Below, piece by piece: positions 1 through 35,362 of a stretch of DNA of 35,362 bases. This stretch comes from Chamaesiphon sp. 341R_metabat_111 (lineage in GTDB: Bacteria > Cyanobacteriota > Cyanobacteriia > Cyanobacteriales > Chamaesiphonaceae): NCBI GenBank assembly GCA_025351825.1, contig JANXVE010000179.1, forward strand, positions 1 through 35,362, read 5' to 3'. Every line of letters begins with the position of its first letter. Positions within the stretch are counted from its first letter, which is position 1. Below the pieces are notes generated by a model that had not been told where the DNA came from, did not search any database, and was given only the letters and a program-made list of their open reading frames with translations. A program made the translations under genes and the position numbers.

Positions 1-234
1 GACGAGAGGGGATTTCGAGCATTTCGATAATAACTGCTTTTTTGGATAAAAACAGTTTAACAGTTCTCCTCTCTTTTCTCCTCAACGCTATTCCTCATCA
101 GTCTTTGCTCGAATCTCTACGGACTTTTGTCCGTCAATCAGCTTTACAACACTAGAACGCGATGCTATGAAGAATTAGCAGTAGTGGAAGCGTATATAAA
201 ATCAGGAATTCAAGTTGCACCTGTGGTTCATTTC

Positions 235-282
235 GCGGATGAAATCGCGCTGAGGTTTCCTCAGCGTGCGTTTCACCAAGCA
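235..282. repeat. 48-bp palindromic element inserted in frame in the IS66 gene (copy A)
   Basis: An IS66 protein normally reads VVHF-DETG here. In this copy 16 extra codons separate VVHF from DETG. The insert has a perfect 8-bp stem, CGCTGAGG-TTT-CCTCAGCG (248-266). Outside it, the outer arms pair imperfectly: GGATGAAA on the left against TTTCACC on the right. Length is 48 bp, so the frame is kept. No clear target duplication is visible. Confidence 0.7.
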
Positions 283-873
283 GACGAGACTGGAATGCGA
301 GTCAAAAGTAAGTTGATGTGGTTACACGTAGCTTGTAATACCTGGTTAACCGCCTACTTTATCGATCCTAAACGGGGTCAGTTGGCAATGGATACGATTG
401 ATATTCTGCCTAATTTTGAAGGAGTTAGTGTTCATGATGGGTTAGCTAGTTATGGCAAATATGACAGCACCCATGCTCTTTGTAATGCCCATCATTTGCG
501 GGAACTACGATTTATTGTCGAACGTTACGAGCAAGATTGGGCTGGTGACCTGATGACACTGCTGGTAGAAATTAAAACGAATATCGCAATTGCTCAAGCA
601 GCCGGAGAGAAAAGCTTAACTCTCACCCAGCTAGCTGATCTTGAACGACGTTATCAGGAAATAATTGAAGCAGGATTAATTGCAAATCCACCCCCACCTA
701 TTGATGTAGATTTGCCACCGCGAAAAGGTCGTCGAAAGCAGAGTCCACCTAAGAATTTATTAGACCGCCTTCAATTACACCAATCTGCGGTTTTATTATT
801 CATGCATGATTGGCGAGTTCCGTTTGATAATAATCAGGCGGAGCGGGATGTGCGAATGATGAAATTAAAACAG

Positions 874-921
874 CGGCGCATCGAACGGGAGGTTCCCTCC
901 CGTTTGTGTGCGACAAGACAG
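874..921. repeat. 48-bp palindromic element inserted in frame in the IS66 gene (copy B)
   Basis: IS66 proteins normally read MMKLKQ-KISG here. Sixteen codons are inserted. The insert has the 9-bp stem AACGGGAGG-TTC-CCTCCCGTT (883-903) with a further CGCA/TGCG pairing outside it. The tetranucleotide ACAG stands on both sides (870-873 and 918-921) and may be a target duplication. It resembles copy A in length, in its core (GAGG-TTY-CCTC) and in the CAAG near the right end, but the arms differ. Confidence 0.7.
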
Positions 922-1171
922 AAGATCTCTGGTACTTTCCGTTCGATTGAAGGTGCCCAACAGTTTTGTCGGATTCGTGGCTACATCTCTACTCTTCGTA
1001 AACAGGGTCTTCAAGTTCTCGATTCCCTCAGGCTCGTTTTCATGGAAACGCCACTTTTTCCTACTCTTCAGCCTGAGTAGTTACAAAATAGAAGCTATAG
1101 GAGTATTACTGTCACTGGACGTTGAATCTAGAGAGCGATTGTCCGCTGTCCATATCCCCTAACAATTATCT

Positions 1172-1801
1172 ATGCTTGCTAATGAAGCTACGTCAGGCAA
1201 TCTTGCCGCATTATCTCGACGACTAAAAATTCCTAAAAATACTTTGTGGCTCTGGTGGAATGGAGAGGTTGTACCATCATTAGAATCTTCACTTCGTATC
1301 TGTAATCATTTCGATATTACCCTGGTTCAATTTTTCACTGGAGAAATGGGAGCGCAGCCAAATCTGGACAATTTGCGAGTACTCAAGCAACAATCCTTAA
1401 CCACGGCTTCTAGTCAGTCATTTGACCTAGAAGTAGCTCGTCTTTTTCTGGAGCGAGTACTATCTCAAAAGGTGTCACCAGCACTGTCTGTAGTAGAGGT
1501 GTCACGTCGGCTAGGATGCAATCGTCGAATCCTTTACAAATATTTCCCCGATCTATGCTGGGAGATCGCTAGTATCTATAAAAAATATCTCAAACAATCG
1601 TGCGAGGAGAACCTAGCCTCTTGTTGCCATCAGATACGGCAAATTGTTGCTCAACTCTATATGGAAGGTCGGTATCCCAGTGAAAGCCAGGTTGCCCAGT
1701 TGATGGATAAGCCAAACTTTCTGCGTTACGAGAAAGTTCGGTCTGTTTTAAGGGCTGCAAGGAATAATTATGCACCTGCAATAACTTGTGTGGAAGCATA
1801 A
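1172..1801 (+). pseudogene. TniQ-like protein lacking the N-terminal TniQ domain
   Basis: The 209-residue product looks like the C-terminal half of long cyanobacterial TniQ/TnsD-type proteins, the target-selection subunits of Tn7- and Tn5053-like transposons. Residues 10-60 form a helix-turn-helix (LAALSRRLKIPKNTLWLWWNG) followed by an LRICNHFDITLVQFFTGE block. Residues 104-135 form a second one (SVVEVSRRLGCNRRILYKYFPDLCWEI). The tail GRYPSESQVAQLMDKPNFLRYE is also typical. The zinc-binding TniQ domain that should come first is absent, and the same frame has a stop ten bases upstream of the ATG. No tnsA, tnsB or tnsC is present nearby. I read it as a remnant beside IS66 debris; a free-standing regulator cannot be excluded. 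Confidence 0.55.
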
Positions 1802-1852
1802 CTTTGCCATCTCAGATTGGAAGTATAAGCTTGCCGTTGCGGCAAAGTTATG
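1797..1852. terminator. Inverted repeat over the end of the TniQ-like gene
   Basis: CATAACTTTGCC (1797-1808) is the reverse complement of GGCAAAGTTATG (1841-1852). The left arm covers the stop codon. The loop is 32 bases and no T-run follows, so it is a weak terminator candidate. It could equally be the end of a small mobile element between the gene and the tRNA. Confidence 0.35.
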
Positions 1853-1894
1853 GGTTAAGTCACAACTAGCACAAGCCAGTCGCTAGATTTAAAA

Positions 1895-1979
1895 CGGAAA
1901 GGGTGAGATTCGAACTCACGGAAGCTTGCACCTCATCCGATTTCAAGTCGGACGCATTCGACCACTCTGCCACCTTTCC
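1895..1979 (-). tRNA. tRNA-Ser (anticodon UGA)
   Basis: Read on the minus strand this folds as a class II tRNA. The acceptor stem pairs GGAAAGG with CCTTTCC, with discriminator G. The anticodon stem is TCCGA/TCGGA around loop CTTGAAA, which gives anticodon TGA. A long variable arm typical of serine tRNAs (GAGGTGCAAGCTTC) follows, then the T arm GTGAG-TTCGAAT-CTCAC. CCA is not encoded. The 3' end faces the mobile debris at 1-1801, as expected for a tRNA used as an integration neighbourhood. Confidence 0.95.
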
Positions 1980-2202
1980 AAATGTAAGTACTTCATATTA
2001 GCACGATCGAAGCAGATCTCGATCGAACCATCAAAATTCATCAGTGAGCTAACCAACCACAGCTCGCTGAAGATAGAACCTTCTTGAGCCTAGCCTGGGA
2101 GCTTGGACTGAGTGTATATGCTGAGGTGACTTGTCCAGTCGCTCGATCGTAAATTATCGCTCAAGCAGTAATTCGTGATATCGTCATTTTCTGGCAGATG
2201 TA

Positions 2203-3246
2203 TTGCGTTTATGTATTCCAACGACTGTGAAACTCAACCTCCTCAACGGTGCAGCTCTGAAAAGATTAGCGATCCTTGCGATTATTATCACCTCAATCTC
2301 GATCTTTGTGTGGTCATTGATGGTGTGGATGCCAGGAGAGAGTTACCGCCAAAATTTATCGCCCTTAAGTTCGATTGAAATTAAACTCAAAGATCGGCTC
2401 AAAAGTGATGTTGAAACTCTCGCGGTTAAAATTGGTCGTCGGAATTTCGACAGTTACCAAAACCTCGTTGCAGCCAAAGACTTCCTCACCAAAGAATTGG
2501 AACAAGCAGGGTACAAAGTTCGAGAGCAGCAGTACACAATTGAAGCCAAAACTTTCAACAACCTCGAAGTCGAAATTCCTGGTAGTAGTCGCGCTGATGA
2601 AATCCTGGTGATTGGCGGACATTACGATCGTGCATTCAATACTCTTGGTGCAAATGATAACGCTACAGGTGCAGCCGCAGTCCTTGCCCTCGCCCGCGAA
2701 TTTGTCGGGACAAAACCGCTACGAACCCTGAGATTTGTCGAATTTACTAATCAAGCACCGCCCTACTTCCAGACAGAGAATATGGGTAGTTTGATATATG
2801 CCCGAGCCGCTAAACAACGAGGCGATAAAATCGTCGGCATGTTTAGTTTGGAGAAACTAGGCTATTTCTCTGATAAAGCCACTACTCAGAAATATCCGCC
2901 ACTACTCAGTTTTTTCTATCCTAACCAAGGCAACTTCATCGGCTTTATTAGCAACATTGATTCGCGAGAATTGCTCCGCAATACGATGCGATCCTTCCGC
3001 GCTCAAGCGAAGTTTCCCTCCGAAGGCGCAGCTCTACCCAGCTCGATTCAAGGTGATGTTTGGTCAGATCGGTGGTCATTTTGGCAGCAGGGTTATCAAG
3101 CTTTGATGATTACTGATACGGCATCTTTTCGCTATCCCGACGATCGCACAGCAGATACGGTGGACAAAATTGATTTTGAGAAACTAGCTAGGGTGACTAC
3201 TGGAATTAGTAAGGTGATTCGTGACTTTGTAGGTTTAGATGGCTAA
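2203..3246 (+). CDS. M28-type peptidase homologue with degenerate active site
   Basis: A membrane-anchored protein of about 347 residues with a hydrophobic segment at residues 20-42 (LAILAIIITSISIFVW), then an M28 aminopeptidase fold. GGHYDR (zinc His and following Asp) and GANDNATGAAAVLALA (bridging Asp) are kept. The catalytic pair usually read as NEEPP is TNQAPP here, so the general-base Glu and a zinc Glu are gone. The later ligand region has SLEKLGYFSD (Glu kept), but SDHWSFW reads SDRWSFW and the final His block (PHYHT in relatives) reads PDDRT. With three metal or catalytic positions changed, hydrolysis is unlikely although the fold looks intact. The start is uncertain: TTG at 2203 or GTG at 2227; the latter gives a typical MKLN...LKR signal-anchor start. 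No operon partners. Confidence 0.75.
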   Translation: MRLCIPTTVKLNLLNGAALKRLAILAIIITSISIFVWSLMVWMPGESYRQNLSPLSSIEIKLKDRLKSDVETLAVKIGRRNFDSYQNLVAAKDFLTKELEQAGYKVREQQYTIEAKTFNNLEVEIPGSSRADEILVIGGHYDRAFNTLGANDNATGAAAVLALAREFVGTKPLRTLRFVEFTNQAPPYFQTENMGSLIYARAAKQRGDKIVGMFSLEKLGYFSDKATTQKYPPLLSFFYPNQGNFIGFISNIDSRELLRNTMRSFRAQAKFPSEGAALPSSIQGDVWSDRWSFWQQGYQALMITDTASFRYPDDRTADTVDKIDFEKLARVTTGISKVIRDFVGLDG

Positions 3247-3291
3247 CTTACATCCTGCTTCAATGTATAGATGCTATTGCTTAGTGATAAG

Positions 3292-3317
3292 GGCGGGCAC
3301 AAGGCCACGCCCCTACG
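3292..3317. repeat. Short GC-rich palindromic dispersed repeat
   Basis: The intergenic stretch holds GGGCGGGC-ACAAG-GCCACGCCC, an imperfect stem ending in CCTACGGG. Elements like this are scattered through cyanobacterial genomes. It lies between two convergent genes, so it may also act as a terminator. Confidence 0.4.
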
Positions 3318-3365
3318 GGTTAATTGTGTGAAAGCGTGGTCTTTTGTGTGCTCTGGATCTGCACT

Positions 3366-4874
3366 TTACTTTAATACTGCTGGTAAACCAACCTCTTTTG
3401 GCGTAACTAATTTACCATCAAAACTCATCGCATATTCCCCAATACTTCTCGCTTCAGCTACTTGACGGCGGAGTTCGGCTCGATCGAAATCATTATCCAC
3501 ACCGCCCAATAGATAGACAATCAATTTGGCGGCTAAATCTCTGCCAGATACCAAAATCCGTTGCTTATTAGGGTCGTATAAAATCCCATACCAGAGCGAT
3601 TGGGGCGTATTAATCTGACTGAAGCCACCATCGGCATCATATCGATCGAGTTTACGGAAAACCTCAGTTTCAGCCATTTGTTTTTTAAAAACCGCCATCC
3701 CCACACCTTGAGCAAAAGCAACTTGTCCGACGGGGCGAAATAAGATATGTCCCTCCCCACCCCCAGGTTCAAAGCTAAAGCGGCGTAATTTGGGGGTATC
3801 TTCCCCCTGCAACCGTCCGAAACTAGTAAATTGAGACATTCGATCGAATAACGCACTAAAAGCCGCCATCCCCGCTGCTAGTTCGGCTGTGTCTGGACGC
3901 AGGGGCACTAAACCTTTTTGAGCTTTGGGCTTCCAATGGGGAAATTGATGCTGAAGATATTTCGCCGCCATATCTTGCAAAGCTTGCAAAGTAGTCAATA
4001 CCGTTGTCTTCGTCGCCACCGTTGCACTATCCCAATTTACGCGCGGTTTGCGTCCTGAGATATCTTTTAGTAACGAATGATTGACAGCAATATTTCGCGC
4101 CACAATTGCAAAGCCATCATTTTCATCGAGTTGCGCTAACTGTCCTTTACTTAATGCCACCGCCATCAAATTCACATGCACAAAGATCGATCGAATCCTT
4201 CTGCGTGCTGCTAATTGCGTCTCCCCTACTACCACCGCTGAGATAAATTCAATCCCGATCGTTTCCTGCGGAAGACTCTCTAAATATTCATCAGATGTAT
4301 CTAATTCTGCACGAGTAATCTTACTCCCAATCGGCTGTCGATCCTTATTATATCGAGCCAATGCACCCGTACTTAATAACTCCATCAAACCCTGCACACC
4401 CATCAATCGATGTTGTCCATCCAGGGCATAAATCCGCACTGATTCACCTACATCTAATAAACCAACATTTTCATTCCCGTCAATGGCTGTAAATATCGCC
4501 GCCGATTCAGTTGCTTTGCCACCTCTACCCCATTCCGGTGCGTGAATATTATCAATCCAAGCGCGATCGATCGTCACTAATACGGGCGGGAATTTGTGCG
4601 TGGTTCGCCCTGCTAAATATTGAACCAAAGCAGCCTGTCTAGTCCAATCTAATGGACGCTGTTGAATTACTTCGATCGTATCACTATCGATTTCAATATT
4701 CTGCGCTTTTGGCTGATATTGCTCCGATAGTAAACTCATCTCTGAGGCATATTTTACTCGATCGGCCAACCATTGCAACGTCACTGTGCCAATATACGAC
4801 TCACTCCCGCCCATCTGGGTACGTTGCACGAGAATCCGATCCGGCTGGATGCTGGGAATGTTGCTGGCTGGCAT
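3366..4874 (-). CDS. DGQHR-domain protein, DndB-like
   Basis: The 502-residue protein has the signature IYALDGQHRLMGVQGLMELL at about residues 167-186, which defines the DGQHR superfamily that includes DndB. DndB is the transcriptional regulator and accessory factor of the DNA phosphorothioation (Dnd) system. The N-terminus (SYIGTVTLQWLADRVKYASE) and an FPPVLVTIDRAWID segment fit the family layout, but the protein is longer than a typical DndB of roughly 350-400 residues. The start ATG is clear. It is transcribed away from the rest of the island and is separated from dndC at 7496 by two toxin-antitoxin-type loci and an HNH gene. It could be a DGQHR protein of another defence system; the nearby DndC is the main reason for the DndB reading. 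Confidence 0.7.
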   Translation of the reverse strand: MPASNIPSIQPDRILVQRTQMGGSESYIGTVTLQWLADRVKYASEMSLLSEQYQPKAQNIEIDSDTIEVIQQRPLDWTRQAALVQYLAGRTTHKFPPVLVTIDRAWIDNIHAPEWGRGGKATESAAIFTAIDGNENVGLLDVGESVRIYALDGQHRLMGVQGLMELLSTGALARYNKDRQPIGSKITRAELDTSDEYLESLPQETIGIEFISAVVVGETQLAARRRIRSIFVHVNLMAVALSKGQLAQLDENDGFAIVARNIAVNHSLLKDISGRKPRVNWDSATVATKTTVLTTLQALQDMAAKYLQHQFPHWKPKAQKGLVPLRPDTAELAAGMAAFSALFDRMSQFTSFGRLQGEDTPKLRRFSFEPGGGEGHILFRPVGQVAFAQGVGMAVFKKQMAETEVFRKLDRYDADGGFSQINTPQSLWYGILYDPNKQRILVSGRDLAAKLIVYLLGGVDNDFDRAELRRQVAEARSIGEYAMSFDGKLVTPKEVGLPAVLK

Positions 4875-5039
4875 TTGTCAACGGCTGAGTGAAGTTACCG
4901 CACCTAGATTAACAGCTTTCGCCCTAGATTGGCAAGGTTTTTAAAAACTTATTCGATGATATTATCGATTACTTAACTATTTAGAGTTATAGTTAATCTA
5001 AAGAGTAAATATAGCTACTCGATTTGTCGAGCGCGATCT

Positions 5040-5309
5040 ATGACTGAAGCTACTCTCACCGCAGATATTAGTATCATCAAGTCTCAACTAGAAACAGAAA
5101 TAGTAAAATATCAATCAGAAATTTATTTACGTCAAGCCAAAATTCATGCTCTAGATGTCTTTGGTAATAGCGATACCGTTCAAAACTGGCTGGAAGAAAA
5201 GAACCCAGCGTTAAATGGTTCTACTCCTGCTGAGTTATTAGGTAGCCTAGAGGGATTAGAGCAGATAATCGATCTGGTGAATGCAATCAGATACGGTGTG
5301 TACCTGTGA
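5040..5309 (+). CDS. Xre/MbcA/ParS-type antitoxin of the RES module
   Basis: An 89-residue protein whose C-terminal half (HALDVFGNSDTVQNWLEEKN, then LNGSTPAELLGSLEGLEQII) is the toxin-binding domain shared by Xre/MbcA/ParS antitoxins (DUF2384). The usual N-terminal helix-turn-helix is not obvious; residues 1-35 look like a single helix instead. The stop codon overlaps the GTG start of the next gene by four bases (GTGA), so the two are translationally coupled. Function as antitoxin follows from family and pairing. The module sits inside the dnd/HNH island. Confidence 0.8.
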   Translation: MTEATLTADISIIKSQLETEIVKYQSEIYLRQAKIHALDVFGNSDTVQNWLEEKNPALNGSTPAELLGSLEGLEQIIDLVNAIRYGVYL

Positions 5310-5776
5310 GTAAAATTATCTGGCGAATTTGTGAGGTTACATTTGCAGATAGTGCTTTTAGTGGCGAAGGTGCAAGTATAGTGGGAGGGAGGTGGAATTC
5401 TAAAGGTAAGCGAATGGTTTATACTGCCGAGCATCTATCTTTAGCTATCTTAGAAGTATTTGTTCATCTCAATGTGCCAACGGTAAGGCGAGATTTTTTT
5501 ATAGCTATTAAAGCAGAAATACCAAATGACTTAGAGATAGAATATCTGAGGATCGATCGATTACCATCAGATTGGTACTTATCTAGCTCTAGATCTTCAT
5601 TGCAAGCTTTGGGCGACGAATGGATTGATTCAGCAAGAACTCCTATCCTAGCCACGCCATCCGCAATTGTCCCTCAAGAATTTAATTATCTCATCAATCC
5701 TCTGCATCCACATTTCGATCGATTAATTATCGATCTTCCACAGCCTTTTAATTTTGATTCACGAATGTGGAAATAA
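5306..5776 (+). CDS. RES-domain toxin (NAD+-degrading)
   Basis: 156 residues. RES signatures are visible in order: an N-terminal Arg in IWRICEV, then GGRWNSKGKRMVYTAEHLSLAILEV with the conserved Arg, Tyr and Glu, then PSAIVPQEFNYLINPLHPHF with Ser, Glu, Asn and His. RES toxins consume NAD+ and stop growth unless their Xre/ParS partner binds them. The GTG start lies within the stop of the antitoxin gene (overlap 5306-5309). Length and motifs are those of a complete toxin. Confidence 0.85.
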   Translation: MSKIIWRICEVTFADSAFSGEGASIVGGRWNSKGKRMVYTAEHLSLAILEVFVHLNVPTVRRDFFIAIKAEIPNDLEIEYLRIDRLPSDWYLSSSRSSLQALGDEWIDSARTPILATPSAIVPQEFNYLINPLHPHFDRLIIDLPQPFNFDSRMWK

Positions 5777-5806
5777 GTTTATCCTGAAGCCGTTCATCAT
5801 CTCTTC

Positions 5807-6118
5807 TCATAAAACGATGGCATCTTGAAGTACTCTATCTCTGATTCTTTCTTTGAGCATATCAACAGTTGCGACATCTACCGAACGCCCTAATAAATCC
5901 TGAAGATCGATAATCAATCCAGATGGAAACCATGCACTGCGTTTAGATCGATCGTAATCGATTAAGAAGTCCACATCACTATCTATTATCGCTTCTCCCC
6001 GTGCTACCGAACCGAATACTCGCACATTAAAGGCTCCGTGTTGTTCGGCAATAGCGAGAATTTGAGTTCGTTTAGGGGCGAGTAAATCCTGAATTCCCAA
6101 TCCGATTGTTTGTGTCAT
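5807..6118 (-). CDS. Minimal nucleotidyltransferase, MntA-like
   Basis: 103 residues with the MNT motif VFGSVARGEAIIDSDVDFLI (about residues 34-53): the GSxxRG loop followed by the DxD metal pair. MntA-like proteins act as antitoxins by adding AMP to a HEPN-domain RNase toxin and are normally encoded next to it. Downstream is the RES gene in the opposite orientation. Upstream (6119-6507) I find only a short decayed reading frame. The enzyme therefore looks like an orphan half of a HEPN-MNT pair. Confidence 0.75.
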   Translation of the reverse strand: MTQTIGLGIQDLLAPKRTQILAIAEQHGAFNVRVFGSVARGEAIIDSDVDFLIDYDRSKRSAWFPSGLIIDLQDLLGRSVDVATVDMLKERIRDRVLQDAIVL

Positions 6119-6142
6119 AAATCCTTAAGTTCTATACTAATG

Positions 6143-6289
6143 CTAATCATATGATACATCGAATGTGATGAAGAATTTTAGTGCAAGGGTTTTCAAATTC
6201 ACCAATGCTCCAAGTTTGAGCAGTTCTTGGTTGCTGGTGGCAATGACGTAATTTTGAGCGGTTTGGATGAGTTCAAGGATCTCAGTGAA
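6143..6289 (-). pseudogene. Possible decayed ORF upstream of the MNT gene
   Basis: On the minus strand a 48-codon open stretch between stops has protein-like composition (EILELIQTAQNYVIATSN, then QELLKLGALVNLKTLALKF). It has no start codon in place and matches nothing I can name. It lies in the 389-bp gap before the HNH gene and could be the tail of a lost partner of the MNT gene. The rest of the gap is AT-rich, with nothing else recognisable. Confidence 0.3.
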
Positions 6290-6507
6290 CTAGGACTACA
6301 ATTTATTTGCCATCCTTTGCCTCTAGGAGATTTCCAAGACTAGGCTAACAGTTTCCTAATCCAGACTTAGTAATAGTTTTTAAAAACTTAACAAATTGAT
6401 GGTTTGCTTGTATACTGATAAGTAAATCGATCTTAATAGGCTTGGATAAATAAGGGTAAAACAACAGGAGCGGCGCAGAGGACACAGAGAAGAGAAGATG
6501 TCATATC

Positions 6508-7467
6508 ATGGGTGAATTAATAGAAAAGCGTCAATCGCAAGATTTGGCTTATTATTGTAAATGCTTTGCAAATCTCAATGTTAATAACAATAAAAGTCGT
6601 GGTAAATCTCCGCACAAACCGATCTTATTGTTATCTGTGTTAGAACTCATAGCTCAAGGATCGATTGTTAATAATCATATTTTGGTATCTGATGAATTAA
6701 TTGAGATATTTAATAGATACTGGGATAGTTTTATAGGATTTGATTCTGGGCATCAAAGTGGTATACATTATCCATTTGCTCATCTACGTCGTGATGGATT
6801 TTGGCATCTTGAGGCTGAGAAGCTACCTGATGGAGTAAAAATTAAAACTACCAACAAATTAAGAGAACTGGTAGATTATGCTTATTTAGATGATGAATTG
6901 TTCGTTCTACTTCAAGATCCAGTAACTAGACAAGTATTGATAGATACTTTAGTTGCGACTTGGTTGGCAGATAGTCAGACAGAATTGAGTGATTTACTTG
7001 ATATCAATCAGAAGTTCGATCGAATAGAGCAATTAGAATTAGACAATCTCGATGCTGACGTTAAAATTGGATGGCGTAAATCTGTCGTCAGAAATTCTTT
7101 GTTTCGGAAATCAGTCGTCTATGCTTATAATTATAGATGTGCCTTTTGCCAGTTAAGAATTACCAGAAACCCAACACAGAATATTGTTGATGGTGCTCAT
7201 ATTAAACCTTTTGCTGAGTTTGGAGATAGCAAAATTGATAATGGACTATCTCTGTGTAAGAATCATCATTGGGCATTCGATTTAGGTTGGTTCACGATCG
7301 ATGATAATTATAAGATACTAGTTGCACGAGATTTAGAGGATGATTCACCACATACTAGATCGATGAAAGACTTTCATCATGAGTCTATTTCACTACCGAG
7401 TAAGGAACAGTACTTTCCAAGATTAGAAGCACTAGAATGGCATCGGCAAAATAGATTCAAAGCTTAA
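6508..7467 (+). CDS. HNH endonuclease with N-terminal domain like phosphorothioate-binding restriction enzymes
   Basis: 319 residues. The C-terminal part (about 205-270) is a zinc-type HNH nuclease: CAFC, then IVDGAHIKPFAEFGD, then IDNGLSLCKNHHWAFDLGWF, with the catalytic His in GAHI and the Asn/His in DNGLSLCKNHH. Residues 30-110 (KSPHKPILLLSVLELIAQG, then FAHLRRDGFWHLE) resemble the N-terminal domain of SBD-HNH enzymes that recognise phosphorothioated DNA (ScoMcrA/EcoWI type). That part is pattern recognition from memory, not a search. The gene ends 28 bp before dndC on the same strand, so co-transcription is likely. Codon use is clearly AT-rich, as in the neighbouring toxin-antitoxin genes, which suggests horizontal arrival. 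Confidence 0.75.
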   Translation: MGELIEKRQSQDLAYYCKCFANLNVNNNKSRGKSPHKPILLLSVLELIAQGSIVNNHILVSDELIEIFNRYWDSFIGFDSGHQSGIHYPFAHLRRDGFWHLEAEKLPDGVKIKTTNKLRELVDYAYLDDELFVLLQDPVTRQVLIDTLVATWLADSQTELSDLLDINQKFDRIEQLELDNLDADVKIGWRKSVVRNSLFRKSVVYAYNYRCAFCQLRITRNPTQNIVDGAHIKPFAEFGDSKIDNGLSLCKNHHWAFDLGWFTIDDNYKILVARDLEDDSPHTRSMKDFHHESISLPSKEQYFPRLEALEWHRQNRFKA

Positions 7468-7495
7468 TAAATTCCAGAATACAATAGTTATCATC

Positions 7496-9040
7496 ATGAG
7501 CAGTCTTCCAGCCGTAGCAACTTCATCAAGAAATTTAGCCCAATTAGTAGAACATATTGAAGAGCTGACTAAAGAGATCCAATCTTTATATTTAAGTGAT
7601 AGTGTACCGTGGATCTTAGGGGTTTCTTGGGGAAAAGATTCATCGACAATCTTACAGTTGATTTGGACAGCAATTGAAGCATTGCCAGTCGAGCAGCGAC
7701 ACAAGAAAGTTTATGTGATGACCACGGATACATTAGTTGAGAATCCAATTGTATCAGTTTGGGTCGATCGATCGATGAAACAATTAAAAGTAGCGGCTGA
7801 GGCGAAATCAATGCCGTTCGAGCCGCATTTACTTCATCCTCCAGCTAAAGATTCATTTTGGTCATGTTTAATGGGTAAAGGTTATCCAGCTCCACGGCAT
7901 GGATTTCGATGGTGTACAGAGCGAATGAAAATCAAGCCCGTTAATCAATTTGTTCGGAATATTTTGCGAGTTTATGGTGAGACAATTGTTGTTTTAGGTG
8001 TCCGCAAGAGTGAAAGTAGCGTTCGTGCCGCAATTATCAAAAAGAATGAAGTGGGACGAGTTAGAGAGAGATTAAGCCCTAACCCTAATCTAGCCAATTC
8101 TCTCATATATAGCCCGATCGAGGATTGGCGGACTGATGAGGTGTGGATGTACTTGATGCAGTTTTCAAATCCTTGGGGTGGAAATAATCAGGATTTGTTC
8201 ACCCTCTATCGAGGCGCGACAGCGGATAATGAATGTCCGTTAGTTGTGGATACATCTACGCCTAGCTGTGGTGATTCTCGGTTTGGTTGCTGGGTGTGTA
8301 CATTGGTAAGTAAAGATCGATCGATGGAGGCAATGATTCAAAATGATGAGGATAAAGAATGGTTGCAACCACTGTTAGATATTCGGAATGAATTGGATAT
8401 TCATGACGATCGAGATAAGCGAGATTTTAGGCGAATGTATGGGACAGTTGAACTGTTTGAACGCAAGTCTAAGGAGCATAAAAACACAACTGAAGTGGTG
8501 CCAATTCCAGGGCCATATACTAAGTTCTGGCGCGAACATTGGTTGCGCCGAGTATTAGAGGCGCAGGTACAAATTCGGCAGACGGCACCGCTGGATATGC
8601 AGGAGATCGAGCTGATTACTGAGGCAGAATTAGGTGAAATCAGACGAATTTGGTTGGAAGAGAAGCATGAGTTTGATGATAGCTTGCCGCGCATCTATGA
8701 GGAAGTTATGGGCAAGCCATTTAAAGATACGCGAATTCAGGAAAAGAAACTATTAGGTAATGATGAATGGTCGATTTTGCAGGAGATCTGTAGCGATGAT
8801 GCGATGCATCTAGAACTGATGGCAAAACTACTCGATACCGAACGCCAACACGCCACCAAATCACGGCGGGGTGTGTTTGAGAATCTAGAGAAGTGCTTTG
8901 ATAGTAGTTCTCACTCGAAAGAGGAGGCGATTGCCATCGCTCATGAGAAGCGAGACTTGAAGGAGGCTGCAAAGCAGGGTGATGTGGCGAAGGTGAAGCA
9001 GTTAACCTGGGCACAGATGAAGTTTCAGCAAGATGTATAA
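7496..9040 (+). CDS. dndC: DNA phosphorothioation sulfurtransferase DndC
   Basis: 514 residues, full length for DndC. DndC is a PAPS-reductase-like PP-loop ATPase that helps put sulfur into the DNA backbone. Visible marks are the PP-loop ILGVSWGKDSSTILQL (about residues 40-55), YVMTTDTLVENP, HGFRWCTERMKI, VLGVRKSESSVRA, and four cysteines in CPLVVDTSTPSC, GDSRFGCWVC that should hold the Fe-S cluster. The second residue of the usual SGGxDS loop is Trp (SWGKDSS), which deserves checking against close relatives. DndC works with DndD and DndE and receives sulfur from DndA or IscS. None of these genes is in the window; the next gene points the other way. Start ATG at 7496. Confidence 0.9.
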   Translation: MSSLPAVATSSRNLAQLVEHIEELTKEIQSLYLSDSVPWILGVSWGKDSSTILQLIWTAIEALPVEQRHKKVYVMTTDTLVENPIVSVWVDRSMKQLKVAAEAKSMPFEPHLLHPPAKDSFWSCLMGKGYPAPRHGFRWCTERMKIKPVNQFVRNILRVYGETIVVLGVRKSESSVRAAIIKKNEVGRVRERLSPNPNLANSLIYSPIEDWRTDEVWMYLMQFSNPWGGNNQDLFTLYRGATADNECPLVVDTSTPSCGDSRFGCWVCTLVSKDRSMEAMIQNDEDKEWLQPLLDIRNELDIHDDRDKRDFRRMYGTVELFERKSKEHKNTTEVVPIPGPYTKFWREHWLRRVLEAQVQIRQTAPLDMQEIELITEAELGEIRRIWLEEKHEFDDSLPRIYEEVMGKPFKDTRIQEKKLLGNDEWSILQEICSDDAMHLELMAKLLDTERQHATKSRRGVFENLEKCFDSSSHSKEEAIAIAHEKRDLKEAAKQGDVAKVKQLTWAQMKFQQDV

Positions 9041-9088
9041 GCGTCGCCTACTCCCAGCTAATTGCGATGATGATCTCATAATTTCAAA

Positions 9089-9118
9089 GCGATCGAGTAA
9101 TGCATTCTACCCGATCGC
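9089..9118. terminator. Hairpin between convergent dndC and KGK genes
   Basis: GCGATCG (9089-9095) pairs with CGATCGC (9112-9118), and GTA/TAC extends the stem inside after one mismatch. It lies between the stops of two convergent genes, so a bidirectional terminator is plausible. The flanking T-run is weak. Confidence 0.4.
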
Positions 9119-9169
9119 CTAAAATATTTATATTTAATTACATAGTATCGACTGTCGATCGAATATAAT

Positions 9170-9637
9170 TCATGATTGACCGTTGTGATGAATACCTGTG
9201 AAGACATATTCACTAGCAACATACTCATCAATAGTAGCATCTTCGCGATTGACAAATTCACCTGGCTTTGAATTCCGATCGCCAAGGATCGAATCACCTG
9301 GTAATAACATTTTTTCTTCGGTATCTTCGATCGAGAATTCAACGGAGACTTTTACCTTAACATTACCTTTGCACCATTGACGGGTGGCAAGATCGAGGAT
9401 TTCACAATTGATACCTTCATCAAACCATTGGCAGTGTTCATTTGCCAATCTGGTTCCGGTCATGCGGATGGGAATTTCTAGACCATTTTGACGTAGCTTC
9501 TGATCGATCGCCCGCCCAACTGAGCCATCAAAACATTGACCGATCGCTTTTTTTAGTTTACCAGAACGAAACATTGCCTCACCAAAGGCAATTACATCGT
9601 CGTCACTACAACTATAAGGAATGAGATTATTTGTCAT
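9170..9637 (-). CDS. KGK-domain protein
   Basis: About 155 residues. The C-terminal half reads QWFDEGINCEILDLATRQW, then CKGNVKVKVSVEF, the pattern of the cyanobacterial KGK family (W-x-KGK-x(2)-[KR]-x). A helical N-terminal part precedes it (FGEAMFRSGKLKKAIGQCF). Function of the family is unknown to me. The start is taken at ATG 9637 (MTNNLIPYS); a TTG six codons upstream (9655) is the alternative. It is convergent with dndC and I see no functional link. Confidence 0.8.
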   Translation of the reverse strand: MTNNLIPYSCSDDDVIAFGEAMFRSGKLKKAIGQCFDGSVGRAIDQKLRQNGLEIPIRMTGTRLANEHCQWFDEGINCEILDLATRQWCKGNVKVKVSVEFSIEDTEEKMLLPGDSILGDRNSKPGEFVNREDATIDEYVASEYVFTGIHHNGQS

Positions 9638-9918
9638 AACATTTTTTGTTGTCAAAGCTTAGTCATCTATACAATTAACATGATGCCATAATACGATCGA
9701 AACAGACCCGTTCTCTGTGCTTTGGCGGAGCTATTTCTGTCGGCAATAATAGTTTGTTGGGGTTTAGCCATCTCCCTATCCCCCACACCCCCCTAGCTTC
9801 CGTAGGTGGTCTTGAGCTAAAATTAACATTCTGCAAATTAAGTGGTGCAGACATCCTCGGTCAAAGCACCGAGTCTACAGTATTAAGTCTAACTATTATT
9901 TAAACGGGATTAGAGATT

Positions 9919-11067
9919 GTGGAAAACAAATTAATGTTGATGATTCCTGGCCCTACGCCAGTGCCTGAGAATGTATTATTGGCTCTAGCCAAGCATCCGA
10001 TCGGACATCGGAGCGGTGAGTTCAGTCAGATTATGGCAGAGGTGACGGCAAATCTCAAGTGGTTGCATCAAACTGAGAATGATGTGCTGATGCTGACTGT
10101 TTCTGGCACAGGGGCGATGGAAGCGGGGATGATCAATTTCTTTAGTCCTGGCGATCGAGTGTTGGTCGTTCACAATGGTAAGTTTGGAGAACGCTGGGCG
10201 GAAGTTGCCAAGGCGTTTGCGCTGGATGTGGTGGAAGTGACGGCTCCTTGGGGTCAACCGATCGATCCCAATGCTGTCAAAGCGGCTCTAGATGCGGATA
10301 CTGGGAAGGCAATTAAGGGTGTAGTCGTTACTCACAGTGAGACTTCGACTGGGGTAATTAACGATCTAGAGACGATCTCCAAACACATTAAAGCTCACGG
10401 TGCGCTGTCGATTATTGATGCTGTGACTAGCCTGGGTGCATCCAATGTACCGATCGACAGTTGGGGTCTAGATGTGGTCTGTTCTGGCTCTCAGAAGGGG
10501 TTTATGATTCCGCCTGGATTGGGGTTTGTCACGGTTAGTCCCAAGGCTTGGGAGGCTTACAAGGTGGCGACGTTACCTCGCTACTATATGGATTTGGGTA
10601 AGTATAGTAAGGGTGCGGCGAAGAACACGACTCCATTTACGCCACCAGTTAACCTGATTTTCGCGCTGCAAGCTGCGTTGACGATGATGAAGGCGGAGGG
10701 GTTGGAAAACATTTTTGCACGTCACCTGCGGCATATGCACGCGACTCGGGCGGCGATTACGGCGATGGGTCTGGCGTTGTATGCACCGGAGGGACACGGT
10801 AGTCCGGCGATTACGGCGGTGGCTCCGACGACGGTGGATGCGGAGCAGATTCGGAGTGTGATGAAGAAGAAGTTTGATATTGTGCTGGCTGGTGGTCAGG
10901 ACGATCTCAAGGGTAAGATCTTTAGAATCGGTCATTTGGGGTTTGTGTGCGATCGAGATATTCTGACTGCGTTGGGTGCTCTGGAGGCGACGATTGCGGA
11001 GTTGGGGCATGGTGGGTTTACGCCTGGGGCTGGGGTTGCTGCGGCGGCAAAGGTGTTGATGAAATAA
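9919..11067 (+). CDS. PLP-dependent alanine-glyoxylate/serine-pyruvate-type aminotransferase
   Basis: 382 residues of a class V aminotransferase. The N-terminus MLMIPGPTPVPENVLLAL, the phosphate-binding TVSGTGAMEAG, the Asp of SIIDAVTSLGA that contacts the PLP nitrogen, and the Schiff-base Lys in CSGSQKGFMIPPG are all present. C-terminal FRIGHLGFVCDRDILTALG completes the fold. Cyanobacterial members are often labelled soluble hydrogenase 42-kDa subunit, but the motifs are those of an alanine-glyoxylate or serine-glyoxylate aminotransferase, which fits photorespiratory glyoxylate metabolism. The start is a GTG (9919). About 280 bp upstream hold no gene I can recognise. Confidence 0.88.
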   Translation: MENKLMLMIPGPTPVPENVLLALAKHPIGHRSGEFSQIMAEVTANLKWLHQTENDVLMLTVSGTGAMEAGMINFFSPGDRVLVVHNGKFGERWAEVAKAFALDVVEVTAPWGQPIDPNAVKAALDADTGKAIKGVVVTHSETSTGVINDLETISKHIKAHGALSIIDAVTSLGASNVPIDSWGLDVVCSGSQKGFMIPPGLGFVTVSPKAWEAYKVATLPRYYMDLGKYSKGAAKNTTPFTPPVNLIFALQAALTMMKAEGLENIFARHLRHMHATRAAITAMGLALYAPEGHGSPAITAVAPTTVDAEQIRSVMKKKFDIVLAGGQDDLKGKIFRIGHLGFVCDRDILTALGALEATIAELGHGGFTPGAGVAAAAKVLMK

Positions 11068-11158
11068 TCTGAGCTTGCTGGAAGTAGATGTATCGGCAAG
11101 CTAATTAGAGTTGATACGTAGATCTTTACCCCACCCTAACCCTCCCCTTATAAAGGGG

Positions 11159-11321
11159 CTACTGTGTATACACAAGTCGGAAAATCTAGTTAACTCTCGA
11201 TCGATCTGCCCCCTAACCCCCAATTCTGGGGGAACCGGAATGGAAAGTCCCCCAGAATTGGGGGATTTAGGGGGCGATTAACCTAGAAACGAAGCAAGTA
11301 AAACTTGTGTATACACGGTAG
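11159..11321. mobile_element. 163-bp MITE with 19-bp terminal repeats and 10-bp target duplication
   Basis: The left end CTACTGTGTATACACAAGT (11159-11177) is mirrored at 11303-11321 by the complement of CTACCGTGTATACACAAGT, one mismatch in 19. The direct repeat TATAAAGGGG flanks it exactly (11149-11158 and 11322-11331). The same 19-mer with one change opens the IS4-type element at 35223. The MITE has no ORF and was most likely mobilised by that family's transposase. A further palindrome (11208-11275) sits inside it. Confidence 0.85.
11208..11275. repeat. 68-bp palindrome inside the MITE
   Basis: GCCCCCTAACCCCCAATTCT on the left and its near-perfect complement (AGAATTGGGGGATTTAGGGGGC) on the right enclose a short centre (ACCGGAATGGAAAG). 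It is a palindromic dispersed repeat nested within the MITE and could form a very stable hairpin in single-stranded DNA or RNA. Confidence 0.75.
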
Positions 11322-11575
11322 TATAAAGGGGAGGGGACAAGAGTCCCGCTTTTAAAGGGAAATTCGTCCCATATATTAAGTTGAATGCAGTCAACGACAA
11401 CCTAGCTCCTCCCCTTTCCAAGGGGAGGTTGGGTGGGGTAAAGATCTACGCATTAACTCCAATAGATTTGTGTATGCACGGTAGCCCCCTGTGTGCTCGC
11501 GTGGTGGCGGTAGCTCCATTTTTTGATTTTAGTTAGATGTTGCTTGATGAAGATTACATGTCGTGTAATCTATTT

Positions 11576-11640
11576 CCCACGCTCCCACACTCCCACGCCC
11601 CCACGTTCCCCACGCTCCCCACACCTCCCACACCCATCCC
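11576..11640. repeat. C-rich low-complexity tract of imperfect CCCACGCTCC units
   Basis: A strongly strand-biased run of units such as CCCACGCTCC, CCCACACTCC and CCCCACGTTCC precedes the next gene. Similar tracts occur at 17447-17463 and 18062-18118. The complementary strand is G-rich with several runs of three or more G. Confidence 0.6.
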
Positions 11641-11642
11641 CA

Positions 11643-11924
11643 ATGCTCCCAAAATTCACGCTCATTAACCACCAACTCCCCCTTGCTGTGTACCGAGAAA
11701 TTGCGGCGCATTTGCGGCAATTTGAGGGAGTCACGGTATCATTTTTGACAACTAGAGATCGGGGATTTAGTTATACTGAAAGTCAATTAGGTGGTCTGGA
11801 AATTATCGGTGCTAATCTATTGAATGATGGCGATAAAATTAGGATCGATCGATTGCTTAATTACTATGCCGATCGGTATAATCAGTGGGAGATTCAAACC
11901 GACCCGACAATTGTTGATGCTTGA
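11643..11924 (+). CDS. Unknown small protein
   Basis: 93 residues starting MLPKFTLINHQLPLAVYREI, with a plausible alpha/beta pattern (AAHLRQFEGVTVSFLTTRD, then YTESQLGGLEIIGANLL). I chose this ATG because the upstream in-frame extension translates the C-rich tract and looks non-coding. I do not recognise the family. It resembles small cyanobacterial conserved hypotheticals, and no membrane segment or catalytic motif is visible. About 230 bp of AT-rich sequence without a recognisable feature separate it from the TPR gene. Confidence 0.55.
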   Translation: MLPKFTLINHQLPLAVYREIAAHLRQFEGVTVSFLTTRDRGFSYTESQLGGLEIIGANLLNDGDKIRIDRLLNYYADRYNQWEIQTDPTIVDA

Positions 11925-12155
11925 ATTGAGCCGTTGGTGAGAAGCCTAAGGTCGGTAATCTTGGACTAAGCAATCGCAATTGTGCTAATTTTTGTAATAT
12001 AATTTATATTAAACTGGGTTTAGCGAAGCTTAGTCCAAAACTCGAACGAGTTATTTCAAGCTGCTTAGTATAGCATTTAGGTATCTTAAATTGAGTGACT
12101 AAATCGCCAATAGCTACTGTCTGCAACAATCTTTTAAATATTTTTGAAATCAATT

Positions 12156-15100
12156 ATGCTAAATAGATTTTGGGGCGGTAGTAATCGGAAGGATGCGCGT
12201 GGCAAGGAGCGAGTTTCGAGTAAGGTTGCGGCGCAATCGTCGCCCCAAACGCCTGTGTCGGTGCCAACTGAAAATTTGGCGGAAGTGGTTACTGAAGCTG
12301 AGAGGAATAAGCAGTCTCCGCCAGTTAAGTCCGCAGGATTAGAATTACCAATTGCGACAGACGATCCAGAGGCTTGGTATCAGCAGGGGAATTTGTATCG
12401 GGATGCTGGGAAGCTAGATGTTGCGCTGGCTTGCTACAACAAGACGATCGAACTCGCTCCCGACAGACAGGAAGCTTGGTCTAATTTGGGCTGGGTTTTG
12501 GTGGGGCTGGGGCGATGTGAGGAGGCTGTGGCTGCCTATGGGCAAGCGATTGGATTGCAGCCGCAAGATGGGGATAGTTGGGCGAGCCAAGGCTGGGTAT
12601 TGTTTTTACTGGGAAATTATCAAGCAGCAGTGGAAAGTTGCGATCGAGCGATCGATCTCAATTCTACCGACAGGTTTGCCTGGTATCAACAGGGGCGGGC
12701 ATTATTTGAACTGGGGGAATTCGATCGAGCGATTCGGGCTTACGATCGGGCATTAGCGATCGATCCGACTGATAGTCTCACTCTAGCGCACAAAGGATGG
12801 CTATTATTTCAGACCGATCGAGTTCAAGCAGCTTGTAGTTGTTATGAGCAAAGTTTGCAGATCGATCCGAGCGATGCGTTGGCATGGAATAATCACGGTC
12901 AAGTATTATTTCAGGTGGGGAATATTGCTGGCGCGATTGATTCTTATCAACAGGCGACTCAACTCGCTCCTGGATTTTATCAAGCCTGGAATAATTTAGG
13001 CGTTGCTCACTTCGAGCAAAAGAGTTTTCACGATGCACTGAGATGTTATCAGCAATCGATCGATCTGGCTCCCGATTTTCAACCAGCCTGGTGTAATCAG
13101 GGCAAAGTATTATTTTTCTTGGATGATTATGAAGCAGCTCTGGCTGCTTATACTAGAGTTACTGAGCTTCAACCAGATTTTTACCCAGCCTGGAATTATT
13201 GCGGCAATATTCTGTTTCATCTGGGTGAATTGGAACCCGCACTCCGCAGGTATGAAACTGTGACTAAATTGCAACCTCAACTAGCGGAGGGGTGGACGAA
13301 TCGGGGCAATATTCTGTTGCAGCTCGATCGACCAACGGAAGCTCTCAACTGCTATACTCAAGTCACTAATTTACTACCCAAGGATGCCGAGGCGTGGAAC
13401 AATCGCGGTAAGGCAATGTTTCAGGCAGGTAGGTACGAACATGCCCTCGACTGTTATCAGAAAGCCACGCAGCTAGATCCCCAGCATAGTGATGCCTGGA
13501 ACGATCGTGGCAAAACTTTGTTTAAGCTGGCGAAGTTTGAGGCGGCGATTAATTCTTACGAACAAGCGACGAAGCTGCATCCAGAGTTTTATACAGCGTG
13601 GAATAATTTAGGCGTTGCTCAGTTTCATCTCCAGCGTTATGAAGCCGCGATTGCTAGCTATGATTGTACGCTCAAGCTCGAACCCCAGTTTCATCAAGCT
13701 TGGTACAATAAGGGGATGGCTTTGTTTCATCTGAGTCAGTACGAGCAGTCTTTAGCTTGTTACGATCAGACGCTCAAGCTTAAGCCAGATTATCATCAAG
13801 CGTGGAATAATTTAGGCTATGTGCTGTTTCATTTGGGTCGGAATGAGGAGGCAATTGAGAGCTATGAGCGCACCCTCCGGCTCAATCCCGAATTTTATCC
13901 CGCCTGGTACAATCAGGGGATGACCCTCGCCCATCAGGGTAAGTATGCTGAAGCGATCGATAGTTATGACACAGCCCTGAGCTATCAGCCGGAAGATCCC
14001 TACATCTGGGATAGTCGGGGACGCGCTTTTGCAGCGTTGGGTAATGATGGTGAAGCGTTGAGATCTTACGATCGATCGATCGAGCTGTATGCTGATAATT
14101 ATGAACCTTGGTACGAGCGAAGCAAAACTTTAGCCGAGCTTCAGCAGTATCCTGAAGCGATTGAAAGTTTCGAGCAGACGCTCAAACTCAGACCAAAAGA
14201 TCCGCTAATTTGGCATAGTTATGGTGTTGTCCAAGGCTTGCAGCAAGATTATACCGCCGCATTGGACAGCTACGATCGGGCGATCGCGATCGATCCCAAT
14301 TTTTATGAGGCGTGGTACGAGCGCGGTAATGCCCTGGCGACTCTGGGGCGACATGAATACGCCGTCACCAATTATGAACGGGCGATCTTGATTGCTCCAG
14401 ATTTTTATGCGGCTAGTCAGGGCAAAGGTCAATCTTTGTTCAAGCTCAATCGCTATGCTGAAGCAATTGCTAGCTACAATCTCGCCCTAGAAATCGAACC
14501 CCATAGCTTTGATTCTTGGTATCAGCGGGGTTATGCTTTCTTCCAGCTCGAACAGTGGGAAGAGGCTCTATTTAGTTATCAACAAGCCCTGAAAATTAAA
14601 GTAACTACATCAACTGTTTGGTACTTTCAGGGTAAGACACTGCTCAAACTCCAGCGTTATTCCGACGCTCTCACAGCTTACGATCGCGCTCTCAATCTCG
14701 ACCTGGAACATTACCACAGTTGGAACGATCGAGGTTTGACATTAGCCCATCTCGGTCAACCAGAGGAGGCGATTAAAAGTTATCGCAAAGCAATCGAAAT
14801 CAAACCAGATTATCATCCCGCTTGGCATAATTTGGGCAAAGAATTAACTCAAATTGGTGAGTCTCAAAATGCAATGATTGCCTATCAGCGAGCGATCGAA
14901 TTTCATCCCCAAGATTCCGATACCTGGTATGGATTGGGCAACTTACTATGGCAATCAGCCGAATTTGCCGATGCAATCTACGCTTATCAACAGGTCACAA
15001 GTCTCGAACCAGATCGGGCTGAAGCTTGGTACCGTCAGGGTAGAGCATTTCAGCAGCTCCAGGAATGGGCACAGGCGGCGATCTGCTATCAGCGCGTCAG

Positions 15101-17066
15101 CGAACTCACCACTGATAGCTACGATCTAGCCTACGATCGCGGCCAAGTTTTGGCTAAACTACAGCGGTGGGAAGAAGCGATCTGCTGCTACGATATTGCC
15201 CTCACCCTGCATCAAAATGCCCCCGACGCTTGGAATGCCAAAGGAGTGGCCGAAGCCGCCCTCAGTCGCTGGGAAACCGCCAATGCTTGCTACGATCGCG
15301 CCCTCAGCCTCGACCCTGATAATCCAGGGATTCTCGATCGCCAAAGTCAAGTCAAAGCAGCCCAAGGCGACTGGGAATCCGCCCTCACCGCCTGCTGTCA
15401 GGCGATCGAACTAGATCCCGACAATCCCGATGTCTGGGAGCAACATGGACATATCTCGATCGAACTGGGCAATTATCTAGTTGCGATTAGAAGCCTCCAA
15501 ACCGCTACTGGACTTCAGCCAGAACGGGCGAGAAGCTGGCAACTACTCGGACAGGCTCACTACTATCAGGGTGAGTTTGCTGAGGCTCTGGGTGCCTATC
15601 GTCAGGCTCTGGAGCTTGCCCCCAACCATGCTCAAACTTGGTACAGTCGGGGCGAATTACTCAGTCATTTGCAGCAGTGGGAAGACGCGCTCGACAGTTT
15701 CGATCGATCGATTGAATTCGACCCCAATTTTGCGCTTGCTTGGTACCAACGGGGTCAAATTCAGTTCAAGCTCCATACCAGTCCAGCGGAGAATATCCAG
15801 AGCTATCACCGCTGTCTGGAACTAGATCCAGCTTACTCACCCGCTTGGTATCAGCAGGGCAATCTCCTGTTTCAACTGGGACAATTGGAACGCGCCCTAG
15901 AGAGCTATCAGCGCGCCCTGACGCTCAAGCCTGAAGATTATTACATCTGGAACAACCACGGCAACGTCCTCGGATCGCTCAAACGCTATGAGGAGGCGAT
16001 CTCTAGTTACGATCGCGCGATCGCATTGCAGCCCCAATTTTACCAGAGCTGGCACAATCGCGGCAAAGCCCTGTTCCACCTCGCCCGCTACCAAGAAGCC
16101 GCCGCCGCCCACGAACGCAGCCTCGAAATTCATCCTCAAGATGCCAATGCCTGGAATGGACGCGGTAGTGCCCTCCAGCAGATGGGCTGCTGGACAGAAG
16201 CCCTCGCCTGTTATGAGCAAAGCATCGAGATCGAAAAACAAGATCCCGTCGTCTGGCTCAATCGCGGCATTGCCCTGTTTCACCTTCAAAAATATGAAGA
16301 CGCGATCGCCTGTTATGATAACTGTGCGATTCTACATCCCGATGATAACCAAGCTTATTACCATCGCGGGAACGCCCTGCTGGAACTCAGTCAGTGGGAA
16401 GCCGCCATTGCCAGTTTCGATCGTGCCCTCAAGCTAGCACCCAACCTCGAACGCGCCTGGAATAGTCGTGGTAACGCCCTATTTCAAATCGGCAACCTCG
16501 AAGAAGCCCTGCATAGCTATCGCCAAGCCACCAAAGTCGCTCCCCAGGACACCAACGGCTGGAATAACCAAGCGATTATCCATCTCAATCTCCAGCAATA
16601 TGCTGAAGCTCTCCAGTGCTACCAAACCAGCATTACACTCCGTGATAATGACGCGCCCACCTGGTACAAACAGGCAATTTCCCAGCAAGCCCTCGGTCAG
16701 CTAGATCCAGCGATTGCCAGCCTCGATCGATCGATCGAACTAGACCCAGAATACACCCTCGCCTGGTATCGTCGGGGCAACATTCACCTCCAACGCAAAG
16801 AATATGAAGCCGCTCTAGCCGACTACGAGATCGCCCTCAAACTCGACCCAGATCGCGCCTCCGCCTGGAATAGTCGCGGTAACTGCCTGCTCGAACTCAA
16901 TCGACTCGACAACGCCCTGTTCAGCTTCGAGCAAGCCACCGGACTAGACCCCGAACATCCCGAATTCTGGTTTAATAAAGGTCGCGTCTACAGCAGTCTC
17001 CAGCAATGGCAAGAAGCCGAAAATTGCTACCAACACGCACGGGGTTTGACACCGAGGGATTGGTAG
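12156..17066 (+). CDS. Giant protein of 46 tandem TPR repeats
   Basis: About 1636 residues. A basic, low-complexity N-terminus of about 70 residues (GGSNRKDARGKER) is followed from DDPEAWYQQGNLY to the last residues by 46 consecutive 34-residue tetratricopeptide units of the form xxxxAWxxxGxxLxxLxxxxxAxxxYxxAxxLxP. Only one unit (number 34, containing LHTSPAENIQSY) has an extra residue; there is no linker or second domain. Trp at position 6 is kept in most units, as in the NrfG/O-GlcNAc-transferase-like class. There is no signal peptide or membrane segment, so it should be a cytoplasmic superhelical scaffold for protein binding; the partner is unknown. ATG 12156 is preferred to TTG 12144. The last third of the gene uses many more C-ending codons than the first. 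Confidence 0.9.
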   Translation: MLNRFWGGSNRKDARGKERVSSKVAAQSSPQTPVSVPTENLAEVVTEAERNKQSPPVKSAGLELPIATDDPEAWYQQGNLYRDAGKLDVALACYNKTIELAPDRQEAWSNLGWVLVGLGRCEEAVAAYGQAIGLQPQDGDSWASQGWVLFLLGNYQAAVESCDRAIDLNSTDRFAWYQQGRALFELGEFDRAIRAYDRALAIDPTDSLTLAHKGWLLFQTDRVQAACSCYEQSLQIDPSDALAWNNHGQVLFQVGNIAGAIDSYQQATQLAPGFYQAWNNLGVAHFEQKSFHDALRCYQQSIDLAPDFQPAWCNQGKVLFFLDDYEAALAAYTRVTELQPDFYPAWNYCGNILFHLGELEPALRRYETVTKLQPQLAEGWTNRGNILLQLDRPTEALNCYTQVTNLLPKDAEAWNNRGKAMFQAGRYEHALDCYQKATQLDPQHSDAWNDRGKTLFKLAKFEAAINSYEQATKLHPEFYTAWNNLGVAQFHLQRYEAAIASYDCTLKLEPQFHQAWYNKGMALFHLSQYEQSLACYDQTLKLKPDYHQAWNNLGYVLFHLGRNEEAIESYERTLRLNPEFYPAWYNQGMTLAHQGKYAEAIDSYDTALSYQPEDPYIWDSRGRAFAALGNDGEALRSYDRSIELYADNYEPWYERSKTLAELQQYPEAIESFEQTLKLRPKDPLIWHSYGVVQGLQQDYTAALDSYDRAIAIDPNFYEAWYERGNALATLGRHEYAVTNYERAILIAPDFYAASQGKGQSLFKLNRYAEAIASYNLALEIEPHSFDSWYQRGYAFFQLEQWEEALFSYQQALKIKVTTSTVWYFQGKTLLKLQRYSDALTAYDRALNLDLEHYHSWNDRGLTLAHLGQPEEAIKSYRKAIEIKPDYHPAWHNLGKELTQIGESQNAMIAYQRAIEFHPQDSDTWYGLGNLLWQSAEFADAIYAYQQVTSLEPDRAEAWYRQGRAFQQLQEWAQAAICYQRVSELTTDSYDLAYDRGQVLAKLQRWEEAICCYDIALTLHQNAPDAWNAKGVAEAALSRWETANACYDRALSLDPDNPGILDRQSQVKAAQGDWESALTACCQAIELDPDNPDVWEQHGHISIELGNYLVAIRSLQTATGLQPERARSWQLLGQAHYYQGEFAEALGAYRQALELAPNHAQTWYSRGELLSHLQQWEDALDSFDRSIEFDPNFALAWYQRGQIQFKLHTSPAENIQSYHRCLELDPAYSPAWYQQGNLLFQLGQLERALESYQRALTLKPEDYYIWNNHGNVLGSLKRYEEAISSYDRAIALQPQFYQSWHNRGKALFHLARYQEAAAAHERSLEIHPQDANAWNGRGSALQQMGCWTEALACYEQSIEIEKQDPVVWLNRGIALFHLQKYEDAIACYDNCAILHPDDNQAYYHRGNALLELSQWEAAIASFDRALKLAPNLERAWNSRGNALFQIGNLEEALHSYRQATKVAPQDTNGWNNQAIIHLNLQQYAEALQCYQTSITLRDNDAPTWYKQAISQQALGQLDPAIASLDRSIELDPEYTLAWYRRGNIHLQRKEYEAALADYEIALKLDPDRASAWNSRGNCLLELNRLDNALFSFEQATGLDPEHPEFWFNKGRVYSSLQQWQEAENCYQHARGLTPRDW

Positions 17067-17074
17067 GGATGTGG

Positions 17075-17154
17075 GCGAGGGAGCGTCGGAGCGAGGGAGC
17101 GTCGGAGCGAGGGAGCGTCGGAGCGAGGGAGCGTCGGAGCGAGGGAGCGTCGGA
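17075..17154. repeat. Five exact copies of a 16-bp tandem repeat
   Basis: The unit GCGAGGGAGCGTCGGA is repeated five times without a change, starting nine bases after the stop codon of the TPR gene. Perfect identity points to recent expansion. The strand is purine-rich with no pyrimidine runs. It is too short and spacer-free for CRISPR. Confidence 0.95.
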
Positions 17155-17234
17155 GAAAGAATGAAAATGCTTGTATCTGCCTGTCTCCCGCGCTCCCTGT
17201 CTCCCGCACCCCCGTGCTCCCGCGCCCTCAACCC

Positions 17235-17330
17235 CTATCCTCCTGCCGCAAAGGTGAGCATAATGGTGACAGAGAGGAGTAATCCTGGGCAAAGTAATAC
17301 GACTAAAAGTAATAAATCTTGGCTTTCCAT
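17235..17330 (-). CDS. Putative 31-residue single-span membrane protein
   Basis: On the minus strand an ATG opens a 31-codon frame (MESQDLLLLVVLLCPG, then LLLSVTIMLTFAAGG, then TAG). It has an acidic N-terminus and one hydrophobic segment with a central Cys-Pro-Gly. Size and make-up are like the small membrane subunits of photosynthetic complexes, but I cannot match it to petL, petN, psaM, psb or ndh subunits. It lies alone between the TPR gene and kptA. The upstream bases (minus strand) contain no strong ribosome site. Reality as a gene rests on composition only. Confidence 0.45.
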   Translation of the reverse strand: MESQDLLLLVVLLCPGLLLSVTIMLTFAAGG

Positions 17331-17467
17331 GCTAGTTAGAAATTAGGGGTCAACAGGATCTAATTATGTGTAGATGCCGAACTCTACTCTAACCTCGATC
17401 GCCATATTCAGAGCCGAAATTATACGATATCTTAATCTTAATTCCCACGCCCCCACGCTCCCAACTC

Positions 17468-18031
17468 ATGACCGATCTGCCAACTCCCCAACGCTGCATT
17501 AGAATCAGCAAATACCTATCCAAACACCTGCGCCATCAGCCCGAACGGATCGGACTAGAACTGCTCCCAGGTGGATGGATCGAAACATCTAAACTACTAG
17601 CAGCAGCATCCCAACATGGCTTTGAGCTTAGTCTGATTGAGTTGCAACAAGTAGTCGCAGGTAATGATAAACAACGCTTTTCATTCGATGATTCTGGCAA
17701 TTTAATTCGTGCCAATCAGGGACATTCTACCGAGGTAGACTTGCAGCTCCCCGTGAGAACTCCCCCTGCAATTCTCTATCATGGGACTCACACCAAAGCA
17801 GTTACCGAAATTTTAAAGACAGGACTCCAAAAAATGTCCCGCCACCACGTTCATCTCACCACCAATCTCAGTGTCGCCCATGAAGTCGGTGGGCGAAGGG
17901 GTAAAAGTATCATCATCGGTGTGAATGCAATCCTGATGGAAAGCAACGGGCATGACTTTTATTGCACCGAAAATGATGTGTGGCTAGTTGACCATGTACC
18001 ACCAGAATATCTCAAACTATTAATGGCGTGA
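17468..18031 (+). CDS. kptA: RNA 2'-phosphotransferase (Tpt1/KptA family)
   Basis: 187 residues, the normal size. The family marks are an N-terminal SKYLSKHLRHQPERIGLEL (first conserved Arg/His), RFSFDDSGNLIRANQGHS with the Arg-x-Asn-Gln-Gly-His site, LYHGTHTKAV with the NAD-binding His-Gly, and HVHLTT. The enzyme transfers an RNA 2'-phosphate to NAD+, giving ADP-ribose 1'',2''-cyclic phosphate. In eukaryotes this finishes tRNA splicing; bacteria have no such splicing, so the physiological substrate here is unknown. All catalytic residues appear present. No operon partner; a C-rich tract precedes the ATG. Confidence 0.93.
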   Translation: MTDLPTPQRCIRISKYLSKHLRHQPERIGLELLPGGWIETSKLLAAASQHGFELSLIELQQVVAGNDKQRFSFDDSGNLIRANQGHSTEVDLQLPVRTPPAILYHGTHTKAVTEILKTGLQKMSRHHVHLTTNLSVAHEVGGRRGKSIIIGVNAILMESNGHDFYCTENDVWLVDHVPPEYLKLLMA

Positions 18032-18119
18032 TTGGTGGTTTAGTGGTTTACTAATCAATAGTTCTGTCTCCCCGTGCCCCCGTGCCCCCAGTCCCCCAGT
18101 CTCCCCGTCCCCCACTCCC

Positions 18120-19190
18120 CTAATCCTCACACTTAGGGCGCGCAAAAATGCCTGGATATGGCTCAGGCGAGAATACTGTCTGTGGCTCGGTGAGTAAATA
18201 TCGATCGCAAATATCGAATAACTCTACCTCGGTTTTTGCCCGCCGCATCTCGCTTAGAAATCCACCTTCTGCATCCACACTTTGCCCGATGTAGTTGAGA
18301 TACATCTTCAGACGGCTAACTTGTGATTTTTCTGGGACAGCTTGGGCGGTGGACATCTGATATAGTCGATCGATATACCCTCGCACTCGACCTAGCGTTA
18401 CCACTGAAATGGTTTCGTCTGCTAACGCCTGCCGAATTTGGCTAAAAATCCACGGATTGCGAATCGCGGATCTACCGATCATTACCCCTGCTGCCTGAGT
18501 CTGTGTCAGTACCGCCAGCGCGGTTGATGCCGAACTCACATTTCCATTTGCTAGCACCGGACAGCGCAACCTTGCCACCGCCTGAGCGATCGCATCGTAA
18601 TGCACCGCCCCATGATACGCTTCCTTCACAGTGCGACCGTGTAAACTGAGCAAATCGATATCATGTTTATCGATTAGACTGAGGACTCGATCGAATTCAC
18701 TCGTATCTTCAAACCCAATCCGCATCTTCACCGTCAACCGCCCCGCCACATTCGCTCTCAACTCACCCAAGATTCGATCGATCTTATCTGGATCTCGCAA
18801 CAATCCACCCCCGACATTCTTCCGATAGATCCTCGGCGCAGGACAGCCCATATTTAGATCGATACCCGCCACAGGATAGTGACTCAATAACTTAGCAATC
18901 CGCACCAAATCGGGAATACTCTCCCCAATCATCTGAGCAAAGATTGGCTTACCAGTGGTATTCTCAGTAATCGATCTCAAGATCGGTTTATCCAGTCTCG
19001 AAGTCTCATGCACCCGAAAATACTCAGTAAAAAAGTAATCGGGACAGCCATATTCCGCAATGACATTCATAAAAGCCAGATCTGTCACATCTTGCATCGG
19101 TGCCAATGCGGTTACTGTACCGACTCCCAGCGTCAGAGGTTGCTGTGTTGAGATCGGCTGCTGAGAAATGATGCTAACTGGAAGTGACAT
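18120..19190 (-). CDS. tRNA-dihydrouridine synthase
   Basis: 356 residues of an FMN-dependent Dus TIM barrel, which reduces uridines in tRNA D-loops. LAPMQDVTDLAFMNVIAEYG is the flavin-binding start, GIDLNMGCPAPRIYRKNVGG carries the catalytic Cys, and LTVKMRIGFED and LSLHGRTVKEAYHG supply the conserved Lys and His. VLANGNVSSA and GVMIGRSAIRNPWIF bind the phosphate. The last 70 residues are the helical RNA-binding domain. The subtype (DusA, B or C) is not clear by eye. A C-rich tract (18062-18118) lies just beyond its stop. Confidence 0.92.
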   Translation of the reverse strand: MSLPVSIISQQPISTQQPLTLGVGTVTALAPMQDVTDLAFMNVIAEYGCPDYFFTEYFRVHETSRLDKPILRSITENTTGKPIFAQMIGESIPDLVRIAKLLSHYPVAGIDLNMGCPAPRIYRKNVGGGLLRDPDKIDRILGELRANVAGRLTVKMRIGFEDTSEFDRVLSLIDKHDIDLLSLHGRTVKEAYHGAVHYDAIAQAVARLRCPVLANGNVSSASTALAVLTQTQAAGVMIGRSAIRNPWIFSQIRQALADETISVVTLGRVRGYIDRLYQMSTAQAVPEKSQVSRLKMYLNYIGQSVDAEGGFLSEMRRAKTEVELFDICDRYLLTEPQTVFSPEPYPGIFARPKCED

Positions 19191-19206
19191 GATCGAGATA
19201 AGTTTG

Positions 19207-19674
19207 CTAAATACCGCTGTCTACGCTTTTGAAAATGATTCCTTCTGGCTCAAACACAGCAATATAGGTATTATCGTTGTTGCGCTGATAAATTTTAGGT
19301 TTTGACCTAAGTTTCCACCTTTGCTCATTTTTGGGAATTAAATTGTATCCCCAATTAAGATTAATTGGCTGTGCTCGCAGCTTCATTTCCGCTGTCCACA
19401 GCTTTAGCTTGGATGGCGATGTTTTGATGATAGCTTGAATCCTCCAGTCAGACGGCCCAGGTGGAATACTAGAATTATCATGATAGACGATGTGAAACTC
19501 GGTAGTCTCGATCGGGGTCGGTAATTTGAGATATTTAGTAATAAATTCGATTTTATGCTGGTCGGAATTAAATTTTGAACTATAAGTATCTGTTGTCAGT
19601 GACGATCTAGAGCAGCCAACTATAGCTAAACTAGCGATCGAGAGTATTAATCTATTTGTAGTTCTAAAAGTCAT
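19207..19674 (-). CDS. Putative lipoprotein of unknown function
   Basis: 155 residues. The N-terminus MTFRTTNRLILSIASLAIVG then Cys-Ser-Arg is a signal peptide ending in a plausible lipobox (IVGC), so the mature protein should be lipid-anchored at Cys20 or so. The remaining sequence (IETTEFHIVYHDNSS, then WTAEMKLRAQPINLNWG) is beta-rich and resembles nothing I can name. It starts 16 bp beyond the dus start on the same strand, upstream of it, so the two may be co-transcribed. Confidence 0.7.
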   Translation of the reverse strand: MTFRTTNRLILSIASLAIVGCSRSSLTTDTYSSKFNSDQHKIEFITKYLKLPTPIETTEFHIVYHDNSSIPPGPSDWRIQAIIKTSPSKLKLWTAEMKLRAQPINLNWGYNLIPKNEQRWKLRSKPKIYQRNNDNTYIAVFEPEGIIFKSVDSGI

Positions 19675-19809
19675 TCCAAAATTTACATTTTTTCTAGACA
19701 GTTGCTGATAACTCTAACCTCAAAGGATTTACCAGATTGCTTTGGTAGCCATCCGATCGATAATGCTTGTTCGATCCACAATCTTACATCAGCAGGCAGA
19801 ACTTAATTA

Positions 19810-20412
19810 TTATTTCTGACTGCTTACCATCCATTTCAGAATGCCGAGAATACGTTCGACTGGGGTAACTTGATACTCAGTCAGATCGATCGTTAGATCT
19901 TGATGCTCAAGCTTGAGAAACTGCCACAACTTCCCACTGGTAACACAGCCATAGACAACCGAAATAGACTTATCCTCATCTGCATTAAAAATCTGAGCGG
20001 CAACCATTTCAGCAGCACATTGCCCTAAACCCACATCCAACTCTCCCTTTTTTGCTTCCACTAACATGACAATCGGAGCCTGAATTATCGATGAAATTGC
20101 AGATCTACTTAATAGAAAATCGCAAAAGCCATTTAAACCACGCTCTCTATCCACATTAAATTCTTCGCCTGAAAATAATTGGACTCGGTTATCAGCCAGC
20201 CGCAACAACTCAACTAAAATTGGGCTGACTAACAGCTCTGACTTTGCCTTTTCAGATTTTGCTTTCCGAGCTAGCGGCAGATACTGTTCAAAAATATTTA
20301 GGAACTCTGATTTGGGTGATACTGGCGGTAGAGATTCACAAAAAGCTGACTCGATTAAATTCAAGTCAAATTGACCGATCGTATCCTGGAGCGAAAAGTT
20401 ATTATAAGCCAT
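19810..20412 (-). CDS. PD-(D/E)XK-like protein of unknown function
   Basis: 200 residues. The segment GFCDFLLS (about 96-103) followed by IVMLVEAKKGE and DVGLGQCAAEMVAAQ fits the D...ExK...Q core of the PD-(D/E)XK nuclease superfamily, similar to the N-terminal part of type I restriction subunits. Proteins of this length are common stand-alone hypotheticals in cyanobacteria. No DNA-binding partner or methylase is nearby. Nuclease activity is an inference from the core motif only. Confidence 0.6.
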   Translation of the reverse strand: MAYNNFSLQDTIGQFDLNLIESAFCESLPPVSPKSEFLNIFEQYLPLARKAKSEKAKSELLVSPILVELLRLADNRVQLFSGEEFNVDRERGLNGFCDFLLSRSAISSIIQAPIVMLVEAKKGELDVGLGQCAAEMVAAQIFNADEDKSISVVYGCVTSGKLWQFLKLEHQDLTIDLTEYQVTPVERILGILKWMVSSQK

Positions 20413-20432
20413 GATATTCGATCGCGATAAGT

Positions 20433-21128
20433 TTACATCATATTCTCTCTAGATCGATTACAATCCCACACCCATTTGCCAACAGGTGGCTTGTTCCCTT
20501 TCCAGGCATAGTGCCACCATTCAGTATTGATATGACGCAGCCCGACTGATGCCATTGTGGTTTTCAAGAGCGATCGATTCTTCAATACTTCTGGTGATAG
20601 TTCTAGATAAGTATGATGGGATTTAGGGCTAAATTCATCAAAGGCGGTGCCCATATCTAACGGCTTGCCATGATTATCTAAAATCGTCAGATCTACCGCA
20701 ATTCCCCGATTGTGATCCGATCCTTTTTTGGGATTTGCCACATATCGCTCATCGGGTTTAATCGCCCACATTTTTTGTTGGATTGGCTGAGGGCGATAGC
20801 AATCAAACATTCTCAAGCCACCGTATCCTTGCTGTTGTAATTGTCGATGGGCTGCTTGGATGGCTGTGGCTACATCGGTGCGAAGAAAGCATCGCGGGCA
20901 GGAATAGAGTTTAGTATTGACAAAGTTATTAGTAGTTGCGTAAGTGAAATTTAGATCGATCGACCTCGAATTGTCAACCTTCTTCGCCGCTGGTAATTCT
21001 GTCCATTCTAGCGGATTGAATTGAGACTGAGATCGATACTTTGCAATAGCATTTTCGTTGTCAGTGCTAATAATTAAGAGTAAACAGAGCCAGATTGCAC
21101 CAATCGCATACTGCCACCTTTTCATCAT
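20433..21128 (-). CDS. D-alanyl-D-alanine dipeptidase, VanX/DdpX type
   Basis: 231 residues of a peptidase M15D. Zinc and catalytic residues are visible: SDHNRGIAVDLTI (His and Asp ligands) and INTEWWHYAW (Glu base and third His). An Arg in FDCYRPQP matches the catalytic Arg of VanX. A hydrophobic N-terminus (YAIGAIWLCLLLIIS) makes export or membrane anchoring likely. The role would be trimming D-Ala-D-Ala from cell-wall turnover. No van-type regulators or ligases are nearby, so this is not a resistance cluster. Confidence 0.88.
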   Translation of the reverse strand: MMKRWQYAIGAIWLCLLLIISTDNENAIAKYRSQSQFNPLEWTELPAAKKVDNSRSIDLNFTYATTNNFVNTKLYSCPRCFLRTDVATAIQAAHRQLQQQGYGGLRMFDCYRPQPIQQKMWAIKPDERYVANPKKGSDHNRGIAVDLTILDNHGKPLDMGTAFDEFSPKSHHTYLELSPEVLKNRSLLKTTMASVGLRHINTEWWHYAWKGNKPPVGKWVWDCNRSRENMM

Positions 21129-21161
21129 TATTCCCTAAAGCCTAAAGTCCACAGCCTAAAT

Positions 21162-21812
21162 CTAAGTAGTTGATTCCAATTTCTGTCCCAATTTTGGTTC
21201 AGTACCAGCAATCACCCGTTGGAGATTTGCTCTGTGCAGCCAGATGACGTAGATACCACCAACGATCGCGAAAATCACCGAAGGTAGAGGTCTATTAAAT
21301 ACCAGCATCCAAATTGTAGCAGAAGCTGCGCCAGCGATCGAACTAACCGATACAATCCGACTAATTGCGATCGTCAAACTAAAGACTAGCATCGTTGCCA
21401 ATCCAACTTGCCACGACATTGCGAGTAAGACACCCACACTCGTAGCGACAGATTTGCCACCGCTAAAGCTCAACCAGATGGATTTGCTATGTCCTAAAAT
21501 CGCCCCAGCGGCTGCCAGGGGAACTAGATAGTCTTGCCATTCAAGTGGTAATGTTGAGAATAGATTGAGATTGAAAATAGCAGCAGCAATTGTTACCGCT
21601 AACGCACCTTTTAATGCATCGAGGAACAGCACGATCGATCCTGGTACTTTACCCAATGTTCGCAATACATTGGTTGCCCCCGTTGAGCCAGAACCATGTT
21701 CGCGGATATCGATTCCTTGCAGTAACTTACCTGCTAAATATCCTGTCGGAAACGAACCAAGTAAGTAAGCAATAATAACTATACCTGTACCAATAACAAT
21801 ATTAATCAGCAT
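21162..21812 (-). CDS. plsY: Acyl-phosphate:glycerol-3-phosphate acyltransferase PlsY
   Basis: About 216 residues with five or so hydrophobic segments. The first PlsY motif (YLLGSFPTGYLAGKLLQG, then IDIREHGSGSTGATNVLR) and the second (WLSFSGGKSVATSVGVLL) are intact. PlsY makes lysophosphatidic acid from acyl-phosphate, the first step of phospholipid synthesis. I start it at the ATG giving MLINIVIGTGIVIIAY; 16 further codons upstream are open but partly run through a repeat and are unlike the family. The order DUF3119-DUF3086-plsY on one strand is a recurrent cyanobacterial arrangement. Confidence 0.93.
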   Translation of the reverse strand: MLINIVIGTGIVIIAYLLGSFPTGYLAGKLLQGIDIREHGSGSTGATNVLRTLGKVPGSIVLFLDALKGALAVTIAAAIFNLNLFSTLPLEWQDYLVPLAAAGAILGHSKSIWLSFSGGKSVATSVGVLLAMSWQVGLATMLVFSLTIAISRIVSVSSIAGAASATIWMLVFNRPLPSVIFAIVGGIYVIWLHRANLQRVIAGTEPKLGQKLESTT

Positions 21813-21843
21813 GTCACTATATGGAGAATTGGAAGTTCGAGAT

Positions 21844-21898
21844 CGACTATCAACTATCAACTATCGACTATCAACTAAATTAACTATCAACTAAATTA
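21844..21898. repeat. Degenerate CTATCAACTA tandem repeat
   Basis: Upstream of plsY the 10-bp unit GACTATCAACTATCAACTAT recurs with small changes (CGACTATCAACT, AAATTAACTATCAACTAAAT). The reverse complement of the same unit (TAGTTGATAGTTGATAGTTG) appears at 35082-35101. It is a dispersed simple repeat. Confidence 0.7.
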
Positions 21899-23134
21899 AC
21901 GATAATCATCTAGTTGTTGGTTAGGATCGGGGGCAAATGCTAACCAGAGTGGGTATTGCAGGATTGACAGATCGATTTTACCTTCGGAATTATCAATGAT
22001 AATTAACGGCATTTCCTTATTGGCGACAATTCGATCGACCTTTTGAACTAGAGCTTCGGGATCTTCAAATAAAATTATCCCACCATTGCCACCAAAATCG
22101 GTCTTGGATAGCCCCAAACAGTCCTGAAAGCCTCTGCGCCAGTCACCTAGTCGTTCGGGCAGGTTGGCGAGGACGAGGGTGCGGAGATAGTCACCGTATA
22201 GCTCCCGCAATGCCGATACAGCGGCTGCGGCGATGATGATATTTTGTAAGCGGCTGCCCATCGTGCGAACTGCACCCCGTCCATCTTTGGCGAAGAACCA
22301 GTCGGAAACCTTATCGGCATGGACGGCTTCGAGGGTGCGGCGGAGTTGCCAGGTGGGGGCATAATAGTCTGGTGCATTGCGATATCGATCGATCGAACTG
22401 CGGACTTTTCCTGCGGTAGATTTGAAGGCAGATTCAGCAAATTGAGGGTTTTGATTTCGGGTTGTGGGTGCGGCAACTGGGGCTTGCGCGATGGGAGTTT
22501 GCAGCCGAATTTGGGCGGGTGGTGGTTGGGGAAACTCGATTTCTTCAGCGATGACGACTAGATCTTGGAGACTACCAACGAGATAATCTTTGAATCCTTG
22601 CAGGCGGATGGCGATATCTTGAGAGCCGCCTGCAAAACTTTTATTGATTTCGGCTTGAATTCGATCTCGTCTCCGCTCTAGTTGTTCGACGGAGATTTGG
22701 AGTTTTTGGCGACGTTGTTCGAGATCGGTGACTGAAGTTTGAATAATTTGACCAAAACTTGTTTGGGTATCGACGATTTGTCGTTCTAGTTGGGTTTGGG
22801 TGGTTTGAAGCTTGGCGATTTCAGCCTCGATCTGAGATTCTACTCGAAGTAGCGGTGCTGTTTCTGGCTCCAGTTCTGACGGTAGATCTTGAGCGATCTC
22901 ATCGAGTAGGATGCTCCAGTTATTATCCGAGGGTAGTGATGTGTCTGAACTTGTTACTGGTTCTACGATTTTCGGAGTATTTTGCGGCACGGTAATTTCG
23001 CCACTATCCCAGACATCGCTGGGTTGTGCTGGTACTGACGGGATCTCTTCCACCACTCGCACATCAATAATTTCTGGTTCGGGTGGAGGTGATGTGAGAT
23101 TTGGTGGGCGATTTACAGTTCCGTCAGGGTTCAT
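21896..23134 (-). CDS. DUF3086-domain protein
   Basis: 412 residues. A Pro/Glu-rich N-terminus (to about 95) is followed by a long coiled coil (about 100-175: VESQIEAEIAKLQTTQTQLE and continuing heptads). The DUF3086 region carries conserved WFFAKDGRGAVRTMGSRLQN, LGDWRRGFQDCLGLSKTDFG and LSILQYPLWLAFAPD. The family is cyanobacterial and of unknown function. It has no membrane segment. It sits between DUF3119 and plsY, and the shared synteny suggests an envelope- or lipid-related role, though nothing in the protein proves this. Confidence 0.85.
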   Translation of the reverse strand: MNPDGTVNRPPNLTSPPPEPEIIDVRVVEEIPSVPAQPSDVWDSGEITVPQNTPKIVEPVTSSDTSLPSDNNWSILLDEIAQDLPSELEPETAPLLRVESQIEAEIAKLQTTQTQLERQIVDTQTSFGQIIQTSVTDLEQRRQKLQISVEQLERRRDRIQAEINKSFAGGSQDIAIRLQGFKDYLVGSLQDLVVIAEEIEFPQPPPAQIRLQTPIAQAPVAAPTTRNQNPQFAESAFKSTAGKVRSSIDRYRNAPDYYAPTWQLRRTLEAVHADKVSDWFFAKDGRGAVRTMGSRLQNIIIAAAAVSALRELYGDYLRTLVLANLPERLGDWRRGFQDCLGLSKTDFGGNGGIILFEDPEALVQKVDRIVANKEMPLIIIDNSEGKIDLSILQYPLWLAFAPDPNQQLDDYR

Positions 23135-23167
23135 AAATTTAGATTTTTAGGCTTTCAGTGTACCTAC

Positions 23168-23185
23168 GGTAGGCTAACGCCAACG
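23168..23185. repeat. Small dispersed repeat (first of two identical 18-mers)
   Basis: GGTAGGCTAACGCCAACG here is identical to 27770-27787, in both cases preceded by a TACC and embedded in a longer palindrome-like context (CCTACGGTAGG at 23164). A diverged inverse copy, GTTGGCGGAGCCTCTCCGTA, is at 35100-35119. This matches the kind of very small mobile repeats known from filamentous cyanobacteria. Confidence 0.75.
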
Positions 23186-23231
23186 GCTCCGCTCACTGAA
23201 CGGTTTTGGGCTTGGGAAACAGGATTACAAT

Positions 23232-23630
23232 TCAATCACTCTTTGGTAGAGGATAATAATGTTCTAGACAAGTACGTAGTAACTGTGAATCGAAGATGAT
23301 TGGAAGAAAGTGAATGCTGTTAACTTCTTTAAAGTAAAACAAAATGGGTACAGGCTGCCAAAATATCTGCCATGTCTCCCATTCTTGATAGGGAAAGGTG
23401 CGAATTAATTTACTGCCACGATAGACTTCTAGGGCTGTTGTCGTAAATTTTAGTTTGATGATTGCGGTTTGAATCGTCAGAAACAATCCGAAGATGCCAA
23501 TTGAGATCCCAACCCATAATTGAATTGCGGCAATCGGGATCGCGGCGGCTGTGAGAACTAATGGAATAGTATAGTTGGGCTTGAGTTCGACGATTTCAGG
23601 GAGCTGGTTTGATGCTGGGATGCTTGTCAC
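23232..23630 (-). CDS. DUF3119-family membrane protein
   Basis: 132 residues with two adjacent hydrophobic segments (about 22-58: YTIPLVLTAAAIPIAAIQLW, then VGISIGIFGLFLTIQ), then a soluble part with LEVYRGSKLIRTFPYQEWET and FYFKEVNSIHFLPIIFD. This is the pattern of the cyanobacterial DUF3119 family, of unknown function and usually next to DUF3086. The gap to the DUF3086 gene is about 100 bp and contains a dispersed repeat. Confidence 0.85.
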   Translation of the reverse strand: MTSIPASNQLPEIVELKPNYTIPLVLTAAAIPIAAIQLWVGISIGIFGLFLTIQTAIIKLKFTTTALEVYRGSKLIRTFPYQEWETWQIFWQPVPILFYFKEVNSIHFLPIIFDSQLLRTCLEHYYPLPKSD

Positions 23631-23663
23631 TGGGATTAGGCTTTAGGGATTAGGGATTAGGCT

Positions 23664-24506
23664 TTAAGAGGCTAAACCTTCAAATAATCTATTAATTTGA
23701 GGATTGAGATCGTCATTTAGATACGATCGAGTCTGTTGGTTGATTTGATCGATCGATCTGACGATCGATTCATTGACGACATCTAACAATCGATCGCATG
23801 AGATTGCATACTTTAATTGAGTTGGTTTATTTCCATCCTTACTGCTATCAAATATACCAGTTGGTCTAACACAAACTTCACTATAGATTAATTCCTGCTT
23901 GGGATTAAATCTTGCCCCCATACTGACGAAATAAAACCTGTCGATAGTTTTTATAATTAATCTTTCTGTCTGAATAAAACTATTGACATACTCAGTACTC
24001 ATAATCCTTCTCGGCTTAGTTACTGGTTGGATTTCTATTGCTAAGTGCTGTTGCAATGCTTGAATAGTATCATTGACGATATCGATCGTCGATCGTTGTC
24101 GTTGAACCAATTGTTCTTCAACCTCAATCTGAATGTAGGTTAGTGCTGCTTCCATAAATGCTTCAGCATCTTTCTGGAAATCAAACTGCAAAACACCTGT
24201 AGAACTAAATTCTAATTTAGACTTGAACCAATGTACCGGATGACGGGGGGGGAATCCGCGTTCGTCTTCCATATTTTCAATGTGGGAAGTCATCACCCGT
24301 TTCAGGAATGGCATTTGCTCTTGTTCTTTTTCAAGTAGAAAATGTCGAAAAGACTTACTCAATCGATCCTGAATTTCACCAATATCAACCCTGAGTTCTT
24401 CATCTAGAGTAGCTTGGAGTCGATCGATCGTCGCTAGACTTTCGGCACGCAGAGTACTGAGATTAACGGTTGCCAAATTAATATCGATCGTTTTGCTACT
24501 ATCCAT
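23664..24506 (-). CDS. Unknown helical protein
   Basis: 280 residues, mostly helical, with coiled-coil-like stretches (RLQATLDEELRVDIGEIQ; YIQIEVEEQLVQRQRSTID) and a terminal YLNDDLNPQINRLFEGL. No P-loop, membrane segment or catalytic signature is present. The helical composition and ending recall the stalk parts of dynamin-like proteins, but without a GTPase domain this is only a resemblance. It lies between trpF and DUF3119 on the same strand with short gaps. Confidence 0.65.
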   Translation of the reverse strand: MDSSKTIDINLATVNLSTLRAESLATIDRLQATLDEELRVDIGEIQDRLSKSFRHFLLEKEQEQMPFLKRVMTSHIENMEDERGFPPRHPVHWFKSKLEFSSTGVLQFDFQKDAEAFMEAALTYIQIEVEEQLVQRQRSTIDIVNDTIQALQQHLAIEIQPVTKPRRIMSTEYVNSFIQTERLIIKTIDRFYFVSMGARFNPKQELIYSEVCVRPTGIFDSSKDGNKPTQLKYAISCDRLLDVVNESIVRSIDQINQQTRSYLNDDLNPQINRLFEGLAS

Positions 24507-24556
24507 GCTGTCCCCTCTTGACTCCTAAAATCGCCTGAAATACTACCATCTTTAGT

Positions 24557-25192
24557 TTAGCTCAGTCTACTGCTCAAGTTGGTAAATAGTCGATCGACTA
24601 ACGCCAAATCTTTATTACCTGGAGCGACTTCTACCCCACTCGAAAGATCGATCCCATCTGGGTGCAGTTGACTCAACGCCGTACAGATATTATCGGGAGT
24701 CAAACCCCCCGCCAACAACCACGGGATCGGCGGCGTAAATGCCGCTAGCTGCTCCCAATCTAGAGTCTGCCCCGTACCTCCCAAAGCATCGGGATGATAG
24801 GCATCCAACAGCAAGCCATCAACTGCTTCACTATAAGCAGCAATCTTGTCTAAATCGCTACGATCTCGCACGCGCCACGCCTTGATGATTTCTGTCCCTG
24901 GCAAAATCTCCCGTAACTCCTGACAAAAATCGACAGATTCATTTCCATGTAGTTGGACAGTATTCAGCTCAGTTATGCTCACTACCTGAGCAATTGTCAT
25001 CACCGAAAAATCTGCAAATACACCCACCGTATTCGCCACACTCCCCAATGCTGTAACTAATGGATGCAGCATGGTTAGATTCACATAACGGGGCGAACTT
25101 GGAACGCAAATAAACCCTAGATCCGTCGCGCCCATTTGAGCAATCGCCGTACCTTGCTCGACATTAGTAATTCCACAAATTTTAATTCGCAT
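24557..25192 (-). CDS. trpF: Phosphoribosylanthranilate isomerase TrpF
   Basis: 211 residues, normal length. The catalytic Cys is in MRIKICGITNVEQG and the general-acid Asp in AVDGLLLDAYHPDALGGTGQ. The phosphate-binding turns are WLLAGGLTPDNICTAL and DGIDLSSGVEVAPGNKD. It converts N-(5-phosphoribosyl)anthranilate to the ribulose form in tryptophan synthesis. As usual in cyanobacteria it is not in a trp operon. Confidence 0.95.
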   Translation of the reverse strand: MRIKICGITNVEQGTAIAQMGATDLGFICVPSSPRYVNLTMLHPLVTALGSVANTVGVFADFSVMTIAQVVSITELNTVQLHGNESVDFCQELREILPGTEIIKAWRVRDRSDLDKIAAYSEAVDGLLLDAYHPDALGGTGQTLDWEQLAAFTPPIPWLLAGGLTPDNICTALSQLHPDGIDLSSGVEVAPGNKDLALVDRLFTNLSSRLS

Positions 25193-25321
25193 TTAGCCGC
25201 CTACTATCAAGAAATATATCTATTTTGCCAACATTTGTTAAATCTTCGGACAAACGATCGACCTGACAGGTTCAGTTCGTTAATAATTGTCGTGTGAATT
25301 TCTGTCTCCGAGTAAAACCTT

Positions 25322-25564
25322 TTGTTAAATAACTTGATTATTGCAGCTATTCCGCACACTGAACCGTGGGGCTTTAAGACTGCCTTTGTGATGATTGTCT
25401 GTAACTTAGTTGCTGTGGCAATTCTCTCACTCAATAGCTATCTCAACGGCAATCCAGCCTTGGCTCCGAGGTTTACCTTACCCGAATTACTAGCGACATT
25501 CAGCATTGGGCATGTCATTGGCGTGGGGATGGTACTGGGATTGACTAATATTGGGACGATCTAA
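25322..25564 (+). CDS. psaK: Photosystem I subunit PsaK, divergent copy
   Basis: 80 residues with the PsaK layout: two membrane helices (about 16-37 and 58-77) joined by a short loop, ending FSIGHVIGVGMVLGLTNIGTI. PsaK binds the edge of photosystem I in the thylakoid membrane. Compared with the copy 142 bp downstream, the first helix region (WGFKTAFVMIVCNLVAVAIL) and the loop (NPALAPRFTLPELLATF) differ while the C-terminus is nearly the same. The only starts available are TTG codons (25322, 25334), since a stop lies just upstream in frame. This might be the PsaK2-like, light-regulated type, but I cannot assign it by sequence alone. Confidence 0.85.
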   Translation: MLNNLIIAAIPHTEPWGFKTAFVMIVCNLVAVAILSLNSYLNGNPALAPRFTLPELLATFSIGHVIGVGMVLGLTNIGTI

Positions 25565-25706
25565 GCTCAATCTAGCGAGTTTATTTACGGCTGCAACCTA
25601 ATTAGTAGCGATCGAATTAGTGATTATTCTTTACCAAGATAATCGTTCGACCTAGATAAAATACTTTAAAATTGTGTGGATATCCAAATTATTCTAGAAG
25701 TAAATC

Positions 25707-25949
25707 ATGTTACATTCGACATTGCTATTAGCTGCGGCTGTCCCCACGAGCCAAGCTTGGTCGCCCACAATTGGGATCGTGATGGTTGTTGCCAATCTGA
25801 TCGGCGTTGCTGCTGCCGCCAATTCCAAAGTTAAAGCTGGTCCAGCATTAGGTCCTCTGACAATGGCTCAAGTAATTGGTGGTGCTAGTTTCGGACACTT
25901 ACTCGGTGCTGGTGCCATTCTCGGTTTGACCAGTATTGGCACGATCTAG
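25707..25949 (+). CDS. psaK: Photosystem I subunit PsaK
   Basis: 80 residues: MLHSTLLLAAAVPTSQAWSP, first helix TIGIVMVVANLIGVAAAA, loop GPALGPLTMAQ, second helix with FGHLLGAGAILGLTSIGTI. This is close to the standard cyanobacterial PsaK. It has a normal ATG start. A strong hairpin terminator follows at 25971. Together with the preceding gene it forms a tandem paralogue pair, probably from an old duplication since the two differ over most of their length. Confidence 0.93.
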   Translation: MLHSTLLLAAAVPTSQAWSPTIGIVMVVANLIGVAAAANSKVKAGPALGPLTMAQVIGGASFGHLLGAGAILGLTSIGTI

Positions 25950-25970
25950 GCCGATCTAACTACCAACTTA

Positions 25971-26013
25971 AAATATCCTTCAACTACGCTACAGGGAAAG
26001 TTGAAGGATATTT
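25971..26013 (+). terminator. Rho-independent terminator after psaK
   Basis: AAATATCCTTCAACT (25971-25985) pairs perfectly with AGTTGAAGGATATTT (25999-26013), a 15-bp stem with a 13-base loop, ending in a TTTT run. It lies 22 bp after the stop of the second psaK. Confidence 0.85.
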
Positions 26014-26022
26014 TGATGTGAA

Positions 26023-26124
26023 CGCTACAGCACTTTCCAGCAATATGGAGCGTTATCAGGGAGGAGCGGGGAGCGGGGAGCGAGGATAAGAACGTAAAAT
26101 ACAATCTAGGAAAGTGCTGTAACG
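26023..26124. mobile_element. 102-bp MITE-like element with 16-bp inverted ends
   Basis: CGCTACAGCACTTTCC (26023-26038) is the complement, with one mismatch, of GGAAAGTGCTGTAACG (26109-26124). The inside has a G-rich run of GGAGCGGG units and no ORF. ACG on each side may be a 3-bp target duplication. The element sits between the psaK terminator and the globin promoter. Confidence 0.6.
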
Positions 26125-26138
26125 ATCGAGACCCAATG

Positions 26139-26167
26139 TTGACAGGCGATCGCGATCGTGATATTAG
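26139..26167 (+). promoter_or_regulatory. Sigma-70-type promoter of the globin-MarR operon
   Basis: TTGACA (26139-26144, perfect -35) is 17 bases from TATTAG (26162-26167, -10 with four of six matches). The spacer holds a HIP1 octamer GCGATCGC. The -10 box lies within the left arm of the operator palindrome, so a bound repressor would block the polymerase. Confidence 0.7.
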
Positions 26168-26187
26168 TTAGGAGTCCTAACTAATAT
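26161..26187. promoter_or_regulatory. Perfect 27-bp palindrome, probable MarR operator
   Basis: ATATTAGTTAGGA, one central G, then the exact complement TCCTAACTAATAT. It overlaps the -10 box and ends 17 bases before the globin ATG, with a GGAG ribosome site between. Length, AT-rich arms and position match operators of MarR-family repressors, and the second gene of the operon encodes one. Confidence 0.8.
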
Positions 26188-26204
26188 TTTGGAGATCGAC
26201 TCGC

Positions 26205-26639
26205 ATGTTAGATATTAAAACTTTGGAGACGAGCTTCCAATTGGTACAGGCTGTCGATAGAGATTTTGCTGGTGCTTTCTATACCAATCTGTTGGGCGAT
26301 TATCCCGAACTCCAGCCCTTGTTTGCCAATACGCGGATGGACGAGCAGGGAAATCACCTGTTTGACTCTTTGAAATTTGTAGTAGCCAATCTTCGTAAAT
26401 CTGAGCTACTGGAAAAAACACTTAGAGGCTTGGGTACTCGCCATGTAAAGTATGGGGTGTTGCCACAACACTATCCCCTAGTTGGCAGCTCCCTACTCAA
26501 GACAATGGCAAATTTCGCTGGCGATGCGTGGACTCCCGCAGTCGAACAAGCATGGGTAGATGCTTATACCGCGATCGTCGGTATCATGTTAGTAGGTGCA
26601 GATTATCCAGTTGAAATCGTTCAACTACCTGCATCCTAA
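26205..26639 (+). CDS. Single-domain globin
   Basis: 144 residues of a three-on-three bacterial globin like the haem domain of flavohaemoglobins and Vitreoscilla haemoglobin. Visible are the B10 Tyr in FAGAFYTNLLGD, CD1 Phe in LQPLFANT, and the proximal His in GTRHVKYGVLPQHYPLVGSSLL. It has no FAD/NAD reductase domain, so an outside reductant would be needed. Likely roles are oxygen or nitric-oxide binding or NO dioxygenation. It is first in an operon with a MarR regulator 20 bp downstream and is controlled by the promoter/operator at 26139-26187. Confidence 0.92.
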   Translation: MLDIKTLETSFQLVQAVDRDFAGAFYTNLLGDYPELQPLFANTRMDEQGNHLFDSLKFVVANLRKSELLEKTLRGLGTRHVKYGVLPQHYPLVGSSLLKTMANFAGDAWTPAVEQAWVDAYTAIVGIMLVGADYPVEIVQLPAS

Positions 26640-26659
26640 CCAGATATTGGTGCCAAATT

Positions 26660-27292
26660 ATGAGTGCAGATAACGCGAGGAGTTCGACCGATCTTGGTGT
26701 TGACTCAACCGAACAATCGATCCTGATCGGGCTTTCTAAAGTTAGCCTCGCGCTCAAAAGTCAGTCTTGGCAAGATGCTGGAGCACATGGCGTATCGCCT
26801 ACCCAGGCACAGATTTTAGCGTTGTTACAAGCAAAAGGCAGTGCGGGGATGCGATTGTCAGAAGTAGCTGCGGGTTTGGCGGTGACTGCCGCGACGGCAA
26901 GTGACGCAGTGCGGGTATTGGATCTCAAAGGATTGGTACTGAAAATGCGATCGGCTGAAGATGCCAGAGCAATCTCGATCGTGCTCACTCCTCAAGGGCA
27001 AAAACTGGCCCAGCGCACCTCTTGTTGGTCGGATTTATTGCTGGGTGCGGTAGATGAACTGTCAGAACCCGAACAAACGGTGTTCCTGGGTGGTTTAACC
27101 AAGATGATTCGCAAGCTGCAAGAATCTGGTCAAATCCCGATCGCCAAAATGTGCGTTACCTGTCGCTTTTTTCAACCAAATATTTATCCTGATGGCGACA
27201 AGCCCCATCATTGTGATTTTGTCAATGCCCCCTTTGGCGATCGAGATTTGCGGATCGAATGCCCAGATCAGATCGCCGCCTCAACGATTTGA
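26660..27292 (+). CDS. MarR-family repressor with C-terminal Cys/His cluster
   Basis: 210 residues. Residues 25-150 are a MarR winged helix (VSPTQAQILALLQAKGS, AATASDAVRVLDLKGLVLK, then the wing RSAEDARAISIVLTPQGQ). Beyond it is an extension with MCVTCRFFQPN, PHHCDFVNAPFGD and RIECPDQ: four Cys plus His, spaced like a metal or Fe-S site. This suggests sensing of redox state, NO or metal, which suits its globin partner. It probably represses its own operon through the palindrome at 26161. That is inference from position; no binding data are available. Confidence 0.88.
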   Translation: MSADNARSSTDLGVDSTEQSILIGLSKVSLALKSQSWQDAGAHGVSPTQAQILALLQAKGSAGMRLSEVAAGLAVTAATASDAVRVLDLKGLVLKMRSAEDARAISIVLTPQGQKLAQRTSCWSDLLLGAVDELSEPEQTVFLGGLTKMIRKLQESGQIPIAKMCVTCRFFQPNIYPDGDKPHHCDFVNAPFGDRDLRIECPDQIAASTI

Positions 27293-27362
27293 AGTATTTA
27301 GGGTAGTTACTGGCTACTATCTAGGTTATGGGCATCATACCTTAAATATTTGGGCAGATATA

Positions 27363-27689
27363 TCACCACGATCGATCTAAACCCTGTCCCCAAAAAGCGG
27401 TAAATTTACTCACAGTAATATCGCCTAAAACTTGGGTTTGACATGCGAGGCGAAGATTGCGGCTAGCAGTATGCGGCGGAAAAGCGCGTCTCGCTGTATC
27501 CTTCCAATTTGGCGCAGATACATCACCCTCAATTTCGACGGCACACGTACCGCAGGTACCAATTCCCATACAATTGATAATGCGGGAATTGCCGTTGTAG
27601 AGATCTACATCGTTGGCGAGTAGTACCTGACGAAGATTTGCGCCAGTTTCGCAGCTAAAGCTTTTTCCTTGCGCGGTAACTTGAGGCAT
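27363..27689 (-). CDS. 2Fe-2S ferredoxin
   Basis: 108 residues. The plant-type cluster ligands are clear: INCMGIGTCGTCAVE gives C-x(5)-C-x(2)-C and the fourth Cys is in LRLACQTQV. The start MPQVTAQGKSFSCETGANLR is typical. Spacing differs slightly from photosynthetic PetF (C-x(4)-C-x(2)-C), so it is a divergent ferredoxin rather than PetF itself. It is convergent with the globin operon. Confidence 0.88.
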   Translation of the reverse strand: MPQVTAQGKSFSCETGANLRQVLLANDVDLYNGNSRIINCMGIGTCGTCAVEIEGDVSAPNWKDTARRAFPPHTASRNLRLACQTQVLGDITVSKFTAFWGQGLDRSW

Positions 27690-27696
27690 AATTTTG

Positions 27697-27802
27697 TAGG
27701 GTGCGTTACTGCGCTAGCATAACGCACCTCAGATCGATGATGGTGATGGTGCGTTATGCAGTTACCGAAGGTAGGCTAACGCCAACGCAGTAACGCACCC
27801 TA
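27697..27802. mobile_element. Palindromic intergenic element with 17-bp ends and a nested small repeat
   Basis: TAGGGTGCGTTACTGCG (27697-27713) is the exact complement of CGCAGTAACGCACCCTA (27786-27802). A second pair, GCATAACGCACC and GGTGCGTTATGC (27717-27759), lies inside. The 18-mer small dispersed repeat shared with 23168 (27770-27787) is inserted near the right arm. No ORF. It occupies the divergent promoter region between the ferredoxin gene and cimA. Confidence 0.75.
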
Positions 27803-27821
27803 CTTTACTCCCCCAATCCCA

Positions 27822-29420
27822 ATGACACAAATCCAAATCTACGATACGACGCTCCGCGATGGTGCCCAACGGGAGGGGTTAACATTGGCTGTAGAGGACA
27901 AGCTCAAAATTGCGCGCCAACTTGACAAGCTAGGTGTACCGTGGATTGAAGGTGGTTGGCCAGGTGCAAATCCCAAAGATGGGGAGTTTTTTCGACGATT
28001 GCAGTTAGAACCCTTGACTCAGGCGGAAGTAGTCGCATTTTGCTCGACTCGTCGCCCTGGTGGATTGGCGGCGGAAGATAAAATGCTAGCCGCGATTATA
28101 GCCGCTGGGACGAAGTGGGTGACGATTTTCGGTAAGTCTTGGGATTTACACGTTACTGAGGGCTTGAAGACGAATTTAGGCGAGAATCTGGAGATGATTA
28201 GGGATTCGATCGAGTACCTAGTTGCCCAGGGTAGACGAACGATCTACGATGCCGAACATTGGTTTGATGGCTACAAGGCAAATTCTGAATATGCACTCCA
28301 AACACTGCAAACTGCGATCGATGCTGGCGCAGACTGGCTCGTATTTTGCGATACTAATGGCGGGACGATGCCCCACGATATTACTAGAATTGTAAGCGAA
28401 GTAATCAATACAGTCGATCCAAACCACCAGCTTCAATTTGGCATCCATCCCCATAATGATTGTGAACTAGCGGTAGCTAATGCGATCGCTGCTGTCACCA
28501 GTGGAGTAACAATGGTTCAAGGCACAATCAACGGCTATGGCGAACGCTGCGGCAATGCCAATCTTTGCTCGATCATCCCCAACCTCCAACTCAAACTCGA
28601 CTATTCCTGTCTCACCCCAACCAACCTCACCCGCCTAACTCAGGTAAGTAGATATGTGAGCGAAGTTGTCAACGTTGCCCCCAATGACTATGCGGCATTC
28701 GTTGGCAAATGCGCCTTCAGTCACAAAGGTGGCATCCACGTCTCCGCCGTCGAACGCAATCCTCTCACCTACGAGCATATCGCCCCCATCCAAGTCGGCA
28801 ACGAACGCCGAATCGCCATCTCCGAGCAGTCGGGATTGAGCAACGTCCTCATCAAAGCCAGTGAAATGGGCTTGACACTCACAAAAGCAGATCCCCGCAC
28901 CCGCCAGATTTTGGCCAAGCTCAAAGAATTGGAATATCAAGGCTACCAATTTGAAGGAGCCGAAGCCAGCTTTGAACTGCTGATGCGCGAAATTCTCGGT
29001 CAAACTGCGACGCTGTTTACGATCCAGGGTTTCCAGGTGCATTGCTCGATCGCCACCCAACACCATTCCCTCGCCACCGTCAAAGTCACAGTAGATGGTC
29101 AAAACATCCTCGAAGCCGCCGAAGGAAATGGCCCTGTATCGGCATTAGATGCCGCCTTACGCAAGGCATTAAGTCAATTTTATCCCGAACTAACAAAATG
29201 TTATTTGACCGACTATAAGGTACGAATTATCGATGGTGCCGAGGGTACATCCGCAATTACCCGCGTGCTGGTAGAGTCGAGTAATGGAATACATCGCTGG
29301 ACGACGATCGGGGTATCTGATAATATCCTCGAAGCATCTTACCAAGCTGTCGCCCAGGGCATCGAATATGGCTTGTTGGTGAAGTCCCCTCAAACTTGTA
29401 GTTTGGTAGATGTAAAATAA
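27822..29420 (+). CDS. cimA: (R)-Citramalate synthase CimA
   Basis: 532 residues. The HMGL-like TIM barrel starts with IYDTTLRDGAQREGLTL (catalytic Arg-Asp). WIEGGWPGANPKD, QFGIHPHNDCELAVANAIAA (metal His pair) and MVQGTINGYGERCGNANL follow. GKCAFSHKGGIHVSAV and a C-terminal regulatory LeuA dimer domain (ITRVLVESSNGIHRWTTIGV) complete it. The WPGANPKD block is the CimA rather than the LeuA type. It condenses pyruvate with acetyl-CoA, giving a threonine-independent path to isoleucine. A partial copy of its last codons occurs at 30641. Confidence 0.93.
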   Translation: MTQIQIYDTTLRDGAQREGLTLAVEDKLKIARQLDKLGVPWIEGGWPGANPKDGEFFRRLQLEPLTQAEVVAFCSTRRPGGLAAEDKMLAAIIAAGTKWVTIFGKSWDLHVTEGLKTNLGENLEMIRDSIEYLVAQGRRTIYDAEHWFDGYKANSEYALQTLQTAIDAGADWLVFCDTNGGTMPHDITRIVSEVINTVDPNHQLQFGIHPHNDCELAVANAIAAVTSGVTMVQGTINGYGERCGNANLCSIIPNLQLKLDYSCLTPTNLTRLTQVSRYVSEVVNVAPNDYAAFVGKCAFSHKGGIHVSAVERNPLTYEHIAPIQVGNERRIAISEQSGLSNVLIKASEMGLTLTKADPRTRQILAKLKELEYQGYQFEGAEASFELLMREILGQTATLFTIQGFQVHCSIATQHHSLATVKVTVDGQNILEAAEGNGPVSALDAALRKALSQFYPELTKCYLTDYKVRIIDGAEGTSAITRVLVESSNGIHRWTTIGVSDNILEASYQAVAQGIEYGLLVKSPQTCSLVDVK

Positions 29421-29455
29421 GAAGATGTTTAATAAATAGTAGCTAACCAAGTTTT

Positions 29456-29809
29456 ATGAACATCCAGCTTATAGAATCCCTGGTTGAAACAATTCACGCT
29501 CTATCTGATGAAGAGCAAACTATTTTGTGGCAAAAACTCGACCATACACCCATCACCGAAAGTATCCTCCTGCAAAAAATCGATCGAACTATTCCGCCAA
29601 TCATCCAACAACGCTACAACGATCTTCGATCGAAGCTTCAAGCTGAAACCCTGACTCCAATCGAGCATCAAGAGTTGCTCGATCTCAACGATACTATCGA
29701 GCAATTTGATGCAGAACGATTACAGCATCTGTTAGCACTCGCTCAACTTCGCCAAATCTCCCTACCAGAATTGCTCAATCGTCTCAATATTTCAACACCC
29801 GCAGAATAA
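29456..29809 (+). CDS. Small helical cyanobacterial protein, unknown function
   Basis: 117 residues, all helical: LIESLVETIHALSDEEQTIL, then IIQQRYNDLRSKLQAETLTP, then LLALAQLRQISLPELLNRL. I know this pattern from cyanobacterial conserved hypotheticals often placed before HNH endonuclease or PIN genes, which suggests an antitoxin-like role, but no such partner follows here. The gap after cimA is only 35 bp. No catalytic residues are apparent. Confidence 0.7.
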   Translation: MNIQLIESLVETIHALSDEEQTILWQKLDHTPITESILLQKIDRTIPPIIQQRYNDLRSKLQAETLTPIEHQELLDLNDTIEQFDAERLQHLLALAQLRQISLPELLNRLNISTPAE

Positions 29810-29843
29810 AAAACCGACAAGACGTTGCCCCTACCTCAAGACT

Positions 29844-29954
29844 CTAATCCGATCCCAACGCCTCCCGCAATAGTGGGCGCATTTCTTGGGGTAAACTCAG
29901 AAAGACTCGATCGTCAGTAGGATTCTGCTTGTATTTAATTCCCGCTTCCAGCAG
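29844..29954 (-). pseudogene. C-terminal remnant of the ATPase pseudogene
   Basis: In a different frame from the gene upstream, the minus strand reads EAGIKYKQNPTDDRVFLSLP then QEMRPLLREALGSD and a stop. This looks like the tail of the same ATPase family. It begins right where the N-terminal part runs into its early stop, so an internal piece has been deleted and the frame lost. Confidence 0.6.
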
Positions 29955-30393
29955 TCAGCTTCTCTAGCTCTACCTCGGTATCTAAAAAATCTCGAATACT
30001 CGTCCACCTAGCTTTGAGCCAGTCTAGAATCGGTTTTGAATAAGCAGCCTTGATTTCGAGCGTGAGATGCTTGGTACAACTGAGCAAAATATCGGTGTAT
30101 TCAGTATCAAGCGTGTCAATATCTGCGTCTTCAGCGTCAAAATAAACAATAAAACAACCTTTTTTCTCTAGATGCTGCTTCAACCGCAACAATTCGGTTG
30201 ATTTACCATTTCCTCGATGTCCAGCATAGAGATGACACGTATCGCTGGGAACCAAAATACTCGTTCCTAAACTTCGAGTAATATCATCGTCGCCCCTAAC
30301 ATCCTGACAGTTAACATAGAGTGGATCACCTGCGGGTAAAGGTCTCCAAGGATTAAACGTATCGTTAATTGCTGTCAGTAATTGTTCGCTCAT
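29935..30393 (-). pseudogene. Truncated P-loop ATPase (N-terminal part)
   Basis: About 152 residues from MSEQLLTAINDTFNPWRPLP, with VNCQDVRGDDDI, Walker A HLYAGHRGNGKSTELLRL and an acidic Walker-B-like IVYFDAEDAD. The full-length relatives I know in cyanobacteria are several hundred residues long, whereas this one stops after ELEKLTAGSGN. The matching C-terminus is at 29844-29954 in another frame. I chose the internal ATG at 30393; 24 upstream codons are open but look non-coding. It should be non-functional unless the short form has a role. Confidence 0.7.
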
Positions 30394-30640
30394 ATTCAAT
30401 TCTATACAGTCTCGCTCTACGCCTATTTTAACTCGATTCGTTCGCGGTAGCATAGCGTTTGACACAGCAATAGCGTCCGCTTTGCAGAATCGAATGATAA
30501 ATTAGACGATCGACGATATCTTTCACCATCGAAGAGCAAAATGTAGGTCACTAACGATATCCGTCAAGGATGAAGTACGTCAGCCAAAAAGGACGTTAAC
30601 TCTGACGGGTATTTTGGAGTTGATACCATCAGGGGTTCAA

Positions 30641-30676
30641 TCTCCTCAAACCTATAGTTTAGTGGATGTAAAATCA
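30641..30676 (+). repeat. Partial copy of the cimA 3' end
   Basis: The sequence encodes SPQTYSLVDVK, against SPQTCSLVDVK at the end of cimA (29385-29420). Over 33 aligned bases about 28 match, mostly with transitions. It runs on without the cimA stop for some 14 more codons. It suggests a duplication event flanking the segment 29421-30640. Confidence 0.55.
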
Positions 30677-30766
30677 GGCTCGATCGCATTGGTGGCGCGC
30701 TTTTGTCCGATCGAGTAATCAAACATCATATCAGGGTGAGCATTACCCACCCTTGAATTGGAAAAA

Positions 30767-30967
30767 CTACTTGACTGTTTTTAGCTCACCTTGACTGGCT
30801 AGAGCTTGCTTTTGGACGGCAGACAACTCTGCTGGGTGTGATGCTTGCATCCATAGTAAATTTTGGAATACAGTGAAACCAACGATCGCAAAAAGTGAGG
30901 TCGCGATCGAAATTGTGGATAATTTCGCTACGTTGATGTCAGATGATTCTTGGTCGATGCAGTTGAG
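30767..30967 (-). CDS. Small single-span membrane ORF without an ordinary start codon
   Basis: On the minus strand 66 codons are open between two stops. The product has an acidic start (IDQESSDINVAKLSTISI), one membrane segment (ATSLFAIVGFTVFQNLLWM) and a polar tail (AELSAVQKQALASQGELK). The composition is very protein-like, but no ATG, GTG or TTG stands before the membrane segment; ATC at about 30958 is the only near-start. A frameshift from the overlapping ATG-ACT-TTT-AGC frame just upstream would repair it. It is either a decayed gene or one with a rare start. The rest of 30466-31010 holds only the cimA-like fragment. Confidence 0.4.
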   Translation of the reverse strand, partial: LNCIDQESSDINVAKLSTISIATSLFAIVGFTVFQNLLWMQASHPAELSAVQKQALASQGELKTVK

Positions 30968-31010
30968 CTAAAAGTCATAGGTTTTTTCCTAGTTTCTATC
31001 GATATCTACA

Positions 31011-31193
31011 ATGAGTATTCCACTGTTTTCGCAAATCAACGGCGATGATTTTGATGAGCCGCTTATTTGCGAAGATGACATTCAATTAGTAAAAGTAGAG
31101 TACTTCAACCCCCATATTCTAACGCCACATCTGCGGAAATCACGATCGGACATACCCTTAGTTACAGGCGATCGAATCTCTGTAGTGGCGTAG
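31011..31193 (+). CDS. Possible small unknown protein
   Basis: 60 codons from ATG: MSIPLFSQINGDDFDEPLIC, then acidic and polar sequence without membrane segment or motif. It stops 136 bp before crtD. Nothing recognisable and no strong ribosome site; it may be spurious. Confidence 0.3.
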   Translation: MSIPLFSQINGDDFDEPLICEDDIQLVKVEYFNPHILTPHLRKSRSDIPLVTGDRISVVA

Positions 31194-31328
31194 ATGTGTC
31201 GCTGCGTGCGATCGATCGGTCAGATATTCCAGCCACCACAATCGGGCCAACCCCATAACACCCAACCACTTCACCCTTCGTATGGAAATGTTAAGATAGT
31301 AACGTCAATCTTTTTCTCGTTCGTGCAA

Positions 31329-32870
31329 ATGTCGAATTCGTCTCTTCCAAAAGTTGTGGTGATTGGTGCAGGTATCGGTGGATTAACAGCGGGGGCGTTG
31401 CTGGCGAAACGGGGATATGAGGTGACAATCTTTGACCAAGCGATCGTTCCAGGTGGCTGTGCGTCTACATTCAAGCGGCAGGGATTTACATTTGATGTGG
31501 GAGCGACTCAGGTAGCGGGATTGGAGCCAGGTGGCATCCATCACCGGATTTTTAGTGAATTAGAAATAGAGTTACCACCTGCTGTACCTTGCGATCCGGC
31601 TTGTGCGGTATTTTTACCTGGAGAAACCACCCCAATTAGTGTCTGGCGCGATCCCGATCGGTGGCAAGCCGAGCGTCAACAGCAGTTTCCAGGCAGCGAA
31701 CCTTTTTGGCAGTTTTTACAACAACTATTTAATGCTAGTTGGGAATTTCAGAGTCGCGATCCGATCCTTCCTCCACGCAATTTCTGGGATGTAACGCAGT
31801 TAGTAGGCGCGTTGCGGTTGGGTACGCTGATTACTGTGCCGTTTACGCTTTCTACCGTTGGTGACGCGCTCAAATGGTTTGGATTGAGTGGCGATAAACG
31901 GCTGCGGACATTTCTCGATCTGCAACTAAAACTCTATTCTCAGGTGACGGCAGCAGAGACGGCTTTATTATACGCCGCAACGGCTCTAGGCGTATCTCAG
32001 ACCCCCCAAGGACTCTATCACCTTCAGGGGAGTATGCAGGTTTTGAGCGATCGATTGGTGGCATCGCTAGAGCGGGATGGGGGTAAATTGTTGATGCGGC
32101 ATACGGTGGAATCGATCGAGTGTGATGAAGCTGGAGTCACAGGCGTAACGATCCGCAACCAAAAAACAGGCGCAACTTGGACAGAAGCCGCTGCTGAAGT
32201 CGTGGCAAATGTAACGGCTCAGGATTTAGTCAGATTGCTGGGGGATGCGGCTCCTAAGTCCAATCCGATTCCATTACTGTCGATTGACGGCTATCGATCG
32301 CGTGTCAAGAGTTTACCCCAAGCTTCGGGTGCATTTGTGGTGTATCTGGGCGTAAAAGATGCAGCGATTCCAGCAGGTTGTCCGCCCCATCTTCAATTTC
32401 TCTACGATTACGATGGAATCATTGGCGAGAATAATTCGCTGTTTGTATCTGTCAGTCATACGGGAGATGGACGCGCACCTGAGGGCAGTGCGACGATTAT
32501 TGCATCCTCATTTGTCGATCCGAATAAATGGTATGGCGAGAGCGTTGATTATGCTGCAATGAAAGCTGAGTATACTGGGGTGGCAATCGCTAAATTGGGT
32601 GCATATTTCAAACTGGCACCAGAAAATATCATCGTGACAGAAGTAGGTACACCTCGCAGTTTTGAGCATTTTACCGGACGCGAACGGGGGATTGTCGGCG
32701 GGATTGGGCAACGGGTATCGACATTTGGGCCGTTTGGGTTCGCGACGCGGATTCCCGTGGCGGGACTGTGGATGGTGGGCGACTCCACCCATCCTGGGGA
32801 GGGTACGGCGGGAGTCAGTTATTCAGCGTTAACTGTAGTTAGACAAATCGAGCAGCAGGTATTAGGTTAA
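31329..32870 (+). CDS. crtD: Carotenoid C-3',4'-desaturase (CrtD type), FAD-dependent
   Basis: About 513 residues. The N-terminal dinucleotide-binding motif is VVVIGAGIGGLTAGALLAKR, followed by PGGCASTFKRQGFTFDVGAT. The C-terminal FAD motif is AGLWMVGDSTHPGEGTAGVS. GLEPGGIHHRIFSELEIELP and CDPACAVFLPGETTPI are as I know them from the cyanobacterial CrtD group in myxoxanthophyll synthesis; CrtH and CrtO are close relatives with different internal sequence. Start at ATG 31329, since the 45 open codons upstream look non-coding. No other carotenoid genes are nearby. Confidence 0.85.
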   Translation: MSNSSLPKVVVIGAGIGGLTAGALLAKRGYEVTIFDQAIVPGGCASTFKRQGFTFDVGATQVAGLEPGGIHHRIFSELEIELPPAVPCDPACAVFLPGETTPISVWRDPDRWQAERQQQFPGSEPFWQFLQQLFNASWEFQSRDPILPPRNFWDVTQLVGALRLGTLITVPFTLSTVGDALKWFGLSGDKRLRTFLDLQLKLYSQVTAAETALLYAATALGVSQTPQGLYHLQGSMQVLSDRLVASLERDGGKLLMRHTVESIECDEAGVTGVTIRNQKTGATWTEAAAEVVANVTAQDLVRLLGDAAPKSNPIPLLSIDGYRSRVKSLPQASGAFVVYLGVKDAAIPAGCPPHLQFLYDYDGIIGENNSLFVSVSHTGDGRAPEGSATIIASSFVDPNKWYGESVDYAAMKAEYTGVAIAKLGAYFKLAPENIIVTEVGTPRSFEHFTGRERGIVGGIGQRVSTFGPFGFATRIPVAGLWMVGDSTHPGEGTAGVSYSALTVVRQIEQQVLG

Positions 32871-32971
32871 TCGATCTTTCGATCGATTAAATCAGGTCCG
32901 CTCTAGAAAATCGTCCTCCAGATGCGCGAAATGTTGTGCCTCTCTTGCTAATATGGGGGCAAGTCATCTAT

Positions 32972-33106
32972 TAGACCTCTTGCACGAATATCAAATCATG
33001 GTGTTTTAGTTGTTAGTTACTAGTTGTTAGTTATTAGCAATAGGGCTTTTAGATTCTAAGTCACCGATCGAAATATGAGCAATTCTGGATTCACGCAAGA
33101 GGTCTA
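32972..33106. mobile_element. 135-bp MITE-like element
   Basis: TAGACCTCTTGCACGAAT (32972-32989) is the complement of ATTCACGCAAGAGGTCTA (33089-33106) with one mismatch in 18. The inside carries a TTAGTTGTTAGTTACTAGTT simple repeat and no ORF. No target duplication is evident. Confidence 0.65.
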
Positions 33107-33114
33107 GTGAGTAG

Positions 33115-33399
33115 CTATGCACTATGCCGTTGATTCGTCTCTACTAATCTACCATTGACATATTTATGAATAACGCTCGAAATGAGCGTTTGATAGGGGA
33201 TACCTTCTTCGATAGCTCTGGCTTGAATACCTTCTAAGTCTGCGGAAGACAGACGTAATGTGATGCGCTTATCTTTAGCAATAGCTGCTTTGGCATAACT
33301 TTGTAGTGCTAGTAATCGATTTGGCTCTTTCACCGATTGCCATTCCCCTGCGTCAAATGTTGCTAAAAGTTCTTGCTCTTCAAGATCGAGTTCATTCAT
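33115..33399 (-). CDS. Ribbon-helix-helix-type antitoxin
   Basis: About 94 residues. KDKRITLRLSSADLEGIQARAIEEGIPYQTLISSVIHKYV is a ribbon-helix-helix DNA-binding domain of the CopG/BrnA kind. The N-terminal part (LEEQELLATFDAGEWQSV) would cover the toxin. I place the start at the second Met (33399, MNELDLEEQ), which overlaps the end of the upstream toxin-like frame by 8 bases, as in toxin-antitoxin pairs. Confidence 0.8.
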   Translation of the reverse strand: MNELDLEEQELLATFDAGEWQSVKEPNRLLALQSYAKAAIAKDKRITLRLSSADLEGIQARAIEEGIPYQTLISSVIHKYVNGRLVETNQRHSA

Positions 33400-33586
33400 T
33401 ATTATCACTGCCACTAAGATACTGTTTTGTTGCTTTTCGTGATGGAATAATAGTCTTCAAGAAAATCTCTGTATCTGTTTCTACATAAGGAACTAGATAA
33501 GCATATGCTTTGATTTTAACTACTAGTATACGTTGGCTGGGATATTTTTCTCGATCGGGAACAAAATAATTAGAGATTCGATCCAC
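33392..33586 (-). pseudogene. Toxin-like partner, N-terminally truncated
   Basis: 64 residues, REKYPSQRILVVKIKAYAYL then VPYVETDTEIFLKTIIPSRKATKQYLSG. This is the C-terminal half of small toxins (BrnT-like) paired with ribbon-helix-helix antitoxins in cyanobacteria. The usual N-terminal half with its catalytic residues is missing; upstream in this frame a stop follows at once, and I do not find the missing part in the other frames. The toxin is probably dead while the antitoxin gene persists. Confidence 0.55.
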
Positions 33587-33797
33587 AGATATTTGCTCTC
33601 AAAATCCAAATCTTATTCGGTTTTCCGCCTCCGTATTTATACGGTCAATAGCTCATTCAAGTAGCGAAAATATTGTAAAACTCTTGAGTACAAAGGCTTC
33701 TAGAGAATAAAACAATCTTGGAACCTTTCGATTGGCAGTTGCGACTTAGTAGGTAAGAACGAAAAAATAAACTTTACCAACCACCAGCGAATTAACC

Positions 33798-34385
33798 ATG
33801 AACTTCTCCTTCAACCAAGCTATTAAAACCATCGCTATTTCTACACTTGCGATCGTCCCAGTTATGAGTGCAATTAATCCAGCATCTGCGGCTCCTAAAG
33901 CAACTCCTAAATACATTGCTCAAGCGGCTACAGAGATTGCAGCACCTCAGTCTGTCGGCACTAATTCTAATTATTTAGGTGCAGGTATTTCCAGCGGTTT
34001 AACCAATGATAATGCTGTTGGTTCGCAAGCAAAATCTGGTGGAACTTTGTACGGTAGATATGCAATTCCTCAAAGCAAACTATCCGCTCGTGCGGGGATT
34101 GTATTCACTGATAAAATCAGTGCGGTTACTCCCAAGCTCACCTATGATGTTGGCGTTGCTCCTGGCACAAATATCTTCGTTGGAGCTGGCTACAACTTTG
34201 TAAATGAAAAAACTGCCAGCACTCCATTAGGTAACAAAAGTGCGCCTGTTTTAAGTTTGGGTGTAGAGAGCCAATTAGCTAATAATGTTTTAGTTTTTGG
34301 TTCTGCCGATCTGGGTGTCAATGCTTATCAAAATTCCAATAACACTTCGATCGCAATTCAAGGTGGTGCTGGTTTCCGCTTCTAG
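33798..34385 (+). CDS. Small secreted or outer-membrane beta-barrel-like protein
   Basis: 195 residues. The signal peptide (MNFSFNQAIKTIAISTLAIV...ASAAPK) has a likely cleavage after ASA. The mature part alternates polar and apolar residues in strands (LYGRYAIPQSKLSARAGIVF, LTYDVGVAPGTNIFVGAGYN, VLSLGVESQLANNVLVFGSA) and ends IQGGAGFRF with a terminal Phe, as outer-membrane barrels do. It is small, about eight strands. Function unknown. A strong terminator follows 44 bp after the stop. Confidence 0.75.
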   Translation: MNFSFNQAIKTIAISTLAIVPVMSAINPASAAPKATPKYIAQAATEIAAPQSVGTNSNYLGAGISSGLTNDNAVGSQAKSGGTLYGRYAIPQSKLSARAGIVFTDKISAVTPKLTYDVGVAPGTNIFVGAGYNFVNEKTASTPLGNKSAPVLSLGVESQLANNVLVFGSADLGVNAYQNSNNTSIAIQGGAGFRF

Positions 34386-34428
34386 TTGATTTGGTGTTGC
34401 TCAGATATCCTAGTACCGAATAGATCCA

Positions 34429-34464
34429 GGCTCGATCCTCCGCTGAAGGGTCGAGCCTTTTTTT
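34429..34464 (+). terminator. Rho-independent terminator after the beta-barrel gene
   Basis: GGCTCGATCCT pairs with AGGGTCGAGCC (11 bp with one G-U) around a short loop and is followed by seven T. A classical intrinsic terminator. Confidence 0.9.
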
Positions 34465-34558
34465 AATTCGCAGCCGATCGCGGTATACTTACGGTGAACT
34501 GATAATAGACGTTCGCCCAGCTTAAAACTCCCGTAAGACTATTAGATTATTGTCATCT

Positions 34559-35083
34559 ATGCCTATTCTCGATCGACAAGGTAGATTATTTGGTAAATTC
34601 AGCCTCCTCGACATTGGTGCTGTCCTGGTAATGTTATTTGTGGTTGTAGGTATCTTCCTCTCGCCTGGGGGTTCGGGGCGAATCAATGGCCAGGACAAGC
34701 CACAATCAGTCGAAGCTGACGTGATCGTGCGCGGATTGAATGTGCTCAATCCTGAGTCGCTACTGAAGCAGTTTAGTGCGGGGAATAAACTTAGTTTTGT
34801 GATCCGGAATCAACCAGCGGGACAAGTCGATATCAAATCAGTCCGTCAACTAGATCGGACTCTGGCGGTGACACAAGCTGATGGATCTGTTAAACCAATG
34901 AAGGATCCCCGCCCTGATTCTTATAGTATGGACATGATCGTGACGGTGACTGGCAAAGGTCAGAAAACGAAGGAAGGGTTGGTACTGGGCAATACCAAGA
35001 TGAAGATTGGCTCTTCGGTGGAAATCGACCAGCTTAATTACAATTTCAACGGTACGGTGATTGATATTCGCTATTTAAATTAG
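34559..35083 (+). CDS. DUF4330-domain protein
   Basis: About 174 residues. The start MPILDRQGRLFGKFSLLDIG runs into one membrane segment (AVLVMLFVVVGIFLSP). A soluble domain with VEADVIVRGLNVLNPESLLK and VLGNTKMKIGSSVEIDQLNY follows. This is the layout of the cyanobacterial DUF4330 family, of unknown function. I choose ATG 34559 over TTG 34550. The soluble domain should lie outside the cytoplasm. No operon partners. Confidence 0.85.
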   Translation: MPILDRQGRLFGKFSLLDIGAVLVMLFVVVGIFLSPGGSGRINGQDKPQSVEADVIVRGLNVLNPESLLKQFSAGNKLSFVIRNQPAGQVDIKSVRQLDRTLAVTQADGSVKPMKDPRPDSYSMDMIVTVTGKGQKTKEGLVLGNTKMKIGSSVEIDQLNYNFNGTVIDIRYLN

Positions 35084-35149
35084 TTGATAGTTGATAGTTG
35101 TTGGCGGAGCCTCTCCGTAGGAGAATAGTTGATAGGGATTTAGATTGTG

Positions 35150-35220
35150 GGGAGCGTAGATTTTACCCCACCCCAGCCCTCCCCTTATAAAGGGGAGGGG
35201 GCAAAAGCCCCCCTTTATAA
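35150..35220. repeat. Uninterrupted copy of the outer MITE repeat
   Basis: GTAGATTTTACCCCACCCC, then CCTCCCCTTATAAAGGGGAG, match the arms of the element at 11084-11484 without the 163-bp insertion. The stretch ends in a palindrome (CTTATAAAGGGGAGGGGG / CCCCCCTTTATAAG) immediately before the IS left end. Upstream (35082-35130) are TAGTTGATAGTTG repeats and a small dispersed repeat. Confidence 0.7.
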
Positions 35221-35222
35221 GC

Positions 35223-35362
35223 CTACGGTGTATACACAAGTCAGTTTAGAATCAAAAAGACCTAGAAAGTGTAAGCGCATATGGAAAACCCAATTTTAAT
35301 CCATGCAGAACAAATTGACTCGCAAGCATTTGGAGATCCCAGATTGGTAAAAAGGGGGCGGC
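35223..35362 (+). mobile_element. Left end of an IS4-family insertion sequence, cut by the window edge
   Basis: The terminal repeat CTACGGTGTATACACAAGT (35223-35241) is followed after 39 bp by the transposase ATG. The same 19-mer with single changes bounds the MITE at 11159-11321. The right end lies outside the window, so the target duplication cannot be checked; the 10 bases on the left are CTTTATAAGC. Confidence 0.75.
35281..35362 (+). CDS. IS4-family transposase, first 27 codons
   Basis: The start reads MENPILIHAEQIDSQAFGDP then RLVKRGR. The F-G-D-x-R-L-x-K-R pattern is the N-terminal DNA-binding segment of Tn5/IS4-type transposases. The catalytic DDE part lies beyond the window. Confidence 0.75.
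   Translation, partial: MENPILIHAEQIDSQAFGDPRLVKRGR

Follow-up and report, generated by a model that had tools for sequence, protein, structure and literature searches.

Two 48-bp palindromic insertions in a truncated IS66-family transposase gene of Chamaesiphon are very probably copies of a genus-specific, putatively mobile hairpin repeat

Results

An IS66 remnant carrying two 16-codon insertions

The window analysed here is a stretch of 35,362 nucleotides from Chamaesiphon sp. 341R_metabat_111 (assembly GCA_025351825.1, contig JANXVE010000179.1, positions 1 to 35,362 of the forward strand). Positions 127-1080 (+) contain a 5'-truncated IS66-family transposase gene of 317 codons from a TTG, assigned by Pfam, NCBIfam and alignment with the relatives L029 and L030. 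The Pfam domain DDE_Tnp_IS66 was matched at 106.7 bits (cut-off 23.1) and the NCBIfam model transpos_IS66 at 179.5 bits, slightly below its cut-off of 180. About 210–230 N-terminal residues present in the frames of its relatives are missing, and of the regions that characterize a full-length TnpC (N-terminal part, zinc-finger region and DDE domain) the DDE part alone is found. When the N-terminal part of L029 was searched in the window's genome, a single match was obtained, with 28% identity and on a different contig. The gene is a truncated remnant. A tRNA-Ser (tga) gene lies downstream of it at 1894-1980 (-).

Alignment of the remnant with L029 (genome G007, 63% identity), L030 (G054, 61%) and L031 (42%), the only three homologues that could be aligned, revealed exactly two 16-residue insertions in the window gene, with all three relatives contiguous at both points, as the sequence-only reading of this DNA had proposed from the general IS66 pattern. 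The positions of the elements were set by comparison with other copies. The first, a class A palindromic element of 48 bp at 235-282 (+), is in frame, reads ADEIALRFPQRAFHQA and stands directly before the Asp of DETG, which we take to be the first catalytic residue of IS66 transposases; its boundary carries a one-G ambiguity (235-282 or 236-283). The second, a class B palindromic element of 48 bp at 873-920 (+), adds 16 codons in frame between MMKLK and QKISG. Its boundary is ambiguous within a shared ACAG, and the coordinates originally proposed, 874-921, describe the same insertion one base off, while those of the first insertion stood unchanged. In both cases the next base after the unit is G. 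Each isolated 48-mer folded into a hairpin better than all of 200 shuffles (z -3.8 for A and -4.5 for B). With about 10 flanking bases on each side the fold of element A was weaker (z -2.05, 7/200 shuffles equally good), and that of element B remained strong (z -3.6, 0/200).

A dispersed family of hairpin-forming units

Both elements share a layout with many other copies in the genome: GCGG (or GCGA), a stem arm, a 3-nt loop that is mostly TTY, a second arm and a terminal CAAG(A)CA, typically amounting to 48 bp. Three classes were named by eye, namely class A (GCGGATG..CACCAAGCA), class B (GCGGCGCATCGA..GACAAGACA) and class C (with TTTTTATT arms). Two covariance models, overlapping in their matches, were used to find copies, R1 for class A and R2 for classes B and C. 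The R2 consensus comprises 16 pairs and a 3-nt loop, and in its alignment of 10 sequences, chosen by similarity, 8 of the 16 pairs show two-sided changes that preserve pairing. The window's genome (G000) contains at least 16 copies by R1 and at least 71 by R2, and a second genome of the genus (G006) at least 60 and at least 124, respectively, with no more than 150 (or 99) candidates scored in each genome. The GAGG-TTY-CCTC cores that had drawn attention to both insertions are parts of a dispersed hairpin family. The bare core GAGGTTYCCTC is in twofold excess only (26 genome matches vs 13 for a reversed control pattern); most of these core matches have long arms with constant ends.

Lengths and flanks were taken from 264 elements, a selection of copies with extracted flanks that is smaller than the full set. 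Of 93 class B copies, 86 are exactly 48 bp long, as are 61 of the 88 in class A, and 30 of 38 class C copies measure 49 bp; these counts are approximate, since the boundary finder misreads some copies (e.g. L069, one L320 copy and L346). With this prevailing length of 48 bp, insertion of a class A or B unit lengthens a gene by 16 codons. Relative to mononucleotide shuffles, all six frames of class B are free of stops (expected 3.7, P 0.04), compared with three frames for class A (expected 3.2) and four for class C (expected 2.7, P 0.23). Stop-free frames were considered as an adaptation and set aside as weakly supported.

It is extremely unlikely that the 16-residue stretches are normal, lineage-specific sequence of an IS66 subfamily whose palindromes arose by chance. 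Such a reading could draw on the small number of homologues, three, that are close enough for alignment. It is refuted by the dispersed copies, with the same 48-mers occurring in unrelated genes and between genes, and by the empty sites described below; the lack of both insertions in every aligned homologue and the folding of both 48-mers also speak against it. The sequence-only reading had named two observations that would count against its own proposal, IS66 relatives carrying the same stretches and a genome without further copies of the palindromes; none of the three aligned relatives carries them, and further copies are numerous.

It had also pointed to a third small palindrome, of 14 bp at 120-133 (+), lying where IS66 homology begins. 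This palindrome is real and coincides with the start of homology because the gene is 5'-truncated there, but it is otherwise unremarkable, with 2 exact and 1 one-mismatch matches in the genome against 2 for the control. It was rejected as a family member, being ordinary by these counts, giving no match to the R2 model and showing no recognizable resemblance to the family.

Distribution in the genus

At E <= 1e-8, R2 elements were detected in all nine genomes of the genus (g1), with at least 9 to 80 per genome, in neither of two genomes of another genus in the family and in 1 of 49 others in the order. R1 elements were detected in 7/9 genomes of the genus, in 1/2 of the other genus (a partial match) and in 1/29 others. 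Most genomes compared are draft assemblies. The elements recognized by the R2 model (classes B and C) are genus-wide and hardly found outside the genus.

Filled and empty sites in sister species

Empty-site homologues were compared for IS66, recJ, the integrase and the CyRepA1-type genes. For the DNA-repair gene recJ, 24 loci were readable, with G005 lacking coverage. The site is filled in three species, by 48 nt in G003 (a bare class A unit), 78 nt in G000 and 102 nt in G006, and is empty (0 nt) in G001, G002, G004, G007 and G008; length differences at this point among 16 outgroup loci range from -3 to 21 nt. Alignment resolves the 78-nt insert into the 48-bp unit and about 30 nt lodged within it; the insert of G006 is longer by about another 24 nt. 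All three inserts are in frame, and the filled genes contain no stop over the part available, which for the G003 contig is residues 300-703 only. Deletion of an ancestral segment was rejected as the origin of the empty recJ sites, the element being missing in the 16 outgroup loci. The recJ case is the decisive evidence for in-frame insertion of the element into a gene.

In the integrase family, 2/9 loci are filled and 7/9 empty. Three class A sites were compared in three CyRepA1-type genes. At the first, G003 has the element, G002 lacks it and G004 carries a different insert; at the second, G002 has the element and G003 lacks it; the third is filled in G003 and G004, G002 has no coverage there, and this site has no empty homologue among these genes. 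Presence and absence at the same sites in sister species suggest that the repeats are mobile.

Insertion sites, flanks and nesting

Filled sites in recJ, the integrase and IS66 are longer than their empty counterparts by the length of the unit, with no target duplication beyond the ambiguous base or so. In heptamer tandems (tttggatttt/ggattttgga) and other dispersed repeats, inspection by eye showed that the flanks continue across the skipped unit. The combination of terminal inverted repeats and target-site duplication that defines MITEs was absent at the recJ, integrase, IS66 and heptamer sites. In 191 distinct flank sets, the unit is most often preceded by A (136 sets, with T in 45) and followed by G (112 sets, with A in 58); in classes B and C the preceding A may be part of the unit.

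Units also nest in one another, as judged by eye: class B was found within class C (L003) and within class A (L109 and L129). The loop of class A is occupied by other short repeats of about 30 nt in L076, L108 and L061, and likewise in L209, with about 24 nt more. Both orientations of the loop occur among the copies. The orthologous integrase genes L081 and L163 (G000 and G006) carry the same inserted element, with the loop AAA in one and TTT in the other, a difference that amounts to inversion of the loop in place.

Copies within genes and the reading frame

Of 179 copies, no more than 12 were located in an open reading frame extending at least 200 nt to either side, compared with 41% of random places (up to 3,000, from the same loci); in an enlarged set the count was 15/224. 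The elements mostly avoid genes. Domain searches, supplemented by orthology and alignment, identified the hosts of copies that are read through in frame, conserved genes such as those for RecJ, 5-oxoprolinase, NRPS, mannosidase and porin among them: RecJ (L061), a 5-oxoprolinase/hydantoinase (L161, where the copy separates the A part from the B part), an NRPS (L129, class A and B elements), an alpha-mannosidase (L174), a relaxase (L109, class A and B elements), an OprB porin (L108), tyrosine recombinases or integrases (L081, and L163 by orthology), a DDE transposase (L069), a second IS66 gene (L303), an NRPS-like protein (L288), CyRepA1-type plasmid replication proteins (L337 by NCBIfam; L320, twice, and L346 by alignment with L337) and a long protein without an assigned family (L336). 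Less sure are L020, which has no Pfam match, and L291, which falls before the likely start of its gene. In-gene elements are found in either orientation and in several phases.

For a test of frame, the coding frame of either flank was picked independently, and 248 of the 264 elements were tested. Twenty-three were flanked by coding sequence on this measure, of which 18 are in frame and 5 out of frame. These 23 leave out the two insertions of the window as well as L303, L291 and, at the main threshold, L161, whose flanking reading frame or score was too low. With a looser threshold, 26/250 were coding-flanked, 20/26 in frame and 6/26 out of frame, the extra out-of-frame row being L318. Earlier, smaller sets had given 11/12 in frame (179 elements) and 12/13 (224 elements), and the addition of 40 class A copies brought the frame-breaking cases. 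Random places scored 98.5% in frame, as expected of unbroken genes, and the elements score lower.

By eye, two of the out-of-frame copies lie outside genes, L068 upstream of a gene and L097 at a gene junction. The other three break genes: L331 is a 50-bp copy within a DDE transposase, L341 puts the frame of a transposase off by one, and L348, at 44 bp, interrupts a gene like that of L347. In L347 itself, a DUF2887 gene with Pfam matches on both pieces, the element is in phase, and counted as in frame, but contains a stop; L314, included at the looser threshold, shows the same arrangement. Since frame-breaking and stop-bearing copies exist, insertion is not frame-aware.

In three species, DUF2887-type genes carry a class A element at one shared position, a native GCGGATG, where it gives a stop or a shift (L314, G003:C108:1808-1856; L347, G005:C199:1933-1981; L348, G004:C111:27726-27770). 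Either the site was hit repeatedly, or the element was inherited along with a multi-copy gene.

The genes seen to be broken are transposases and DUF2887-type genes, with no recognized housekeeping gene among these few cases. This contrast between gene classes, drawn post hoc from few cases, is compatible with selection that operates once a copy has inserted. Lengths divisible by three were also compared by a Fisher test (14/14 in genes vs 129/209 elsewhere, p 0.0016); its set was hand-picked and predates the broken cases, and the result is not relied on.

The sequence-only reading had asked whether selection or a fixed element length explains why both insertions are divisible by three. Fixed length is the direct cause, because 86/93 class B and 61/88 class A copies measure exactly 48 bp. 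Selection plausibly acts afterwards in conserved genes. For the IS66 gene of the window its action is doubtful, because that gene is a truncated remnant, and the open frame there is most likely due to the fixed length of the elements rather than to selection for transposase function. That the frame has been kept because the transposase is functional and under selection is very unlikely: the 317-codon frame is open through both insertions and the DDE domain is strongly matched, but more than 200 N-terminal residues are gone with no close N-terminal part elsewhere in the genome, insertion A abuts the Asp of DETG, and units of both classes usually measure 48 bp in any context.

Discussion

Taken as a whole, the data are best explained, with little doubt on our part, by both stretches belonging to a genus-specific family of mobile repeats that are small, non-autonomous and hairpin-forming, and whose usual length of 48 bp adds 16 codons in genes. 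Copies that stop or shift a needed gene would be removed by selection and those that are read through would be kept; the copies remaining in conserved genes would thus be in frame because of this removal. Movement may proceed through a single-stranded DNA or RNA hairpin on which an enzyme supplied from another locus would act, a proposal prompted only by the conserved stem and the flipping loop.

Protein-coding palindromic inserts are best known from Rickettsia. The comparison with Rickettsia palindromic elements (RPEs) made by the sequence-only reading holds as an analogy, given in-frame palindromic repeats in unrelated genes together with empty and filled recJ and integrase sites. In a review of RPEs (PMC10969869) and in PMC3733652, these are described as palindromic repeats residing in frame in unrelated protein genes, DNA-repair genes included. 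The present elements likewise occur in frame in unrelated protein genes, although not every in-gene copy is readable. They are likened to RPEs by description, not by sequence, and differ from them in length (48 bp vs about 150 bp for the first-reported RPEs, according to PMC10969869), in having a cyanobacterial genus as host, in the nesting of units in one another and in the use of both orientations and several phases.

A second parallel comes from cyanobacteria themselves. The SDRs of Elhai et al. 2008 are reportedly units of 21-27 nt that form hairpins with compensatory changes and are nested in themselves and in heptamer repeats. We know of no emphasis on in-frame residence in conserved genes for the SDRs of Nostoc. 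Our elements resemble them, by description and not by sequence, in being very small, cyanobacterial, hairpin-forming and nested, and differ in length, at 48 bp. SDRs are also mentioned in PMC3116915. No description of the present hairpin family was found in the literature on in-frame palindromic elements in cyanobacteria and on Chamaesiphon repeats, in a search that left most subscription journals outside its coverage.

The elements might instead be REPs or REPINs of the GTAG or CGTC super-family, moved by a RAYT (Y1) transposase, an assignment that we consider rather unlikely. According to PMC3733652, GTAG and CGTC REPs are short, high-copy hairpins that are mostly intergenic. Copies inside genes occur in several bacteria, and many of these genes serve DNA synthesis or repair; GTAG repeats are present in cyanobacteria. 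The same source gives CGTC repeats stems of 8-9 bp and loops of 4-5 nt and lists TGTC and CCTC as tag variants. The present family shares the short hairpins, the high copy number and the mostly intergenic location with some copies inside genes, and the reverse complement of class B starts with TGTC, one of the listed variants. Its ends lack a GTAG tag, however, and the reverse complement of class A starts with TGCT. Its 16 consensus pairs and 3-nt loop are a longer stem and a smaller loop than those of CGTC repeats. REPINs are doublets of REPs with related RAYT genes nearby; both elements of the window occur singly, as do most of the copies extracted. Seven matches to Y1 transposases were found, in G000 and G006, and none of the loci retrieved around these matches contains an R1 or R2 element. 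Y1 transposases were rejected as the mover on this ground, and no mobilizing enzyme was found among the Y1 matches and their loci in these two genomes.

More speculatively, and with the odds against it, the 48-bp length and, for class B, the six open frames may have been shaped by life inside genes, which would make the family a recurrent source of 16-codon insertions, with the recJ loop grown stepwise by nested repeats to inserts of 48, 78 and 102 bp, all multiples of three. The mode of movement of elements of about 50 bp is constrained by the precision of the sites and their near-lack of target duplication. The filled and empty alleles of recJ and the integrase in a cyanobacterial genus are natural test pairs for the effects of inserts on protein folding and activity, and nesting in the recJ alleles hints at the sequence in which the insertions took place. 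Insertion into a further kind of repeat was also observed: the elements L006, L021, L023 and L161 are inserted into another dispersed palindrome, GTAGGGGYAATTCATGAATTRCCCCTAC.
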